64,000 bases of DNA, from assembly GCA_903231505.1 (NCBI GenBank), contig CAFBRK010000184.1, positions 1-64,000 of the forward strand, in the 5' to 3' direction. Under the pieces are notes generated by a model. The model was not told the DNA's origin and ran no database searches. It was given only the letters and a program-made list of their open reading frames with translations. Below are positions 1-64,000 of the stretch, in pieces (position 1 is the first letter of the stretch; every line of letters starts with the position of its first letter). A program made the translations under genes and the position numbers. Source of the DNA: Olavius algarvensis associated proteobacterium Delta 3. GTDB lineage: Bacteria > Desulfobacterota > Desulfobacteria > Desulfobacterales > CAFBRK01.

Positions 1-258
1 ATCAATCAAGTTAATCCGTACTCGAATCTGACATTGGCTGTGGGCATGACCTAACCCAAAATTCTTTCTTGACTTTCAACGGATTAACTTTGCGGTGATC
101 ATTTTTTTTTGCACCACACCGGAGCGCTTATCCACAACGTACGGGCAATGACAGGGATTTTCAAGGGGAGGTCGGGTTTCCCCCGTTGGGGGAGGAGAAC
201 AGGGGAAACCCGATGAAGGCCGTTTGACAGGGTTCGGAGCGGGAAGGTGAGGAAGATG
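1..258. other. Intergenic region downstream of ftsZ
   Basis: No gene is supported in this stretch, which follows the ftsZ stop codon on the minus strand. It contains a perfect 12-bp inverted repeat (AAGTTAATCCGT at 8-19 and its complement at 79-90) with about 60 bases between the arms, a run of T at 103-112, and the hairpin listed separately at 172-213. The repeat could be a protein-binding site or a remnant of a structured element; nothing decides between these. Confidence 0.4.
172..213 (-). terminator. Hairpin after ftsZ, possible transcription end
   Basis: A 12-bp perfect stem (TCGGGTTTCCCC at 172-183 with its complement at 202-213) encloses an 18-base loop, about 45 bases past the ftsZ stop codon on the minus strand. 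It is well placed to end the dcw transcript. No U-tract follows the stem, so it is not a textbook intrinsic terminator and could instead protect the 3' end of the message. Confidence 0.4.
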
Positions 259-1443
259 TCAGTCGGCCTTTCGTCGTAAAAACGTCGGTATTTCCAAATC
301 GCTGTTGTCGATGACGATGCCTTTATAGCCCCGATAGGTCGCACCGCCGGATTCACCGGCGGCTTCTTGTCGGCGGATAAACGTGGGCTCGTCGTAATCA
401 ACAGCGGATTTCAAGTCGGACGGCGTAACGTCGCGAACTATACCTCGAAGTTTCGTATCTCGCATGATCGGGGAGATCTTCCGATCTTCCCCGGAGTCGA
501 TCCCCGTCGCAATGACCGTGACGTGCATTTCATCTTCCAGGGATTCGTCGACAACGGCACCCCAGATGATTTCGGCGTCTTCGCCCACTTCATTGTAGAT
601 GCGATCGGAGGCCTCCGTCATTTCCTCCATGGTCAGATCGCTGGTGCACGTGATGTTCATGAGCACCCCGCGGGCACCGGAAATGGAAATGTCTTCCAGC
701 AGCGGATGGGAGATGGCCCGCTCGGCGGCTTCGATAGCCCGGTTTTCACCGCTGGAAATGCCGATTCCCATGATGGCCATGCCGGCCTTGGACATGGTGG
801 TCCGAACATCGGCGAAATCGAGATTGACCAGCCCGGGCATCATGATCAGATCGGTAATCCCCTTGACGGAGTGAAGGAGTATTTCATCGGCCTTCCGGAA
901 CATCTCGACCATCTTTGCATTTTTCGATGCCAGCCCGCGCAGACGGTCGTTGGGAATGGTGATCACCGTGTCGGCCACCTCTCTCAGGGCATAAATACCC
1001 TCTTCGGCCTGGCGGAGCCGTTTCTTACCTTCGAAGGAGAAAGGCTTTGTTACCACGGCGACCGTCAGCGCACCCACCTCTTTGCAGAGTTCCGCGATGA
1101 CCGGCGCGGCCCCGGTGCCTGTCCCGCCACCGAAACCGGCGGTGATAAACACCATGTGGCTGTCGCCCAGGGCCTCTTTCAGGATTTCCTGGTTCTCAAG
1201 GGCGGCCTGTCGGCCCACTTCGGGATTGGCCCCGGCACCCAACCCTTCCGTAAGTTTTTCGCCCATCTGGATTTTTATTTCCGCTTTGGAAATATCCAGG
1301 GCCTGGCAGTCGGTGTTGGCGGTAATAAATTTGACCCCCTGGAGACCGGAGTCAATCATATTGTTGATGGCATTCCCCCCGGCACCACCGACACCGATGA
1401 CCTTTATTTTTGCCGTTTTGTCACTTTCCACATACGTGAACAT
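259..1443 (-). CDS. ftsZ: Cell division protein FtsZ
   Basis: FtsZ is the tubulin-like GTPase that polymerises into the cytoplasmic Z-ring and recruits the division machinery. The 394-residue product has the glycine-rich nucleotide loop GVGGAGGNA (about 17-25), the tubulin signature GGGTGTG (105-111) and the C-terminal peptide DLEIPTFLRRKAD, which in the family binds FtsA and other tethers. Length is typical. It is the last gene of the minus-strand dcw cluster, 36 bases after ftsA, the classical ftsQ-ftsA-ftsZ order. The ATG at 1443 directly precedes the conserved N-terminus. Identification is secure. Confidence 0.98.
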   Translation of the reverse strand: MFTYVESDKTAKIKVIGVGGAGGNAINNMIDSGLQGVKFITANTDCQALDISKAEIKIQMGEKLTEGLGAGANPEVGRQAALENQEILKEALGDSHMVFITAGFGGGTGTGAAPVIAELCKEVGALTVAVVTKPFSFEGKKRLRQAEEGIYALREVADTVITIPNDRLRGLASKNAKMVEMFRKADEILLHSVKGITDLIMMPGLVNLDFADVRTTMSKAGMAIMGIGISSGENRAIEAAERAISHPLLEDISISGARGVLMNITCTSDLTMEEMTEASDRIYNEVGEDAEIIWGAVVDESLEDEMHVTVIATGIDSGEDRKISPIMRDTKLRGIVRDVTPSDLKSAVDYDEPTFIRRQEAAGESGGATYRGYKGIVIDNSDLEIPTFLRRKAD

Positions 1444-1479
1444 GAGTTCCCCCTTTGTTTCGATTCTTTTCCCGGCCGT

Positions 1480-2706
1480 TTATATGACGTCTTTAAACCA
1501 CTGTTTCATCCGGCCCATGACACGATTGAAAATATTCGCGTCACGAATCCGAAATTTATGTGAAGGTTGGTTGCGGGCCCCGTACAGGACCAGACCCACA
1601 CCGGTGGCGTACATCGGGTTGTTGACCACATCGACAAGTCCGCTGATGCCCCGGGGTTTTCCGACACGGACCGGCAGGTTGAAGACCGATTCGGCAATAT
1701 CGGCCACACCATTCAGCAGGGACGTGCCGCCGGTCAGGACGACTCCCGAATTGATCAGGCTTTCCATCCCCGCCCGGAATATTTCCCGATGCACCAGCAT
1801 GAACATCTCTTCCATGCGGGGTTCGAGGATTTCCCCGAGGATCTGCCGCGGCAGCTTGCGGGGTTTATGACCGCCCATGCCGGGCACCTCGATGGTGTCG
1901 TCGGGGTTGATGTTTAGAGCGATGCAGGTACCGTATTTGGTTTTGATTTTTTCCGCTTCGGCCAGGGGTGCCCGCAACCCGATGGCGATGTCGTTGGTCA
2001 GGTTGTTCCCTCCCAAGGCCAGAACGAAGGTGTGCTTGATATTTTTCCCGGTGAATATCGCCAGGTCCGTGGTCCCGCCGCCCAGGTCGATGAGTGCCGT
2101 GCCGAGTTCCTTTTCTTCATCTGTAAGGACCGATTCTCCAGAGGCCAGAGACTCCAGGACGATATCGCAGACATCGAGTCCGGACCGGTTGGCGCATTTG
2201 ACGATGTTGTGAGCGGATGTGACCGCGCCGGTCACGATGTGAATCTTTGCTTCCAGGCGGACGCCGGCCATGCCGATGGGGTTGTGAATACCGGCCTGGT
2301 CATCGACGATGAATTCCTGGGGCAACACGTGGATGACTTCCCGGTCCATGGGAATCGCCACCGCCCGGGCGGCGTCGATGACCCGGTCCACGTCGTGTTG
2401 AGTGATTTCCGTTCCTTTGATGGCAACAATACCGTGGCTGTTGAATCCGGTAATGTGGCCGCCCGCGATGCCGGCAAACACCGAAGAAATCTCGCAACCG
2501 GCCATCAGTTCCGCCTCCTCTACAGCTTTCTTGATGGAGTCGACGGTCGACTCAATGTTGACCACCACTCCCTTTCGCAAACCGATGGACGGATGGGTCC
2601 CGATGCCAATAATATGGATGTCGCCTCGGGAGACCTCCCCCACCACGGCACAGATTTTCGTGGTGCCGATGTCCAGGCCGACAATGATTTCCTCATTTCT
2701 GTGCAT
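1480..2706 (-). CDS. ftsA: Cell division protein FtsA
   Basis: FtsA is an actin-fold ATPase that anchors FtsZ to the inner membrane and activates septal wall synthesis. The 408-residue protein starts with the phosphate-1 motif GLDIGTTKICAVVGE (about 10-24), has the second nucleotide motif ALIDLGGGTTDLAIF in the middle, and ends in an amphipathic segment (MGRMKQWFKDVI) of the kind that inserts into the membrane. Its start is one base from the ftsQ stop codon, implying translational coupling. Length and order in the cluster match the family. Confidence 0.97.
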   Translation of the reverse strand: MHRNEEIIVGLDIGTTKICAVVGEVSRGDIHIIGIGTHPSIGLRKGVVVNIESTVDSIKKAVEEAELMAGCEISSVFAGIAGGHITGFNSHGIVAIKGTEITQHDVDRVIDAARAVAIPMDREVIHVLPQEFIVDDQAGIHNPIGMAGVRLEAKIHIVTGAVTSAHNIVKCANRSGLDVCDIVLESLASGESVLTDEEKELGTALIDLGGGTTDLAIFTGKNIKHTFVLALGGNNLTNDIAIGLRAPLAEAEKIKTKYGTCIALNINPDDTIEVPGMGGHKPRKLPRQILGEILEPRMEEMFMLVHREIFRAGMESLINSGVVLTGGTSLLNGVADIAESVFNLPVRVGKPRGISGLVDVVNNPMYATGVGLVLYGARNQPSHKFRIRDANIFNRVMGRMKQWFKDVI

Positions 2707-3534
2707 TTAGACCTCCTCCTGGTCCCCTTCGGGGGATTCCGGGGTGACAACAATCCGATTGGCGTGGTTCAAATCGATCGATTCGTAATTGAGGGATTGA
2801 CCGCTGCGGTTCAGGTAGAGTATCGCGGATCGCAGCCGTTCGTATTTGGCCGGGTAATTCTCGTATCCGAGCTTGATCACCTTGGTCGCGTCAAAGGCAT
2901 GAAGCGTCAGTCCGATTTCACGGTCTACCGAGATCCGTTTGAGCGCATGGTTCGGGAGTATGGAGCCGGTTTTCTCCCCGAGGCGCAGCACTTGCATCAC
3001 CGACGCATAGGCGGTACTGCCCTTTTTGCCGGAAACCCGGATGTCGGAAAATTCCAGTCCGGTAATCAGCGGCAGTCCCGCGGGGTCCGACCGATTCATC
3101 TCTTTGAAAATTTCGCCATGGCGGTTAACGAGAAATCGACGCCCCAGATCCAGAACGGCCAGGGGTTGATGCTCCCGGACCCGGATACGGATACGATCGG
3201 GTAGTTCCCGCGAAACCTCCGCCTCGGCGATCCACGGATGGGCCATCAAGCGTTTGCGCACCAGGACCAGGTTTACCGACAGGATATTCACGCCCTCAGT
3301 CAGTTGCGCCTGCTCCAGTACCGTCTGTTCGGATAAACGGCCGCCGCCGTTGACGGAGAGCTGCCTGGCCTGGAAATAATGGCATTGGGTCATGTAGTCA
3401 TACCCGAAGACAAACAGCGCACTCATCCCGACCACCGCCAGAGCACCCAAGATAATCGTGAAGGCCGTCAGAAACCTGTTCCGGGTTTGGACGCGCTTTT
3501 TTGCCGCACTGTTTTTGTAGTAATTTTTCTTCAT
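2707..3534 (-). CDS. ftsQ: Cell division protein FtsQ (DivIB family)
   Basis: FtsQ is a bitopic inner-membrane protein whose periplasmic POTRA domain links the early Z-ring to FtsB/FtsL and the septal synthase. The 275-residue product has a basic cytoplasmic tail, one membrane segment (about 24-48, TAFTIILGALAVVGMSALFV) and a POTRA-like domain beginning near FQARQLSVNGGGRLSE, followed by the beta domain. The sequence is poorly conserved, as is usual for FtsQ, so position between murB and ftsA is an important part of the call. Confidence 0.93.
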   Translation of the reverse strand: MKKNYYKNSAAKKRVQTRNRFLTAFTIILGALAVVGMSALFVFGYDYMTQCHYFQARQLSVNGGGRLSEQTVLEQAQLTEGVNILSVNLVLVRKRLMAHPWIAEAEVSRELPDRIRIRVREHQPLAVLDLGRRFLVNRHGEIFKEMNRSDPAGLPLITGLEFSDIRVSGKKGSTAYASVMQVLRLGEKTGSILPNHALKRISVDREIGLTLHAFDATKVIKLGYENYPAKYERLRSAILYLNRSGQSLNYESIDLNHANRIVVTPESPEGDQEEV

Positions 3535-3538
3535 GAAT

Positions 3539-4525
3539 CTACGATCCGACGATATGCACTTCGGGTTCCAGATCGATATCGAATTTGTCCTTTACCGTCT
3601 CCTGGATCAACTCCATCAAAGACAGAATATCTGCCGCTGTCGCCTTTTCCCGGTTGACGATATAATTGGCATGGCGTGTCGACACTGCGGCGCCCCCGAT
3701 CTGCGTTCCCTTCAAGCCGGCGGCCTCGATCAGTCGTCCGGCCGGTGCTTCGCCCGGCGGATTCTTGAAAAAGCAACCGGCGCTGGGCAGCCCCATGGGT
3801 TGACTGGCGTGACGGTCGGCCAATATCTGTGTTGCCTCGCTTTTCAAGGATGCCGGGTCCTCCGGCGTCAGGCAGAACACCCCTTGTACAATGATCGGTT
3901 GCGCGTTGTCCGAAGTCACGGGGTCCCAGGACAGCGTCCGGTAGCTGAAGTTCATGTCGGCGCGACGGAGTATCTGTTCGGTGCCATCGGGCTGCAGCAC
4001 ATATAGCTTGCGAAGCACATCGCTTATCCAGCCACGCCTGGTTCCGGCATTCACCCGGATCGCCCCGCCGATGGTGCCGGGGATACCCAGGGCAAAATTC
4101 ATCCCCGCAAGTCCCCTGTTCATGGCGAATCGGCAGAATCCCTGGAGCCGACACCCGGCACCGGCTGTCAGACGAACCCCTTCCGGAGAATCGCCGGAAT
4201 CGGCGATATCCCGAAATCCGCCGGACAGGACGATGACCAGCCTTCGGATCCCCGCATCCCGGACAACAAGATTGGTGCCGCCGCCGATGACCAGAAACGG
4301 GAGATGCCGCTCTCCCGCGCCCCGGATCAACCGGACCAGGGTCGTGAGGTCCCGGGGCCTGGCCAGGACATCGGCCGGGCCACCGACCCGAAATGAGGTG
4401 TGCCGGCTCATCGGCTCGTTCAACCGGACATCCTGTCCGAGAAGGTCCAGAAGCCATTGTGCGGTATCCGGGTCGATTCCCATTGCCGGCCCCTTTGTGG
4501 TGTCCGTATGCCATGGATCTGTCAA
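3539..4525 (-). CDS. murB: UDP-N-acetylenolpyruvoylglucosamine reductase MurB
   Basis: MurB reduces UDP-GlcNAc-enolpyruvate to UDP-MurNAc with NADPH and bound FAD, the second committed step of peptidoglycan synthesis. The 328-residue protein shows the FAD-binding entry [12 protein letters not shown] (about 41-52), the loop [10 protein letters not shown] and the C-terminal substrate loop SAGCFFKNP. In the E. coli enzyme the residue after AG in that loop is the catalytic serine; here the codon is TGC, cysteine. Its start overlaps the murC stop codon by four bases (ATGA type). No ddl gene lies between murB and ftsQ, unlike in enterobacteria. Confidence 0.96.
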
Positions 4526-5910
4526 CGTGCCGCTTTTAATCGGCGGAGCAGCTTCTCACCGGCCTGCCAGACGTTGCCCGCACCGAGGGTGAGCACGATA
4601 TCGCCGGGTTTTGTTGTTTCCGCAAGGGACTCCACGGCATGGTCGATGCCGTCCACGTAGACCGCATCCTTGTGTCCGTGGGCCCGAATCCCTTCATAGA
4701 GCCCCACGCCGTCGACACCTTCGATGGGCGGCTCCCCGGCGGGATATATCGGCAGCACGACGAGCAGGTCGGACTGGTAAAATGCCCGCGTGAATTCGTC
4801 GAACAGCGCCCGCGTGCGGGTGTACCGGTGGGGCTGAAAGACGACCACCAGCCGTCGATCCGGCCAGCTGTCCCGTGCCGCCGCCAGAGTCGTTTTGATT
4901 TCCGTGGGGTGATGCCCGTAGTCGTCCACAATGGTGATGTTCCGGGACTCACCTTTTATTTCCAGCCGCTGCTGGACGCCTTCGATGGTTTCCAGGGCGT
5001 TTTTAATGATGTCAAACGGGATATGCAGCTCGCTGCCGACGGCGATGCTCGCCAGGGCGTTGTTGACATTGTGCACTCCGGGCAGGTTCAATCGGATCTC
5101 TCCGAGCCGGCTGCCGTCGCGGTATACGCTGAACATGCTCTGAAGCCCCTTCGTGCGGACGTTTCGTGCCTGAAAGTCGGCCTGACTGCTGAGCCCGTAG
5201 GTGGTGGTCCGCTTTTTAATCTGGGGTATCAGGTCCTGGATGGCTTCGTTGTCCAGGCAGAGCACCGCCAGGCCGTAAAACGGGATTCTGTCGATAAAGG
5301 CCAGAAACACTTCCTTGATGTTCGCTAAATCCTCGTAGTAATCGAGGTGCTCCCGATCGATGTTGGTGACCACGGCGATGGTCGGGGACATTTTCAAAAA
5401 GGAGCCGTCACTTTCATCGGCCTCGGCGACGATGAAATCTCCCCGCCCCAGCACCGCATTGGCATCGATGCTTTTTAGCTTACCGCCGATCACCACCGTC
5501 GGGTCGAGCCCGCCCCGCGCCAGGACTTCCGCAACGATGGAGGTGGTCGTGGTTTTACCGTGGGCGCCGGCAATGGCCACGCTGTATTTGAGCCGCATCA
5601 GTTCCGAGAGCATTTCGGCCCTGGGGATGACCGGCACCGATCCGGCAAGTGCCGCCTGGACTTCCGGATTGTCGGCGGCCACCGCAGAAGAGGTGACGAC
5701 CACGTCTGCTTCACCCATGTGCTCGGCGGCATGACCGATGCGAATGGCCCCGCCCAGTTCCGACAGCCGGTCCGTGATGCCCGACGCGGCCAGGTCCGAC
5801 CCGGAGACCTTATAGCCCAGGTTCAGCAGCAGTTCGGCAATACCGCTCATGCCGATGCCGCCGATGCCGACAAAATGGATATGGTATTTTTTTAGATACA
5901 TGGCCTCCAC
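4522..5910 (-). CDS. murC: UDP-N-acetylmuramate--L-alanine ligase MurC
   Basis: MurC is the cytoplasmic Mur ligase that adds L-alanine to UDP-MurNAc using ATP. The product has the Rossmann start [12 protein letters not shown], the ATP loop [10 protein letters not shown] (about 115-124), the [10 protein letters not shown] motif and an FQPHRYTRT motif typical of MurC. The frame opens with GTG at 5910 and an ATG follows three codons later (5901); the ATG has a GGAGG only two bases upstream, so the longer start is kept but is uncertain. It sits between murG and murB and overlaps murB. Confidence 0.97.
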
Positions 5911-5934
5911 ATGCCTGCCGCCGGGTTCCGACGG

Positions 5935-7068
5935 CTAGGGGTTGATCAGTTGCCGATAACAGTCATCCACAATAACCGCTGCCGCATCCGGTCTGCCGAA
6001 GGCAGCAGCCTTTCGGCCCATCGCCCGCAGCGCATCCGGGTGGTCGGCATAAAATTGAATCCGTTGTGCCAGCAGGGCGCCGGTCAGCTCCGATTCCATG
6101 ATCATTTCCGCCGCACCCTCATCGACCAGGGCGCCGGCATTGAGCCGCTGGTGGTCGTCTGCCGCGTGGGGAAAGGGGATAAACAGGATCCCCTTGCCGA
6201 TGGCTGTGACTTCGGCCACCGTTGTGGCCCCGGCCCGGCAAACGACCAGATCCGCCTGCCGATAATTCCGGGCCATGTCGTGAAAAAACGGTTTTGCGTT
6301 GCCGGAAACACCGGCGGTTCCATAGGCCGTCCGCACCGGGGTTTCATCTGCCGATCCGGTTTGATGGATGAACCGAAACTGCCGGCGGTCCCGGAGCAGG
6401 GGCAGCGCGTCGATCACCGCCCGGTTGATCGCGTGGGCCCCCTGGCTGCCGCCGACGATCAGAACCGTAAAGAGCGGCTTTCCGGCAACCGCGCCACTGT
6501 CCCGGTTTTCCTCATCGGCTATGAATTCCCTGCGCACCGGATTACCGGTCACCAACGATTTCGCCGGTCCGAGGCGGTCGGCGGTTTCCGCAAACGTGAC
6601 ATAAATTCTGTCGGCCACATGTGAGAGCATGCGATTCGTTATCCCCGGCAACAGATTTTGTTCGTGCAGCGCCGTGCGGATTCCCAACAACCAGGCACCG
6701 AGAACCACCGGGGCGGAGGAGTAGCCGCCCACCCCGAGGACCAGGTCCGGCCTGAAACGGTGCAGCATGCCCAGCGCTTGGACGAGCCCCACAGGGATTC
6801 TGGCCGACGCGCGAAGTCCCCGCCAGAGGCCCCGCCCCTTGATACCTTCGGCGGACACCGATCGATGCGTAAAACCGGCGCGGGCGACAGCGTCCTTCTC
6901 GAACGGCTTATCCGTTCCGATAAACAGTACCCGACTGGCCGGGTTCCGGTGCATGATCTCCTGGGTGATGGCGATGCCGGGAAACAGATGGCCTCCGGTG
7001 CCGCCGCCGGCCACCACGAGCCGGATGGCTCTGGGCTTCGGGGAATCCACGTCATCCCTCCCCTCCAA
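5935..7068 (-). CDS. murG: Lipid II synthase MurG
   Basis: MurG is a peripheral inner-membrane GT-B glycosyltransferase (family GT28) that transfers GlcNAc from UDP-GlcNAc to lipid I, giving lipid II. The 377-residue protein has the N-terminal glycine loop VVAGGGTGGHLFPG (about 18-31), the second loop LIVGGSQGAHAIN and the donor-site region around AGATTVAE. Its first 17 bases overlap the end of ftsW, so the two are translationally coupled. Length and neighbours are typical. Confidence 0.97.
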   Translation of the reverse strand: MEGRDDVDSPKPRAIRLVVAGGGTGGHLFPGIAITQEIMHRNPASRVLFIGTDKPFEKDAVARAGFTHRSVSAEGIKGRGLWRGLRASARIPVGLVQALGMLHRFRPDLVLGVGGYSSAPVVLGAWLLGIRTALHEQNLLPGITNRMLSHVADRIYVTFAETADRLGPAKSLVTGNPVRREFIADEENRDSGAVAGKPLFTVLIVGGSQGAHAINRAVIDALPLLRDRRQFRFIHQTGSADETPVRTAYGTAGVSGNAKPFFHDMARNYRQADLVVCRAGATTVAEVTAIGKGILFIPFPHAADDHQRLNAGALVDEGAAEMIMESELTGALLAQRIQFYADHPDALRAMGRKAAAFGRPDAAAVIVDDCYRQLINP

Positions 7069-8155
7069 TGTTCATCAGAATTCCGATGGCCGCCATGTTG
7101 AACAGCAACGAGCTGCCACCGTAGCTGAGAAAGGGCAGCGTGAGGCCCTTTGTCGGCAGTAGTCCCAACGTCACGCCGGTGTTGACGCAGATTTGCAGCC
7201 CGAGGGCTGCGGTGAGTCCCAAAGCCATCAATGCACCAAAATCATCACGGGCGTTTCGGGCAATGGCCAGTCCGCGCCACAGAATGACGACGTAGAGAAC
7301 GAGAATCAATATCACACCGAACAGTCCCAGTTCTTCGCCAATCACCGAAAAGATAAAATCGGTGTGGGGCTCGGGAAGATAAAACAGCTTCTGGTAGCTT
7401 CTGCCGATTCCGGTGCCCCAGAGCCCGCCGGTTCCAAAAGCCATCAGGGAGTGGATGGTCTGGTAGCCGTGATCCGCCGGATAGTCCCACGGCCTTAAAA
7501 AAGAGACGATCCGTTTGAATCGGTACTCCGCGCTGATCATGCCCATGTACATCACCGGAAACATCAGCAACAGGGCGGCCGTCAGGTGGGAAAACCGAAC
7601 CCCCCCGGCGTAGAGAAGTATCCAGGTCAACGCGCCCAGAATGACGACAGAACCAAAATCCGGCTGCATCAGAAGAAGCCCTGCAAATACGCCAAACACG
7701 ATGAAATGGGGCAGAAACCCGACGGTAAACCGCTCTACACCGTTTCCCTTTTTGCTGAGGGAGTAGGCCAAATAAACGATCACGGCAAAACGGACCAGTT
7801 CCACAGGCTGAAAGGTGAGCCCGTGGAATCGGAGCCAGCGGGCGGCTCCGCCGGCTGAATACCCCAGCCCGGAAAATGGAATCGCCATCAATGCCGCCAG
7901 GGCCAGGGCCAGCAGGGGATAGGTCAGATACCGGAACCATTGGTACGGAAAATGACGGCACGCCACCAGGGTGACAATCCCAACGGCGCTGTATATCGCC
8001 TGACGCCTCAGAAAGAAGGTGTCTGTACCGAGCTTTTTCATCGCAAGGGCTGAACTGGCGCTGTAGACCATGACGATCCCGATCCCGACCAAAAAAAGGG
8101 TTGGAAACAGCAGCCTGGCATCATAATGATGCCCTTTCGCCTGAGCGGCCGTCAT
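7052..8155 (-). CDS. ftsW: SEDS peptidoglycan polymerase FtsW
   Basis: FtsW is the polytopic SEDS-family glycosyltransferase that polymerises lipid II at the septum together with its class B PBP partner FtsI, which is encoded upstream in the same cluster. The 367-residue protein is rich in membrane segments and carries the late SEDS signature around GLLPTKGLTLPFLSYGGSS. It overlaps the murD stop codon by four bases and overlaps murG at its 3' end. Both the family and the division-specific (rather than RodA) assignment follow from the dcw context. Confidence 0.96.
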   Translation of the reverse strand: MTAAQAKGHHYDARLLFPTLFLVGIGIVMVYSASSALAMKKLGTDTFFLRRQAIYSAVGIVTLVACRHFPYQWFRYLTYPLLALALAALMAIPFSGLGYSAGGAARWLRFHGLTFQPVELVRFAVIVYLAYSLSKKGNGVERFTVGFLPHFIVFGVFAGLLLMQPDFGSVVILGALTWILLYAGGVRFSHLTAALLLMFPVMYMGMISAEYRFKRIVSFLRPWDYPADHGYQTIHSLMAFGTGGLWGTGIGRSYQKLFYLPEPHTDFIFSVIGEELGLFGVILILVLYVVILWRGLAIARNARDDFGALMALGLTAALGLQICVNTGVTLGLLPTKGLTLPFLSYGGSSLLFNMAAIGILMNIGGEG

Positions 8156-9528
8156 GGCGTTTCTCCACTGCCGAGATCGGTGACCTTTCTGCGAAAGTCT
8201 TCCCCCCGATCGGCATAGCTGTCGTACTGGTCGAAACTGGCACAGGCCGGAGACAGCAGTACCGCTTCACCGGCGACGGCGACACGGTACGCCTGATCTA
8301 CGGCCTCCGTCATGTCGGTGGCCACGCTGACGCTGGCACTCTCTCCCAGAGCGGATAAAACGGCATGCCGCGCCTCGCCCATGGCCACCACGTGTTTGAC
8401 CCGCTTCGTCACGATGGCGTTTAACTTTGTAAAATCCGCGCCCTTGTCACGACCCCCCAGGATGAGTACCACCGGGATCTCAAAGGAGCCCAGCGCTCGG
8501 ATGACCGCATCGACGTTGGTCGCCTTCGAGTCGTTGAAAAAAAGGATGCCCCGGATCGTCGCTACATGTTCGGTGCGGTGGGGCAGCCCCTTATACATGT
8601 TGAGCGCTGCGGTAATCCCGTCCAAGGTGCCACCGGCGGCAATGGCGGCCAGGGCCGATGCCGCGGCGTTCTCGGCATTGTAATCACCCGGCAGATTCAA
8701 CAGACGCCGGGGGATCTCGGCGTTCGGCAGTTCCCGGGTCGCCAGGGTAATCCGCCGGCCGTTCACGGCCGCGCCCTCGGCACCGGATGAAAACTCGTGG
8801 GGCGTTCCGTAGTAAACCAGTTTACGGCTGGATATCCCCTTTGCGATGCCCCGTATGCGTGGATCGGATCCGTTGAGTACTGCGGTATCGCCGGGACCGT
8901 GTCGATGGAACAGCCTGGCCTTCGAAGCAGCATAGGCGGACATGTCCGGATACCGGTCCAGGTGGTCCTCGGCGATATTGAGCAGTACGCCGATCCGCGG
9001 TCGAAAGGTGTCGGCTGTGTCCAGTTGAAAACTGCTCACCTCGACCACCAGCATGTCCACCGGGTTATCCAGCCCCAGGTACTCGATCACCGGATTGCCG
9101 ATGTTGCCGCAGACAAAAACGCGCAGCCCGGAGGCTTCGAGCATGCGGCCCAGCATCTCGGTGGTGGTGGTTTTGCCATTGGTCCCGGTCACCGCAATCA
9201 TCGGCTCCTGGATGAAACGGAAGCTCAGCTCCAGTTCTCCGATGACCGGGATACCCTTTTCACGCGCCGCCAGGATGACCGGTATCGTATGGGGCACCCC
9301 CGGACTCAGAACCACGGTATCCGCCGAGGTGAATGTTTCGAGCCGGTGCCCCCCGAACTCCATGGACGCCCCCAGCTGTCGCATCTCTGGAATCACGTCG
9401 CCATGGGTCTCCTCCGGCGCCGCGTCGGAAATGCTCACCCAGGCTCCCCTGGCTGACAGGAATCGGGTGACGGCAACGCCGGTTCGTCCCAGACCTGCCA
9501 CCAGTATGTGTTTTCCTTTCAGTTCCAT
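8152..9528 (-). CDS. murD: UDP-N-acetylmuramoylalanine--D-glutamate ligase MurD
   Basis: MurD adds D-glutamate to UDP-MurNAc-L-Ala using ATP in the cytoplasm. The 458-residue product has an N-terminal Rossmann stretch HILVAGLGRTGVAV, the ATP loop GTNGKTTTTEM (about 115-125), the conserved NDSKATN motif that is characteristic of MurD, and LSPACASFDQY near the C-terminus. The start codon lies one base after the mraY stop codon, and the end overlaps ftsW. All features are ordinary. Confidence 0.97.
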   Translation of the reverse strand: MELKGKHILVAGLGRTGVAVTRFLSARGAWVSISDAAPEETHGDVIPEMRQLGASMEFGGHRLETFTSADTVVLSPGVPHTIPVILAAREKGIPVIGELELSFRFIQEPMIAVTGTNGKTTTTEMLGRMLEASGLRVFVCGNIGNPVIEYLGLDNPVDMLVVEVSSFQLDTADTFRPRIGVLLNIAEDHLDRYPDMSAYAASKARLFHRHGPGDTAVLNGSDPRIRGIAKGISSRKLVYYGTPHEFSSGAEGAAVNGRRITLATRELPNAEIPRRLLNLPGDYNAENAAASALAAIAAGGTLDGITAALNMYKGLPHRTEHVATIRGILFFNDSKATNVDAVIRALGSFEIPVVLILGGRDKGADFTKLNAIVTKRVKHVVAMGEARHAVLSALGESASVSVATDMTEAVDQAYRVAVAGEAVLLSPACASFDQYDSYADRGEDFRRKVTDLGSGETP

Positions 9529-9529
9529 A

Positions 9530-10609
9530 TCAGCGAAGTTTCAGGGTGCTCATGGAGATGAGCGCCAGGGCAATGGCGATGATCCAGAACCGCACAATGA
9601 CCTTTGGTTCGGGCCACCCTTTCAATTCAAAGTGGTGATGCAGCGGGGCCATCCGGAATATCCGCTTGCCGTGGGTCACTTTGAAATATCCGACCTGGAA
9701 AATCACCGACAGTGCCTCAACAACGAAAATGCCGCCCACGATGACCAGCAGAATCTCCTGCTTGGTGATGACCGATACGGCCCCGAGCGCCGCACCCAGC
9801 GACAGGGAACCCACATCCCCCATGAATACCTGCGCCGGATAGGTGTTGAACCAAAGAAATCCCATCCCGGCACCGGCCACGGCACCGCAAAACACGGCCA
9901 CCTCCCCGCTGCCCGGCACGTAGCTGATCTGCAGATAGTCGGCAATTTTCACATGGCCCGCCACGTAGGCGAAAATCATATAGGTTACCGCTGCAATGAT
10001 CACCGGGCCGATGGCCAGTCCGTCGAGACCGTCGGTCAGATTCACGGCATTGGAGGTGCCGACAATGACTAGCACGACAAACAGCACATAGCCGGCCCCC
10101 AGGTCCGGCGACATCGTTTTTAAAAACGGAATCGTCACCCGCGTGTTGAAATCCGGGATAAAATACAGCAGGATACCGGTGGCCAGGGCCAGCATGACCT
10201 GCATCAGAAATTTTACGCGTACCGTCAGACCCCTGTTCCGCTTTTTGATCAGCATCAGGTAATCGTCGATAAACCCGATCGACCCGTATCCGACCACCAC
10301 CAGCAGTGCGATCCACACATACACGTTCGTCAGGTTGCACCAGAGGAGGGTAGACAGAACGATGGAGAACACGATCAGGGTGCCGCCCATGGTCGGCGTC
10401 CCGGCTTTTTTGTGATGGGTTTCGGGACCATCCGTACGGATGTATTGGCCGATCTGCAGTTCCGAGAGCCGTCGAATCACCCACGGACCGAAAATGAAAC
10501 AGATCAAAAAGGCCGTCAGGCTGGCATAGATCGTCCGAAACGTGATGTATCGAAACACGTTGAACACGGAAATCGACGTATGCAGCGGATATAGAAGGTG
10601 ATAGAACAT
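9530..10609 (-). CDS. mraY: Phospho-N-acetylmuramoyl-pentapeptide-transferase MraY
   Basis: MraY is the polytopic inner-membrane enzyme that transfers phospho-MurNAc-pentapeptide to undecaprenyl phosphate, making lipid I. The 359-residue protein has about ten hydrophobic segments, the TPTMGG motif (about residues 71-76), the acidic FIDDYLM motif, [12 protein letters not shown] and the cytoplasmic histidine loop [13 protein letters not shown], all diagnostic. It lies 34 bases after murF; that gap holds a short heptamer-periodic sequence. Length matches the family. Confidence 0.98.
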
Positions 10610-10610
10610 A

Positions 10611-10658
10611 GTTAGGTACTGGTTATTTGGTTTTTGAAATTTGTCATTTGGTATTTTC
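10611..10658. repeat. Short heptamer-periodic sequence between murF and mraY
   Basis: The 34-base murF-mraY gap and the last codons of murF form a T/G-rich series with 7-base spacing (units such as ACTGGTT, ATTTGGT, TTTTGAA, ATTTGTC, ATTTGGT, read on the plus strand). It is a small example of the periodic intergenic sequences found at several places in this window. The spacing is visible directly; a function is not. Confidence 0.5.
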
Positions 10659-12101
10659 TCCGGCCCATTCCAAAAGCCTGGCCACCACTTTTTCCATTCC
10701 CATAGCCCGGGAGCCTTTCACAACGATCCAGTCCCCCGGTTCCAGCCATTCCACCAGATCGTCTGCGATGCTCGTACGGCTTCCGGTGACGATGGCCTCT
10801 GGCGGCATCCCGCCTTCGGCTGCCCCGGCCCCCACTTGTTCGGCAAACTCTCCGGCAGCATACAGGCGGGTGATATTCGATCGGGCACACAGCAGACCGA
10901 TGTCCCGGTGCAGATCTGCGGCACCGTTACCCAGTTCTTTCATGTCTCCGGCGACCATAACGCTTCGGCCGGCCCGGCTCGCTCCCTGAAGCGTCTCGAT
11001 GGCTGCGGCCATGGAAGCCGGATTGGCATTGTAGGTGTCGTCTATGATATGGATGCCTTTCGCTGTGTTCCGAACATTGAGACGACCCTGAACCGGTCGA
11101 AATGCGTCGAGGCCCTCCCGAATCTCGTTCGGTGTGAGCCCGGCCAGATACCCAACGGCAGCCGCCGCCAGTGCGTTGGAGACCATAAATGGTCCCGGTG
11201 TATTGAGTCGGATCGGTACCCGGGTGCCGGCCAGATCCAGGTCAAAGGACATTCCGTTCGGTGTTGATGCCATGGTTTCCGCCCGAATGTCCGCGTCCTT
11301 GTCCCACCCGTACATCAGCGTCTTCTGAACGGCCCGTTCGGCGAGGGTTCGGATTCTTGGGTCATCGGCATTGAGCACCGCCCGTTTGTCTGCTGCCATT
11401 TCGTCCAGGAGTTCACCTTTTGCGGCCATCACCCCTTCTATTGAGCCGACGCCTTCCAGGTGGGCCGGGCCGATGTTGGTGATGACCCCGATATCGGGGT
11501 CACACATTCGGGTGAGCCGGGCAATTTCACCGAAATGGTTCATACCCAACTCCAGTACCGCCCACTGATGGTCCGGGCGGAGCCGAAACAGGGTCAGGGG
11601 CACCCCCACTTCATTGTTGAAATTCCGCTCAGGAAATAACGTTCGATATCGTCTGGACATGACCGAAACGATCATCTCCCGGGTGGAGGTTTTGCCGTTG
11701 GAGCCGGTGATGGCCACCACCGGTATGGCCGAGAGTCTGCGGATGAAGGTGGCCAGCTGGCCCAGGGCGCCCATCGTATCCGGAACGCTCACACAGAAGA
11801 TCCCGCGGACGGCCCAGTCCGATACCGGGAATCGCTCGAGTTCTGCCTCCGAGATCACCACGCCCCGGACTCCAGCGGACACTGCCTCTTCCACAAATCG
11901 GTGTCCGTCATGGGTCTCCCCTCGAATCGCCACAAACAGAGCATCCTGTGGAATGGCGCGGGAATCCGTTTCGATGGATCCGAATACGGCATCCGGCGCG
12001 CCGGCCACACATGTCCCCCCGGTGGCCTCCAGAATGTTGGTGCCGGTCCATGTCCATGGGGTTGCCTGTTGCACGATGCGTGTGTCCTCTTTAGGGATCA
12101 C
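10644..12101 (-). CDS. murF: UDP-MurNAc-tripeptide--D-Ala-D-Ala ligase MurF
   Basis: MurF adds the D-Ala-D-Ala dipeptide to UDP-MurNAc-tripeptide, completing the cytoplasmic pentapeptide precursor. The 485-residue product has the ATP loop [13 protein letters not shown] (about 134-146), [10 protein letters not shown] and the [12 protein letters not shown] motif characteristic of MurF. The frame opens with GTG at 12101 and no clear Shine-Dalgarno is seen, so the exact start is uncertain. A 193-base gap separates it from murE, the largest gap in the cluster. Confidence 0.96.
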
Positions 12102-12221
12102 CGCGGAGGCCCCGGTGGCCAGTTAAAAGACGGGCTTTGCCCTACCGGAAGATGGGGATAACGCAAAACCTTGTAAAATCGGTAATCGTCTTTCACGCCG
12201 GGTGCCTCCACGGTGAGCGTT

Positions 12222-12256
12222 AAAAAGGTTAAAAGTTAAAAGCTGAAAGCGTGGGG
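12222..12256. repeat. Short heptamer-periodic sequence in the murE-murF gap
   Basis: A purine-rich stretch with 7-base spacing (AAGGTTA, AAAGTTA, AAAGCTG, AAAGCGT) lies in the 193-base gap between murE and murF. The AAAGCTG-type unit is the same as one in the long array at 54991-55207. No promoter or terminator is evident in the gap. Confidence 0.5.
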
Positions 12257-12294
12257 CCTTGCCTCAAAGCGTCGATCCCGCACGCTGTGTTCAT

Positions 12295-13842
12295 TCAACG
12301 TTTCGCGTTTATTTCTTTCAGGGCGGATTCGGCCTCTTTTCGGTCGTCGAAAGGGACGGTTTCCGTTCCGATAAGTTGATATGGTTCATGCCCTTTTCCG
12401 GCGATCAGAACAATGTCGCCGGGGCGGGCTGCGGTGATGGCCATGCGGATTGCCTGCTTCCGATCCGGCTCTACAATAAAGCCTCGGCGACCGGGATCAT
12501 CTCCGAGATCCGATGGAGACAGCTCACTTACGGTTTCTTTCCGGACCCCTTGAAGGATCTCTTCGATAATCTCAAGGGGCGGCTCGGTGCGCGGATTGTC
12601 AGAGGTGACCACCGCCACATCACAACGCCGAGCGGCGATGTGTCCCATTTCGGGACGCTTGGTGCGGTCCCGGTCCCCGCCGCAACCAAACAGACAAATG
12701 ATACGTCCGGCCCCCAAGCCGCTCAGCGCACCGATCACATGATCGAGCGCATCCGGGGTGTGGGCATAATCGACGTAGATGAACCGGCCTTTGGGATCCG
12801 ACACCGGTTCCAGCCGACCGGGAACGGCCCCGAGCTTCTCGATTCCCCCAGCGATGGTTCCCCCGGGTATCCCCAGGGCCAGACCCACACCGACGGCGGA
12901 CATCAGGTTCGCCAGGTTATGGGGCCCCACCAGTGTTGAACGGATACCCATCGGCCCCCTGGGGGTGCTCAGACGGACGGAAATCCCCCGGCGGTCCAGT
13001 TGGGACTGGATCGGATGCACCGCGGCTCCGCTGTCGAAGCCGGTGGCGATGATGTCCCCGGAAAATGCCCGGCTCAACTCACGGCCTTTCGGATCGCTCA
13101 CATGGATGACGGCTGTTTTTTTCGCTTTCGGGTTTTCCGGTCCGAGGCATTCGGTAAACATCCGTTTTTTGCTGCTCCAGTAAGCGTCCATTGTCCGATG
13201 AAAGTCGAGATGGTCCTTTGTCAAGTTTGTAAATACGCCGATGTCCAGGTAGCAGTCATGGATCCGGTTCAGCGCCAGGGCATGGGAAGACACTTCCATG
13301 ACAACATGGGAGACGCCGTGATCACGCATTTCGGCCAGAATCCGTTGGAGATCGATGGATTCGGGGGTGGTCACCGGATTGTCGAACGCTTGCCCACCGA
13401 AGCGGTAATTGATCGTACCGATCACGCCTGCAGAGAGCCCGTGATGCGCCAGGATGCTTTCGATCAGATAGGCCGTGGTCGTTTTGCCGTTGGTTCCGGT
13501 AATGCCGACAAGGACCATCCGCTCCGAAGGGCGGCCATAAAATTCCGACGACAGCAGGGCCAGCGCCCGGCGGCTGTCGTTCACTTGGACAACCACCGCA
13601 TCCCTGGCCAATGGGCGTTGGGCGACGACCGCCGTTGCCCCCCGCTCCAGGGCCTGGTCCACATAATCGTGACCGTCGGCGGCAAAGCCGGAAATCGCGA
13701 CGAACAGGCCGCCGGCTTGGACATCCTGGGCTCTGCAATGAACCGATTGGATCTCCATGTCCTGAACTGTTTTCAAAGAGCGGTCTTGGGGTGTCTGCAG
13801 CCGCCGGACTTCCAGCCGGTTCAGCAGACGGGCCAGTTTCAA
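12295..13842 (-). CDS. murE: UDP-MurNAc-L-Ala-D-Glu--meso-diaminopimelate ligase MurE
   Basis: MurE adds the third residue of the stem peptide. The 515-residue protein has the ATP loop GTNGKTTTAYLIE (about 115-127), DYAHTPDAL, and the substrate motif DNPR (in VVTSDNPRTEPP), which in the family selects meso-diaminopimelate over lysine. This supports DAP-type peptidoglycan and a Gram-negative host. The start overlaps the ftsI stop codon by four bases. Length is typical. Confidence 0.97.
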   Translation of the reverse strand: MKLARLLNRLEVRRLQTPQDRSLKTVQDMEIQSVHCRAQDVQAGGLFVAISGFAADGHDYVDQALERGATAVVAQRPLARDAVVVQVNDSRRALALLSSEFYGRPSERMVLVGITGTNGKTTTAYLIESILAHHGLSAGVIGTINYRFGGQAFDNPVTTPESIDLQRILAEMRDHGVSHVVMEVSSHALALNRIHDCYLDIGVFTNLTKDHLDFHRTMDAYWSSKKRMFTECLGPENPKAKKTAVIHVSDPKGRELSRAFSGDIIATGFDSGAAVHPIQSQLDRRGISVRLSTPRGPMGIRSTLVGPHNLANLMSAVGVGLALGIPGGTIAGGIEKLGAVPGRLEPVSDPKGRFIYVDYAHTPDALDHVIGALSGLGAGRIICLFGCGGDRDRTKRPEMGHIAARRCDVAVVTSDNPRTEPPLEIIEEILQGVRKETVSELSPSDLGDDPGRRGFIVEPDRKQAIRMAITAARPGDIVLIAGKGHEPYQLIGTETVPFDDRKEAESALKEINAKR

Positions 13843-15575
13843 CTGGCCACCCCCCTGGTGGTTGACGCCGTCAGGCGCTTTTCGTCCGACTCGGGCGATA
13901 TATTCAGATGGTGCAAGGTCTCTTCGACGATCTGCTTGAACACCGGTGCTGCGACCACCCCGCCGTAGTGGGATCCTTTGGGCTCGTCGAATACCACCAG
14001 GACGGCGACTTCCGGATGGTCGGCCGGCGCAAATCCGACAAACGACGCCATATAGCGGTCCTTGGCATACGCACCGTTTTCGTCCGGTTTTTGTGCCGTG
14101 CCTGTCTTGCCGCCGGCGGTATAGCCATCCAGTGCGGCATATCGGCCGGTACCGTTTTTACTGACGACCGTTCCCATGATGCGCCGCAGCGCCCGGGCTG
14201 TCGCGGGCGAGATGGCCTGACGTATCCGGGTCGGTTCGAAACGCTGGAGCGGGCGGCCGTTCTGGTCCGTGACGGCCTGAACCACGAAGGGTTTCATCAA
14301 ACGCCCGCCGTTGGCTATGGCAGCGGTGGCCGTCACAAGCTGGATGGCGGTCACCGCGATGCCCTGGCCGAATGCAATGGCGGCCTGATCCATCTCTGTC
14401 CACCGACGATAATGGGACAGGCTGCCGTCGATTTCGCCCGGACAGTCGATGGCGGTTTTTTCACCGAAACCGAAACGGCGCAAGGTGAGATACATTGTTT
14501 CGGGACCAAGCTGCTGGCTGATTTTCACGGCGCCGATATTGCTTGAAACCATCACAATCTCTTCGATGGTTAACGTGTCGTGCTTTCGGGTGTCATGGAT
14601 GGTATGCCGGCCGAGCTGATATCGCCCCCTTTCACAGAAAAAGGGTGTGTCCGCAGAGAGGCCCCCGTGCTCCAGGGCAGCGGCGGCTGTAAAGATTTTC
14701 ATGGTGGATCCCGGTTCGAAGGAGTCCGTGATCGCGCGGTTTCGCCACAGGTTTGGATCGAACCGGTGAAACGCATTGGGATTAAATGTCGGCGCGTGTG
14801 CCAGGGCGAGAACGGCTCCGGTTTCCGGTCGAAGCACAATGGCTATTGCCGACGCCGCGTCATATCGGCTGACCGCCTCCTTAAGGCTCTTTTCCACGAT
14901 GAACTGAATGGTCTGGTCAATGGTCAGCACAATATTTCGACCCGCCGGCGGGCTGCTTCCCATGGTGCCGCTTTCGAATCCCCGGCCTAACGCATCCTTG
15001 AGGACCGTTGTCGTTCGCCCATCTGCTTTGAGCAGGTCATTATATAGATATTCCAGGCCTTCCAGCCCCTGGCCGTCGATACCGGCAAATCCGAGCACCT
15101 GGGCGGCGATGACCTTGTTGGGATAGAAACGGCTGTATTCAGGTATGAAATCGATTCCGGCCATATCCAATTGCCGGACCGCACGGGCCTCCTTGGGTGT
15201 TGCCTGCCGTTTGAGCCAGACAAACGCGTTTCGGGTGTTGAGCTTTTCCGCGATGGCTTGGGGATCCGAGGACAGTACCGGTGCCAATGCGGATGCCGCC
15301 GACATCCTGTCCGGGATCCGTGACGGATATGCAGCCAGAGATTGTCCGTTGATACTGACCGCCATGGGCTGCAACCGCGAATCTAAAATATTACCCCGTT
15401 TGCCCGGTGTCTTCATCAGGGTCTCATACTGATTGGCCGCGCGTTCGGACAGCCATGACGTTTGCCAAACCTGAAGGTAGGCCGCCTTGCCTCCGACAAC
15501 AATGAACATCCCGGAAAAGAATAGACCGATGACCATGATGCGGGTATTCATTTTCTGATGTGATTTGGATGTCAT
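13839..15575 (-). CDS. ftsI: Septal transpeptidase FtsI (PBP3, class B PBP)
   Basis: FtsI is the septum-specific DD-transpeptidase that cross-links peptidoglycan made by FtsW. The 578-residue protein has one N-terminal membrane anchor (about 11-30, IMVIGLFFSGMFIVVGGKAA), a dimerisation domain, and the three penicillin-binding motifs: STMK with the acylated serine (about residue 289), SSN (about 342) and KTGT (about 488). No PASTA domain follows, which separates it from SpoVD-type proteins. It overlaps both ftsL and murE by four bases. Confidence 0.96.
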   Translation of the reverse strand: MTSKSHQKMNTRIMVIGLFFSGMFIVVGGKAAYLQVWQTSWLSERAANQYETLMKTPGKRGNILDSRLQPMAVSINGQSLAAYPSRIPDRMSAASALAPVLSSDPQAIAEKLNTRNAFVWLKRQATPKEARAVRQLDMAGIDFIPEYSRFYPNKVIAAQVLGFAGIDGQGLEGLEYLYNDLLKADGRTTTVLKDALGRGFESGTMGSSPPAGRNIVLTIDQTIQFIVEKSLKEAVSRYDAASAIAIVLRPETGAVLALAHAPTFNPNAFHRFDPNLWRNRAITDSFEPGSTMKIFTAAAALEHGGLSADTPFFCERGRYQLGRHTIHDTRKHDTLTIEEIVMVSSNIGAVKISQQLGPETMYLTLRRFGFGEKTAIDCPGEIDGSLSHYRRWTEMDQAAIAFGQGIAVTAIQLVTATAAIANGGRLMKPFVVQAVTDQNGRPLQRFEPTRIRQAISPATARALRRIMGTVVSKNGTGRYAALDGYTAGGKTGTAQKPDENGAYAKDRYMASFVGFAPADHPEVAVLVVFDEPKGSHYGGVVAAPVFKQIVEETLHHLNISPESDEKRLTASTTRGVAS

Positions 15576-15868
15576 GGCAGCACAATTGTCTGTTTGGCAT
15601 CGGGTATTTTCAACCCCAGCCGGGTACGGGCAATTTTGGCGATTCTTGCCGGGGACTTGAGCCGCGCCAGCTCTATCTTCAGACTGCTCTTCAGTTTGAG
15701 CAGATGCTGGTGCCGCCGCGTCTCCTCATTGATGTGGTAGCCGATGTCGACGGATTGGACACGGCACCACGTGTAAAAGAGCAGTTCCAATACAAACAGC
15801 ATGAGCAGAACCATCCAAATGCCGGTGATCTCCGGATGACGGACCGTTTTTCGGTTGCGTGCGACCAT
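15572..15868 (-). CDS. ftsL: Cell division protein FtsL
   Basis: FtsL is a small bitopic protein that forms the FtsQLB complex and activates FtsWI. The 98-residue product has a short basic tail, one membrane segment (about 16-36, ITGIWMVLLMLFVLELLFY) and a following heptad-like stretch from about 45 to 80 consistent with a periplasmic coiled coil. Sequence conservation in this family is very low, so the assignment depends on topology and the position between rsmH and ftsI. Confidence 0.85.
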   Translation of the reverse strand: MVARNRKTVRHPEITGIWMVLLMLFVLELLFYTWCRVQSVDIGYHINEETRRHQHLLKLKSSLKIELARLKSPARIAKIARTRLGLKIPDAKQTIVLP

Positions 15869-15896
15869 GATGCTGTCCGTAATGCTTCCCGCTCCG

Positions 15897-16835
15897 TTAC
15901 AACCGCTGGGCAGCCCTTAACCGCGTGCTCCGGGCCAACGGATTTTTCTGTACTTCGGCATCCGTCGGCCGGAGGGGTTTTCGGGTGACGATTCGCATCC
16001 GGGGCGATCCGCTGCAGATGCACCGGGGCATGCCGGGGGGGCATGTGCATCCCGATGCCATATTCTTGAGCTGGTGCTTTACAATTCGATCTTCCAGGGA
16101 ATGAAAGGATAATGCGCAGAATCGACCACCTGGATTCAGCCAGTCGCAGAGGTGATCCATGAAGGTCTCGAGTTCCTCCAGTTCTCTGTTCACGGCGATG
16201 CGTAATGCCATAAACACCCGAGTCGCCGGGTGGATGCGTTGGCGGGCCGGCGATTTTGCAGGAATCGCCTGCCGCACAATCCTGGACAGCTTCCGCGTGG
16301 TGGTGATTCGGGACCGTCTCCGATCCTGAACAATACGGTGAGCGATCCTGCCGGCCCAACGCTCTTCCCCGTAATCTCGGAAAATGCGTTTAAGCTCGAC
16401 TTCCGAGAGCCGGTTCACCAGGTCTGCGGCGGTCGTTCGGGTTCCGGTATCCATTCGCATGTCCAATGGCTCGTCTTTGCGGAAACTGAACCCGCGGCCG
16501 CTCGACTCGATCTGGTATCGAGACATGCCCAGATCCAGTAATATGCCGTCCACCCCATCTAAATCCAGCTCGTCGAGTACGTCCCCCAATTGCGTGTAGC
16601 TGCCCTGATAAAGGCGTACACGACGCGAAAAAGACGCTAATTCGGCAGTTGCGTGGGCAATCGCGGCGGCATCCCGATCGATGCCGATCAGGAGCCCTTC
16701 CGGAAGTATCCGTTCCGCAATGGCTTTGGCATGACCTGCGCCCCCGACGGTAGCGTCTACCATGGTCTTTCCCTTTGCGCAGTGTAATGCTCCGATGGCT
16801 TCATCTCGCATCACGGGAGTGTGCTGAAACACCAT
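15897..16835 (-). CDS. rsmH: 16S rRNA m4C1402 methyltransferase RsmH (MraW)
   Basis: RsmH methylates N4 of C1402 in 16S rRNA using S-adenosylmethionine. The 312-residue protein starts with FQHTPVMRDEAIGAL, has the SAM motif MVDATVGGAGHAKAI, DGILLDLGMSRYQIES and the downstream FRKDEPLDMRMD and LSFHSLEDRIVK motifs that are diagnostic. It is the second gene of the cluster, 52 bases after mraZ. Although an rRNA modification enzyme, its place in dcw is almost universal. Confidence 0.97.
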   Translation of the reverse strand: MVFQHTPVMRDEAIGALHCAKGKTMVDATVGGAGHAKAIAERILPEGLLIGIDRDAAAIAHATAELASFSRRVRLYQGSYTQLGDVLDELDLDGVDGILLDLGMSRYQIESSGRGFSFRKDEPLDMRMDTGTRTTAADLVNRLSEVELKRIFRDYGEERWAGRIAHRIVQDRRRSRITTTRKLSRIVRQAIPAKSPARQRIHPATRVFMALRIAVNRELEELETFMDHLCDWLNPGGRFCALSFHSLEDRIVKHQLKNMASGCTCPPGMPRCICSGSPRMRIVTRKPLRPTDAEVQKNPLARSTRLRAAQRL

Positions 16836-16887
16836 GGACCGGGTCCCCCTGTGGGGCGCCTGTGTTCCGGGGTGACCAAAAGTCGGG

Positions 16888-17334
16888 CTACAGGCCTAGT
16901 TTGGATATCTCGCTCCGGACGTCCTCCCTCTGCAGGTCTTTTTCCATTGCCAGATTTTCGTTCTCCCAATGTTCCCGTGACCAGATTTCGAAATGGTCCA
17001 ATACCCCCACCAGAACGATATCTTTCTGGATGTCTGCGTATTGCCGCAGGGTCGGCGGTACCAGAATCCGCCCCTGTTTGTCACAGGGACAATCAAAGGC
17101 GCCGCCGACGAACACCCTTCGGAACCGCCGCAGGGAATCGCTTTTTTCGGCCAGAGACAGCACACGGGATTCGATTTTGCTCCACTCCGCGTGTGTGTAT
17201 GCGAAAAGACAGGAATCCATCCGGGAGACCATAACCCCGTCTCCGCCGCCGGCCCGGATGATGTCCTTGAACCTGGCCGGGATAATGATGCGACCTTTGT
17301 CGTCGATGGTATGAAAGGAGCTGCCTCGAAACAT
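16888..17334 (-). CDS. mraZ: Transcriptional regulator MraZ
   Basis: MraZ is a DNA-binding protein with two AbrB-like swapped-hairpin domains that regulates its own dcw operon. The 148-residue protein has the conserved N-terminal FRGSSFHTIDDKGRI and IIPARFKD segments and the second-repeat CDKQGRILVPPTLR. It is the first gene of the cluster, with MraZ-box-like direct repeats overlapping the predicted transcription start (17402-17417), so autoregulation is likely. Only a weak Shine-Dalgarno (AGAG) precedes the ATG. Confidence 0.95.
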   Translation of the reverse strand: MFRGSSFHTIDDKGRIIIPARFKDIIRAGGGDGVMVSRMDSCLFAYTHAEWSKIESRVLSLAEKSDSLRRFRRVFVGGAFDCPCDKQGRILVPPTLRQYADIQKDIVLVGVLDHFEIWSREHWENENLAMEKDLQREDVRSEISKLGL

Positions 17335-17401
17335 GGGCTCTATACTCTTTTGGCAACGCCGGCACCGGTTATTGGAAGAAATGGATGCATCTGTATATCA
17401 T

Positions 17402-17417
17402 CCACTTTACTCCACTT
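17402..17417 (-). promoter_or_regulatory. Putative MraZ operator upstream of mraZ
   Basis: Read on the minus strand the site is two direct repeats, AAGTGGAG then AAGTGGAT, starting 10 bases apart. Known MraZ boxes are short GTGG/TGGG-type direct repeats with 10-bp period just upstream of mraZ. These repeats lie immediately downstream of the predicted -10 element, overlapping the expected transcription start, where bound MraZ would repress. Confidence 0.6.
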
Positions 17418-17425
17418 ATATCAAG

Positions 17426-17454
17426 ATAAAACCGCAAATATCGGAAAGTGTCAA
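17426..17454 (-). promoter_or_regulatory. Sigma70-type promoter of mraZ and the dcw cluster
   Basis: On the minus strand a perfect -35 hexamer TTGACA (17454-17449) is followed after 17 bases by TTTTAT (17431-17426), matching four of six -10 positions. Directly upstream lies an A/T-rich tract of about 40 bases that could act as an UP element. The mraZ ATG is about 85 bases downstream of the expected start. Confidence 0.6.
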
Positions 17455-17531
17455 GAAAAAAGTTATTTATGAATAAAATTTTTTATAATGATTATTGAAT
17501 GTTAAATCGAAAAAAGTCAACATGAATCGAA

Positions 17532-17547
17532 GTGGGAATTTGTGGAG
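17532..17547 (+). promoter_or_regulatory. Second MraZ-box-like repeat pair, opposite orientation
   Basis: On the plus strand GTGGGA and GTGGAG occur with the same 10-base period as the mraZ operator repeats, about 130 bases away and in opposite orientation. It might be a distal MraZ site. The motif is short and could arise by chance, so the call is tentative. Confidence 0.35.
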
Positions 17548-17987
17548 AATAAATTAAAACATGTATTTTTAACGCAACAGCCCGGTGAATTGATCGGCCA
17601 GAATATCCGAGGGCGGCGCCACATATATGTTAAGTAAACTGCAACATATTGATTTTAAATTATTATTTTTTGAGCTGGACCCCCGCCCGGGCGAGCGGGA
17701 CAGTCCGGACGGTGCCGATGGTGCGCATCGCAGAAGAGCCGTTACATGTCGGGGATGAAAGTGGAGGAAAGTGAGCCATTTCACACGATCGGGATCGGTT
17801 TAACCGGCGGTATGGTTTTACATGTTGATCCGGTGCGGGATCTGTGTCTATAAAATCCGGTTAATTCGACCTGAAAATTGCACGACCCTGTCGTCGTGCG
17901 TTGTCCGGGTTCCGTTCTGATCCGCGTCCTGTAGCTTCCGCGGCCAGACCGGAGCGTTATCGCAGAAAAGAGGACGATTATTAAACC

Positions 17988-18929
17988 GTGATCCCTGCGC
18001 CGTTCGAAGGCCCTGAAAAGAAGCTCGAGATTCTGCTGACGACTCCCCAGAGCAGGCTGAGGCCCAATAGGGACGGTCGCTGGCATCGTGTTTCACGCGC
18101 CAGCCAGGCGGCGATTATCAGTTCCATATCCAATGCATCCCTGGATGCGTACCTGTTGTCGGAATCCAGCCTGTTTGTCTGGGAAGATCGGATTCTGATG
18201 ATTACCTGCGGCAGCACCACCCCGTTGGATGCCATACCGGAAATTATGGCCCTTTCGGGACCCGGAAACGTCGCCATGGTGTTCTATGAACGGAAAAACT
18301 TCCTGTTCCCCGAGAATCAGCCGTCTGATTTCGAAACGGATGCCGCCGTCATGGAGGGGTATTTTCCCGGCAGGAGCTATCGTTTCGGGCCGGCCAACGC
18401 CGATCATGTGCATGTCTTTATTTCATCCCCTTCCCCGGGCCTCCCTGAACAGGATGTCACATTTCAGATTCTGATGAGCCATTTGCCATCGACTGTGGCT
18501 GAGCGGTACACAGCGGATAACGGACAGAACGCCGTCAGAACATTGCAAGAGGATATTTTGAACCTTTACCCCGGCATGGAATTCGATAGCCACCTGTTTT
18601 CACCGTTCGGCACCTCTATGAACGGTATCCGGGATGCAAACTATCTTACGGTCCATGTGACACCCCAACGGGAAGGATCTTACACCAGCTTTGAAACCAA
18701 TGTGATCGCCGACGACTACTCCGATACGACGGATTTGATGGTGTCGCTTTTCAAGCCACAACGGTTTTCGATTGTCCTGACCAGCAGTATGGACGGCAGC
18801 TGTCTGCCCCTGCACGACAACATCGGAAGCTGGATACCCGGGTACACGATAACCGAAAGAAGTCTGAACCAGTTCGATTGCGGATACGCCATGACGTTCC
18901 TGAACTGCATACAGGCGGACAGCCCATAA
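17988..18929 (+). CDS. S-adenosylmethionine decarboxylase, eukaryotic (AMD1) type
   Basis: This 313-residue protein is a self-processing, pyruvoyl-dependent decarboxylase that makes the aminopropyl donor for spermidine. By eye it aligns with human AMD1, not with bacterial SpeD: FEGPEKKLEIL at the N-terminus (Glu7, Glu10), the cleavage motif YLLSESSLFV (Glu59/Ser60, Ser60 becoming pyruvoyl), Cys74 in ITCGSTT, Ser210 in TSMNG and His223 in VHVTP. One ligand differs: the Glu after HVTP in human is Gln227 here. It starts at GTG; an in-frame stop lies two codons upstream. The spermidine synthase gene follows, supporting the role. Confidence 0.92.
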   Translation: MIPAPFEGPEKKLEILLTTPQSRLRPNRDGRWHRVSRASQAAIISSISNASLDAYLLSESSLFVWEDRILMITCGSTTPLDAIPEIMALSGPGNVAMVFYERKNFLFPENQPSDFETDAAVMEGYFPGRSYRFGPANADHVHVFISSPSPGLPEQDVTFQILMSHLPSTVAERYTADNGQNAVRTLQEDILNLYPGMEFDSHLFSPFGTSMNGIRDANYLTVHVTPQREGSYTSFETNVIADDYSDTTDLMVSLFKPQRFSIVLTSSMDGSCLPLHDNIGSWIPGYTITERSLNQFDCGYAMTFLNCIQADSP

Positions 18930-19007
18930 CGACGCGGACAGCACCGTTATGACGGCACGGCGGGGTGCCGATCGCTATCGTCGATGTCGACAGAGGAGAT
19001 ACCGTTC

Positions 19008-19895
19008 ATGGCAGCACCATTGGGACCGGATCTGTGGATTCGCGAGTTACACAAGGGGATTGTCGGGCTTTACTTCAAGGTTGAAAGGACGCTGTTCTCC
19101 GGCACCAGCCCTTACCAGCGGATCGATATCTACGAAACCGCGGGGCACGGGAAGATGTTGTTCAATGACGGCATCATCATGCTGTCGGAGCGGGATGAGT
19201 TTATCTATCATGAAATGATCGCCCACGTTCCCCTGTTTGTCCATCCCGCTCCCCGGCAGGTTCTCATTATCGGGGGGGGCGATGGCGGAACCGTACGCGA
19301 GGTGATGAAACATCCCGTCGTGGAACGGGTCGTCTTGGTGGAGATAGACAAGATGGTGGTCGACGCCTGCCGGAAATACTTTCCATCGCTGACCTGCGGC
19401 CTCGACGATCCCCGATTGGAGATTCGCTACGAGGATGGCGTCCGGTATGTCTCGGATGTGTCCGAGACCTTTGATGTGGTTATCGTCGATTCCACCGATC
19501 CGATCGGCCCTGCGGAGCCGCTGTTCGGCCGCACGTTCTACGAGCATGTGTCCCGGGCGTTGAACCCGGAGGGTATCCTTGTCACCCAAGCGGAGTCGGC
19601 ATTTTACGACCCGGAATTGCAACAGCCGATGCTGATCCATCAGCGTCCGTTTTTCGAAAGGTTGCACCTGTATCTGTATTCCAACCTGACCTACCCCGGG
19701 GCGCTGTGGGGATTCGGTTATGCATCCAAAGGTCTTTGTCCCATCCGGGATCTTGATCCGGGTCGCGTGACCGCTGCAAATATATCCAGCCGGTACTACA
19801 ACGCCGGCATTCACCGGGCAGCATTCATGCTGCCGACATTCGTAACCAAAGAACTGGGACCCATTCTGGATCCGGTTCCGGACATGTCATCATGA
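19008..19895 (+). CDS. speE: Spermidine synthase
   Basis: SpeE transfers the aminopropyl group of decarboxylated S-adenosylmethionine to putrescine, giving spermidine. The 295-residue protein has the SAM-fold loop LIIGGGDGGTVREVMKH (about 82-98), the acidic VEIDKMVV, and the catalytic segment VDSTDPIGPAEPLF. The ATG at 19008 is chosen because GAGGAGA lies nine bases upstream; an in-frame ATG at 18984 has no ribosome site. It lies 78 bases after the decarboxylase and overlaps the next gene by four bases. Acceptor specificity (putrescine or another amine) cannot be read by eye. Confidence 0.93.
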   Translation: MAAPLGPDLWIRELHKGIVGLYFKVERTLFSGTSPYQRIDIYETAGHGKMLFNDGIIMLSERDEFIYHEMIAHVPLFVHPAPRQVLIIGGGDGGTVREVMKHPVVERVVLVEIDKMVVDACRKYFPSLTCGLDDPRLEIRYEDGVRYVSDVSETFDVVIVDSTDPIGPAEPLFGRTFYEHVSRALNPEGILVTQAESAFYDPELQQPMLIHQRPFFERLHLYLYSNLTYPGALWGFGYASKGLCPIRDLDPGRVTAANISSRYYNAGIHRAAFMLPTFVTKELGPILDPVPDMSS

Positions 19896-20347
19896 GACGA
19901 AAAGACAAAGAAATCACCGATCCGGCGGTCATCGAATCGATCATCCGGCAATCCATCGTATGCCGGCTGGCCATGTGCGACGGCGATACCCCTTACATCG
20001 TTCCGCTGTCATTCGGGTATCAGAACCGCGCCTTGTATTTTCATTCGGCCACCGAAGGCAAAAAGATGGACATCCTGCGTCGAAACCCCAAAGTGTGTTT
20101 CGAGGTCGATCTCGGCCCGGCGGTGAAGAAGGCGGAGCAGCCCTGCCGGTGGGGCATGACGTTCCGGAGTGTTATCGGAACCGGCACGGTGCATTTTCTG
20201 GAATCACCGGCGGAAAAGCGACGTGCGCTTGAAATCCTCATGGGCCATTATGCCAACGCGCGTTTTGAGATCCCGGACAGTAAACTGGATGGCGTAACGG
20301 TGTTCCGGGTGGATGTCAAAGAGATGACGGGAAAGCAGAGCGACTGA
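19892..20347 (+). CDS. Pyridoxamine 5'-phosphate oxidase-fold protein (NimA-like)
   Basis: This 151-residue protein belongs to the split-barrel flavin-binding group that includes nitroimidazole-resistance proteins. Visible signatures are IVCRLAMCDGDTPYIVPLSF near the N-terminus, the LYFHSATEGKKMDILRRNP core and the KVCFEVD strand. Family members bind FMN, F420 or haem and have varied redox roles; the substrate is unknown. The ATG overlaps the speE stop codon, so it is probably co-translated with the polyamine genes, but a link in function is only inference. Confidence 0.8.
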   Translation: MRRKDKEITDPAVIESIIRQSIVCRLAMCDGDTPYIVPLSFGYQNRALYFHSATEGKKMDILRRNPKVCFEVDLGPAVKKAEQPCRWGMTFRSVIGTGTVHFLESPAEKRRALEILMGHYANARFEIPDSKLDGVTVFRVDVKEMTGKQSD

Positions 20348-20427
20348 TTACCGGCCGGTTCACTGATATCATGATCCGGTGTGATGTGTGTCAATGCTCG
20401 AGCCGCCCGACGTCGGAATAGGGGTGT

Positions 20428-21132
20428 ATGTACCAATCGGATGAATCAAACGGTATCCCCGTGCCACCGGAAACCGATGACCGCATGGCCCGCCGGGACG
20501 TGATCCGTATGGTGCGGGATCAGATCCAGGCCTTTTTTGAAGGGGCCCGGGGGAGTCATGACTGGGATCACACCGAGCGGGTCTTCCGGCTGTGTGAACG
20601 GATCGGTTCCCTGGAGGGCGCCGATATGGACGTGCTGCTCATTGCCGCTTATCTCCACGATATCGGGCGGAGTCGCCAGGACAGCTCCAACGGTGCCGTC
20701 TGTCATGCCGATGCCGGGGCCCGCATGGCGGCATCGGTCGTGGCGAAGCTGCCCATGTCCGATGCCCGACGGGAAAACATTCTCCATTCTATCCGTTCCC
20801 ACCGCTTTCGTGGCCGATCCACCCCGCGGACTCTGGAAGCACGGGTTCTTTTCGATGCGGATAAACTCGATGCCATCGGCGCCGTGGGGGTGGCCCGGGC
20901 TTTTTTGTTTGCCGGAGAAGTCGGGGCCCGGCTTCACAACCCGGACATCGACATTGAAACAACCAAACCTTACAGCCGGGAGGACACCGGTTATCGGGAA
21001 TACAAAGTCAAGCTGTGCAAGGTCAAGGACCGCATGCTGACCTCGACGGGTCGCAGGCTGGCTGAAGAACGTCATTATTTCATGGAACAGTTTTTTCAAC
21101 GCTTGCAGGACGAGCACGAGGGAAAGAGGTAA
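20428..21132 (+). CDS. HD-domain phosphohydrolase
   Basis: The 234-residue product is a metal-dependent HD hydrolase. The motif order is clear: GSHDWDHTERVFRLC (about 36-50, first His), AAYLHDIGRSR (HD pair), CHADAGARMA, ILHSIRSHRFRG, and VLFDADKLDAIGAVG (distal Asp). This layout resembles the YedJ/metal-dependent phosphohydrolase group acting on nucleotides or small phosphate esters; the substrate is not known. It lies between the polyamine genes and the split purH pair, five bases before the latter, so it may be in a purine-related operon. Confidence 0.85.
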   Translation: MYQSDESNGIPVPPETDDRMARRDVIRMVRDQIQAFFEGARGSHDWDHTERVFRLCERIGSLEGADMDVLLIAAYLHDIGRSRQDSSNGAVCHADAGARMAASVVAKLPMSDARRENILHSIRSHRFRGRSTPRTLEARVLFDADKLDAIGAVGVARAFLFAGEVGARLHNPDIDIETTKPYSREDTGYREYKVKLCKVKDRMLTSTGRRLAEERHYFMEQFFQRLQDEHEGKR

Positions 21133-21137
21133 CCGTC

Positions 21138-21818
21138 ATGAGCATTAACGTGGTAGAGAAAATCGATGATCGAGTGAACGTTCGGCATGTGCTGATCAGT
21201 GTGTCGGACAAGAGCGGACTCGAAGAATTTGTTCCCGGCCTGTTGAACATCCATCCGGGCATCCGGGTCTTCTCCACCGGAGGCACGTACGGCCGAATTC
21301 GTGAGATTCTGGGTGCGGACCGGGAGCAGGCACTGACCCAGGTGGCTGATTATACAGGTCAGCCGGAGACCCAAGGCGGCCTGGTCAAGACGCTTGACTT
21401 CAAAATCTATCTTGGACTTCTGACCGAAACTTACAATGATGCCCATCAGCAGGACCTGGCTAGGACCGGGGCCGTCCCCATCGACATGGTTGTGGTCAAC
21501 CTGTACCCATTTGCGCAAACCATCGCCAAATCCGGGGTCACCGTGGAGGAGGCCCGGGGAAACATCGATATCGGCGGGCCCTGCATGATCCGTGCCTCGG
21601 CGAAGAATTATCTTCGGGTGGCCTCGGTGGTCGATCCGGCGGACTATGGACGGATCCTTGACGAAATGCGGCGCAGCAACGGCGACACGTCTTTGGCGCT
21701 TCGATACGGACTGGCCCAAAAAGCGTTTACCCACACGGCCGACTACGACCGGGCGATTGCGGATTTCCTTCACCAACAGACCATTGACGATACCCGCGGG
21801 TGCTATCGGTTCGACTAA
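21138..21818 (+). CDS. IMP cyclohydrolase domain protein (split PurH, N-terminal half)
   Basis: The 226-residue protein corresponds to the N-terminal, IMP cyclohydrolase half of bifunctional PurH, which closes FAICAR to IMP. It shows HVLISVSDKSGLEEF, FSTGGTYGRI, VVVNLYPFAQT, NIDIGGPCMIRASAKN. By eye the catalytic Lys of the KTL segment, the Tyr of NLYPF, the Asp of IDIGG and the Lys of SAKN are kept, but the usual KTLHPKVHGGIL segment reads KTLDFKIYLGLL. The formyltransferase half is the next gene, 19 bases downstream. A ribosome site (AGAGG) precedes the ATG. Confidence 0.85.
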   Translation: MSINVVEKIDDRVNVRHVLISVSDKSGLEEFVPGLLNIHPGIRVFSTGGTYGRIREILGADREQALTQVADYTGQPETQGGLVKTLDFKIYLGLLTETYNDAHQQDLARTGAVPIDMVVVNLYPFAQTIAKSGVTVEEARGNIDIGGPCMIRASAKNYLRVASVVDPADYGRILDEMRRSNGDTSLALRYGLAQKAFTHTADYDRAIADFLHQQTIDDTRGCYRFD

Positions 21819-21837
21819 AGGCGGAAAGGAGGGGAGC

Positions 21838-23088
21838 ATGGCAGACGATCTTAAGAAGATGTACCGGACCATCGTGGAGGAGCATTTTCCGCCCGCCATG
21901 GAGATCAGTTTTGTGGACGGGGACCATCGACAAACGCTGGTCTACGAAAAAGAATTGTGGACCATTGACAACGTTCAGAAGGGACTTCGCTACGGCGAAA
22001 ATCCGGGGCAGGAGGCGGCCCTGTACAAGCTGGTCAACGGAAATCTGGTGCTCGGAGAGACCGAAACCATCCAGCCGGGACAATTTCTGGCCTCTGAACT
22101 GGAGTTGCTCCAGTCCGGTAAGCATCCCGGAAAAACCAATATCACCGATGCCGACAATTCGCTCAATATTCTGCGCTATTTTACCGACGGGCCGACGGTG
22201 GTCATTGTCAAGCACAACAATCCCTGCGGGGTTGCCAGATCCGATTCCCTGGAAGACGCCTATATCAAAGCCAATATGGCGGACCGGGTGGCGGCTTTTG
22301 GCGGCTGTATCGCCCTGAACCGGGCCGTGGACCGGCCAACGGCGGAGGCCATTGCCCGCCAGTATTCCGAAGTGGTTGTGGCGCCCGATTTTGAAGAAGG
22401 GGTCATGGACATTTTGGCCACGAAGAAAAACCTGCGGGTGGTGCGGATCGGCAACATCGACCGTCTCCAGAACTTCATTGGAAAGCGCTGCGTCGAGTTC
22501 AAAAGCCTGATCGATGGCGGGATCATCGCTCAGTGGTCTTTTGTGCCGGCCGCCCGATCAAAAGCCGATGTGACCATCGCCCAGTGCGAGTATCAGGGGT
22601 CGCCATACCGGATCGAGCGGGAACCCACCGAGGCGGAATCCGATGACATGCTGTTCGGATGGTTCGTGGAGTCGGGGATTACGTCCAACAGCGTCATCTA
22701 CGTCAAGGACCAGGTGACCGTCGGTATCGGCACCGGCGAACAGGACCGGGTGGGTGTCGCTGAAATCGCACGGGACAAGGCCTACCGGAAGCTGGCCGAT
22801 CGCTACTGCTTCGAGGAATTCGGTATCTCCTACAACGAGATGGCAGATGCCGAAAAGAGACGGGCCATCGACAACCGGGTCCGATCCGAGAAAGGTGGGC
22901 TTATCGGTGCGGCGATGGTCAGCGATGCGTTCTTCCCGTTCCGGGATGGCGTGGATGTGGGTCTTCGGGAAGGTGTCACGGCAGTGGTTCAGCCCGGCGG
23001 ATCGGCCAACGATTACCAGTCTATCGAGGCCTGCAACGAGGTCGGGGCGACGATGGTGTATACGGGACAGCGCAGCTTCAAACATTAG
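21838..23088 (+). CDS. AICAR formyltransferase, stand-alone (split PurH, C-terminal half)
   Basis: This 416-residue protein transfers a formyl group from 10-formyl-tetrahydrofolate to AICAR, the step before IMP closure. It has LRYGENPGQEAALY (about 54-67), the catalytic VKHNNPCGVA (about 123-132), AAFGGCIALN, SNSVIYVKDQ, GIGTGEQDRV, SDAFFPFRDG and AVVQPGGSANDYQS. The ATG at 21838 is chosen for the AGGAGGGG ten bases upstream. Stand-alone AICARFT proteins of this length are known. Its stop codon lies inside the left arm of a palindromic element (23087-23260), which may act in termination or message stability. Confidence 0.93.
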   Translation: MADDLKKMYRTIVEEHFPPAMEISFVDGDHRQTLVYEKELWTIDNVQKGLRYGENPGQEAALYKLVNGNLVLGETETIQPGQFLASELELLQSGKHPGKTNITDADNSLNILRYFTDGPTVVIVKHNNPCGVARSDSLEDAYIKANMADRVAAFGGCIALNRAVDRPTAEAIARQYSEVVVAPDFEEGVMDILATKKNLRVVRIGNIDRLQNFIGKRCVEFKSLIDGGIIAQWSFVPAARSKADVTIAQCEYQGSPYRIEREPTEAESDDMLFGWFVESGITSNSVIYVKDQVTVGIGTGEQDRVGVAEIARDKAYRKLADRYCFEEFGISYNEMADAEKRRAIDNRVRSEKGGLIGAAMVSDAFFPFRDGVDVGLREGVTAVVQPGGSANDYQSIEACNEVGATMVYTGQRSFKH

Positions 23089-23260
23089 GAGCGGTTTTTA
23101 ACGCTCATCTCAGATCCCAGGGCGGTGTTGCAGGCCTGGCCGCAGGGCCCCTGCCCCGCGCCCAGGCGGCAAATGCTCACGTACTTCCGTGTACGCTCCG
23201 CTTTTTCGGCGGATTGACGCCTTGCCCTCGGACCTGACCTAAGCGTTAAAACCCGCTCCT
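23087..23260. repeat. Palindromic element, copy A (19-bp terminal inverted repeats)
   Basis: The 174-bp element starts in the stop codon of the AICAR formyltransferase gene. Its left end AGGAGCGGTTTTTAACGCT (23087-23105) pairs with 23242-23260 at 18 of 19 positions. Inside is a hairpin CGTAC-TTCCGT-GTACG (23180-23195) and a G/C-rich palindrome GCAGGGCCCCTGC. Copy B at 32303-32446 shares the inner sequence (AAATGCTCAC, GCTTTT.CG, CGCCTTG.CCT) and the terminal design. It has no coding capacity and no transposase. Confidence 0.75.
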
Positions 23261-23262
23261 TA

Positions 23263-23337
23263 GCTCAGAGTTCTGTACACTCCGCTTTAAATCCGCGGGA
23301 CGCCTCGCTCTCGTGCCTGATCTAACCGTTTAAAACC
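23263..23337. repeat. Partial third copy of the palindromic element
   Basis: Directly after copy A the sequence GCTCAGAGTTCTGTACACTC, the following CCGCTTTAAATCCGCGG, and CTGATCTAACCGTTTAAAACC repeat the right half of the element in degenerate form. It lacks a matching left arm, so it looks like a truncated, tandem copy. Confidence 0.5.
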
Positions 23338-23432
23338 TCTTTTGAATATTATTATGACCATCCGGCCTTCCGCGTTTTCGCTTGTCCCGCCCCCATATTG
23401 GCGTTACACGTCACTTTCGGGGTCGGGATCGC

Positions 23433-23496
23433 TATCGGGTTCGGAATCGAGATAGGACGGTTATCTTCGAAGTCGATAGCGATTCCGAACCCGATA
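23433..23496. repeat. 17-bp perfect inverted repeat
   Basis: TATCGGGTTCGGAATCG at 23433-23449 is repeated as its exact complement at 23480-23496, with 30 bases between. The surrounding bases carry further ATCG/CGAT-rich repeats. It lies downstream of both the AICAR formyltransferase (plus) and threonine aldolase (minus) genes, so it could act as a bidirectional 3' end structure. No U-tract is present. Confidence 0.5.
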
Positions 23497-23569
23497 CCGA
23501 TTCCGATGACTCCGGTACTCTGGCACTTGTATACCGTCTCTTAATCGGATCGGAATTCTGACGAAGTTT

Positions 23570-24613
23570 TTAGGCGTGGGTTTTCATCACCCGGGCAAAC
23601 GCATCGATGGTGTGATCGATATTTTCTTTCTGGATCGGGTAGTGGGTTACGGCCCGGATCTTGTACGGCCCGACAGCCAGGGTGCGAACACCCTCCTTCT
23701 CCAGCGCCCGAACAATGGTACCGGCGCTTCTGTTGCCGCCGGTGATGCCGATGAAAACGATATTCGTGCGGATCAGCTCCGGATCGATCTGTAACCCGGA
23801 GATGCCGGCCAGACCGTCTGCAAGATACCGGGCATTGTCGTGGTCTTCTGCCAGGCGGTCCACCATTTCGTCAAGGGCGACAATACCGGCAGCGGCCAGA
23901 ACTCCGGCCTGCCGCATACCGCCTCCCAGAACCTTTCGTATCCGACGGGCCCGGTTGACAAACTCCCGGCTGCCGCAGACCAGGGATCCCACAGGGGCAC
24001 ACAATCCCTTGCTCAGGCAGAAGGAAACAGAGTCGGCATCGGCCGTCAGGTCCCGGACAGGGACACCCAGGGATATGGCCGCATTGAAAATGCGCGCACC
24101 ATCAATATGCAGTGCCAACCCGTTTCGACGGGCAATCTCACCCACGGCGTGCGTATATTCCGGTGACAATGGGCTGCCGCTGCAGCGATTGTGGGTGTTT
24201 TCCAGGGCGATCAACCGGGTCACGGGAAAATGCACATCGTCGGCCCGAACCGCATTTTCAACCGCCTCTTCGGATAACCGGCCATCCGGCTGATTGGGCA
24301 CGGTGTGGGGATGAATTCCTCCCAGGGCCGACGAACCTCCCTGCTCGTAATAAAACATGTGGGACTGGTCCCCCAGTATCATTTCATCGCCCCGTTGGCA
24401 GTGGGACAACTGGCACACAAGATTGGCCATGGTCCCGCTGGCCACCAAAAGGGAGGCTTCCTTTCCGGTCCGGCCGGCGGCCATTTCTTCCAACTCAATG
24501 ACGGTCGGGTCTTCTCCGAATACGTCGTCGCCGACCCTTGCCTCTGCCATGGCCCGCCGCATGCCGGGTGTTGGCTGTGTCACGGTATCCGATCTGAGAT
24601 CCACCTGGCCCAT
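23570..24613 (-). CDS. ltaE: Low-specificity L-threonine aldolase
   Basis: This PLP enzyme of fold type I cleaves L-threonine or L-allo-threonine to glycine and acetaldehyde. The 347-residue product begins VDLRSDTVTQPTPGMRRAM, has VGDDVFGEDPTV, SGTMANLVC, ENTHNRCSG, HIDGARIFNAA and the PLP lysine in SFCLSKGLCAPVGS (about residue 203). The ATG at 24613 is chosen because GGAAGGAGG lies just upstream; the frame extends further 5' without a ribosome site. It is monocistronic by appearance and convergent with the purine genes. Confidence 0.94.
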   Translation of the reverse strand: MGQVDLRSDTVTQPTPGMRRAMAEARVGDDVFGEDPTVIELEEMAAGRTGKEASLLVASGTMANLVCQLSHCQRGDEMILGDQSHMFYYEQGGSSALGGIHPHTVPNQPDGRLSEEAVENAVRADDVHFPVTRLIALENTHNRCSGSPLSPEYTHAVGEIARRNGLALHIDGARIFNAAISLGVPVRDLTADADSVSFCLSKGLCAPVGSLVCGSREFVNRARRIRKVLGGGMRQAGVLAAAGIVALDEMVDRLAEDHDNARYLADGLAGISGLQIDPELIRTNIVFIGITGGNRSAGTIVRALEKEGVRTLAVGPYKIRAVTHYPIQKENIDHTIDAFARVMKTHA

Positions 24614-24771
24614 GTCTGCCTCCTTCCCATGGGGTGTGTTGTGAAACCTATCCCGGAATTCGTGCTGAAACGATTTCATGCACCGATTCGGGATAATACT
24701 TTATTCCAAACGCTTTCCCGGATATAGAAAAACAACCGTTTTGACAAGCATGATATAATTTGGGGGAACCG

Positions 24772-25164
24772 ATGACAACTTTTTGTAAATCAAGGGTGGT
24801 TTTCGCAGGGGGCATCTGTTTGCTGCTGGTCGTCTGGCTAGGGGGCGTTGAGGCGAGGGCAGAGAAAAGGCAACCCGGCGCCAAAACAACCGGGATTCCT
24901 TCCACATCGACCTCCCAGGAGTGGCGTGATTTGAAGGCGGCATACCAAGCATCTCTGGAAAGTGGCGTGTCCGGACGCTTCCAGGCGGTTCGGCTGGACG
25001 GATCGTCTATTTTTGTTCTGGACAGCCGGCTCGGGCACATGTGGGTCTGGGCCTTCGGGAAAGAGGGCGGCTTCACGATGTACCAGGGGCGCGTGGCGCC
25101 CGGCCTGAAAATGGGCGATGTCGTAGATACATCGGAAGGGGTCCTGGACCAAAGAAAGAAATAA
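24772..25164 (+). CDS. Small secreted protein of unknown function
   Basis: The 130-residue product has a signal peptide (hydrophobic core about 10-25, VFAGGICLLLVVWLGG, then EARAE) and a short mature domain without recognisable motifs, including HMWVWAFGKEGGFTMYQGRV. The ATG at 24772 has GGGGGAA just upstream; a TTG four codons earlier is also in frame. It is likely periplasmic. It is divergent from threonine aldolase and convergent with the cyclic-nucleotide-binding gene. I do not recognise the family. Confidence 0.65.
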   Translation: MTTFCKSRVVFAGGICLLLVVWLGGVEARAEKRQPGAKTTGIPSTSTSQEWRDLKAAYQASLESGVSGRFQAVRLDGSSIFVLDSRLGHMWVWAFGKEGGFTMYQGRVAPGLKMGDVVDTSEGVLDQRKK

Positions 25165-25185
25165 CCCGCTTCTCTGACTGCGATA

Positions 25186-25794
25186 TCACTCGGCCGTGTA
25201 GAACTGCGGAAATCTCAGGGATGAGCAATCCGGGCAGATGCTGTTGCTGAACTCGGTTCCGGAGTGATCTTCAATATATCTTTCCAGCGGCACCCATGCC
25301 GCCCCATCATTGCAGACCTTGCCGCAGTATATACAGACCGGAAGATGGGCCTCTATCATTCTGATGCTCCATTTTTCGATGGCCCGTATTCGGCGACTGA
25401 GCATCTTTAAAAGTTCCATGGCTATCGTCGGATACTGCTGGATCTCCTGTTGAAGATCCCAGCGCTCCAGACTGAGCAGGGTCGTTTCTTCCAGCGCCAC
25501 GACACTGGCCGAACGCGCCATATTGTCAATCAACGCCATTTCTCCAAAGTAATGGCAGGGTCCGATTTTCCGAAGGTGCCTTTCTTCGGAGGTCCCCAGG
25601 TTCTTGATAATTTCGACCTTTCCGCGCAAAATCATGAACAGGCGCGTGTCGTCATCCCCTTCCCGTATAATTACAGTGCCCCTTCGGTAGAGTTTTTCTG
25701 TAGTGGCCCCGGCGATCCGCTTTAGATCGCCGTCCTGCATCATGGAAAAAAGGGGCACGTGTTTCAGGAAATCGATATATTCGGATTTCTTCAT
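25186..25794 (-). CDS. Cyclic nucleotide-binding domain protein with C-terminal Cys motif
   Basis: The 202-residue protein has an N-terminal cNMP-binding domain (about 10-130): LYRRGTVIIREGDD, GKVEII, and the phosphate cassette YFGEMALIDNMARSASV with the Glu and Arg that contact the cyclic phosphate. No DNA-binding helix-turn-helix follows. Instead the C-terminus has LPVCIYCGKVC, a YIEDHSGTEFSNSICPDC segment resembling the cysteine-rich tail found on many deltaproteobacterial PAS and response-regulator proteins, probably a metal site. It lies about 90 bases downstream of a nucleotide cyclase gene on the same strand, suggesting that it reads the cyclase product. Confidence 0.88.
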   Translation of the reverse strand: MKKSEYIDFLKHVPLFSMMQDGDLKRIAGATTEKLYRRGTVIIREGDDDTRLFMILRGKVEIIKNLGTSEERHLRKIGPCHYFGEMALIDNMARSASVVALEETTLLSLERWDLQQEIQQYPTIAMELLKMLSRRIRAIEKWSIRMIEAHLPVCIYCGKVCNDGAAWVPLERYIEDHSGTEFSNSICPDCSSLRFPQFYTAE

Positions 25795-25885
25795 ACGAAC
25801 TCCAATTCCATAATCGTAACCATCGCGTCCGGGCCGGGAGGACCCAATGATATCGACCGGAAAAAATAGACACTGCGTTTCGAGT

Positions 25886-27196
25886 TTATTTTAGAGCCGG
25901 ACCCTGAGAAGGTGTCGATGATTCGTTTATTGCTTTTATCCAATAAACGGGGATCGGTTCGCTGACATTTTTTACATCATGGTCGCCCAGATACTCGGCA
26001 TCGCATGCGTATTCTATAATCCGGTAGGTGTCGGGACCGACATACACCCGGGTGTTTGACGATACGGCTCCGATGCGTGCCGCCACAACGGTCACCAGCC
26101 CGGAGGCGGTATAGGTGTAAAGCTCGCCGGCAAGGCTCTGCATTCGCGTGCAGCCGACATAGGCGGTCCCGGAGTTGATCCCCATGTGCAGCTGTACATG
26201 CCCCCAGGGATAGGGCACGTCGTGATTGAGACGATTGTTTTCGACCACGATGTCGAGCCCTGCCTTTACCGCCGCCAGTGCATTTTCTTCCTGCCGCCCC
26301 TCCTTGAAGATCACCATCAGTCCGTCACCGCTGGTTTCGTTGACGTCTCCCCCGTAGCGCTTGATGCAGTCCAAGTAAGCGGAAAAATGGTTCTCGACCA
26401 TGTTATTGACCAGAAAGGGGTCGGCCGTTTCGGTGATTTTGGAAAAACCCTCGATGTCGAGAAACAGTACAGTCACCTCCATGGGGGCTTTTTCCAGGGA
26501 AATGCTTTCCGGATCTTTTTCCACGAGTCTCCGAACCGTGGAGGGGACAAATTTGGTGAGCTGGTGCTTGACCCGCTCCAGGGTCTCCAGATGAATCAGT
26601 GTTTTCCGCAGTTCCTCCGAGTAGCTTTTAACGTTCTCGTAAAGTTTGGCGTTTTCGACGGCAATGGCGACGTAGTCGGAGATGGAACGTAAAATGTCCA
26701 AGTCTTCGTCATTGAATTTCCCGTATTGCTTGTTCAGCGACTGGAGTACCCCGATGCACCGGTTTTCCCGGTTGATCAGGGGCTGACAGATGAGGTTGCG
26801 GGTCTGAAACCCGGAATTCTTATCGATTTGCGAGAAAAACCTTGGATCCTCATACACGTCGTTGTTGACCACCGAAGATTGGGTTTTGAACACCCATCCG
26901 GCGATCCCCGATTCTTGGGGAATCCGAATCTCGTTTCGCTGCATGCCGGTGGCCACAAGAGACCAAAGCTCACCGTTTTCCGGATCGTGAAGAAAGACCG
27001 TGCTGCGCTCCGTCTGCATGATCCGATTGGTTTGGTCCATGATCACCTCGAAGAGGCGCTCAATGTTCATTTCGGAAGTGAGCACCTGCCCCACCGTGAG
27101 CAGCTGCTGATATCGGTAGTTCTGGTCCCTGACGATCCAGTCTTCGCCGCGTCTGCCGATAGTTCGGGGTTTCGATTTGTCGTCTAACGCATCCAT
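25886..27196 (-). CDS. GAF-domain class III nucleotide cyclase
   Basis: The 436-residue cytoplasmic protein has a GAF sensor domain (about 35-195; STVFLHDPENGELWSLVATG, GIAGWVF, ICQPLINRENRCIGVLQ), a helical linker and a class III cyclase domain (about 235-425). The metal-binding aspartates are present in VLFLDIEGFS and ETSGDGLMVIF. The segment that usually reads GDTVNLAAR is YTASGLVTVVAAR, so the usual substrate Asp and transition-state Asn are missing while the Arg remains. The ATG at 27196 is preferred over an upstream TTG without ribosome site. It is followed by the cNMP-binding gene. Confidence 0.87.
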   Translation of the reverse strand: MDALDDKSKPRTIGRRGEDWIVRDQNYRYQQLLTVGQVLTSEMNIERLFEVIMDQTNRIMQTERSTVFLHDPENGELWSLVATGMQRNEIRIPQESGIAGWVFKTQSSVVNNDVYEDPRFFSQIDKNSGFQTRNLICQPLINRENRCIGVLQSLNKQYGKFNDEDLDILRSISDYVAIAVENAKLYENVKSYSEELRKTLIHLETLERVKHQLTKFVPSTVRRLVEKDPESISLEKAPMEVTVLFLDIEGFSKITETADPFLVNNMVENHFSAYLDCIKRYGGDVNETSGDGLMVIFKEGRQEENALAAVKAGLDIVVENNRLNHDVPYPWGHVQLHMGINSGTAYVGCTRMQSLAGELYTYTASGLVTVVAARIGAVSSNTRVYVGPDTYRIIEYACDAEYLGDHDVKNVSEPIPVYWIKAINESSTPSQGPALK

Positions 27197-27250
27197 CGAC
27201 AATACCCCCGTGGATGTTGGTTTGAGGTCGGAGCAAGAGAAGTCCAGCAA

Positions 27251-28080
27251 ATCTAATGGGAATCGGAATGTTCAACCCCCGATCGCTTTATCTCTTGGAG
27301 GTTTTTCGTAAATCTTTTGTGATAGTGAACTGGGTCACATTTATATCAAAGCACCCGATAAAAAGAAACCGTTAACTCTGCACTGCGACAACCGTAATAC
27401 ACAATGACCACTCATGGGTGCGCTTTCAAGTGTCGGGCGGCCTTTCTGCCTCGGGGACCCTCCAGAGGGCATGGGACACCAACGCGAGAGACGACCGTCA
27501 TGCCCGATACCGGGCCATCCGCATCGACACGTCCGGCAATGACGTTTGCCCGGAAAGCGTGAACGAGTAGCGGCGAAAACGCACCTTTGGGTTTATGGGG
27601 ACATCGGCAGGTGTCCCGGTCGCGAAAATCCGAGATGACGAATCCGCTGTAGATTTTCGGCACCCGGACCCGGGGCCGGGTTGACCGGAAACGGGGATGG
27701 AACACATGACCGGTGACACGACCTCAATTGAGAATTCCAACAAAATTGTTGTGTTTTGTCTGAGGACATCTGCCCGCGGTCTAGGAGACTCTCTACCCTC
27801 TGAATGCAAACTTTTTCATTAAGAATCAGATGGTTGTAATAGAAACAAGAATATGATAGAATCTGGTATTCAATTTGCATTCCATTTGGGAAAGGACAGG
27901 GCGGCGCGATCTCATCAGAGATCGTTGCTAATTTTGCACAACCGCTAAAATGAGCATAGAGCCATGCTGCAGAACATTCGACTTTCCCACCATGCCATGC
28001 CTGGGAACTCCGGTGCCGGGGAACACAGACCTGGTGCAAATACCGTGATCGGAGGAACCCAGCGGCTCCTGAGGATCGAT
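27251..28080. other. Intergenic region between cyclase and pseudopilin (divergent)
   Basis: This gap of about 830 bases has no supported gene. Short open frames on the minus strand (for example 27412-27705) have arginine-rich, repeat-like translations and no ribosome site. A sigma70-like promoter reading toward the pseudopilin is listed at 27834-27862, and a small hairpin GATCTC-ATCA-GAGATC follows at 27909-27924. The part at 27400-27700 is G/C-rich and may hold a structured RNA, but I match it to no known class. Confidence 0.4.
27834..27862 (+). promoter_or_regulatory. Sigma70-like promoter upstream of the pseudopilin gene
   Basis: TTGTAA (27834-27839, four of six -35 positions) is separated by 17 bases from TAGAAT (27857-27862, five of six -10 positions). 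Transcription would start near 27869 and leave a leader of about 210 bases before the GTG at 28081. Confidence 0.5.
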
Positions 28081-28779
28081 GTGATCTGGGGAAAAGCCGG
28101 GTTTACCCTTCTGGAGTTGATGATTGTCGTTTCCCTTATCATGGCGCTTGCCGCCATCGGGGTGCCGACTTATCTCGGGTATCTCCAAAAGGCCAGGACG
28201 ACCAAGGCCATTGCGGATATCCGCCGGGTGGATCGGGTGATCCAATACTACCTGGCCGATATGGAAGAATTGCCGGATAGCCTCGATGACATCGGAGAGG
28301 GCGCCCATACAGACCCCTGGGGGAATCCGTATCGGTATCTGCTGATTGACACCACCAAGAAGGGACAAAAAGCGCTTTCGAGCCTCGATCTGCCCGGGGA
28401 GGATCTGCCGTTCCTCGGCTTTCTGGAAATCAATACCGTGACCCTGTCCGCGGTGACCGGCAAGAAAGACAAGACCGGCTCCCCTCCCGGCAAGGGCAAA
28501 GACACGCCGCCCGGTCAGGACAAGCAGGACGACAAAACCACCGGTCAGGACAAGCAGGACGACAAAACCACCGGCCAGGACAAGCAGGACGACAAAACTA
28601 CCCAGGGCAACCTTACGCCGAGAAAAGACGGCAGCGAGAATCCGATCAACCTGGATTACGATCTCTACAGTATGGGACCGGATGGCGATTCCAAGCCCAA
28701 CCTGAGTTCCAAAGCCGGCTCTGACGATATCATCCGGGGAAGCTCCGGCGATTACTTCGGCCCGGCCAACTACTATTAA
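28081..28779 (+). CDS. GspG-like pseudopilin with internal tandem repeat
   Basis: The product has a type IV pilin leader: with the GTG at 28081 (GAGGA five bases upstream) it begins VIWGKAG followed by FTLLELMIVVSLIM, so PilD-type cleavage would fall at Gly7/Phe8. An upstream ATG at 27964 is in frame but gives a 46-residue leader. The mature domain has the GspG landmarks DPWGNPYRY and YDLYSMGPDG. Between them lies a charged insert with three exact-length copies of GQDKQDDKTT. It heads a four-gene run with a lipoprotein and two membrane signalling proteins; other secretion genes are not adjacent. Confidence 0.85.
   Translation: MIWGKAGFTLLELMIVVSLIMALAAIGVPTYLGYLQKARTTKAIADIRRVDRVIQYYLADMEELPDSLDDIGEGAHTDPWGNPYRYLLIDTTKKGQKALSSLDLPGEDLPFLGFLEINTVTLSAVTGKKDKTGSPPGKGKDTPPGQDKQDDKTTGQDKQDDKTTGQDKQDDKTTQGNLTPRKDGSENPINLDYDLYSMGPDGDSKPNLSSKAGSDDIIRGSSGDYFGPANYY
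28513..28602 (+). repeat. Three 30-bp tandem repeats inside the pseudopilin gene
   Basis: Three consecutive 30-base units (28513-28542, 28543-28572, 28573-28602) encode GQDKQDDKTT each. Units one and two are identical; unit three differs at two synonymous positions. A partial related unit (PPGQDKQ context) precedes them. Multiples of three keep the frame, so copy number can vary without breaking the gene. Confidence 0.95.
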
Positions 28780-28781
28780 CC

Positions 28782-29198
28782 ATGATGAGAACTGGGGATA
28801 TGGCCATACACGTCAATAAACACCTGTTGCGGGTTCTAACGATACTCTTTTTTCTGTCAATCAGCGTCGGATGTCAGCTATCCAAAGATGAGAGTGTCCC
28901 GCCGGACTTTGTCGGGCACTGGGTTACCGATGTTCCCCGATACGAAAACTGCTACCTCGACATTACCGAAACCACGATCAGTTTTTTGACGGCAACCGGC
29001 GAGCTGAATACCTTTTTTATCAACCGGGTCGAGCGTACCGTTATTGAAAAGCAGAACGTCTTGGTTTTTCATTATGAGAATCGGGACGGCGTTGAGTTTT
29101 TAAAACCGATGGTTCAGATCGGAACCGGTGACGACGCCCAGATTCAATTTCTTAACCAAAAATATCTGAAGTGGCGAAAAGTAAACCAAGAAGCCTGA
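28782..29198 (+). CDS. Putative lipoprotein of unknown function
   Basis: The 138-residue protein has a signal sequence with hydrophobic core LLRVLTILFFLSI and a lipobox SVGC, predicting lipid attachment at Cys31. The mature part (about 108 residues) has GHWVTDVPRYENCYLDI and ITFKW-like strands reminiscent of small beta-sandwich lipoproteins, but no family is recognised. An internal ATG at 28800 is an alternative start. It is two bases downstream of the pseudopilin stop codon and 62 bases before a kinase-like gene; its stop codon lies inside a hairpin. Confidence 0.75.
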   Translation: MMRTGDMAIHVNKHLLRVLTILFFLSISVGCQLSKDESVPPDFVGHWVTDVPRYENCYLDITETTISFLTATGELNTFFINRVERTVIEKQNVLVFHYENRDGVEFLKPMVQIGTGDDAQIQFLNQKYLKWRKVNQEA

Positions 29199-29235
29199 TA
29201 CGTCCAATCCACATATCAGGCTTGTTGGGACGTAT
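29191..29235 (+). promoter_or_regulatory. Two mutually exclusive hairpins before the kinase-like gene
   Basis: AAGCCTGATA (29191-29200) pairs exactly with 29214-29223. The overlapping ATACGTCCAA (29198-29207) pairs with 29225-29235 over ten pairs with one bulged G. Both stems need bases 29198-29200, so they cannot form together. The site spans the lipoprotein stop codon and ends 25 bases before the next start codon, where it could control expression between the two genes. Confidence 0.5.
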
Positions 29236-29260
29236 ATTCGGGCACAGCCTGGAATAAACG

Positions 29261-31027
29261 ATGCCGTTTAAGCTGACAACCAGATCGTTTCGAACGCGGG
29301 TGGCCCGAAGAATCTTTTTACTGTTTATCATTTGTGCCTTGGTGCCGGTATCCGTTCTGTCCGGGATTTCCTATTGGACCGTTTACAATCAGCTCCAGAA
29401 CCAGGCCCGGAATTATCTCCGCCAGGAGTGTAAATCGCTTAGTATCTCCATTTATGAACGACTTCTTCTGTTTCGTTCGGAACTGAAAAGCGCGGCATCC
29501 GTTTTTCAAGCCTACACGGCGTCCGACAAAACCTTATCCATAGATTTTTCCTTGCGGGAATTGGGGAGTAACTTTAGCGGTTTTGGAATTCGCCAAGGGG
29601 AGACCTGGCACCCTTTGGCCGGATCGATCGATCGCCCGCCGCGACCGAACATGCTCCAGGCCGACTGGCTTTCAGACGGCAACGCCCTGTTGATGCTGGA
29701 GCGGCGCAACGACCGGATAGAGCAATTCATGGTTCTGCCTCTGCCTTCCGAAGGCGACCCTCCGGCCTGGATTATCGGTAAAATTGACACCTCGTTTATA
29801 TGGGAAGCCGCCGAGGCGCGCCCGCCGGAAACGGAAGTGATTATTCTGGACCGTGCAACCGGTTTTCTCTATGGCTCTGTCCCATACAACCCTCTGATCG
29901 GTGAAGGTACATTCTCCCTGGAGCTAAAGCCGCACAGCGGGCTGTTTGATTGGAAAGACCGGGATCGTACCTACGCGGCCAGCTTCAGGGCCATCCATTT
30001 GAAACCCAACTTCTTCCATCCCGATTGGGTGGTGGTCCTCAGCCGGGCGAAGGAGGATATTTTCGCACCCATGCGCAGCTTCCGGATCACATTCCCGGTA
30101 ATGATCGTGATTGCCGTTGCGCTCGTCTTCATGCTCAGCCTGGTCCTGATCCAGAAAAATCTCACTCCGATCGAAAAACTTCGCCTGGGAACGGAAAAAA
30201 TAGCAGAGGAACAGTTTGGCTACCAGGTGGACATCGCCAGTGGAGATGAATTTGAAACGTTAGGGAATGCCTTTAACGACATGAGCGACAGGCTGAAAGA
30301 GGGGCGTCTCCTGCTGGTGCGCTCATCCAAGCTGGCGACCATGGGTCAGGTGTCCACGGGCCTTTTCAACGAACTCAGGCAACCTTTGACCGGTATCGGG
30401 GGGATGGCTCAAGTGCTCCTGACGGACGATAGCCTTTCCGAGGATTATAAAGAGAAACTGAAGCGTATTAAGGAAGGCATCATACGAATGGAGGCAATCC
30501 TGAGCCGATTCGGCGAGTTCGCCCAGATCTCCGGGCGACGGATGCGACCGCTTGTACTGCCGGAGTTGATTGACCGTATTCAAGCGTACACCCAGGTCCA
30601 GATCGAGAAGAATAATATCCAGGTCAGCGTCGATCACCAGAAGGGGCTTCCCATGATTTCAGGCAATGCCCACAGCCTGGAACAGGCGTTTGCCAACCTG
30701 GTGATCAATTCCATACATGCTCTGGAGGTCCGTGCTGGCAATGATCGACAGCTTTCTATCAATACTTACCAGTGGGGCGGGAAAGTCATGGTCGATGTTA
30801 TCGACAACGGTTGCGGCATGCCGAAGCGGGTTCAGACCCGAATTTTCGATCCCTTCTTTACGACCAAGGATGTCGATAAGGGGACCGGCCTGGGACTGAG
30901 CATCGTCGAGTCTATTATCCATAATCACGGAGCCACCATCGACCTGGAAAGCACGGTCCATGTAGGCACCAAATTCACCGTTTCTTTCCCGGTTGACTTA
31001 CCAAAGGAGACAATAAATGACGCGTAA
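29261..31027 (+). CDS. Histidine-kinase-like membrane protein lacking the phosphoacceptor His
   Basis: The 588-residue protein has a membrane segment (about 17-40), a periplasmic sensor region of some 235 residues, a second membrane segment (about 277-299), a HAMP domain (about 300-350), a dimerisation domain and an HATPase domain. The H-box reads LFNELRQPL where active kinases have a His-Glu pair; residue 370 is Asn (AAC at 30368-30370). The ATP-site boxes are intact: NLVINSIHAL, DNGCGMP, FDPFFTTKD and GTGLGLSIV. It probably binds ATP but cannot autophosphorylate in the usual way. The next gene overlaps it by 11 bases. Confidence 0.9.
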   Translation: MPFKLTTRSFRTRVARRIFLLFIICALVPVSVLSGISYWTVYNQLQNQARNYLRQECKSLSISIYERLLLFRSELKSAASVFQAYTASDKTLSIDFSLRELGSNFSGFGIRQGETWHPLAGSIDRPPRPNMLQADWLSDGNALLMLERRNDRIEQFMVLPLPSEGDPPAWIIGKIDTSFIWEAAEARPPETEVIILDRATGFLYGSVPYNPLIGEGTFSLELKPHSGLFDWKDRDRTYAASFRAIHLKPNFFHPDWVVVLSRAKEDIFAPMRSFRITFPVMIVIAVALVFMLSLVLIQKNLTPIEKLRLGTEKIAEEQFGYQVDIASGDEFETLGNAFNDMSDRLKEGRLLLVRSSKLATMGQVSTGLFNELRQPLTGIGGMAQVLLTDDSLSEDYKEKLKRIKEGIIRMEAILSRFGEFAQISGRRMRPLVLPELIDRIQAYTQVQIEKNNIQVSVDHQKGLPMISGNAHSLEQAFANLVINSIHALEVRAGNDRQLSINTYQWGGKVMVDVIDNGCGMPKRVQTRIFDPFFTTKDVDKGTGLGLSIVESIIHNHGATIDLESTVHVGTKFTVSFPVDLPKETINDA

Positions 31028-31673
31028 TCGAAGGCGACGATTTCCCATGGTCGCAAAATACTACCAAACGCGAATGCTACTTTTCGTTCTGTCCTACATG
31101 ATCATCGTGATCATGTTTATGGCGATATTCGTTTTCGCCCCCAACTTTATCCAGATGGCCGACCCCAGTGTACCGTTCAACGTCCAGGCGGCCGCGGCCG
31201 AGAAGATACTATACGGGCATGCGGCCTTGTGGCCGTCGCTGCTCGCTTTGGTCATTTTAATCGGCATCCATTATTTCCAGGTCTTTCACCGGTTCATCGG
31301 TCCCATGTACCGGTTCAGTCACTCATTCAACGCCATTGCGGCAGGGGATGTGTCGTTCCAGATCCAGTTGCGCGAAAAAGATTATCTGAAAAATGAACGG
31401 GACGAGATCAATCACATGCTCAGCATACTTTCCGAGCAGATCGGCGGTGCCCAGAAAGAAACCGCCATGGCGATGATGCTGGTCCAACAGATGGCGCAAG
31501 CAGGGGGCGACCTAAACGGCCGCAAAGCCATATCCAGCGACCGGCTGATAGAACTCCGGGAACGGCTCGGCCAGCTTTCGGAGACCCTGGGGTATTTCAA
31601 GACAGAAGACGAAACGAAATTAACCGGCGACGTCGAAGAAGACGAACAACAGACGGCCGATGGGAATACCTGA
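31017..31673 (+). CDS. Two-TM membrane protein with HAMP-like region
   Basis: The 218-residue product has two membrane segments (about 19-43, LLFVLSYMIIVIMFMAIFVF, and about 74-94, LWPSLLALVILIGIHYFQVF), then a HAMP-like stretch (FIGPMYRFSHSFNAIAAGDV) and a helical, probably coiled-coil tail to the acidic C-terminus. No kinase, cyclase or methyl-accepting output domain is present. The start overlaps the kinase-like gene by 11 bases, indicating coupled synthesis; the two proteins may form one receptor. The family is not one I can name. Confidence 0.75.
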   Translation: MTRNRRRRFPMVAKYYQTRMLLFVLSYMIIVIMFMAIFVFAPNFIQMADPSVPFNVQAAAAEKILYGHAALWPSLLALVILIGIHYFQVFHRFIGPMYRFSHSFNAIAAGDVSFQIQLREKDYLKNERDEINHMLSILSEQIGGAQKETAMAMMLVQQMAQAGGDLNGRKAISSDRLIELRERLGQLSETLGYFKTEDETKLTGDVEEDEQQTADGNT

Positions 31674-31816
31674 TTGACTATTTCAATCAATAGATTTTCC
31701 TGAAAACAGCGGCCCGGAACACATTGACGGTGTCTCGGTTTATTTGAGTATTCGGGTTGCCTAAAATTCGCGGTATTCACCGCCAAGGCTCAGATTGGAT
31801 AGCGTTGGTGGAGCCG

Positions 31817-31834
31817 CCGCCCGATTCCGGGCGG
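31817..31834 (-). terminator. Hairpin after the small hypothetical gene
   Basis: A perfect 7-bp stem CCGCCCG-ATTC-CGGGCGG lies four bases past the stop codon of the minus-strand gene 31838-32194. It also faces the end of the plus-strand unit ending at 31673. No T-run follows on either strand. Confidence 0.4.
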
Positions 31835-31837
31835 GGA

Positions 31838-32194
31838 CTATCTGCCCGGCACAATAATGCGGGAGCCTTCATTTCGATTTGATTGTTCCTGTTCCTGTTG
31901 CATTCTTTTGACGTTTTCAATCATTTCTTCCATCGCATGCTGCATGGCCTCAGGGAAGTTTGTCATGGCTTCTTCCAACGTGGACACCTTTAATGGCGCG
32001 TGAAGCGGAACAGGCCCCTGGGGCGACATGAGCTGGGTATGACCCACAAATACCTTTTCACGGCTTTCATCTAACGTTCCATCCGGCTTGATCGGCGTCA
32101 GGCACCGGATGGACGCCGATTGGAGATCAATAAAATTCTCTTCACGATATAAGTTGTGTTTATCGACTTTAAAATCAATCTGATTGTTCGGCAT
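31838..32194 (-). CDS. Conserved-looking small cytoplasmic protein, unknown function
   Basis: The 118-residue protein is soluble and charged, without signal peptide or membrane segment. It starts MPNNQIDFKVDKHNLYREE, contains ADLQSASIRC-like and VFVGHTQLMSPQGPVPL segments and ends in a Gln/Glu-rich helix. A Shine-Dalgarno (GGGAGAA) lies just upstream of the ATG. It may be the last gene of the minus-strand run, but the palindromic element copy B and the tRNA terminator separate it from ihfB. I do not recognise the family. Confidence 0.65.
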   Translation of the reverse strand: MPNNQIDFKVDKHNLYREENFIDLQSASIRCLTPIKPDGTLDESREKVFVGHTQLMSPQGPVPLHAPLKVSTLEEAMTNFPEAMQHAMEEMIENVKRMQQEQEQSNRNEGSRIIVPGR

Positions 32195-32508
32195 GTCATT
32201 TCTCCCTTCATGTGATTTCCATGGTGACCCGGTTTCTCCGCCGGGACATGCGCCATCCTGATTTTGGATCGGTGTTTAACCTGGAATGGGCAAAATTTTC
32301 CCAGAAGTGGTTTCAAAACCCCATCTAACGCCGAATCTCCGTGTTGCGGATCTCCTTAAAATGCTCACATACTTTTTGTATGCTGCGCTTTTGCGTCGGC
32401 CCGCGCCTTGACCTTCGGCGCGATCTGAGGTTTTGAAATCACTTCTAAGCTTCGATTCCCGCAAGTCGTCACTGCACCGAGATTATAACAGTCGCACGCA
32501 AACACAAA
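32195..32508. other. Intergenic region with palindromic element copy B
   Basis: The gap between the tRNA-Val terminator and the small hypothetical gene contains no gene. About half of it is the palindromic element at 32303-32446; nothing else is recognised apart from the ribosome site of the gene starting at 32194. Confidence 0.5.
32303..32446. repeat. Palindromic element, copy B (18-bp terminal inverted repeats)
   Basis: The 144-bp element begins AGAAGTGGTTTCAAAACC (32303-32320) and ends with its complement (32429-32446), 17 of 18 exact and the other a possible G-U pair. Inside are the hairpins CATAC-TTTTT-GTATG (32368-32382) and GCGCC-TTGACCTTC-GGCGC (32403-32421). Compared with copy A (23087-23260), the arms differ at several positions with matching changes on both sides, and the inner hairpin changes A-T to G-C in step. 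Confidence 0.75.
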
Positions 32509-32534
32509 GGGGCTGCGATGGTTATCGCAACCCC
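32509..32534 (-). terminator. Intrinsic terminator of tRNA-Val
   Basis: On the minus strand an 11-bp stem (GGGGTTGCGAT with ATCGCAGCCCC, one G-U pair) with loop AACC is followed by TTTGTGTTTG. It begins 10 bases after the tRNA CCA end. Confidence 0.65.
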
Positions 32535-32544
32535 TCTGCAGGAC

Positions 32545-32619
32545 TGGTAGGCGGTACTGGATTTGAACCAGTGACTTCCACCGTGTGAAGGTGGCACTCT
32601 CCCGCTGAGTTAACCGCCC
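32545..32619 (-). tRNA. tRNA-Val (anticodon CAC)
   Basis: The 75-base minus-strand sequence folds into a complete cloverleaf: acceptor stem GGGCGGT with ACCGCCT (a G-U first pair), D arm with AACTCAGCGGGAGAGT, anticodon stem CCACC/GGTGG with loop TTCACAC giving anticodon CAC (32585-32587), and T arm with GGTTCAAATCC. The CCA end is encoded. It reads GUG codons. It starts only seven bases after the ihfB stop codon and is followed by a terminator, so it is probably released from a joint transcript by processing. Confidence 0.95.
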
Positions 32620-32626
32620 GGGAAAC

Positions 32627-32902
32627 CTATTTGTCGACCATCTCCTTGAGTTCCTTCCCCACCTTGAAAAAGGGCAGCTTTTTCGATGGGACCTCAATCT
32701 GGACGCTGGTTTTTGGGTTTCGACCGACATAGGGTTTGTAATGCTTGACGGCGAAACTGCCGAAGCCCCGGATTTCGACCCGCTCACCAGAGGCTAATGT
32801 TTGGGTGATTGTATCGAAAAAGGTGTCTACGATGTTTTCTGCATCCTTCCGGCTAAGAGAGGCTTCCTCTTTCAAGGAGTTAATCAGATCGGATCGGTTC
32901 AT
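32627..32902 (-). CDS. ihfB: Integration host factor beta-like / HU-family DNA-binding protein
   Basis: The 91-residue protein is a DNABII nucleoid protein that bends DNA as a dimer. It has MNRSDLINSLKEE, GERVEIRGFGSFAVKHY (about 43-59) and the minor-groove arm GRNPKT, with the late FKVGKELKEMV typical of IHF-beta rather than HU. The ATG at 32902 is chosen because AAGGAG lies upstream; the frame continues 5' without a ribosome site. It has its own sigma70-like promoter and sits seven bases before tRNA-Val. IHF versus HU assignment is by sequence likeness only. Confidence 0.88.
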   Translation of the reverse strand: MNRSDLINSLKEEASLSRKDAENIVDTFFDTITQTLASGERVEIRGFGSFAVKHYKPYVGRNPKTSVQIEVPSKKLPFFKVGKELKEMVDK

Positions 32903-32978
32903 GAAGTCTCCTTCGTCAAACGGAATACCCTGGCGGGCCGTCACAATATGAACAATTTTGGTCGAACACAGAGATAGA

Positions 32979-33008
32979 TTTATAGTGGTTTCGGCCAATT
33001 GAAGTCAA
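32979..33008 (-). promoter_or_regulatory. Sigma70-type promoter of ihfB and tRNA-Val
   Basis: On the minus strand TTGACT (33008-33003) and TATAAA (32984-32979) are separated by 18 bases, each matching five of six consensus positions. The -35 box lies inside the gap just after scpB starts its stop codon region, giving ihfB and the tRNA a transcript independent of the scp genes. Confidence 0.6.
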
Positions 33009-33016
33009 GCACTTTT

Positions 33017-33700
33017 TCACTCATCTGAAGGATTATCAATAACTTCGGATGGGGGTGGACCGAATTCGGATTTGCCCTGGGGCGACGGCGGCGGCCCGCT
33101 GTGATCTCCTTCGGGCTCTCCAAAGGGCAGCGTCGGATCATCATCGGCAAGGCCTGTTTCCAGGACCTCTTCCGCCATATCGCTCAGTTCCTCGATTTCC
33201 TTGGGCGTCGGCAGATCCTTGAGATCCTGAAGATCAAACACCTCCAGAAACTGACGGGTGGTGCCATAGATCAGGGGGCGCCCGGGTATTTCCTTCCTCC
33301 CGAGGACCCGGATCATCTTTCGTTTGAGCAGCATCCGAAGGACACCGCCGCAATCCACACCCCGGATGTGTTCGATGTCGCTGCGGATGACCGGCTGCTT
33401 GTAGGCGATCGTGGCCAGCGTCTCCAGGGCGGCCTTGCTCAACCGGGGAGGCTTGGGCTGGATCAGTGTTTTGATCCAGTCTTTGTACTCGGACCGGGTT
33501 CGAAGCTGGTAGCCGCCGGCGACCGCCTTCAGATGAAAACCACCCCCTCGGGCCTGATACTCATCTTCCAGTGCCTGAAGCGCTTCACGGATGGGCGCTC
33601 TTTCGGTCACATTGAGAACCGCCCGCATCCGATCGATGGTCAGGGGCTCATCCGCCACAAACAAAAGGCTCTCGATAATGTATTTGATGTCGTCATCCAT
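33017..33700 (-). CDS. scpB: Segregation and condensation protein ScpB
   Basis: ScpB is the winged-helix kite subunit that, with the kleisin ScpA, completes the bacterial SMC condensin. The 227-residue product has the family landmarks IIESLLFVADEPLTIDRM at the start, ALETLATIAYKQPVIRSDIEHIRG, and TRQFLEVFDLQDLKDLP. The acidic, proline-rich C-terminus (from about 185) is a tail beyond the conserved core. The gene follows scpA after 166 bases containing two hairpins. Confidence 0.95.
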   Translation of the reverse strand: MDDDIKYIIESLLFVADEPLTIDRMRAVLNVTERAPIREALQALEDEYQARGGGFHLKAVAGGYQLRTRSEYKDWIKTLIQPKPPRLSKAALETLATIAYKQPVIRSDIEHIRGVDCGGVLRMLLKRKMIRVLGRKEIPGRPLIYGTTRQFLEVFDLQDLKDLPTPKEIEELSDMAEEVLETGLADDDPTLPFGEPEGDHSGPPPSPQGKSEFGPPPSEVIDNPSDE

Positions 33701-33819
33701 GTATGGCCCATGAATCGAAATCGTTTTTTGCCCGGTTTTCCTGTCTGGTTCGCATGGCTACCGAACTATGTAATACCATCTCCCTGCTTGAACAGGAAAT
33801 TAAATTTATAGTCTAAACA

Positions 33820-33870
33820 TGCAGCGTTAGCTGCAAACACATCGTAACATCGTGCAACGCACGATGTTAC
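33820..33870 (-). promoter_or_regulatory. Tandem hairpins at the scpA-scpB junction
   Basis: A perfect 12-bp stem GTAACATCGTGC (33844-33855) with AAC loop and its complement at 33859-33870 includes the scpA stop codon. A second stem TGCAGC-GTTA-GCTGCA follows at 33820-33835. They could reduce expression of scpB relative to scpA or protect the scpA message; there is no strong U-tract. Confidence 0.5.
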
Positions 33871-34586
33871 AGGTAGAATAAACGGATGATTCCGGTCCCC
33901 ACATGCTGGACGATCCGGACAAGACGCACCTTGACCATTTCCAGCACGGCGAGAAACGTGACGATCACATCGGCGGTTGTGGTATCGGTATCAAACAGCT
34001 CGTCGAATACGACCGATCCCTTTTCTTCGAGGATGTCGATGATCTGGGTAATCCGATCCCTGACCGATATGCTGTCTGCCGTCAGGTCGACCCGCTGGTC
34101 CGAGTCCACTCTCTCGAGGATACGTTTGAACGCATCGATCAGTTCAAAGAGGCCGATTTTGATGAGCTCCTCGTCCGGGTCGACCAGAAATTCCTGCTTG
34201 TCGGGGTTTCGGATAAAGGTATGCTCGCCCAGAAGCTGACGGGCGGCCAATTCTTCGGCGGCCGACTTCAGTTGGAGATATTCGATCAAGGGGCGGGTGA
34301 TCGCCAGCCGCGGATCCTCGGCATCTGCATCGATGCCCTCGTGGATGGGAAGCAGCATTTTGGACTTGATTTGGGTCAGGGTGGCGGCCATGACCAGAAA
34401 TTCGCCGGCCAGATCGATATTCAGGGATTTCATCAGATCGATATAGCCAAGATACTGGTCGGTGATCAGGGCGATCGGTATATCGTAGATGTCCACCTCA
34501 TTCTTTTTGATCAGGTAGACCAGCAGGTCCATGGGACCTTCAAACACATCCGTCAGCGCAACCCGATATGGTTCCGTATGATCCAT
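33867..34586 (-). CDS. scpA: Segregation and condensation protein ScpA
   Basis: ScpA is the kleisin that bridges SMC heads in chromosome segregation. The 239-residue protein begins with FEGPMDLLVYLIKKNEVDIYDI (about 15-36 in part), the hallmark ScpA segment, then AGEFLVMAATLTQIKSKMLLP, and ends with the winged-helix region FLAVLEMVKVRLVRIVQ. Gene order trpS-scpA-scpB is common in related genomes. A periodic repeat fills much of the gap to trpS. Confidence 0.95.
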   Translation of the reverse strand: MDHTEPYRVALTDVFEGPMDLLVYLIKKNEVDIYDIPIALITDQYLGYIDLMKSLNIDLAGEFLVMAATLTQIKSKMLLPIHEGIDADAEDPRLAITRPLIEYLQLKSAAEELAARQLLGEHTFIRNPDKQEFLVDPDEELIKIGLFELIDAFKRILERVDSDQRVDLTADSISVRDRITQIIDILEEKGSVVFDELFDTDTTTADVIVTFLAVLEMVKVRLVRIVQHVGTGIIRLFYL

Positions 34587-34666
34587 GATTCCGATTGGAA
34601 GCCTTGTTTTCCTGATGGTTTTGGATACCGCTGAAATTCACCACTCACAAAGAGGTTCCGGATCAT

Positions 34667-34701
34667 CGATACACGATACAAGATGCAAGCTACAAGCATC
34701 A
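34667..34701. repeat. Five-unit heptamer array between trpS and scpA
   Basis: Five consecutive 7-base units, CGATACA, CGATACA, AGATGCA, AGCTACA, AGCATCA, keep exact spacing, with weaker 7-base spacing continuing toward 34780. The units resemble those in the first part of the long array at 54991-55207. Confidence 0.65.
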
Positions 34702-34791
34702 GGGATCCGAGAGATCTAAAATCTTTTTCCTGTATCCTGGATCTTGCGGCCTGCATCCCTGACAACCGGCCAACCCTTCGACACGCCCAGG

Positions 34792-34831
34792 GCAAGCGGG
34801 CCAGCGGGCACACGGGCAGACGGGTGAACGA
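34792..34831. repeat. Five-unit octamer array next to trpS
   Basis: Five 8-base units, GCAAGCGG, GCCAGCGG, GCACACGG, GCAGACGG, GTGAACGA, follow each other without gaps and end nine bases from the trpS stop codon. The same octamer core occurs at 51743-51831 and 55208-55262. Confidence 0.65.
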
Positions 34832-34840
34832 AACGCATGT

Positions 34841-35830
34841 TTATTCCAGCCCCACGACCTGTCGTACCTCTTCAATGGTTTTTCGGGCGGTGTCACGGGC
34901 ACAGTCGCTGCCCGCTGTGATAATCTCTTCGACCAGTTCCGGTCGGGCTTCATAGTATCGCCGCTTTTCCCGGATGGGCGCCAGGGCGTTGGCCAGCCGG
35001 TCTGCCATAATCTGTTTGCACTCCACGCAGCCGATTTCGGCGGAACGGCACGCCGGATCGATCTCGGCCACCTTCTCCGGTTCCGTGTATATTTTGTGAA
35101 ATTCGAAAACATTGCAGACGCCCGGATCTCCCGGGTCGCTCCGCCGCTTCCGTTGGGGGTCGGTAATCATTCTGGACACCTTGGCGGCGATTTCGTCAGT
35201 GCCGTCTTTCAGAAAAATCGCATTATGATAGCTTTTGCTCATTTTCCGGCGGTCCATGCCGAGAATTTTCGGCGTAGCCGTCAGCATTTCCTTGGGTTCG
35301 GGAAACACCTCCCCGTACAAGTAATTGAACCGACGCGCGATCTCCCGGGTGATTTCCACATGGGGCACCTGGTCCACCCCGACGGGCACTCCGTGGGCCT
35401 TGTAAATGATGATATCCGCAGCCTGGAGTACCGGGTACCCCAGAAACCCGAACGTTGACAGATCCTTGCTGTCGAGCTGGACGAGTTGATCCTTGTAGGT
35501 GGGGTTCCGCTCCAGCCAGGGCACCGGCGTGATCATGGACAGCAGCAGAAACAGCTCGGCGTGTTCCTTCACCAGGGACTGGACAAACAGCGTGCTCTTC
35601 TCCGGTGTCAGACCGACACTGAGCCAGTCGATCATCAGCTCGCGAATAAAACCCGAAATCCGGCCCGGATCTTCATAATCGCTGGTGAGCGCATGCCAGT
35701 CGGCGATGAAGAAGAAACAGTCATAATCATCCTGCATGTCCACCCAGTTGAGAAGGGCCCCGTGCAGATTGCCGAGATGAAGCGGCCCGGTGGGCCGCAT
35801 GCCGCTGAGTATTCGACGTTTGTGGGTCAT
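34841..35830 (-). CDS. trpS: Tryptophanyl-tRNA synthetase
   Basis: TrpRS charges tRNA-Trp. The 329-residue class I synthetase has the HIGH-type motif PTGPLHLGNLHG (about 12-23), the KMSKS loop MDRRKMSKSYHN (about 195-206) and GVPVGVDQVPHVE. The ATG at 35830 is chosen for the AGGAG seven bases or so upstream; an in-frame upstream start lacks a ribosome site. It lies between the M50 protease and scpA genes on the same strand, an arrangement often seen in this lineage. Confidence 0.96.
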   Translation of the reverse strand: MTHKRRILSGMRPTGPLHLGNLHGALLNWVDMQDDYDCFFFIADWHALTSDYEDPGRISGFIRELMIDWLSVGLTPEKSTLFVQSLVKEHAELFLLLSMITPVPWLERNPTYKDQLVQLDSKDLSTFGFLGYPVLQAADIIIYKAHGVPVGVDQVPHVEITREIARRFNYLYGEVFPEPKEMLTATPKILGMDRRKMSKSYHNAIFLKDGTDEIAAKVSRMITDPQRKRRSDPGDPGVCNVFEFHKIYTEPEKVAEIDPACRSAEIGCVECKQIMADRLANALAPIREKRRYYEARPELVEEIITAGSDCARDTARKTIEEVRQVVGLE

Positions 35831-35931
35831 CGATGGTTCTCCTGTACGAATAAAATCATGCAACGATTTTATGAAACGCGACGATGTCGCTCATTTTGTC
35901 CCACGCCGCAAGGAGCTGGGAATTATCAAGA

Positions 35932-36621
35932 TCAATTGGGAAATAAAAACATCAGGCCATCTCTACCGAGGGCCAGTCTGAGTATCGGGTTCATCAGTAT
36001 TGACAGCAGCCGGTTGATGATGCCCGAGAGCAGCAGAATGATAATGATCAGCAACCCGAAACGCTCCAGCCGCTGGTAAGGAGCGCGGAGCGACACCGGC
36101 AGTATCAAGGCCAGGATTCGGCTGCCGTCCAGGGGCGGTACCGGAATCAGATTAAAAATAGCCAGCACGGCATTGATGATCACGCTGTATCCAAACAGAT
36201 AAAGGAGCGCAAACAGCAGCGGCTGCAGCAAGGTTCCGTAAATGGAAGGCCCCCACATGACCACGGTCTTGAACAGCAGGCTCGACAGCACGCACAGTAT
36301 CATGTTGGCGGTCACCCCGGCTGCCGAGACATAAAGCGTGCCTTTTCTGAAGTTCCTGAAGTTCCGCGGATCGACCGGAACCGGTTTTGCGTAACCGAAC
36401 ACCAGGGGAGATCCGCTTAGTTTGAGCGCCAGGGGCAGTATGACCGAACCGACCGGATCCAGATGGCGGATCGGATTCAGTGTCAACCGTCCAGCCGCTT
36501 GAGCCGTTCGGTCGCCCATCCGCAACGCTGTCCACCCGTGGGCGACTTCGTGAATGGTGACGGCAAAAACGATGGCCACGATCATGATGGCAATCTGAGT
36601 GAGGTCAGCTATTGGAAGCAT
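35932..36621 (-). CDS. Site-2 protease family membrane metalloprotease (M50)
   Basis: The 229-residue polytopic protein has the zinc motif HEVAH (in VTIHEVAHGWTALRMGD, about 24-40) within the first membrane segment and the second metal-ligand segment NLIPVPPLDGSRIL (about 159-172). It is the short, PDZ-less S2P form found next to trpS and scpA in many bacteria; substrates are unknown. Its first 17 bases overlap the end of the DHH-CBS-CCA gene, suggesting coupled translation. Confidence 0.92.
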   Translation of the reverse strand: MLPIADLTQIAIMIVAIVFAVTIHEVAHGWTALRMGDRTAQAAGRLTLNPIRHLDPVGSVILPLALKLSGSPLVFGYAKPVPVDPRNFRNFRKGTLYVSAAGVTANMILCVLSSLLFKTVVMWGPSIYGTLLQPLLFALLYLFGYSVIINAVLAIFNLIPVPPLDGSRILALILPVSLRAPYQRLERFGLLIIIILLLSGIINRLLSILMNPILRLALGRDGLMFLFPN

Positions 36622-39262
36622 ACCGGCGTGCGAATTCGAGCTCGTCGCTGCGGGTTTTAAGACGACCGTTGAGTTTTTTGTCCAGAATCCCCTGAAGGAT
36701 TTCCCGGTAAATGGGTCCCGACGGGTAACCGAGCGACCTGAGGTCCTTTCCAGTGATGGCCGGCTTCATGTTTCTGAGCCGGGTGAAATACCGCGATATC
36801 GCCTGTTTCACCCACCGATCTGCGGTAGCCGCCATCATATACAGAATCAGCTCCGTTCGGAAACCGACCAACCGGCGGTAGAGGGTACTGTTCTTCGCCG
36901 GATGGTGTCTTTCCAGGCCGGAGAGGCAGCGATCGGCCCGGATGCGCTCCGTGGTGAAGATTTTCCGGTACCGGGGGGCAAGTTCGAAGCGTTCACAGAT
37001 GGCCTCGGCTGTTTTTTTACTGCAGCCGCGGATCAGGGCCAGAAAATAAACGGCCCACTTCATATAGGATTCTTCCAGAAAAAGCAAATCGCGCCAGGCC
37101 ACGACCTGTTTTACGGATTCGATCATCCGAATGCGGTCGCCGTCCAGCGCGATGGATGGGTGTATTACCTGAAGCAGGTCGTAATCCTGCATCCTCAGGA
37201 TGGCCGGTGTGGGGTTCTCTTCCTCGAGGATGAGCCGCAGTTCGCTGAACACCCGACGACCGCTCAACCGCTTGAAAAAATCCATCTTTACGGCGTTCTC
37301 GATCAGGCTCGACGTCAATTTGCCGATGGTAAACCCGAATCGCTGTTCAAACCGGATGGCGCGAAACACCCGGGTCGGATCCTCGACGAAACTCAGGTTA
37401 TGAAGCACCCGGATGACGCGTTCCTTTAAATCCCGCTGGGCGGAGAAAAAGTCGATGAGCGTGCCGAAGGATTTCGGATGGAGCTGAATGGCCAGGGTGT
37501 TGACGGTAAAATCCCGCCGGAACATGTCCAGCTTGATGGAGCTCATCTCCACCACCGGCATGGCTGCGGGAAACTTGTAATATTCCATCCGTGCCGAAGC
37601 GACGTCCACCTTGAAACCGTCCGGGAAAATGATCACGGCGGTGCCGAACTTCCGGTGGGTGTGCACACGGGCCCCGACCAGCTCCGCATAGGCGTGGGCA
37701 AAAGCGATGCCATCGCCCTCGATAACGATGTCGGTATCCTCATTGGATCGGTACAAGAACAGGTCCCGCACGAATCCGCCCACCACAAACGCGCTGCAGT
37801 TCAGGTCGGCTGCTGCTTTTCCCATGGTGCTGAGAAGATCGAGCATCCGCTTCGAAAGCCGCTCCCTCATAAACTTATTGATGTTGCGGGTCCGGGCATG
37901 CCGGATTTTCTGGATCGGATCCGGCAGGGATCCCTTTTTTCCCCGGGTCTGCCGGACCAAAAGATTGAGCAGATCGGTCCGGGTGATCGCACCGACGACC
38001 GAGCCGTTATCGACCACCGGCAGAATACGTTGCTTGTTCTCGATAATCGTCTCCTGAATTTCGGGAAGATCCGCATCGGGTGCCACCGATTCGACCCCGG
38101 TGGTCATGTATTCCTTCACCGGGACATGGTCCAGTTTGTGGAAGAGCGCCTTTTCAATGATCTGCCGCGTAATCACACCGGCCAGTTCCATTTTGCCGTT
38201 TTTCGATTCCATGACCAGCAGTGCATTGACGTTATAGCGCGTCAGCACGTCATGGGCCTCCCGGCAGAGCATCTCCGGAGCGACACCGAGGGGTGGTGAC
38301 GACATCAGATCCCGGGCCAGACGACGGGAGCGGATCTCCTTGTACAGACGGTCGAGGAGATTCTGCTCCACCTGTGTAAGCGTCATCCCCTTGACGGTGG
38401 CCGCGGCGGCGTAGGGATGACCGCCGCCGCCAAAGGTCGAAAGCACGGCCCCCACATCGACTTCCGGTATCCGGCTGCGGGCCACGATATAGATCTTGCT
38501 GCCCATGGCCGCAATGGTGAAAATGGCATCGAGATTTTCCATTTTCACCATCTTGTGCACCAAAAATGCGAAGTCCGGCACGTAATCGTCGGTAATCACC
38601 GTCGTCAGCACCAGTTCCACTCCGTTGATGTTGTAATGGGTGGCCGCTTGGATCAGATCGTTCAGAAGAGAGACCTGCCGTGGGCTGATTTCCCGGGAAA
38701 TCAGGTTTGACACCGTATTCAGGTTCGCTCCTTTGGACAGGAAAAAGGCCGCTGCACCGAAGTCTTCTGTGGTCGTGGAGCTGAAGGTGAAGGAGCCGGT
38801 GTCCTCGTAGATGCCAAGCGCCATGATGGTTGCTTCATCGGGTGTGATGTCGAGATCACGCTCCCTGAGCAGGTCGGATAGAATCGTGATGGTCGCACCG
38901 GTCTCCCGGCAAAGCTCCGTATCGCCACGGATATCGTTGGCCATCAGGGGATGATGATCGTAGATATGGATCTCCACTTCCGGCTGGCCGACCAGTTCGA
39001 CAAACTTGCCGATGCGGCCGGGCTGGCGTGTATCGACCAGCACCATTCTCCGGATTCTTGCAAAGTCGATGGTGTTAATGTCCGCCATATTGAAGAGATA
39101 AACCATCGAATTGATGAAAAAATTCCTCAGATTCCGCTCCTGGGAACCGGGGAACACCACCAGGGCGTCCGGGTAGAGTTTCTGGGCTGCCAGCATCGAT
39201 GCCATGGCATCGAAATCGGCATTGGTGTGGGTGGTGATGACGGTCAGATCTCTTTTGGGCAT
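36605..39262 (-). CDS. DHH-CBS-tRNA nucleotidyltransferase fusion (A-adding/CCA type)
   Basis: The 885-residue protein joins three modules. Residues 1 to about 310 form a DHH/DHHA1 phosphoesterase (THTNADFDAMASM, VLVDTRQ, YDHHPLMAND, GGGGHPYAAAATV). Two CBS domains follow (about 315-430; DLMSSPPLGVAPEM and VKEYMTTGVESVAPD). The rest is a class II nucleotidyltransferase (about 485 on): VGGFVRDLFLYRSNEDTDIVI with the metal-binding acidic pair, and FEDPTRVFRAIRFEQRF. Such fusions in this lineage and Aquifex maintain tRNA 3' ends, often as split CC- and A-adding enzymes; which it is cannot be told by eye. Confidence 0.93.
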   Translation of the reverse strand: MPKRDLTVITTHTNADFDAMASMLAAQKLYPDALVVFPGSQERNLRNFFINSMVYLFNMADINTIDFARIRRMVLVDTRQPGRIGKFVELVGQPEVEIHIYDHHPLMANDIRGDTELCRETGATITILSDLLRERDLDITPDEATIMALGIYEDTGSFTFSSTTTEDFGAAAFFLSKGANLNTVSNLISREISPRQVSLLNDLIQAATHYNINGVELVLTTVITDDYVPDFAFLVHKMVKMENLDAIFTIAAMGSKIYIVARSRIPEVDVGAVLSTFGGGGHPYAAAATVKGMTLTQVEQNLLDRLYKEIRSRRLARDLMSSPPLGVAPEMLCREAHDVLTRYNVNALLVMESKNGKMELAGVITRQIIEKALFHKLDHVPVKEYMTTGVESVAPDADLPEIQETIIENKQRILPVVDNGSVVGAITRTDLLNLLVRQTRGKKGSLPDPIQKIRHARTRNINKFMRERLSKRMLDLLSTMGKAAADLNCSAFVVGGFVRDLFLYRSNEDTDIVIEGDGIAFAHAYAELVGARVHTHRKFGTAVIIFPDGFKVDVASARMEYYKFPAAMPVVEMSSIKLDMFRRDFTVNTLAIQLHPKSFGTLIDFFSAQRDLKERVIRVLHNLSFVEDPTRVFRAIRFEQRFGFTIGKLTSSLIENAVKMDFFKRLSGRRVFSELRLILEEENPTPAILRMQDYDLLQVIHPSIALDGDRIRMIESVKQVVAWRDLLFLEESYMKWAVYFLALIRGCSKKTAEAICERFELAPRYRKIFTTERIRADRCLSGLERHHPAKNSTLYRRLVGFRTELILYMMAATADRWVKQAISRYFTRLRNMKPAITGKDLRSLGYPSGPIYREILQGILDKKLNGRLKTRSDELEFARRYASNS

Positions 39263-39565
39263 TGCGGCTCAAACCCTTCTATGTCGGTGGATCGCGACGG
39301 GTTCATGATGCCGGAACAGTCGCATATATGGTCCGGCGAATCAAGCGCAACATCAAGCGACCGACGACCGGGCCCTCCTGGTTTCAAATTCGGCAAAAAA
39401 CTTGTTGAATGGGCTGGTTTATGATACCATATGGGATAAATTTCGTTATAAATCATTCTGTTAATTGCAGCGTCACACACCCCCGGGGATCCAAACCATG
39501 GATTCGGCAACTGGTTGACTGCAGTTCCCCGGCAGCGGTGTTTTCCTTATCAAAGGGGGTTGAAG
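39263..39565. other. Divergent intergenic region between CCA-type gene and pilC
   Basis: No gene is seen in these 303 bases. A TATGAT box at 39420-39425 in an A/T-rich stretch might be the -10 of pilC, but no acceptable -35 is at the right distance. No sigma54 (GG-N10-GC) site was noticed. The ribosome site AAAGGGGG precedes pilC. Confidence 0.4.
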
Positions 39566-40774
39566 ATGCCGGTTTTTATCTGGGCTGGAACAAACAAGCT
39601 CGGCACAAAACAAAAGGGGGAGATGGAAGCTCCCTCCGAAGAGTCGGTACGCGCCCATCTGGCTCGGTTGAAAATTTCTCCCACCAAGGTCAAGCCCAAG
39701 CCCAAAGACCTGCTCGAAAATATCGCCTTTTTCCAGCCGAAGATCACCAACAAAGACATTATTGTTTTCGCCAAGCAGTTCTCCACGATGATCGACGCCG
39801 GGTTGCCCATCGTGCAGTGCCTGGACATTCTCCATAACCAGCAGGAGAATGTGACATTTAAAAAGATGCTCAAGGAGATCAAGGATTCGGTGGAAAGCGG
39901 CGCCACTTTTGCCGAGACCCTGAAAAAATATCCGAAGGAATTCGACGACCTGTTTGTCAACATGATTGCTGCCGGCGAGGCCGGCGGTATTCTCGATACC
40001 ATTCTCAGAAGGCTTTCCGCATATATGGAGAAAGCCGCCAAGCTCAAAGCCCAGGTCAAAGGGGCCATGACGTATCCGATGATCACGGTCATTATCGCCG
40101 TTATCGTGGTCGCCGTCATCATGGTGTTTGTAATTCCGGTGTTCCAGGAAATGTTCTCCGGCATGGGCAGCGCACTACCCATGCCGACGATGGTCGTGGT
40201 GAATATGAGCAATTTTGTCCGATCGAACATTCTTTACATCATCATCGGTGTGGCACTGGCAGTATTCGCGTTCAAGCGATTTTATGCCACGGACAAGGGA
40301 CGCAACATCGGTGACCGGCTGGCCTTGAGGCTGCCGATCTTCGGGCCGCTGATCCGAAAAGTCGCTGTGGCGAAATTCACCCGTACCATGGGGACCATGC
40401 TGGCCAGCGGTGTTGCGATCCTGGATGCCCTGGACATTGTCGCCAAAACAGCGGGAAACAAGGTCGTCGAGAAGGCCATCTATGACGTCCGCTTCGGCAT
40501 CGCCGAAGGCCGTACCATGGCCGATCCCCTCCTGGAGACAGGTGTTTTCCCGGCTATGGTCTGCCAGATGATATCCGTGGGTGAGTCCACAGGCGCCCTT
40601 GATGCCATGCTCGGGAAAATTGCCGATTTTTATGATGAAGAGGTGGACCAGGCCGTTGAAAACCTGACCGCGGCCATCGAGCCGATGATGATGGTATTTC
40701 TCGGCGTGGTTATCGGTGGCCTCGTCGTGGCCATGTATCTGCCGATTTTCAAAATGGCTTCCGCCCTCGGATAG
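39566..40774 (+). CDS. pilC: Type IV pilus inner-membrane platform protein PilC (GspF family)
   Basis: PilC is the inner-membrane platform that couples the assembly ATPases to pilin polymerisation. The 402-residue protein has duplicated T2SSF domains, each with paired helices: FAKQFSTMIDAGLPIVQCL (about 76-94) and FTRTMGTMLASGVAILDAL (about 272-290), with the AGEAGG and VGESTG loops after them. The ATG at 39566 is chosen for AGGGGG upstream. No pilB, pilT or pilA adjoins it; a PilS-like kinase follows after 65 bases. Confidence 0.94.
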   Translation: MPVFIWAGTNKLGTKQKGEMEAPSEESVRAHLARLKISPTKVKPKPKDLLENIAFFQPKITNKDIIVFAKQFSTMIDAGLPIVQCLDILHNQQENVTFKKMLKEIKDSVESGATFAETLKKYPKEFDDLFVNMIAAGEAGGILDTILRRLSAYMEKAAKLKAQVKGAMTYPMITVIIAVIVVAVIMVFVIPVFQEMFSGMGSALPMPTMVVVNMSNFVRSNILYIIIGVALAVFAFKRFYATDKGRNIGDRLALRLPIFGPLIRKVAVAKFTRTMGTMLASGVAILDALDIVAKTAGNKVVEKAIYDVRFGIAEGRTMADPLLETGVFPAMVCQMISVGESTGALDAMLGKIADFYDEEVDQAVENLTAAIEPMMMVFLGVVIGGLVVAMYLPIFKMASALG

Positions 40775-40839
40775 CGACGGTAGCCGGATCACTCGGGTCA
40801 TGGGCATCCCCACGATCCAACCGGAGGTGTCAAAACTCC

Positions 40840-42144
40840 ATGGACGCGTTCTGGCAGGCTCCGGATGATGATCTTGTTCCGAAGCTTAGATGGCTGATTG
40901 CTCTTCGCATCCTGCTGACCGGCCTGCTGTTGGGCTCGACCATCCTTTTAAAACTTGCCGAAAGCAGCGATCCGTTTTCCCAGCCCCTGATTTCCCTGTA
41001 TCTTCTGGCCAGTGCCATCCTGATCATGACGGTGGTCTACACTGCCGTACTTCCGTACATCAAACAGGCCGTTCTCTTCGCCTATAGTCAAATTGGTTTG
41101 GACACTGTTTTCGTGACGTTCACGATCATGGTTACCGGCAGTTTTTCAAGCCCATTCGCAATTCTCTATCTGCTGGTCATTATTTCCGGGAGCATGCTGC
41201 TCTTTCGGCAGGGCAGCCTGGTCATGGCCTCCCTGTGCAGCATCCAGTACGGCATTCTGGTGAATTTAGAGTATTACAGGCTTTTCATACCCTACGGCAT
41301 GGAGGGCAGCTCGGTGGCGACCGATTATCCATGGTCGTTTGTGCTGTACAAAGTATTGATGATTATTGTCGGCTGTTTTGCCGTGGCGTTTTTAAGCAGT
41401 TTTCTCACGGAACAAAACCGGAAAACCCGGCGCCAGCTGGCCGCCATGGAAAACCATGTGAAACGGGTGGAGAAAATGGCGACCGTCGGGGAAATGGCTG
41501 CCGGGCTGGCCCACGAAATTAAAAACCCGCTGGCCGCGTTGAAGGGATCGATCCAGCTGCTGCGCGAAGAAGCCGATTATGACCCGATACGGGATCGGCT
41601 TATGCAAATTATCGTCCGAGAAGCAGATCGACTCAGCTCCCTCGTCAGCAGCTTTCTGCTATTTGCCCGGCCCCCAATGGGCCGCGCCGAGAAGATCGAC
41701 CTCAGGCAGGCCATGATGGAAATCGTGGAACTTTTTGAAAAGGACAGTTCCTCCTGGGAGCGTGTTACCGTCGAGAAATCCGTGCCATCAGATCTTTGGA
41801 TCGAAATGGATCCGCAGCACCTCCGTCAGGTCCTCTGGAATCTACTCGTCAATGCCGGAGAGGCCATCGAGGGATCGGGCCGGATTATTGTGGATGTGTC
41901 ACACGAGCGGAACCGACGGATTCAGATCCGTATCACCGATAACGGCTGTGGTATGCAGCCGGATGAAATCAAATCCATCTTCGATCCCTTCTTTACCACC
42001 AAACCCACCGGAACCGGTCTGGGCTTGTCCATTGTTCACCGCATCCTGGAAACCTACGACAGTTTTCTCGATGTGGAGAGTCGACCGGGAATGGGATCCA
42101 CCTTCACCCTTAATTTACGCCTAGCCGAATCTCCAGCCTCCTGA
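40840..42144 (+). CDS. PilS-like membrane sensor histidine kinase
   Basis: The 434-residue protein has about six N-terminal membrane segments (20-195), a short linker, and a kinase core. The H-box is GLAHEIKNPLAALKGS with phosphoacceptor His225; the ATP site has NLLVNAGEAI, DNGCGMQPDE, FDPFFTTKP and GTGLGLSIVHR. Topology and position next to pilC match PilS of the PilS-PilR system controlling pilin genes. No PilR response regulator follows, as lysS comes next, so the partner must be elsewhere. Confidence 0.88.
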   Translation: MDAFWQAPDDDLVPKLRWLIALRILLTGLLLGSTILLKLAESSDPFSQPLISLYLLASAILIMTVVYTAVLPYIKQAVLFAYSQIGLDTVFVTFTIMVTGSFSSPFAILYLLVIISGSMLLFRQGSLVMASLCSIQYGILVNLEYYRLFIPYGMEGSSVATDYPWSFVLYKVLMIIVGCFAVAFLSSFLTEQNRKTRRQLAAMENHVKRVEKMATVGEMAAGLAHEIKNPLAALKGSIQLLREEADYDPIRDRLMQIIVREADRLSSLVSSFLLFARPPMGRAEKIDLRQAMMEIVELFEKDSSSWERVTVEKSVPSDLWIEMDPQHLRQVLWNLLVNAGEAIEGSGRIIVDVSHERNRRIQIRITDNGCGMQPDEIKSIFDPFFTTKPTGTGLGLSIVHRILETYDSFLDVESRPGMGSTFTLNLRLAESPAS

Positions 42145-42275
42145 ACGGAATGTATCGCCGCTTCCATTAAAATGTCCCGATAAACGGCAGGCCCGAACCG
42201 CAAGTTTGGCTTCGGAACGGGATTCTGGCAATCCCCATAAACGATGAAAAGATTTGGAGCCATGTCGGGTAAACC

Positions 42276-42304
42276 TTGACACCCCATAGTAAATGGGTTA
42301 TCAA
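42276..42304 (+). promoter_or_regulatory. Sigma70-type promoter upstream of lysS
   Basis: A perfect TTGACA (42276-42281) and TATCAA (42299-42304, four of six) are separated by 17 bases. The spacer contains the inverted repeat CCCAT-AGTAA-ATGGG, which could be an operator. The leader to the lysS ATG would be about 125 bases and contains no recognised RNA switch. Confidence 0.55.
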
Positions 42305-42438
42305 GTTCTGCTTAACCTCATGAGCCGATTTTTACTTAATATCGATAAGTTAGCATCTTTCAACCGATACCCGGAACAGATTGGCCCACCACTTGGGTTG
42401 CGGGTGGTACGCAATCCGTTCAGAAACCGGCACAGGTC

Positions 42439-43935
42439 ATGAAAACAGACACCGCCAGCGAACTTCTCCAGAAACGCCGGGAGAAGGTGCTTCAACTGCG
42501 ATCCAACCAGATACCGCTGTATCCCAATGATTTCAGGATCTCCCATTCCATTGAAGAATTACAGGGAATCATTGCCGACGATGCTCCCGGTTTGAGTGAG
42601 GACCATCCCGTCTTTGCGGTTGCCGGCCGAATGATGGCCATCAACCGGTTCGGCAAATCCGCATTTATTCGCATGCGGGACCGTACCGGGCAGATGCAGG
42701 CCTACATCCGTAAAGACAGGGTCGGCGATGAGAGCTATGAGCTGTTCAGACAACTTGATATCGGCGATTTTGTCGGGGTTACCGGGGGCATGTTTCAAAC
42801 CCGGACCGGTGAGTGGACGCTCCTTGCCAGGGATCTCCGGTTGCTGTGCAAATCCACACGGGCTCTTCCGGAAAAGTATCACGGTCTGAAAGATCCGGAA
42901 AAGCGTTACCGCCGTCGGTACCTCGACCTGTTGATGAATCCGGAAGTTCGGGACATCTTCATCAAGCGGAGTCAGATCATCCAGGCGATCCGCTCGTTTC
43001 TTCTGGACCGCGATTTCCTTGAAGTCGAGACCCCCATGATGCAGCCGATACCCGGCGGCGCCGAAGCCGCTCCATTTGTGACCCATCACAATGCTCTTGG
43101 AATGGACCTGTACCTGCGGATCGCTCCGGAGCTGTATCTCAAACGCCTGGTTGTCGGCGGGCTTGAACGTGTTTTCGAAATCAACCGGAACTTCAGGAAC
43201 GAAGGGATTTCCACCCAGCACAATCCCGAGTTTACCATGCTTGAGTTTTACCAGGCCTATGCCACCCATGATGATCTGATGGCGCTCACCGAAGAGATGG
43301 TCGCCCAGGCGGCGGTCTACGTCACCGGTTCATCCGTCATCAGCTACCAAGGCGAGAAGATCGATTTGAGTCGCCCGTGGCGCCGTATTTCCCTTGGTGA
43401 TGCCCTGACCGGCATCGGTGGTGTTGCGCCGGAATTGCTGACGGATAAACAAGGGTTGCTTGACGTTGCCGCCCGAAACGGCATTCAGGTGACCAAAACC
43501 GGGCGCCTCGGTAAAGTGATCACGAAACTGTTTGACGTGCTTGTAGAACCCAAACTGATTCAACCCACGTTCATCACCGAGTACCCGGTTGAAGTGTCTC
43601 CGCTTTCCCGGCGGAGCGACACGATCCCGGATGTCACAGAACGATTCGAGCTTTTTATCGCCGGTCGGGAAATTGCCAACGGTTTTTCCGAACTCAACGA
43701 TCCGGAAGATCAGCGCGGACGTTTTCTCGAACAGGTTAAGGACCGGGAAGCGGGAGATGAGGAAGCCCATTTAATGGATGAGGAATACATCGAAGCGTTG
43801 GAATACGGAATGCCGCCAACAGCGGGAGAGGGGGTCGGCATTGACCGTTTGACCATGTTGCTCACCGACACTCCCTCCATCCGTGAGGTGATCCTTTTCC
43901 CTCATATGAAACCGGCGGAAAGGAGAAAGGGATAG
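42439..43935 (+). CDS. lysS: Lysyl-tRNA synthetase, class II
   Basis: LysRS charges tRNA-Lys. The 498-residue class II enzyme has an N-terminal OB-fold anticodon domain (about 55-150, VAGRMMAINRFGKSAFIRMRD region), motif 1 around FLEVETPMMQPIPGG, motif 2 FEINRNFRNEGISTQHNPEF (about 247-266) and motif 3 GEGVGIDRLTMLLTD near the C-terminus. Length matches bacterial LysS. It starts the plus-strand unit that continues into the Lol and Bam genes. Confidence 0.97.
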   Translation: MKTDTASELLQKRREKVLQLRSNQIPLYPNDFRISHSIEELQGIIADDAPGLSEDHPVFAVAGRMMAINRFGKSAFIRMRDRTGQMQAYIRKDRVGDESYELFRQLDIGDFVGVTGGMFQTRTGEWTLLARDLRLLCKSTRALPEKYHGLKDPEKRYRRRYLDLLMNPEVRDIFIKRSQIIQAIRSFLLDRDFLEVETPMMQPIPGGAEAAPFVTHHNALGMDLYLRIAPELYLKRLVVGGLERVFEINRNFRNEGISTQHNPEFTMLEFYQAYATHDDLMALTEEMVAQAAVYVTGSSVISYQGEKIDLSRPWRRISLGDALTGIGGVAPELLTDKQGLLDVAARNGIQVTKTGRLGKVITKLFDVLVEPKLIQPTFITEYPVEVSPLSRRSDTIPDVTERFELFIAGREIANGFSELNDPEDQRGRFLEQVKDREAGDEEAHLMDEEYIEALEYGMPPTAGEGVGIDRLTMLLTDTPSIREVILFPHMKPAERRKG

Positions 43936-43992
43936 TCGACAGCCCGCAGAGACAAACAGGGCATCGAGCGTCGACCATCCGCGGGTAACGGC

Positions 43993-45216
43993 ATGCCGTT
44001 TGAATACTTCATAGGCACACGCTATTTAAGGGCCAAGCAGAAACAAGCCTTCATCTCTCTCATTACCCTGCTTGCCATTGCCGGAGTTACCGTCGGAGTG
44101 ATGGCCCTGATCGTTGTGATCGGAGTGATGGCCGGCTTCGAAGCAGATCTTAAATCCCGCATACTCGGGGTGGAATCCCATCTGATTGTCCTACGCACCG
44201 GCGGGGCGTTTACCGATTATTCCCAGGTGACTCAATCCGTTGAACAACTTGACGGGGTCACGGCCGCCTCGCCCTTTGTGACCAGCCAGGTGATGCTCCG
44301 GTCGGCCACGGGGGTATCCGGCGCGATGCTCCGCGGTATCGACCCGGACACCGCCGGCGATGTGGTCCGGGCGTTCGATCCGGCAGATTTGATGTCGACG
44401 GCCGGAACTGCGGACCAAGACAGGACCCCAAGGATTATCATGGGGCGGGAACTTGCCCGGAGTCTCGGGATCGTCGACGGCGGAAGTGTTTACGTTATTT
44501 CCCCAAGGGGGATGGTGGCTCCGGTTGGACACATACCGACAATGAAGCGTTTCCGGCTGGCCGGTGTATTTGCATCCGGGATGTATGAATACGATGGCGC
44601 CTACGCCTACATCTCCTTGGAGGAGGCTCAGAAAATGCTCCATTTGGGCGATGCCGTTACCGGTGTGGAGGTCCGGGTGGACGATATCTACGATGCCGAT
44701 CGTATCGGAAAAGCGGTGGGCGGGATGCTGGGGCCACCCTATTGGACCCGGGATTGGATGGGGATGAACAAAAATCTGTTCTCCGCCCTCAAGCTTGAAA
44801 AAACCGTCATGTTCATCATCCTTGTCCTGATTGTCCTGGTGGCGGCATTCAACATCGCCAGCACCTTGATCATGATGGTGATGGAAAAAACACGGGATAT
44901 CGCCATCCTGAAGGCCATGGGTGCCACGGAGAGATCCATCCGAAAGATATTTGTGTTCAACGGATTGATCATCGGGTTGGTGGGCACCACCATGGGCGTC
45001 AGCCTGGGGTTATTGCTCTGTTACTTATTGGATAAGTACAAGTTCGTCGAGCTTCCGGGAGACGTGTACTATATCACGACACTTCCGGTCCACCTTCAGA
45101 TGCCGGATGTGGCGGTCATTGCCCTTGCCGCAATGGTCATATGTTTTCTGGCCACCCTTTACCCGTCGCAGCAGGCGGCCCGCTTGGACCCTGTGGAGGC
45201 AATCCGGTATGGGTAA
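43993..45216 (+). CDS. lolC: Lipoprotein-releasing system permease LolC/LolE
   Basis: This 407-residue MacB/FtsX-type permease extracts outer-membrane lipoproteins from the inner membrane for LolA. It has an N-terminal membrane segment (about 22-48, [20 protein letters not shown]), a large periplasmic domain (about 50-260), and three C-terminal segments with [18 protein letters not shown] on the coupling loop that contacts LolD. A single permease precedes lolD, so either it forms a homodimer or its partner is elsewhere. It overlaps lolD by eight bases. Confidence 0.93.
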
Positions 45217-45910
45217 CCAGAACCATCCGCCCGAGGTGCTGGTGCAGGTCCGCCAGCTGCGTAAGGGGTTCAACGCCAGCGGCAGCCGTCTGGAGATACT
45301 CGACGGGATCGACGTGGACCTGAAACCGGCCGAAACCATGGCGGTAGTCGGTGCGTCGGGGATCGGCAAGTCGACCTTGCTGCACATTCTGGGTACACTG
45401 GACAGGCCTGACAGCGGCCAGGTGCTGTTTCAGGGTGACGACGTGTTCCGCTACGACGATGCCCGGTTGGCCCGGTTTCGAAACCGGTCGATCGGTTTTG
45501 TATTTCAGTTCCATCACTTGCTGCCCGAATTCAGTGCCAAGGAAAATGTGATGATGCCGGCACTGATTCAGGGTCTGGAGCGGCATGCGGCCGAGGACGC
45601 TGCCGTGAACATCCTGATGCGGGTGGGATTGCAGCCCCGGCTGAATCACCGGGTGAGCGAACTTTCCGGGGGCGAGCAGCAGCGTGTCGCCATTGCCCGG
45701 GCGTTGGTCCTGCGGCCCAAAATGTTGCTTGCCGACGAACCGACAGGCAACTTAGATCGAAAAAACAGCAGTCAGTTTCACGAGATCCTCATGGAGCTCA
45801 ATGCAGAGCTGGGGATGACGATGGTTGTGGTGACCCATAATCCAGAGCTGGCAGCGTTAATGTCCAGACACATGACGATTGCAGAAGGTAAACTTGTGGA
45901 GGCCTGCTGA
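45209..45910 (+). CDS. lolD: Lipoprotein-releasing system ATPase LolD
   Basis: LolD powers the LolC/E permease. The 233-residue ABC ATPase has Walker [12 protein letters not shown] (about 46-56), a Q-loop [10 protein letters not shown], the signature [15 protein letters not shown] (about 149-163), Walker [12 protein letters not shown] and the H-loop VVTHNPEL. The ATG at 45209 overlaps the end of the permease gene, and the start of the bamA gene follows within eight bases of its stop codon, so all are probably one operon. Confidence 0.96.
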
Positions 45911-45917
45911 GACGGTG

Positions 45918-48557
45918 ATGCGCAGAATCTTGCTGCTGGTCGTACTGGGGGTGGTGTGGTGTTGCCCCGGTAAAGCCCGTGCCGAGGAGCCGGTCCGGGT
46001 GATCGTCCTTCCCTTCGAAGTCTACGCCAGTGACGATATGGGCTATCTGGCCACGCAGCTGCCCAAGGTCCTTGGCGATCAGTTAAAGGCGGCGGGAGCC
46101 GTTGTGCTGGTTCCGGATCCGGACGTGGTTCAATCACTCACTGAGAATCGCGGAAATGCGGCAGAGCTGCGCCGGGCCGGGCTGGGGATGGGGGCCGATT
46201 ATGTGATGTGGGGTAGTTTCACATTGTTGGGGCAAGCCTACAGCATTGACGCGTATCTTCTTAGCACCACCGGTGGCGAGCCGGCCCGGTCTCTATTCGC
46301 CGAGGCCGTCGGGATGGAGAATCTGCTGTCGAGTGTCAGCGCCATCGGCCGGGATGTGGAACTGAACATTTTCCGCCGTGAAACGGTCGCCCGGGTTGTC
46401 ATTAACGGAAATCAACGGATTGAGTCCGAAGCCATTCTACGGCGTATCAAGACGGTTCCCGGCGATGTCTATCTTGCGAAGAACCTTGCCGAAGACCTTC
46501 GGGCGATTTACCAGATGGGTTATTTTGAAGATATCCGTGTGGAATCCGAAGCCTCCCCGGAGGGCAAGGTCGTCATCTTCAGCGTAACGGAAAAACCCAC
46601 CATTCGCGTGATTCGCATAAAAGGCGCCAAACGGGGGTATAAATCGAAAGAAATCAAAGAAAATCTCGACATCAAAACCGGCTCGATCCTGAATATTTTC
46701 ACGATACAAAAAAACGTCCAGCGGATTGAAAACCTGTACAAGGAAAAAAACTATCACAATGTTGTCGTGACCTACGACATCGAACCGAAGAGCAACAACC
46801 AGGCCGATGTCATTTTCAAAATTCAGGAAGGTGCCAAGGCTCGAATCAAGAAGATAACCTTCGAAGGAAACGAGGCCTATTCCGACAAAAAGCTCAAGAA
46901 AGTCATCAAATCATCGGAAAAGTCGCTGTTATCCTTTATTTTCGGCTCCGGTGAACTGAATCGGGAAGACCTGGAGCAGGATGTCGCCATACTCACAGCA
47001 TTCTATCAAAACCATGGGTACATCCAGGTCCGGGTCGGGGATCCGGTCGTGGAGTTCAAGGAAGAGTGGATTTACATTACCTTTAAAATCGTGGAGGGCG
47101 ATCGGTTTAAAACGGGGGCGGTCACCATTGTGGGGGATCTTATCCTGCCCAAGGAAGAGCTGATGAAACAGGTTAAGATCACCGGTGAAGAATTTTACAG
47201 CCGGGAAGTGGTGCGTAACGATGTCCTCACACTCAAGGAGATTTACTCGGATGAAGGCTATGCCTACGCGGATGTCATCCCGAGAATCAAACGGAACCTG
47301 GAAGCGCTGGACGTCGATATTACCTATACCGTCGACAAAGGCAAGCTGGTGTACTTCGAGCGTATTATTATCGGGGGCAATACGCGGACCCGGGACAAGG
47401 TTATCCGCAGGCAGCTGGATGTCTACGAGCAAGAGCTTTTCAGCGGCAGACTCCTGAGGAAAAGTGTCGCCAGTTTGTACCGGCTTGACTATTTCGAGGA
47501 TGTAAAGGTAAACACATCCAGGGGATCCGCGGACGATCTGATGATCCTCAATCTTGATGTGACCGAAAAATCGACCGGATCATTCACTTTCGGCGGTGGC
47601 TACAGCAGCACCGAAAATTTCTTTGTAACGGCCTCCATCGCCCAGCGGAACCTCTTCGGGCGGGGCCAGCGGCTGCAGCTCAAGGGCGAGGTCGGCGGCC
47701 GGACCACCCGATTCTCGCTGAGCTTCACCGAACCCTGGCTCTTTGATATCCCCCTTTCCGCGGGCGGGGACCTGTACAGCTGGCTGTTTTCGTACGGCCA
47801 GTACGACAAGGACAGTTTCGGCGGGCTGGCCCGTTTCAGCTATCCCGTGTTTCCCTATACCCGGGCGTATCTGGCATACGGCTACGATGTTTCCAACGTT
47901 AAAAACATCCAGCCGGATGCCGCCCGATCGATCCAGGAACTGGCCGGAATCAACACCACCAGCAGTCTGACCGGTGAGCTGAGATACGATTCCAGAGACA
48001 AACGATTCAATCCATCCAAGGGCTCGTCACATTCCGGGTCGATTGAGTATGCCGGCGGGCTGCTTGGCGGTACCGTTGGATTTACCAAGGTGATGGCGGA
48101 AACCGGTTGGATTGTGCCATTCTTCTGGGATCATACCTGGTTTTTCCACGCAGAAGCCGGCCTTGTATCGCAAAACGATGACGGGCTTCTGCCGGACTAT
48201 GAAAAGTTTTACCTGGGCGGCATGAATTCGGTGCGGGGGTTTGAATTCCAGGGTATTTTCGCGCTTGACGACCAGGGAAACAAAATCGGCGGAAACAGCT
48301 TTGTCCAGGGGAACATTGAATATCGGATACCGCTGGTTAAAAGCGCTGGCCTGCTCGGCGTGCTGTTCCTGGATGCCGGCCAGGTCTATGGTGATGAAGA
48401 GCCTGTGGGCGGTGTGTTGAGGGAGAGCACCGGTTTGGGAATTCGATGGTTTTCCCCGGTTGGTCCCATCCGCGTGGAGTACGGCATCATACTGGATCCC
48501 CTGCCGTCCGAACCGAGCGGGGGACGGTGGGAATTTAGCATGGGGTCCGCCTTTTAA
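45918..48557 (+). CDS. bamA: Outer membrane assembly factor BamA with N-terminal extension
   Basis: BamA folds and inserts beta-barrel proteins into the outer membrane. The 879-residue protein has a signal peptide (about 1-23, ending GKARAEE), an extra domain of about 125 residues (VRVIVLPFEVYASDDMGYL to about 150, TolB/FlgO-like by eye), five POTRA repeats (about 155-500; for example VARVVINGNQRIESEAIL) and a 16-strand barrel ending in F. The barrel signature GGMNSVRGFEFQG is present. The extension makes it longer than the usual 750-810 residues. The ATG at 45918 is followed by a good signal peptide. Confidence 0.95.
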   Translation: MRRILLLVVLGVVWCCPGKARAEEPVRVIVLPFEVYASDDMGYLATQLPKVLGDQLKAAGAVVLVPDPDVVQSLTENRGNAAELRRAGLGMGADYVMWGSFTLLGQAYSIDAYLLSTTGGEPARSLFAEAVGMENLLSSVSAIGRDVELNIFRRETVARVVINGNQRIESEAILRRIKTVPGDVYLAKNLAEDLRAIYQMGYFEDIRVESEASPEGKVVIFSVTEKPTIRVIRIKGAKRGYKSKEIKENLDIKTGSILNIFTIQKNVQRIENLYKEKNYHNVVVTYDIEPKSNNQADVIFKIQEGAKARIKKITFEGNEAYSDKKLKKVIKSSEKSLLSFIFGSGELNREDLEQDVAILTAFYQNHGYIQVRVGDPVVEFKEEWIYITFKIVEGDRFKTGAVTIVGDLILPKEELMKQVKITGEEFYSREVVRNDVLTLKEIYSDEGYAYADVIPRIKRNLEALDVDITYTVDKGKLVYFERIIIGGNTRTRDKVIRRQLDVYEQELFSGRLLRKSVASLYRLDYFEDVKVNTSRGSADDLMILNLDVTEKSTGSFTFGGGYSSTENFFVTASIAQRNLFGRGQRLQLKGEVGGRTTRFSLSFTEPWLFDIPLSAGGDLYSWLFSYGQYDKDSFGGLARFSYPVFPYTRAYLAYGYDVSNVKNIQPDAARSIQELAGINTTSSLTGELRYDSRDKRFNPSKGSSHSGSIEYAGGLLGGTVGFTKVMAETGWIVPFFWDHTWFFHAEAGLVSQNDDGLLPDYEKFYLGGMNSVRGFEFQGIFALDDQGNKIGGNSFVQGNIEYRIPLVKSAGLLGVLFLDAGQVYGDEEPVGGVLRESTGLGIRWFSPVGPIRVEYGIILDPLPSEPSGGRWEFSMGSAF

Positions 48558-48615
48558 TTGGCTGTCCGCCCGGGCGCGAACAACCCATCACACGTCTTGG
48601 AAAAGGGATGCGACG

Positions 48616-49176
48616 ATGCGACATGTAACCATGGTTTTGTTTTTAGTGACGTTCTTGGCGATTGCCCCTGCGGTGGGCAACGGAGCCGATGTCGCCAAGA
48701 TCGGTATTATCGATTTTCAGCGTGTTCTGGAAGCTTCCGATGCCGGGAAGACAGCGCAATCCCGCATCAACGAGCGCGGGAAATTGATGGAGAAGGAGCT
48801 GAAGGAAAAAGGGGCCGAGATCGAAGCGTTGCGCAGAAAACTGGAGCGAGAGGCTCTGGTGATGAGCCGCGAGATGCGCGAAGAAAAAGAACGTCAAATC
48901 CGGATCAACATCAACGATCTGAAGGCCATGCAGGCAAAGTACATCAATGAGTTTAAGACCAAGGAAAGTCAACTGATCCAGGGCATTCAGAAAGAAGTGT
49001 TCAAATTGGTAGAAGACATCGGCAACAAGGAGGGTTTTCTGCTGATTCTCGAGAAGCGGGAAGCCGGCGTCGTCTACGGGCCCAATACCATCGATCTGAC
49101 AGACCGGATCATTCAGCTCTACAATGGCGAGTACGCCAAACGCGGCGGAACGGTGCAAAAGGATACAAATGAGTAA
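48616..49176 (+). CDS. skp: Periplasmic chaperone Skp/OmpH family
   Basis: Skp is a trimeric periplasmic chaperone that holds unfolded outer-membrane proteins for BamA. The 186-residue product has a signal peptide (about 1-25, MVLFLVTFLAIAPAVGNG), the start of the body KIGIIDFQRVLEASD, a long charged coiled-coil region (about 50-135) and the return strand with ILEKREAGVVYGPNTIDLT. The ATG at 48616 begins the signal sequence. It follows bamA by 58 bases and overlaps lpxD by eight. Confidence 0.93.
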   Translation: MRHVTMVLFLVTFLAIAPAVGNGADVAKIGIIDFQRVLEASDAGKTAQSRINERGKLMEKELKEKGAEIEALRRKLEREALVMSREMREEKERQIRININDLKAMQAKYINEFKTKESQLIQGIQKEVFKLVEDIGNKEGFLLILEKREAGVVYGPNTIDLTDRIIQLYNGEYAKRGGTVQKDTNE

Positions 49177-50233
49177 TCCAGCGCCCCTCACCCTTGGAGA
49201 AATTGCGAGATGGGTCGGCGGAGAACTTTCGGGGGCCCCGGACACCGGCGTTACCGGTGCGGCCCCCTTCGAGCAGGCGGGCCTCGATGACATTACCTTT
49301 GCCGAGGGTCAAAAATTCCTCAAGCGTCTGGGAGATACGGATGCGGGAGCGGTTCTCGTTCCCAAAGACTGTCCGGACACAGAGGGAGCCCTGATCCGGG
49401 TCGACCAGCCGAAGGTGGCCTTTGCCAAAGTGCTCGATTTGCTGTATCCGGTTCCAGCCCCGCCACCCGGAGTTCATCCCACCGCCCATATCGGGGATGA
49501 TGTCGCCCTCGGTGAGGAGGTATATATCGGGCCGATGGCCGCCGTCGGCAACCATGTGACACTGGGTGACCGGGTGCAGCTTCACGCCGGTGCCGTCGTC
49601 GGAGAGGGGGTTCACATCGGCAACGACACCGTGATCCATCCAAACGTGTCCGTTCTGGAACGCTGCCGTATCGGCAAGCGGGTCTTTATACAGGCCGGAA
49701 CCGTCATTGGCTCGGATGGCTTCGGTTTTGCCCACGACGGACACCGTTATCATAAACTCCGACACCTCGGGATCGTCCAGATTGACGATGACGCGGAAAT
49801 CGGAGCCGGAAACACCATCGACCGGGCGACGTTCGACAGGACCTGGATCCAGCAGGGGGTCAAAACCGACAACCTCGTTCACATTGCCCACAACTGCACC
49901 GTGGGGGAAAACAGCATTATTGTGGCCGGGGCGATGCTGGCCGGCACCGTGACCGTCGGCAAAAACGTCATCATTGCAGGCCAGGCTGCCGTTAGTCAGC
50001 ATCTCACCATTGGAGACAATGCCATTGTCGGCCCCCGTGCCGGCCTATCCAGATCCGTTCCGCCCGGGGAGATCCACTCAGGAAATCCCCAGGCGCCGCA
50101 CCGCATATGGTTAAAATACCATCGCCTGATTCCGCGGCTTCCGGAAATCAAAAAACAGGTGGTCGATATGGAACGACGGCTGAAACAATTAGAACGCAGG
50201 ACCGACGGAGATAACCATGACGACGACATATGA
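49169..50233 (+). CDS. lpxD: UDP-3-O-acylglucosamine N-acyltransferase LpxD
   Basis: LpxD adds the N-linked hydroxyacyl chain from acyl-ACP to UDP-3-O-acyl-glucosamine in lipid A synthesis. The 354-residue protein has the N-terminal uridine-binding domain (about 1-100), a left-handed beta helix of hexapeptide repeats with FVQAG-type turns, [11 protein letters not shown], and the catalytic histidine region [13 protein letters not shown] (about 234-246), and a C-terminal helix. Overlap with skp and with fabZ marks a tightly coupled operon. Confidence 0.96.
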
Positions 50234-50657
50234 TATTCAGGAAATTATGGAGCTGCTTCCCCACCGTTACCCCTTCCTGCTGGTAGATCGCATCATCGAG
50301 CTGGTACCCGGGGAAAAAATCGTGGGCCTGAAAAACGTGACCATGAATGAGCCGTTCTTCCAGGGACACTTTCCCGGGAACCCGATCATGCCCGGGGTGT
50401 TGATCGTCGAGGCCATGGCCCAGACCGGCGGGCTGCTGGCCATTGCCTCCACGCCGGAGGAGAAACGGGGCCGTCTTATCTATTTTATGGGAATCGACAA
50501 GGTCCGATTCCGCAAACCCGTTGTACCGGGGGATCAGCTCGTAATGGAAATGACCCTGATCCGGCACCGGGCCAATGCGACAAAAATGGGCGGTGTCGTC
50601 ACCGTGGAGGGCAAACGCGTGGCCCAAGCCGAGCTAATGGCCGCATGGGAGAAATAA
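50217..50657 (+). CDS. fabZ: 3-hydroxyacyl-ACP dehydratase FabZ
   Basis: FabZ dehydrates 3-hydroxyacyl-ACP in fatty acid elongation and so competes with LpxA/LpxD for the same substrate pool. The 146-residue hot-dog-fold protein has [14 protein letters not shown], the catalytic His in [20 protein letters not shown] (about 46-65) with Glu64 nearby, and [13 protein letters not shown]. It overlaps the lpxD end by 17 bases and is one base before lpxA. Confidence 0.97.
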
Positions 50658-50658
50658 C

Positions 50659-51429
50659 ATGATTCATCCTACGGCGATCGTAGACCCGAAGGCGGAAATC
50701 GATGTGGATGTGGAAATCGGACCTTTTTCGGTCATTTCCGGTGATGTGGTGATCGGTGCCCGGACCCGCATCGGCGCCCATGTCGTAATCGAACCCTTTG
50801 TCACCATCGATCCGGACTGCCGGATATTTCAATATGCCGCAATCGGGGCGATTCCCCAGTCGGTCAAGTTCGACGGGGAAAGAACCTACGTCAAGATCGG
50901 TCGAAACACGGTTATTCGCGAGTTTGTGACCATCCACCGGGGAACCGGCTTTGGCGGGGGCATCACCGAAGTGGGGGCGGATAATTTTCTCATGGCCTAT
51001 ACCCACATTGCCCACGACTGCAAAACAGGGCGAGGCGTCATGATGGCCAACAACGCCACCCTTGCCGGGCATATCACCATCGGAAAATATGCCACCATCG
51101 GCGGGCTGTCGGCCATTCACCAGTTCGCGAAAATCGGCGAATACGCATTTATTGGAGGACTGACCGGCATCCCGAAGGACATCCCGCCCTATGTGATGGC
51201 TGCAGGCGAACGCGCCCAGCTCCGGGGGCTGAACACGGTGGGGCTGAAGCGGCACGGTTTTTCCCCGAGGACCATATCCGCCTTAAAGAAAACCTATCGG
51301 ATCATCTTCCGCATAGGTCTGACCTTGACCCCCGCCATTGAACGGGTCAAAGCGGAGGTTGAACAATTACCGGAGGTGGTTCGGTTTATCGAGTTTGTAC
51401 AGACGTCGGACCGGGGCATCACCCGGTAG
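50659..51429 (+). CDS. lpxA: UDP-N-acetylglucosamine acyltransferase LpxA
   Basis: LpxA starts lipid A synthesis by 3-O-acylating UDP-GlcNAc with hydroxyacyl-ACP. The 256-residue protein starts IHPTAIVDPKAEIDVDVEIG, has the left-handed helix, the catalytic His in AYTHIAHDCKTGRG (about 114-127), the GGLSAIHQFAKIG turn and a C-terminal helical domain. Acceptor specificity (UDP-GlcNAc or its 3-amino form) is uncertain given the Gfo/Idh gene downstream in the operon. A periodic-repeat region follows. Confidence 0.96.
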   Translation: MIHPTAIVDPKAEIDVDVEIGPFSVISGDVVIGARTRIGAHVVIEPFVTIDPDCRIFQYAAIGAIPQSVKFDGERTYVKIGRNTVIREFVTIHRGTGFGGGITEVGADNFLMAYTHIAHDCKTGRGVMMANNATLAGHITIGKYATIGGLSAIHQFAKIGEYAFIGGLTGIPKDIPPYVMAAGERAQLRGLNTVGLKRHGFSPRTISALKKTYRIIFRIGLTLTPAIERVKAEVEQLPEVVRFIEFVQTSDRGITR

Positions 51430-51431
51430 GA

Positions 51432-51475
51432 AAAATGCCTGAAATGCCTTAAATGAGCTAAAGTGCCTAAAATGT
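51432..51475. repeat. Nonamer-periodic series after lpxA
   Basis: Units TGCCTGAAA, TGCCTTAAA, TGAGCTAAAG, TGCCTAAAA and TGTGGTAAG follow each other with 9-10 base spacing directly after the lpxA stop codon. Confidence 0.55.
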
Positions 51476-51554
51476 GGTAAGCAATACCATACGGTTCAGA
51501 GCGCATGACATACACGGAATAGCCCCACGTCGAAATGGGGCTGCCGAAGTTCAA

Positions 51555-51628
51555 CCACGAAGAACACGAAGCTCACGAAGAAGGGGAAGATAAAAGAGGT
51601 ACCTTCGTGCTCTTCGTGTTCTTCGTGG
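51555..51628. repeat. 26-bp inverted repeat of CACGAAG units
   Basis: The left arm (51555-51580) is built of CCACGAAGA, ACACGAAG and CTCACGAAG units. The right arm (51603-51628) is its complement at 24 of 26 positions, with 22 bases between. CACGAAG-rich palindromes of this look occur as dispersed intergenic repeats in various bacteria. Confidence 0.65.
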
Positions 51629-51742
51629 TATTTAGAAATTTTAAACCTCAACAAGAGACACTCTCTCGGTAAACTCAAAGCCTGTCGCGCCGTGTGACGG
51701 GCGCACCGGTCTTCGCCCTCCGGGCTGCGCCCTGGCAGGCGG

Positions 51743-51831
51743 GCTAACGGTGCCACCGGGCATACGGGCCCGCGGGCAAACGGGCAAACGGGCCAACGGG
51801 CCCACGGGCCCACGGGCCAACCGGCAAACCA
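51743..51831. repeat. Eleven-unit octamer array abutting lpxI
   Basis: From 51760 nine 8-base units follow without a gap: GCATACGG, GCCCGCGG, GCAAACGG twice, GCCAACGG, GCCCACGG twice, GCCAACCG, GCAAACCA. Two more units precede with a one-base slip. The array takes the place where the lpxI ribosome site would lie. Confidence 0.75.
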
Positions 51832-51837
51832 AAAAAG

Positions 51838-52659
51838 ATGGAACGAATCGGCCTAATAGCGGGGAGCGGGCAGTTCCCCATCATTTTTTCAAGGGAAGCC
51901 ACGGCCCAGGGGTATGCCGTATACGTCGTGGCCCACCGGAATGAAACCGATCCGGTCATTGAAGAGCATGTGGCGGCTGTCGAGTGGATTCACTTGGGAC
52001 AGTTCAAACGGGCACTCCGCTTTTTTAAGCTAAATCAGATCACCCAGACCGTCATGATGGGGGCGATCGATAAAACGCGGATATTTCGTGATGTCCGGCC
52101 GGACACCAAAGCGATCGCACTGGCGGTGAAAATGCTGCATACCCACGATGATAATCTGCTGAGCACGGTTGCAACAGTTCTTGAGGATGAGGGGATTCGG
52201 GTCCGATCGTCGACGTTTCTGCTGCCCCATTTACTGGCACCGAAAGGTTGCTGGACCCGTCGGAAACCATCCAAGAGTGAAACAGACGACATTGCCATCG
52301 GATGGCGGCGGGCCAAAGCGATCGGTGCCCTGGATATCGGACAGTGTGTGGTTGTCGGTGGCGGGTCCGTACTGGCTGTCGAGGCCATCGAAGGGACCGA
52401 CGCCACAATCCGTCGCGGCGGGGGCTTCAGCCGGGGCGGGGCTGTTGTGGTAAAGGTCTGCAAGCCGCAGCAGGACACCCGGTTTGATGTGCCCGCCATC
52501 GGAGTCCAGACGATTCTTACGATGAGAGACGCCGGCGCCACAGCGCTTGCCCTTGAAGCCGGAAAGGCGGTGGTGTTTGATCGGGAGGAAATGGTGGCCT
52601 TGGCGGATCGACACGGCATATCGATCATTGCACTGTCGGACGGAGAGATGGCCGGATAA
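51838..52659 (+). CDS. lpxI: UDP-2,3-diacylglucosamine diphosphatase LpxI
   Basis: LpxI hydrolyses UDP-2,3-diacylglucosamine to lipid X and UMP; it replaces the unrelated LpxH of enterobacteria. The 273-residue protein has the family start RIGLIAGSGQFPIIF, MMGAIDKTRIFRD, HTHDDNLLSTVATVLE-type helix, VVGGGSVLAVEAIEGTD (about 175-191) and VPAIGVQTI. Its place between lpxA and lpxB fits. The ATG has only A-rich sequence upstream and no clear Shine-Dalgarno, because an octamer array ends six bases away. Confidence 0.93.
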   Translation: MERIGLIAGSGQFPIIFSREATAQGYAVYVVAHRNETDPVIEEHVAAVEWIHLGQFKRALRFFKLNQITQTVMMGAIDKTRIFRDVRPDTKAIALAVKMLHTHDDNLLSTVATVLEDEGIRVRSSTFLLPHLLAPKGCWTRRKPSKSETDDIAIGWRRAKAIGALDIGQCVVVGGGSVLAVEAIEGTDATIRRGGGFSRGGAVVVKVCKPQQDTRFDVPAIGVQTILTMRDAGATALALEAGKAVVFDREEMVALADRHGISIIALSDGEMAG

Positions 52660-52751
52660 GGGAAACCCTGTTTGGCGCGCTCAGGGGCGCAAACCCGCCG
52701 GCAAAACGATAGAATGACCATTGACGGTGACGGCGTATCGGGTAAACGGTT

Positions 52752-53711
52752 ATGAATAATTTACGTGTGGGTGTTATCGGTGTCGGTTATCTTGGAAAAT
52801 TCCACGCCGAAAAATATGCTCGGATGGAAGCGGTCGATCTGGTGGGCGTGGCCGATGCCGATCCGGATGTCGCTCAGGCCATCGCCGGAAAGTACGCTAC
52901 CCGGGCTTACACGGATTACAAAGATCTGATGGGAGGTGTTGATGCGGTCAGCGTGGTTGTTCCGACGCCGCTGCACTATACCATCGGCCGCGATTTTCTG
53001 GCCAACAATGTCGATGTACTGATTGAAAAACCGATCACCACTACCCTGGAAGAGGCCGATGAGTTGATCCGGATGGCTGAGGAACGCGGTCTGCTTATCC
53101 AGGTCGGACATCTGGAGCGGTTCAATCCGGCTGTTGTGGCTCTGGAGGGAAGGATCCATAACCCGCGACTCATCGAGTCCCATCGACTGAGTGTCTTTCA
53201 GGAGCGTGGCACGGATGTCAGTGTGGTGCTCGATCTCATGATTCACGATATTGACATCATTCTGAGTGTTGTTCGATCGGACGTGACACGCATTCATGCC
53301 GCCGGAGTACCGGTCATATCGGGCCAGGTGGACATTGCCAATGCGCGGCTGGATTTCAAGAACGGCTGTGTGGCCACTGTGACGGCCAGCCGGATTTCCG
53401 ACCGGACGGAACGAAAAATTCGGCTTTTTCAGCAAGATGCCTATATATCGGTCGATTTTGCGAATCACGAGATCACCCTGATCCATCAGAAGAAGAGCGG
53501 GCCGGACGCCATCATAGCGGGTATGGAACGGGAGCAGATGTGTTTTACCAAAAGCGATGCGCTGGACGACGAGATCCGCGCATTTGTGGGGGCCGTCCGG
53601 CGAAGGGAACCGCCGGAGGTTACCGGCGTTATGGGCCGAAACGCGCTGAAAGTTGCCTTGAGCATCATGGATCAGATCTCCGCCACCAGCGGGCAGCCCG
53701 CCGGTCTGTAA
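52752..53711 (+). CDS. Gfo/Idh/MocA family NAD-dependent oxidoreductase (possible GnnA)
   Basis: The 319-residue protein has the Rossmann start RVGVIGVGYLGKFHAEKYA (about 4-22), the EKP motif LIEKPITTTLEEAD and a C-terminal alpha/beta domain with DLMIHDIDIILS, where the His is the usual catalytic residue. It lies between lpxI and lpxB. In Acidithiobacillus and Leptospira, GnnA of this family oxidises UDP-GlcNAc at C3 so that GnnB can aminate it for amide-linked lipid A. That role is inference here, since no aminotransferase adjoins it. Confidence 0.85.
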   Translation: MNNLRVGVIGVGYLGKFHAEKYARMEAVDLVGVADADPDVAQAIAGKYATRAYTDYKDLMGGVDAVSVVVPTPLHYTIGRDFLANNVDVLIEKPITTTLEEADELIRMAEERGLLIQVGHLERFNPAVVALEGRIHNPRLIESHRLSVFQERGTDVSVVLDLMIHDIDIILSVVRSDVTRIHAAGVPVISGQVDIANARLDFKNGCVATVTASRISDRTERKIRLFQQDAYISVDFANHEITLIHQKKSGPDAIIAGMEREQMCFTKSDALDDEIRAFVGAVRRREPPEVTGVMGRNALKVALSIMDQISATSGQPAGL

Positions 53712-53758
53712 TCCGCCCATTTTATGACGTCCCGGATACGTATGGATAATTTCCCACC

Positions 53759-54907
53759 ATGACGGCGCCATCGAACGGAAAAAAGTGCGTCATGATCATC
53801 GCCGGCGAAGCCTCCGGGGATGCCCATGGGGCCGCATTGGTGAAGGCCATGCGCCGACTCAACGACCGGCTGGTCTTCTGCGGGATCGGCGGAGAACGTC
53901 TTCGGGCCGCCGGGGTGAAAATTGTGGTGGAGGCGTCGAGCCTCTCGGTGGTCGGGTTCACGGAGGTCTTTGCCAAGCTTCCCCAGTTGATGCAGGGGAT
54001 TTCAAGAGCCAAAGGCCTGTTGAAAAACCTTCGCCCGGATCTTCTTATTTTGATCGATTTTCCGGATTTTAATCTGCACATCGCCGGAACCGCAAATAAG
54101 CTGAGCATCCCCGTAATGTACTACATCAGCCCACAGATCTGGGCATGGCGCCAGGGTCGGGTGAATAAGATCCGGCGCCGGGTAGACCGCATGGTCGTGA
54201 TCCTGCCCTTCGAGGAAGCGTTCTATCGTAAGCACGGGGTTCCGGTCAGCTTTGTCGGCCATCCGCTGATGGATGATCCATCGATCGCGGAAGAGAAAGC
54301 CGGCAACCCCCGTGGGGATTTCTCGAGCCCGGTTGTCGGTTTACTGCCCGGCTCCCGGGATTGGGAGGTAGAGCGTCACCTGCCGGTGATGCTTGAGGCT
54401 GCGGCAATACTTCAAGGGCTCGAGCCGGGTATACGATTTATGATTTCGGCGGCGCCGTCTGTGGGACGCGACGTCATCACGCCCATGATAGAGACGGCTG
54501 CGGCACCGGACTGCATTGTTTACGAAGGGGATGTCCGGCACATATTCCAGAACAGCACGCTGGTTGTCGCGGCCTCTGGAACGGTTACCCTGGAGGCGGC
54601 ATTACGGGGTGTCCCCACGGTGATCGTATACCGTATCTCTCCCGCAAGCGCGAGGCTGGGCCGACTGCTGATCAAGGTCCGGCATGCCGGGCTAATAAAC
54701 CTGATCGCCGGAAAAACCGTTTTGCCGGAACTTATCCAGGAAGACGCTACTGCGGAGAATATCGCAGCGATTGTGCTGGCGATGGTGCGAAAACCTGAAA
54801 GAATGGACCGGGTGCGCCGCGAATTACTCGAGGCAAGAACCCTGTTGGGCGAGCCCGGCGCTTCCCACCGGGCAGCAGGGATTGCCCTGGAGATGCTGGA
54901 TACGTGA
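53759..54907 (+). CDS. lpxB: Lipid-A-disaccharide synthase LpxB
   Basis: LpxB (family GT19) joins lipid X and UDP-2,3-diacylglucosamine into the lipid A disaccharide at the inner membrane. The 382-residue protein has IIAGEASGDAHGAALV (about 11-26), CGIGGERLRAAG, LLILIDFPDFNLH, YYISPQIWAWRQGR and the donor-site AASGTVTLEAAL (about 263-274). It ends the first part of the lipid A run; a 385-base periodic-repeat region precedes msbA. Confidence 0.97.
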   Translation: MTAPSNGKKCVMIIAGEASGDAHGAALVKAMRRLNDRLVFCGIGGERLRAAGVKIVVEASSLSVVGFTEVFAKLPQLMQGISRAKGLLKNLRPDLLILIDFPDFNLHIAGTANKLSIPVMYYISPQIWAWRQGRVNKIRRRVDRMVVILPFEEAFYRKHGVPVSFVGHPLMDDPSIAEEKAGNPRGDFSSPVVGLLPGSRDWEVERHLPVMLEAAAILQGLEPGIRFMISAAPSVGRDVITPMIETAAAPDCIVYEGDVRHIFQNSTLVVAASGTVTLEAALRGVPTVIVYRISPASARLGRLLIKVRHAGLINLIAGKTVLPELIQEDATAENIAAIVLAMVRKPERMDRVRRELLEARTLLGEPGASHRAAGIALEMLDT

Positions 54908-54990
54908 TGCTTGCCCGTCCGCCTGAGGCGGATAAACCCTGGTCGCCTTTGGCGCCGCCGGAGGCGGGTAAACCTCTGGCGGGCTGTTTT

Positions 54991-55207
54991 CTGGATGCTG
55001 GATGCTGGATGCTCGATACTGGATACTGGATGCAGAGATCGAAGATACAAGATCCAGGATACAGGGTTGCTGATCAGCTGAAAGCTCAAAGTTGAAAGCT
55101 GAAAGATTCGAAGCTGAAAGTTCAAAGTTGAAAGCTGAAAGAACAAGATACTAAATCAGTACCGAGTACCTAATACCCAGTACCCAGTACCAAATACCGA
55201 ATATCTA
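54991..55207. repeat. Heterogeneous heptamer array, about 31 units
   Basis: For 217 bases the sequence keeps 7-base spacing while the unit changes gradually: CTGGATG (three identical at the start), CTGGATA, ACAAGAT, CCAGGAT, then AAGCTGA, AAGTTGA, AAGCTCA, then GTACCGA, GTACCTA, ATACCCA, GTACCCA. One 8-base slip occurs near 55103. Any seven-base phase has stop codons or rare peptides, so it is not coding. Confidence 0.8.
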
Positions 55208-55262
55208 AAACGGGCCAACGGGCAAACGGGCAAACCGGATAACCGGCAACCCGGATAACCAG
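55208..55262. repeat. Octamer array continuing the heptamer array
   Basis: The period changes from seven to eight: CCAACGGG, CAAACGGG, CAAACCGG, ATAACCGG, CAACCCGG, ATAACCAG. The CAAACGGG-type core equals that of the arrays at 34792-34831 and 51743-51831. Confidence 0.75.
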
Positions 55263-55292
55263 ATCAATCATAAACAAGGATAAGTAACCACA

Positions 55293-57107
55293 ATGGCACT
55301 ATTTCGATTGCCAAAATTACGGCCCCGCCACAAGCGTATCGTCGGCATGGTCTTTGAGAACCGCTTCCGGTTGTTGATCGCCATGGGTTGCAGTCTGGTG
55401 ATTTCCGCCACAACGGCGTTGTCGGCGTATCTGATCAAGCCGGTTATCGACGACATTTTCTTCAAAGGCGACCTGACGATGCTCAAGGTCCTGCCCATTG
55501 CGGTCGTCCTGATCTATGTCGCACGGGGCGTCGGCATGTACGGCCAGGAGTACATGATGAACTATGTGGGGGAGAGCATCATCATGAAGTTTCGAAACAC
55601 CCTCTACGCCCGGATCCAGGATCTGCCCCTGTCCTTTTTCCATTCGGAAACCACCGGAGTGCTCATGTCCCGGATTACCCATGACGTATCGATCGCCAAG
55701 GGCATGGTTTCTTCGGCCGTTACCGGGGTCCTCAGAGATGTGTTCAGCGTTATCGGGCTGACATTCGTCATTTTTTATCAGGACTGGAAAATGGCGATCT
55801 TCGCATTCCTGGTTCTGCCGGCGACATTCTATCCGGTCATTGAATTCGGCCGCCGGGTCCGGCGGGTCAGCACCGGATGCCAGGAGGCCTTCGCAGACCT
55901 CAACAGTTTCCTGCACGAGACCTTTTCCGGCAACAAGATCGTCAAAGCGTTCGGTATGGAAGAGTATGAAAAAAAGAGATTCGCCGAAAGAACCGGGAGC
56001 TACTTTCAACTGGAGATGAAAGCGGTCATCGCACGCTCCCTGTCGTCACCCATCATGGAGTTCCTGGGAGGCGTGGGGATTGCTTTCGTTATATGGTACG
56101 GGGGGTACAAGGTAATTACCGGGGCGTCCACGGCCGGCACCTTTTTTTCATTCATGGGTGCTGTGATCATGCTCTACGATCCCGTGAAGAAACTGAGCGG
56201 CCTCAATAATGCGATCCAGCAAGGGATGGCCGCCACGGACCGGATGTTCGATGTGCTGGAGCGGGAGTCGGATATCCGGGAAGACCCGGATCCGGTAACC
56301 CTGGAGCGTAAACCCCACCGGGTTTCGTTCCAGCAGGTCTCCTTCAAATACGACGAGGCCATGGTGCTCAGGGACATCAACCTGGATGTCGAGGCCGGCG
56401 AGATCCTGGCCATCGTGGGTATGAGCGGCGGGGGCAAAACCTCCCTGGTAAACCTCGTCCCCCGGTTTTACGACGTCTCGGAAGGCCGCATCGCGATTGA
56501 TGGCACGGACATCCGGAAGGCGTCTATCAAATCCCTTCGGGATCAAATCGCCATCGTTACCCAGGAGCCGATCCTTTTTGACGACACGGTTCGTAACAAC
56601 ATCGCTTACGGAAATCCAGATGCCACGGAAGAGGATATCATACGCGCAGCCAAGGCGGCGTATGCGTATGATTTCGTGAAAGGCTTTTCAAACCAGTTCG
56701 AAACGACCATCGGCGAGTTGGGCTCGAGATTGTCCGGGGGAGAGAAACAGCGGATCTGCATTGCCCGGGCATTGCTCAAGGATGCCCCCATCCTGATTCT
56801 GGATGAGGCAACATCTTCCCTGGATGCCGAATCCGAATTGCTGGTGCAGAAGGCCCTGGAAAATTTAATGATCGGTCGAACCACCTTCGTCATTGCCCAT
56901 CGACTTTCGACCATCAGCTACGCCAAGCGGATTATCGTCCTGGTAAACGGCCGGATTGTCGAAGAGGGGACCCAGGACGATTTGATCCATCTTGACGGCG
57001 CCTATTGCAAGCTGTACCGGATGCAGCACTTTGGAAATTCCGAACTTTTGTCAGACGGCGAGTCGGTATCCAGGGGGGGCGGAGACAAAAACCGATGCCA
57101 GAGCTGA
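55293..57107 (+). CDS. msbA: Lipid A export ABC transporter MsbA
   Basis: MsbA flips the lipid A core across the inner membrane. The 604-residue half-transporter has six membrane helices (about 20-310) and an ABC domain (about 345-590): Walker A GMSGGGKTSLV (about 377-387), Q-loop VTQEPILF, signature LSGGEKQRICIARALL (about 480-495), Walker B ILILDEATSSLD and H-loop VIAHRLSTI. The position after lpxB supports lipid A rather than drug or peptide transport. It overlaps the next gene by 13 bases. Confidence 0.92.
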   Translation: MALFRLPKLRPRHKRIVGMVFENRFRLLIAMGCSLVISATTALSAYLIKPVIDDIFFKGDLTMLKVLPIAVVLIYVARGVGMYGQEYMMNYVGESIIMKFRNTLYARIQDLPLSFFHSETTGVLMSRITHDVSIAKGMVSSAVTGVLRDVFSVIGLTFVIFYQDWKMAIFAFLVLPATFYPVIEFGRRVRRVSTGCQEAFADLNSFLHETFSGNKIVKAFGMEEYEKKRFAERTGSYFQLEMKAVIARSLSSPIMEFLGGVGIAFVIWYGGYKVITGASTAGTFFSFMGAVIMLYDPVKKLSGLNNAIQQGMAATDRMFDVLERESDIREDPDPVTLERKPHRVSFQQVSFKYDEAMVLRDINLDVEAGEILAIVGMSGGGKTSLVNLVPRFYDVSEGRIAIDGTDIRKASIKSLRDQIAIVTQEPILFDDTVRNNIAYGNPDATEEDIIRAAKAAYAYDFVKGFSNQFETTIGELGSRLSGGEKQRICIARALLKDAPILILDEATSSLDAESELLVQKALENLMIGRTTFVIAHRLSTISYAKRIIVLVNGRIVEEGTQDDLIHLDGAYCKLYRMQHFGNSELLSDGESVSRGGGDKNRCQS

Positions 57108-57820
57108 CCATTGTCATACCGGCTTACAATGAACAAGACCGGATCGTTACAACACTGGATCAGACGATTGCGTATCTGGGCGAGCAACCGTACAGCAGCG
57201 AGGTATTGGTCATCAGTGACGGCAGCACAGATTGTACCGGCGATGTCGTCCACGGTTACACTCCGCCGGAATCCGTCGGTGTGCGCTTTCTCGAATACCG
57301 GCCCAACCGGGGCAAGGGCTACGCGGTGCGCTACGGCATGCTGCGTGCCAAGGGCGACATCGTGATGTTCATGGATGCGGACTACTCGGTTCCCATCCAG
57401 GAACTGGACAAGGCCTTGAGCTGCATCGAAGGCGGTTTCGACATCGCCATGGCTTCCAGGGCGCTGTCCGGCTCCATCATCAACCAGCACCAGAACCTGG
57501 CCCGGGAGATATCCGCACGGATTTACACACTGATACAAACCGTATACCTTGGCATAACCTACAGGGATACCCAATGCGGTTTCAAAGTGTTCACCCGTCG
57601 AGCCGCCCGGGAGCTTTTCGAGCGGCAAAAACTCCATAGTGTCATCTTCGATCCTGAAATCCTCTGGCTGGCAAAGCGTATGGGTTTTCAGGTGGCCGAA
57701 TTTCCGGTCACCTGGACCCACATTGCTGACTCCCGTATCCAGTACGACAATCTCCGGAAATCACTTTTCGTTTTCCAGGAGCTGTTCCGCATCCGATTTC
57801 TTCACCCCGGGATATCCTGA
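57095..57820 (+). CDS. Family 2 glycosyltransferase (polyprenyl/dolichyl-phosphate sugar synthase-like)
   Basis: The 241-residue GT-A enzyme has PELTIVIPAYNEQDRIVTTL (about 2-21), VISDGSTDCTGDVV, the metal-binding FMDADYSVPI and TQCGFKVFTRRAAREL. It resembles dolichyl-phosphate beta-glucosyltransferase (ALG5-like) proteins that load a sugar on a lipid carrier. No C-terminal membrane helices are visible. The ATG at 57095 overlaps the msbA end, so it is co-translated with the lipid A flippase and may modify lipid A or core; the acceptor is unknown. Confidence 0.87.
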   Translation: MPELTIVIPAYNEQDRIVTTLDQTIAYLGEQPYSSEVLVISDGSTDCTGDVVHGYTPPESVGVRFLEYRPNRGKGYAVRYGMLRAKGDIVMFMDADYSVPIQELDKALSCIEGGFDIAMASRALSGSIINQHQNLAREISARIYTLIQTVYLGITYRDTQCGFKVFTRRAARELFERQKLHSVIFDPEILWLAKRMGFQVAEFPVTWTHIADSRIQYDNLRKSLFVFQELFRIRFLHPGIS

Positions 57821-58206
57821 TCCGCCCGTCGTAAACCACATCCTCAGCGGCAGCATCGCCTGTTCAAAATCAAATGCATGGACAATCCGTATCTTCTGCC
57901 AGACGGTGTTTTTGCTTTTCGCCCTACCCGCCCTGATTGACTCGAAGGCTCAGCGAAAAGCAAACAGGAACATCACCTCTGAGTCCTCTGCTTGCCGGGT
58001 CGAAGCTTCATGCGAAGCCCGGCGGCTCTGCGATGATATGTGTCCCTAAACCGATCGGAATGGAATTTTGGCATTTGGTAATTGCTCGGATACAGGATAG
58101 GCAGAGCACGGCAATTGACAAAAAAGCCCGATTCAGCTACCTCTCTTTTGCATGCCATCTGTTTATTCCTTTCCCCTGAAAACCGAATGGACGTGGGGGC
58201 ATCCCA
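57821..58206. other. Intergenic region before the large cyclase gene
   Basis: No gene is supported in these 386 bases. A perfect 12-bp inverted repeat (TTTGCTTTTCGC at 57911-57922, complement at 57953-57964) and a bulged hairpin (GCCGGG at 57994-57999 with CCCGGC at 58018-58023 and an inner CTTC/GAAG stem) are visible. They may be the 3' end of the lipid A operon or part of the leader of the next gene. Confidence 0.45.
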
Positions 58207-61200
58207 ATGAAATGCCCGGAGTGCCTAACCGATAATCCCGAAACATATAAATTCTGCCGCGAGTGCGGATCAGATCTCACCCTCGTTTGCCCGGGATGCG
58301 GGAGTCACCACGCACCGGACGACAAGTTTTGCGGTGAGTGCGGTCACGACGTGACCCGTTCGACGGTGTCGGCAACACCCAAATCGGCGTTTGCCGGTGA
58401 ACGACGGAATGTCACCGTTCTCTTCTCGGATATGTCCGGATATACCTTCATGACCGAACGGCTCGATCCTGAGGACGTCAAAAACCTCATGCAACGGATA
58501 CTCGGCGCGGTGACCCAGACGGTCACGAAATACGACGGTTTTGTCGAGAGGGTGATCGGCGATGCGATTATGGCCATCTTTGGTTTCCCCAAATCCCATG
58601 AAGATGATCCGATCCGGGCTCTCAAAGCCGCCATGGAGATTCATACCCTTGTGGAAGACTTTAGCCCCCGGGTGGAAGAAAAAGTCGGCCGGCCACTGTC
58701 GATGCATAGCGGCATCGCCACCGGGCTGGCGGTTACCGGCGAAGTCAATCTCGAATACGGCACCTACGGCATAGTCGGGGATTCGGTCAATCTGGCGTCC
58801 CGGCTTCAGCACCTGGCCGAACCCGGAGAAATCCTCGTTAGTGAACAGACCCATCGACAGGCCGATGGTCTCTTTCTGTTCGAGCGGCTCGAGCCGAAAA
58901 AAGTCAAAGGGAAGGCAAAAGCGGTCGATATCTTCCGCGTCATTGCTCCGAGTCCTCACCGGACAAAATTCGACGTGATGTCCGAACGGGGCCTTACACC
59001 CCTTGTGGGCCGACAGCAGGAACTCCAAATGATGCTCGGCGGTTTCGAACGGATTCGCGACGGCAGGGGGCAGGCGTTTTCCATCGTATCCGACGCCGGA
59101 ATGGGCAAGTCTCGCCTGCTCTATGAATTCAGAAAACTGGTGGCCAAAGAAGACGTGACATTTCTTGCCGGCAAGTGTTTGTCTTACAATCGAGGGATGG
59201 CCTACCATCCGGTGATCGATATTCTGAAATCCTACTTCGACATCCGGGACGACGATGGAGAGAGTGCAGTTAAAGAAAAGCTGAAAAACGGATTGGCGCC
59301 CCTGACCGATGATGCCACCGCTGTCGTTCCCTATCTTCTTGAACTTCTTTCGGTCGACGACAGCGGTATCGAAGAGCTTGCCATCAGCCCGGAAGGCAAA
59401 AAGGCGCGCATCAATGAAGTGTTGAAGCTCATTGCCATTAAAGGATCGGAAATCCGACCGCTGATTCTGGCCATCGAGGACCTCCACTGGATCGATAAAA
59501 GCTCGGAGGATGCCCTTAAAGAATTGTTGGGCGGAATCGCCGGTGCCATGATTTTCCTGCTCATCACGTATCGGCATGAGTATGCGCCGACGTGGACCGC
59601 CAGATCCTATCATCACCAGGTCAATCTGGACCGTCTGGGCCCTCGTGAAACCGATTCGGTGGTATTTCACCTTCTGGACACGGACGATATCGACGAAAAA
59701 TTATTACGTTTCATACATGAGAAGACAGAAGGCATCCCCTTTTTTATCGAGGAATTTTTAAAGTCATTCAGGGACCTGAACATAATAGACAAGAAAAAAA
59801 AGTACTATTTCACTTCTGACTTGAGGGATGTGATGGTGCCGTCCACCATCACAGATGTCATCATGGCCCGGGTGGATTCCTTGCCTTCTGGCGCTAGAGA
59901 ATTACTCCAAACGGCGTCTCTGATAGAACGGCTCTTCAGCCATGAGTTGATCTGTCGGGTGACCGGATTCCCCGAACAGGAATCGATTTCTCACCTGTCC
60001 GCCCTTATGAAGTCTGAACTGATTTACCAAAGGGGGCTGTCCCCGACCTGTGAATACGTGTTTAAACATGCCCTGACCCGGGAGGTCGTCGTCGATTCGA
60101 TCCTCACCAGCAAACGCAAAAAGCTCCACGAGAAAATCGGCAGCGCTATTGAAGAACTTTACAAAAACAACCTGAGTGACAAGTATCGCATACTGGCGGA
60201 GCATTATATCGCTGGCGGAAATTATCAGAAAGGCGCCGAGTATGCCAGATTGACGGCGAAAAGGGCGGAAAAAGCGGCCGCCTTAAACGATGCCATGGTT
60301 TACAGCGACAAGCGGATCTACGCGTTGCAGCGCCTCCCCCAGACAGTTACGGTACAGGAAAAGGTTGTTGACGCCCGGACTACTTTAGGCCTTTACTACC
60401 TTCAGTATAACTTCCACGTGGAGGCAAAAGCGGCTGTTGATTCAATATTCGAGATGGCCCTAAAGAGAAAATATTCTTCCCGGCTGTCACAGATTTACAG
60501 TATCCTCGGCGCATATGACTACCTCGTGGAGGGCAATCTGCCGAAGGCCTTCGATAATTTTAAGCATGCCCTCAAGATCATCGACAAGGAGTACAACCCG
60601 ACATCCGCATTTTTTGTCAACCACTTTATGGGTCTGGCGTATTCTCTGAATTGCGAGTTCGACAATGCGCTCCAGTGCTTTCAAACAGCACTGGACATAA
60701 ACGACATGGCGAAAGCGCTCTGGGGTGTTGCCGCCATGAAATGCATGATGAGCTATTTTGCTTACTTTGTCCGGGGGCAGATTGTCCAGGCACACAACGC
60801 CAGCCGGGAGGCTCTGGCCCTGGCCGAGCAGAGTGGTGACATTTACTCCAAGGCACTCGCCCATACCTGCCACGGAATTTCGTACCACGGGATGGGGCGA
60901 GTCGAAGAGGCCAAAGGCCACCTGAAAAAAGGCATCGCCGCCTGTGAGAAGATCGATCTGTTTTTCTGGAACGCTCTGGCCCACTCCCATCTTGGGGAAC
61001 TGTATTTCAAGCTTGGGGAGTACAACCCGTCGGCAATGAACTATCAGCGGGTCATATCGCTGTTGGAGGATAAGCGTATCATCCCCTATTGGGTCAATTT
61101 GAACAGAATGTGGTGGGCCAGAGCAAAGATCATGAACAATGAAAAGGATATCGACCTGGAGCCCCTGATTGACTGCGAAAGGGACAACCTTGTGGCATTC

Positions 61201-61461
61201 TGTGACGGCAGCATGAAGCGCTGTCTCGGTGAGATTTACGGAATAATGGATCATCGCCATCCCGCACAGGCGGAGCTCTGGCTTAAAAAAGCGATCGAAG
61301 CGGACAAGAAGAATGGCATGCTGTTCAACCTGGGGCTGGATGTGGCCGCGTACGCCGGCCTTCTCAAACGGACGGGGAATTCCCGCAAGGCGGATAAGAC
61401 ATATAACGAGGCACTAGAAATCTTCCGTAAATGCGGCTCTGATGGGATACGCCTGGCCTGA
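58207..61461 (+). CDS. Zinc-ribbon / class III cyclase / AAA ATPase / TPR signalling protein
   Basis: The 1084-residue protein starts with paired zinc ribbons (about 1-50; CPEC, FCREC, CPGC, FCGEC). A class III cyclase domain follows (about 65-255) with the metal Asp pair in VLFSDMSGYT and ERVIGDAIMAIFG and the active-site VGDSVNLASRLQ. Then comes a STAND-type ATPase (about 270-560; LVGRQQELQMM, DAGMGKSRLLYEF as Walker A, LILAIEDLHWID as Walker B) and TPR-like helical repeats to the end. This architecture is known from other proteobacteria; it probably makes cAMP under TPR control. Its 3' end overlaps the convergent radical SAM gene. Confidence 0.92.
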   Translation: MKCPECLTDNPETYKFCRECGSDLTLVCPGCGSHHAPDDKFCGECGHDVTRSTVSATPKSAFAGERRNVTVLFSDMSGYTFMTERLDPEDVKNLMQRILGAVTQTVTKYDGFVERVIGDAIMAIFGFPKSHEDDPIRALKAAMEIHTLVEDFSPRVEEKVGRPLSMHSGIATGLAVTGEVNLEYGTYGIVGDSVNLASRLQHLAEPGEILVSEQTHRQADGLFLFERLEPKKVKGKAKAVDIFRVIAPSPHRTKFDVMSERGLTPLVGRQQELQMMLGGFERIRDGRGQAFSIVSDAGMGKSRLLYEFRKLVAKEDVTFLAGKCLSYNRGMAYHPVIDILKSYFDIRDDDGESAVKEKLKNGLAPLTDDATAVVPYLLELLSVDDSGIEELAISPEGKKARINEVLKLIAIKGSEIRPLILAIEDLHWIDKSSEDALKELLGGIAGAMIFLLITYRHEYAPTWTARSYHHQVNLDRLGPRETDSVVFHLLDTDDIDEKLLRFIHEKTEGIPFFIEEFLKSFRDLNIIDKKKKYYFTSDLRDVMVPSTITDVIMARVDSLPSGARELLQTASLIERLFSHELICRVTGFPEQESISHLSALMKSELIYQRGLSPTCEYVFKHALTREVVVDSILTSKRKKLHEKIGSAIEELYKNNLSDKYRILAEHYIAGGNYQKGAEYARLTAKRAEKAAALNDAMVYSDKRIYALQRLPQTVTVQEKVVDARTTLGLYYLQYNFHVEAKAAVDSIFEMALKRKYSSRLSQIYSILGAYDYLVEGNLPKAFDNFKHALKIIDKEYNPTSAFFVNHFMGLAYSLNCEFDNALQCFQTALDINDMAKALWGVAAMKCMMSYFAYFVRGQIVQAHNASREALALAEQSGDIYSKALAHTCHGISYHGMGRVEEAKGHLKKGIAACEKIDLFFWNALAHSHLGELYFKLGEYNPSAMNYQRVISLLEDKRIIPYWVNLNRMWWARAKIMNNEKDIDLEPLIDCERDNLVAFCDGSMKRCLGEIYGIMDHRHPAQAELWLKKAIEADKKNGMLFNLGLDVAAYAGLLKRTGNSRKADKTYNEALEIFRKCGSDGIRLA

Positions 61462-62748
61462 GGGAAGTTGTTCGGCAGATGCCTTTTCGATCCAGTAGTG
61501 CTTTGAAAGGTTTACCGGAAGGCTGAGCCATGGAAAGGTTTTTGATTCCCACAATCGTGACGCAATGGAACGGAACGAGTGAAATTTCCGATCAAACCAT
61601 CGGAAGCCGCCTTCCAGTTCAGCCGCTGTCATCTGCCTCGGGCGAAACACGGCATGGGCGCCGTCGTATTTCGACCAATCGCGATGGAGGAGTCTATCAT
61701 CCCGTGCCAATTCGTTGAACAGGGGCGTATTGGGGTACGGCACGACAATTCTCGGGGCAACCATGTCGACCCCGAGACGGTTCAGGTGTTCAAAGGTGAT
61801 TTCGAAAATATCCTTCTCGTCATCGTCAAATCCCAGCATAATCCCGGTATACACCGAGATCCCGGAATCGTGGAGAAACTTGATGCCCTCCTCGTAAGCC
61901 CGGACATCGTTGTGGAATTTTCCATTATTGCGCAAACTGAGCGAATTAAAGGATTCCAAACCGAAGAAAAGGCCCCTGCAGCCGCTGTTTGCCGCAAGGC
62001 GGACAAGCGCCTTGTCCTTGACGAGGTTAAAGGTGCACTGACCGAACCAGATTTTTTTCAACAGAGCCATTTCCCGAAACAGTTTTTCGGCCCAGAGCGG
62101 ATTGCCGATAAGGTTGTCATCCCAGAACATGATGACCCGCCGCTGGAGGGGGCCGCCGGCAGCCCTCTCGATTTCTTCGACCACATGTTTAACCGGCCGG
62201 GTCTGAAAACGGGGATACACTCTTCGGGTGGTACAGAACTTACATGAGAACGGACAGCCGCGGGTGGCCTGGACCGTGTTGAGGATGCTGTAGCGCTTTT
62301 GGTTCAGCAGGTCCCGCCGCGGAACGGGGATGTGCCCCGGATCGAGGGCACGCGTATTTCGGTAGTATTTTCTCAGGCACCCTGCTCTGAAATCCTGCAG
62401 CAGCTGGGGCCATAGAAGATCCCCTTCGCCGATAATGACCGCGTCAAAATAGGCGGCCGCCTCCTGGGGCATCAGCGAGACGTGGGGGCCCCCGCAAACG
62501 ACGGTCTTCCCTCTCTCCCGCAATTTTTGGGCCAGCGCATATGCCCGGTTGGCCAGCGGGACCACACATGTCAGGGCGACCAGATCGGCATCCCCATCCA
62601 GATCAATTGTTTCAAACGCTTCGTCGACAATGGATACCTCGATATCCAGGGGTGTATAGGCGGCCAGCAGGGGATGGGTCAGCGGGGCTGCCCGAAACAA
62701 CGGGCGGTTGCCCGGTACCTTGGATAAGTAGACGAGTTGGACCTTAAT
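61414..62748 (-). CDS. B12-binding domain radical SAM protein
   Basis: The protein has an N-terminal cobalamin-binding-like domain (VVCGGPHVSLMPQEAAAYFD, VIIGEGDLLWPQ) and a radical SAM domain with the cluster motif CPFSCKFC (in TRGCPFSCKFCTTRRV), WDDNLIGNP and FFGLESFNSLSL. Family members include hopanoid and lipid modifying enzymes; the substrate is unknown. The first ATG-class codon in frame is TTG at 62700, which would cut the usual first strand. Sixteen codons upstream an ATT (62748) preceded by GGGAGG would restore IKVQLVYLSKVPGN, matching the normal MKV-type start; an in-frame TAG lies 13 codons before it. The 444-residue form is given. Confidence 0.85.
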   Translation of the reverse strand: MKVQLVYLSKVPGNRPLFRAAPLTHPLLAAYTPLDIEVSIVDEAFETIDLDGDADLVALTCVVPLANRAYALAQKLRERGKTVVCGGPHVSLMPQEAAAYFDAVIIGEGDLLWPQLLQDFRAGCLRKYYRNTRALDPGHIPVPRRDLLNQKRYSILNTVQATRGCPFSCKFCTTRRVYPRFQTRPVKHVVEEIERAAGGPLQRRVIMFWDDNLIGNPLWAEKLFREMALLKKIWFGQCTFNLVKDKALVRLAANSGCRGLFFGLESFNSLSLRNNGKFHNDVRAYEEGIKFLHDSGISVYTGIMLGFDDDEKDIFEITFEHLNRLGVDMVAPRIVVPYPNTPLFNELARDDRLLHRDWSKYDGAHAVFRPRQMTAAELEGGFRWFDRKFHSFRSIASRLWESKTFPWLSLPVNLSKHYWIEKASAEQLPSGQAYPIRAAFTEDF

Positions 62749-63303
62749 AGTGCCTCCCGCTTTGAAGAAACGTCTGACAGTTGCCTATTTCATTGATTTT
62801 TTTGGTGAATATAGCCTGACAGCACATATTCCATACTTTAAAGAGCAGATCAAGCCCCGAAAACGGGCAAACACAGGACTTCGGTGGCAAAAAGGAGTTT
62901 TTCATGGGCGAACCCAGGGAGGCCACTCCCTGGATGGCGGCGGTCTGAGCCGGTATCACAATCCTTCCTGCCGGCTTTTCCGATCGGCGACAGCCCACGG
63001 TTACAACAAGCAAGGTGCCCAGCGAGTTTTGTTGCGGTGTTGTGCTTTCGGCAACACCGTTTGTTCGTTGACCTATGGAGAAAGACCCACCCGTCACGGC
63101 ACACCTGTCGAATCCGTTTGCTGTTTGCATTATTGGGAAACGATATTACCCTGTTCAAGGGCAATCACGACAATCGTTTTGAGAACTCATACGGTTGAAT
63201 TACCCCATTCCGGAAATTTCCCGATACACCAATCGATCGGCACAACAAAAGACCGGACAAAAACACGATCCTTCTTCTTAATTCCAATGAAAGGGGATAG
63301 CCA
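62749..63303. other. Divergent intergenic region before the DUF3604 gene
   Basis: No gene is supported in these 555 bases. Apart from the ribosome site of the radical SAM gene and that of the DUF3604 gene (AAAGGGGA), the clear element is the hairpin at 63035-63059. I looked for a cobalamin or cyclic-di-GMP riboswitch in both directions and did not find the consensus cores. Confidence 0.4.
63035..63059 (+). terminator. Hairpin in the gap before the DUF3604 gene
   Basis: A perfect 8-bp stem CGGTGTTG (63035-63042) and its complement (63052-63059) enclose a 9-base loop and are followed by TTTGTTCGTT. It could be a terminator or attenuator ahead of the DUF3604 gene. Confidence 0.4.
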
Positions 63304-64000
63304 ATGCGACAACTTCAGAGCATGGCAATGGGCCTCCTAATGGGGGTATTCATATGGTTCCTCCCACAGCCGGCATTTGCGGCGGATTCGGTGGGGCTGC
63401 CGGCCCCGACTTCCGAAGCGGCGGGGGCGTTTGCCGGGCAGGAACATTACTCCCCCTATGCCGGGCGTAACTTTCCAACCCAGGTATTTTGGGGCGACAC
63501 CCACCTGCACACCGGATTGTCCATGGACGCCGGGGCATTCGGGGCACGCCTCATGCCGGAAGACGCGTACCGATTTGCCCGGGGGGAGGAGCTCACGTCA
63601 TCAACAGGCCTTCAGGTGAAACTGGATCGGCCCCTCGATTTTCTCGTCGTGGCCGACCATTCTGATAACATGGGATTTTTCACACGTTTGTATGACGGAG
63701 ATCCGGAGTTTCTGGCCGATCCCACAGGTAAACGTTGGTACGAGATGATCCAGAAAGGCGGCCAGGAGGGCGTCAAGGCGGCCGCCGAGATCATTGTGGC
63801 CTTTTCCCAGGGCACCTTCCCGAAGAAGCTCATGTCTGTCCCGGGAGACCTGGCGTACCACAAAACCTGGGACGATATTATTAACGCAGCAGAGAAATAT
63901 AACGATCCGGGCCTTTTTACTTCGTTGATCGGCTACGAATGGACATCCAATACCGGGGGCAACAACCTGCACCGGGTGGTGATTTTCCGCGACGGCGGCG
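63304..64000 (+). CDS. DUF3604 family exported protein (partial, runs off the window)
   Basis: The first 232 residues are present; the gene continues beyond the window. It has a signal peptide (about 1-27, MGLLMGVFIWFLPQPAFA) and then VFWGDTHLHTGLSMDAGAFG (about 61-80) and LDFLVVADHSDNMG (about 112-125), the His/Asp metal-binding pattern of PHP-like DUF3604 proteins. Family members are predicted periplasmic metallo-hydrolases of unknown substrate, usually over 600 residues. The ATG at 63304 has AAAGGGGA upstream. It is divergent from the radical SAM gene. Confidence 0.9.
   Translation, partial: MRQLQSMAMGLLMGVFIWFLPQPAFAADSVGLPAPTSEAAGAFAGQEHYSPYAGRNFPTQVFWGDTHLHTGLSMDAGAFGARLMPEDAYRFARGEELTSSTGLQVKLDRPLDFLVVADHSDNMGFFTRLYDGDPEFLADPTGKRWYEMIQKGGQEGVKAAAEIIVAFSQGTFPKKLMSVPGDLAYHKTWDDIINAAEKYNDPGLFTSLIGYEWTSNTGGNNLHRVVIFRDGG

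Follow-up and report, generated by a model that had tools for sequence, protein, structure and literature searches.

The window analysed here is the whole stretch of 64,000 nt taken from contig C184 of an assembly of 5.74 Mb in 350 contigs (94% complete). The genome belongs to the order Desulfobacterales, as does its relative G118, which over the stretches compared is identical in sequence to a public Desulfobacterales MAG (JAGMBW010000030.1). Between lpxB and an msbA-type gene it carries an array of short tandem words that reads as five successive modules, A to E. With gene boundaries taken from a simple ORF caller, the features of this locus and the two further arrays of the window are the following.

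34667 to 34824, forward strand: second array of the window, a shorter composite of B words then E words
51740 to 51830, forward strand: third array of the window, which has only the E module and stops 8 nt short of the ATG of an LpxI-like ORF
53759 to 54907, forward strand: lpxB, lipid-A-disaccharide synthase, 382 aa (TIGR00215, 1.5e-83, above cut-off)
54906 to 54990, no strand assigned: nested G+C-rich palindromic REP-like element, with 48 matches in the genome
54991 to 55033, forward strand: module A, six 7-nt units CTGGATR/CTCGATA (TRF score 65)
54991 to 55064, no strand assigned: imperfect A+B hairpin (DNA fold of 54985-55072)
55036 to 55065, forward strand: module B, 7-nt units GATACAA/GATCCAG/GATACAG (TRF and direct reading)
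55076 to 55141, forward strand: module C, 7-nt units GCTGAAAG/GTTSAAAG (TRF)
55076 to 55238, forward strand: C-D-E block common to three loci, the others being C243:19568 (96%) and C243:34691 (95%, from 55112 on)
55157 to 55203, forward strand: module D, 7-nt units CAGTACC/CAATACC/AAATACC (TRF)
55208 to 55264, forward strand: module E, 8-nt units CGGGCAAA/CCGGATAA (TRF)
55293 to 57107, forward strand: msbA-type lipid A export ABC transporter gene (TIGR02203, 3e-172, 574 bits)

The msbA-type gene starts 29 nt past the array end, and its match of 574 bits is slightly below the family cut-off of 602; the profile match of the LpxI-like ORF (51838-52659) likewise falls below its cut-off. At the other border, reading of the junction shows that the final codons of lpxB (ATG CTG GAT ACG TGA) already resemble one module-A unit (CTGGATA). 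The REP-like element that follows has a DNA fold of −20.9 kcal/mol (z −2.65) and contains a terminator-like stem at 54955-54982. Module B is approximately the reverse complement of module A, and the A+B hairpin (54985-55072) reaches −16.3 kcal/mol (z −5.1), a stability equalled in 0 shuffles. Across the genome the arrays are mostly unstructured (median fold z −0.1, n = 67), and an Rfam search gave zero matches.

The first-pass annotation had placed the array at 54991-55262, correctly to within a few bases, and its account of a 7-nt periodicity followed by an 8-nt one is borne out. Over 54991-55205 the identity at lag 7 reaches 0.66, compared with 0.27 for dinucleotide shuffles (z 13.2), and over 55205-55262 the identity at lag 8 is 0.70 (z 6.1); the stated number of about 31 heptamer positions agrees with the length (215/7 = 31), and the 8-nt part, module E, comprises seven units. 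The period had also been called strict, which does not hold along the whole array: short linkers and register breaks separate the blocks in TRF and on direct reading. The proposed gradual drift of the unit is refuted: the word switches abruptly at block borders, and each block's word is reused across the genome. The array is indeed a mosaic, made of five words, although that description overlooked the fixed order, the polarity and the dispersal of the blocks.

The expectation that similar arrays occur elsewhere, with lags 7 and 8 above control, was confirmed in a 464-kb sample of the same genome chosen regardless of repeats. It holds 21 lag-7 and 15 lag-8 array segments, as compared with at most 8 for each of the other lags from 5 to 13 and 0 in first-order Markov sequences. 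The arrays are mainly intergenic, with 21-22% of array bases in called ORFs, while 83-84% of the DNA is coding. When the array DNA was used as a query, 135 matching pieces were recovered from the genome; dozens of loci carry its blocks, and the words in use across the genome belong mostly to one small recurring set.

These blocks also follow one another in a set order. Modules A to E, together with a sixth word, X (GGAGGTC), were defined from the first loci, and both strands were scored. The 29 clusters contain 292 module hits, of which 290 fall on one strand (A read forward), and neighbouring modules follow the order A-B-(X)-C-D-E, in which X or C comes after B, in 70 forward as opposed to 5 backward pairs. 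Eight restarts from E to A were read as head-to-tail composites. Most composites contain two to six words, the copy between lpxB and msbA being among the few with all five modules; the clusters that break the order are L006, L319, L321, L324 and L325. Loci fetched later and deduplicated, counted by hand, gave 24 forward and 5 backward pairs (p 0.0005), and 504 kb of sequence taken blind to arrays, in which a few clusters duplicate loci of the first set, gave 57 of 59 hits coherent in strand, with 15 forward pairs and 1 backward pair. The modules were defined after the first loci had been seen, and most loci had been picked up because they resemble the lpxB-msbA array; because the copies are related by descent and were ascertained in this way, the p-values overstate independence, and the counts should be read as a pattern, not as events independent of one another.

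The composites are also oriented with respect to genes. In gaps between co-directional genes of this genome, 25 lie in sense and 3 in antisense (A read forward), and the single words behave alike in such gaps (sense to antisense, A 18:2, C 13:1, E 23:2, X 6:0), except that D taken alone has no bias (5:4). Module A between divergent genes was seen in 0/32 cases. The first A-like unit begins at a median of 12 nt past the upstream stop codon, and the head gap is smaller than the tail gap in 20 of 25 composites (medians of 14 and 94 nt). Outside this genome, the A word shows no preferred orientation (7:7 within the order, 6:5 in other phyla), so the polarity is a property of this lineage's composite and not of the word.

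Such placement raises the question of function. The composites may act as 3'-UTR elements that slow decay from the 3' end, affect ribosomes near the stop codon or mark RNA ends, with selection keeping their order and sense orientation. The sense excess of 25:3, the onset about 12 nt past the stop and the lack of module A in divergent gaps would all fit, and in E. coli REP elements lying 15 nt or less from a stop codon have been reported to lower translation (PMC12306157). On the other hand, modules are freely lost or repeated, unit number is highly variable, and the weak structure, the empty Rfam search and an orthologous gap that in relatives lacks the array all speak against a maintained function, which leaves this explanation rather unlikely.

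How the arrays grow can be read from the similarity of their units. Within homogeneous blocks of this genome, similarity exceeds that of shuffled unit order with z = 2.1 at a distance of one unit and 5.0 at two; in homogeneous blocks of relatives, the values are 4.6 and 7.5. Plain decay of similarity with distance was discarded as evidence, being inflated by array detection, a bias that the shuffled-order test avoids. The result points to growth of blocks by local duplication in steps of 7 and 14 nt. Since similarity depends on the neighbour, it fits local duplication and not a fixed external template; the excess towards neighbours, strongest at two units (14 nt), likewise upholds the earlier preference for copying over protein phasing. 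A second kind of copying operates over long range: a block of 140 nt is 95-100% identical at the lpxB-msbA locus and at two positions of contig C243, the flanking sequences being unrelated, and other pairs of loci have stretches of 150-260 nt in common. Two processes are thus visible, local copying of units and long-range copying of blocks.

Templated addition, one of the two copying mechanisms offered by the first-pass annotation, would have a reverse transcriptase or telomerase-like enzyme copying short RNA templates, one for each word. It could account for a period better kept than the sequence and for one period across different words, but it is disfavoured by the dependence of unit similarity on distance within the array, a pattern of local copying. 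The genome, 94% complete, gave no RVT_1 (PF00078) match, and neither did the array-bearing genomes G011, G015, G118 and G148, whereas array-poor G036 has six; the reverse transcriptase expected of telomerase-, retron- or DGR-like repeats is therefore missing from the RVT_1 searches. For RVT_1 enzymes this explanation is largely refuted, and we consider it barely credible overall. Counts of Y1 transposase and MutS do not track array density.

Slippage, the other mechanism offered, agrees with the local copying of units, but slippage alone does not explain an ordered, polar and dispersed mosaic. In its plainest form, it would make these arrays ordinary heptanucleotide microsatellites, each locus arising by its own polymerase slippage and the mosaic being a chance succession of events. 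According to Mrazek and co-workers (Mrazek 2007), as relayed by later papers (PMC4679880; PMC4692102), no other class of long simple repeat is as abundant as the heptanucleotides in most bacterial genomes, for which slippage together with polymerase contacts has been proposed as the explanation. The local unit-order signal and the patchy distribution among relatives are what this account would predict, but it leaves unexplained the words, order and strand common to dozens of loci, the near-identical 140-nt block at three of them and the post-stop placement. Independent microsatellites are thus already contradicted as a full account, and we give them only a small chance, much as for the functional elements above.

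Comparison with relatives suggests that the composite is restricted to this Desulfobacterales lineage. Among about 24 relatives of the order in which both genes could be placed, none has a composite array in the lpxB-msbA gap, which is 0-70 bp long (closed or short) or filled with unrelated sequence. Within the family, G001 has CTGGATG arrays and lacks a match to the C-D-E block, in a comparison of two members (this genome and G001) that contains no close strain. The A-E order was found in none of the other genomes sampled; an unsupervised grammar test there met too few repeated pairs. Viral contigs gave 15 stretches with the A word and 0 composites. Simple 7-nt arrays are common but patchy among relatives, with 21 in 60 kb of G118 and 0 in 100 kb of G018 or G030, although these densities are not strictly comparable because some samples were picked near known hits.

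Several bacterial repeat systems resemble parts of this picture. Single-word heptamer arrays have been described in Beggiatoaceae (TAACTGA), cyanobacteria (STRR; GGGGAYT in Nostoc) and Xanthomonas (GGGAATC) (PMC4679880; PMC4692102), and a survey of prokaryotic satellites mentions heptamer-derived families (PMC6749651). The present arrays are like them in their intergenic head-to-tail 7-nt units, patchy taxonomy and variable length, and the repeats of Xanthomonas also form convergent pairs capable of stem-loops (PMC4692102; PMC4679880). The kinship with cyanobacterial STRR proposed earlier therefore stands in the sense of intergenic heptamer arrays, with tandem 7-nt units above chance and mostly outside genes, but it fails for the single word per array: here there are five or six, in fixed order and orientation, with a final 8-nt word and copying between loci.

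In architecture, the arrays resemble the BOX elements of Streptococcus pneumoniae and S. suis, dispersed intergenic composites with a fixed module order and a variable tandem core, which spread after species divergence (PMC3049150). Fixed module order, variable copy number and genome-wide dispersal are found here too, and no kinship by descent is claimed. In BOX, however, modules of unique sequence flank one tandem core, with terminal inverted repeats and target duplications, whereas each of the present modules is in turn an array of short units; neither target-site duplications nor terminal inverted repeats were seen at the junctions read, in comparisons with relatives that include no close strain. 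A dedicated mobility gene and an empty site at base resolution were likewise looked for and not found. REP elements of E. coli often lie no more than about 20 nt from a stop codon (PMC12306157), which recalls the post-stop position of the arrays (median 12 nt), and a palindromic REP-like element accompanies them; REPs, however, are single palindromes, while array units are direct repeats and mostly unstructured.

The multicopy sequences of Geobacter metallireducens, a former deltaproteobacterium, are tandem 7- and 8-nt words as well, often in opposite-strand pairs, yet each site holds three to five repeats of one consensus and no ordered multi-word composite (PMC2700814). Protein binding was proposed for those sites, and the present arrays might by analogy bind nucleoid proteins or a regulator. 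Several unrelated words per array, variable length and a period that is not a multiple of the helical turn argue against it, no candidate protein has emerged, and we regard binding as very unlikely to be the explanation. An ordered, polar composite made of short-word arrays alone was not found described in the open-access literature; runs of single heptamer words are known, and what appears to be new here is their ordered, directional assembly behind stop codons.

Taken together, we consider it probable, though well short of certain, that the lpxB-msbA array is a full A-B-C-D-E copy of a lineage-specific, dispersed, polar BOX-like composite, resized by slippage and passed between loci. Common words, fixed order and strand, sense placement, a near-identical C-D-E block at three loci and, inside blocks, local similarity from unit to unit and at 14 nt are its direct observational basis. 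In a composite of this kind, blocks would lengthen or shorten by replication slippage, one or two units per step; a loop of 7-8 nt exceeds the normal range of MutS-type repair. Whole blocks or composites may pass between loci through ectopic recombination or gene conversion between arrays, or else the composite may be mobilised as a BOX/MITE-like element, and copies could join head to tail (E then A). The sense, post-stop position might reflect an insertion preference, or selection against disturbance of promoters or antisense transcription. In transcripts the array is probably part of a 3'-UTR or of intercistronic RNA, and the composite could be explained without a beneficial function. A more far-reaching reading, which we think unlikely but less so than either microsatellites or functional 3'-UTR elements, is a new class of dispersed element whose body consists of ordered 7/8-nt microsatellites, targeted to or maintained in sense behind stop codons. 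Such an element would act on the transcript or by way of it, and would have a period-setting mechanism of its own and words that recur in unrelated bacteria.

The copying idea of the first-pass annotation was thus half right, the larger finding being an ordered, sense-oriented composite family. Heptamer repeats have long been regarded as single-word oddities of slippage. A family ordered on one strand behind stop codons implies that slippage is half the story, and that some further process relocates or arranges the blocks and links them to transcription. Comparison of strains within the lineage could time block gain, unit gain and insertion separately, and the composite family makes testable both the bacterial preference for a 7-nt period and the recurrence of words in unrelated phyla.

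As to this recurrence, CTGGATR arrays (L085-L164) occur in Bacteroidota, Calditrichota, Verrucomicrobiota, Planctomycetota, Chloroflexota, Omnitrophota and other groups, frequently at the ends of contigs. Shared vocabulary was rejected as proof of common descent: four tandem CTGGATR units are found in many phyla, yet there are no more than about 1,200 heptamer classes for some 85,000 genomes, so that meeting one word repeatedly proves little. The scramble control GTCAGTR matched in 18 of 291 genomes, against 25. With query words omitted, words are nevertheless shared between families or phyla in 32 exact coincidences, compared with 9.7 ± 3.1 for random non-coding heptamers, and between the order and other phyla in 13, compared with 4.9 ± 2.0; a previous test on a smaller scale had given a weak result (4 against 1.2). 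Apart from ordinary dinucleotide bias (TA low, GA/TC and AA high), no property of the words was found to explain the sharing.

Hairpins deserve separate mention. In several relatives arrays form long hairpins, made of two runs of one word in opposite orientations, with fold z down to −12; examples from other Desulfobacterales families are L278:7940-8110, L314:12810-13000, L314:18060-18210, L284:9710-9810 and L220:12410-12535, with arms of about 30-70 nt. Precise fold-back copying was considered for these palindromes and rejected, since arms match in register only slightly better than with shuffled units (0.86 against 0.80, with the register picked by maximum); most hairpins are thus simply one word in two orientations. 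In genome G011 (L220-L229), unlike many-word relatives, the sampled arrays all belong to one word family (AGRCTGA).

The nested palindromic REP-like element at 54906-54990 recurs at 47 further places in the genome, with several insertions between A units, and splits module A in this way at L012 and L324. Elsewhere in the window, 51552-51630 is a hairpin with arms built from 9-nt repeats (CACGAAGAA ... TTCTTCGTG); it shows the same architecture with another period and sits closely upstream of the E array at 51740-51830. Positions 28511-28602 hold three near-perfect copies of a 30-bp unit, whose period is divisible by three and which is possibly coding.
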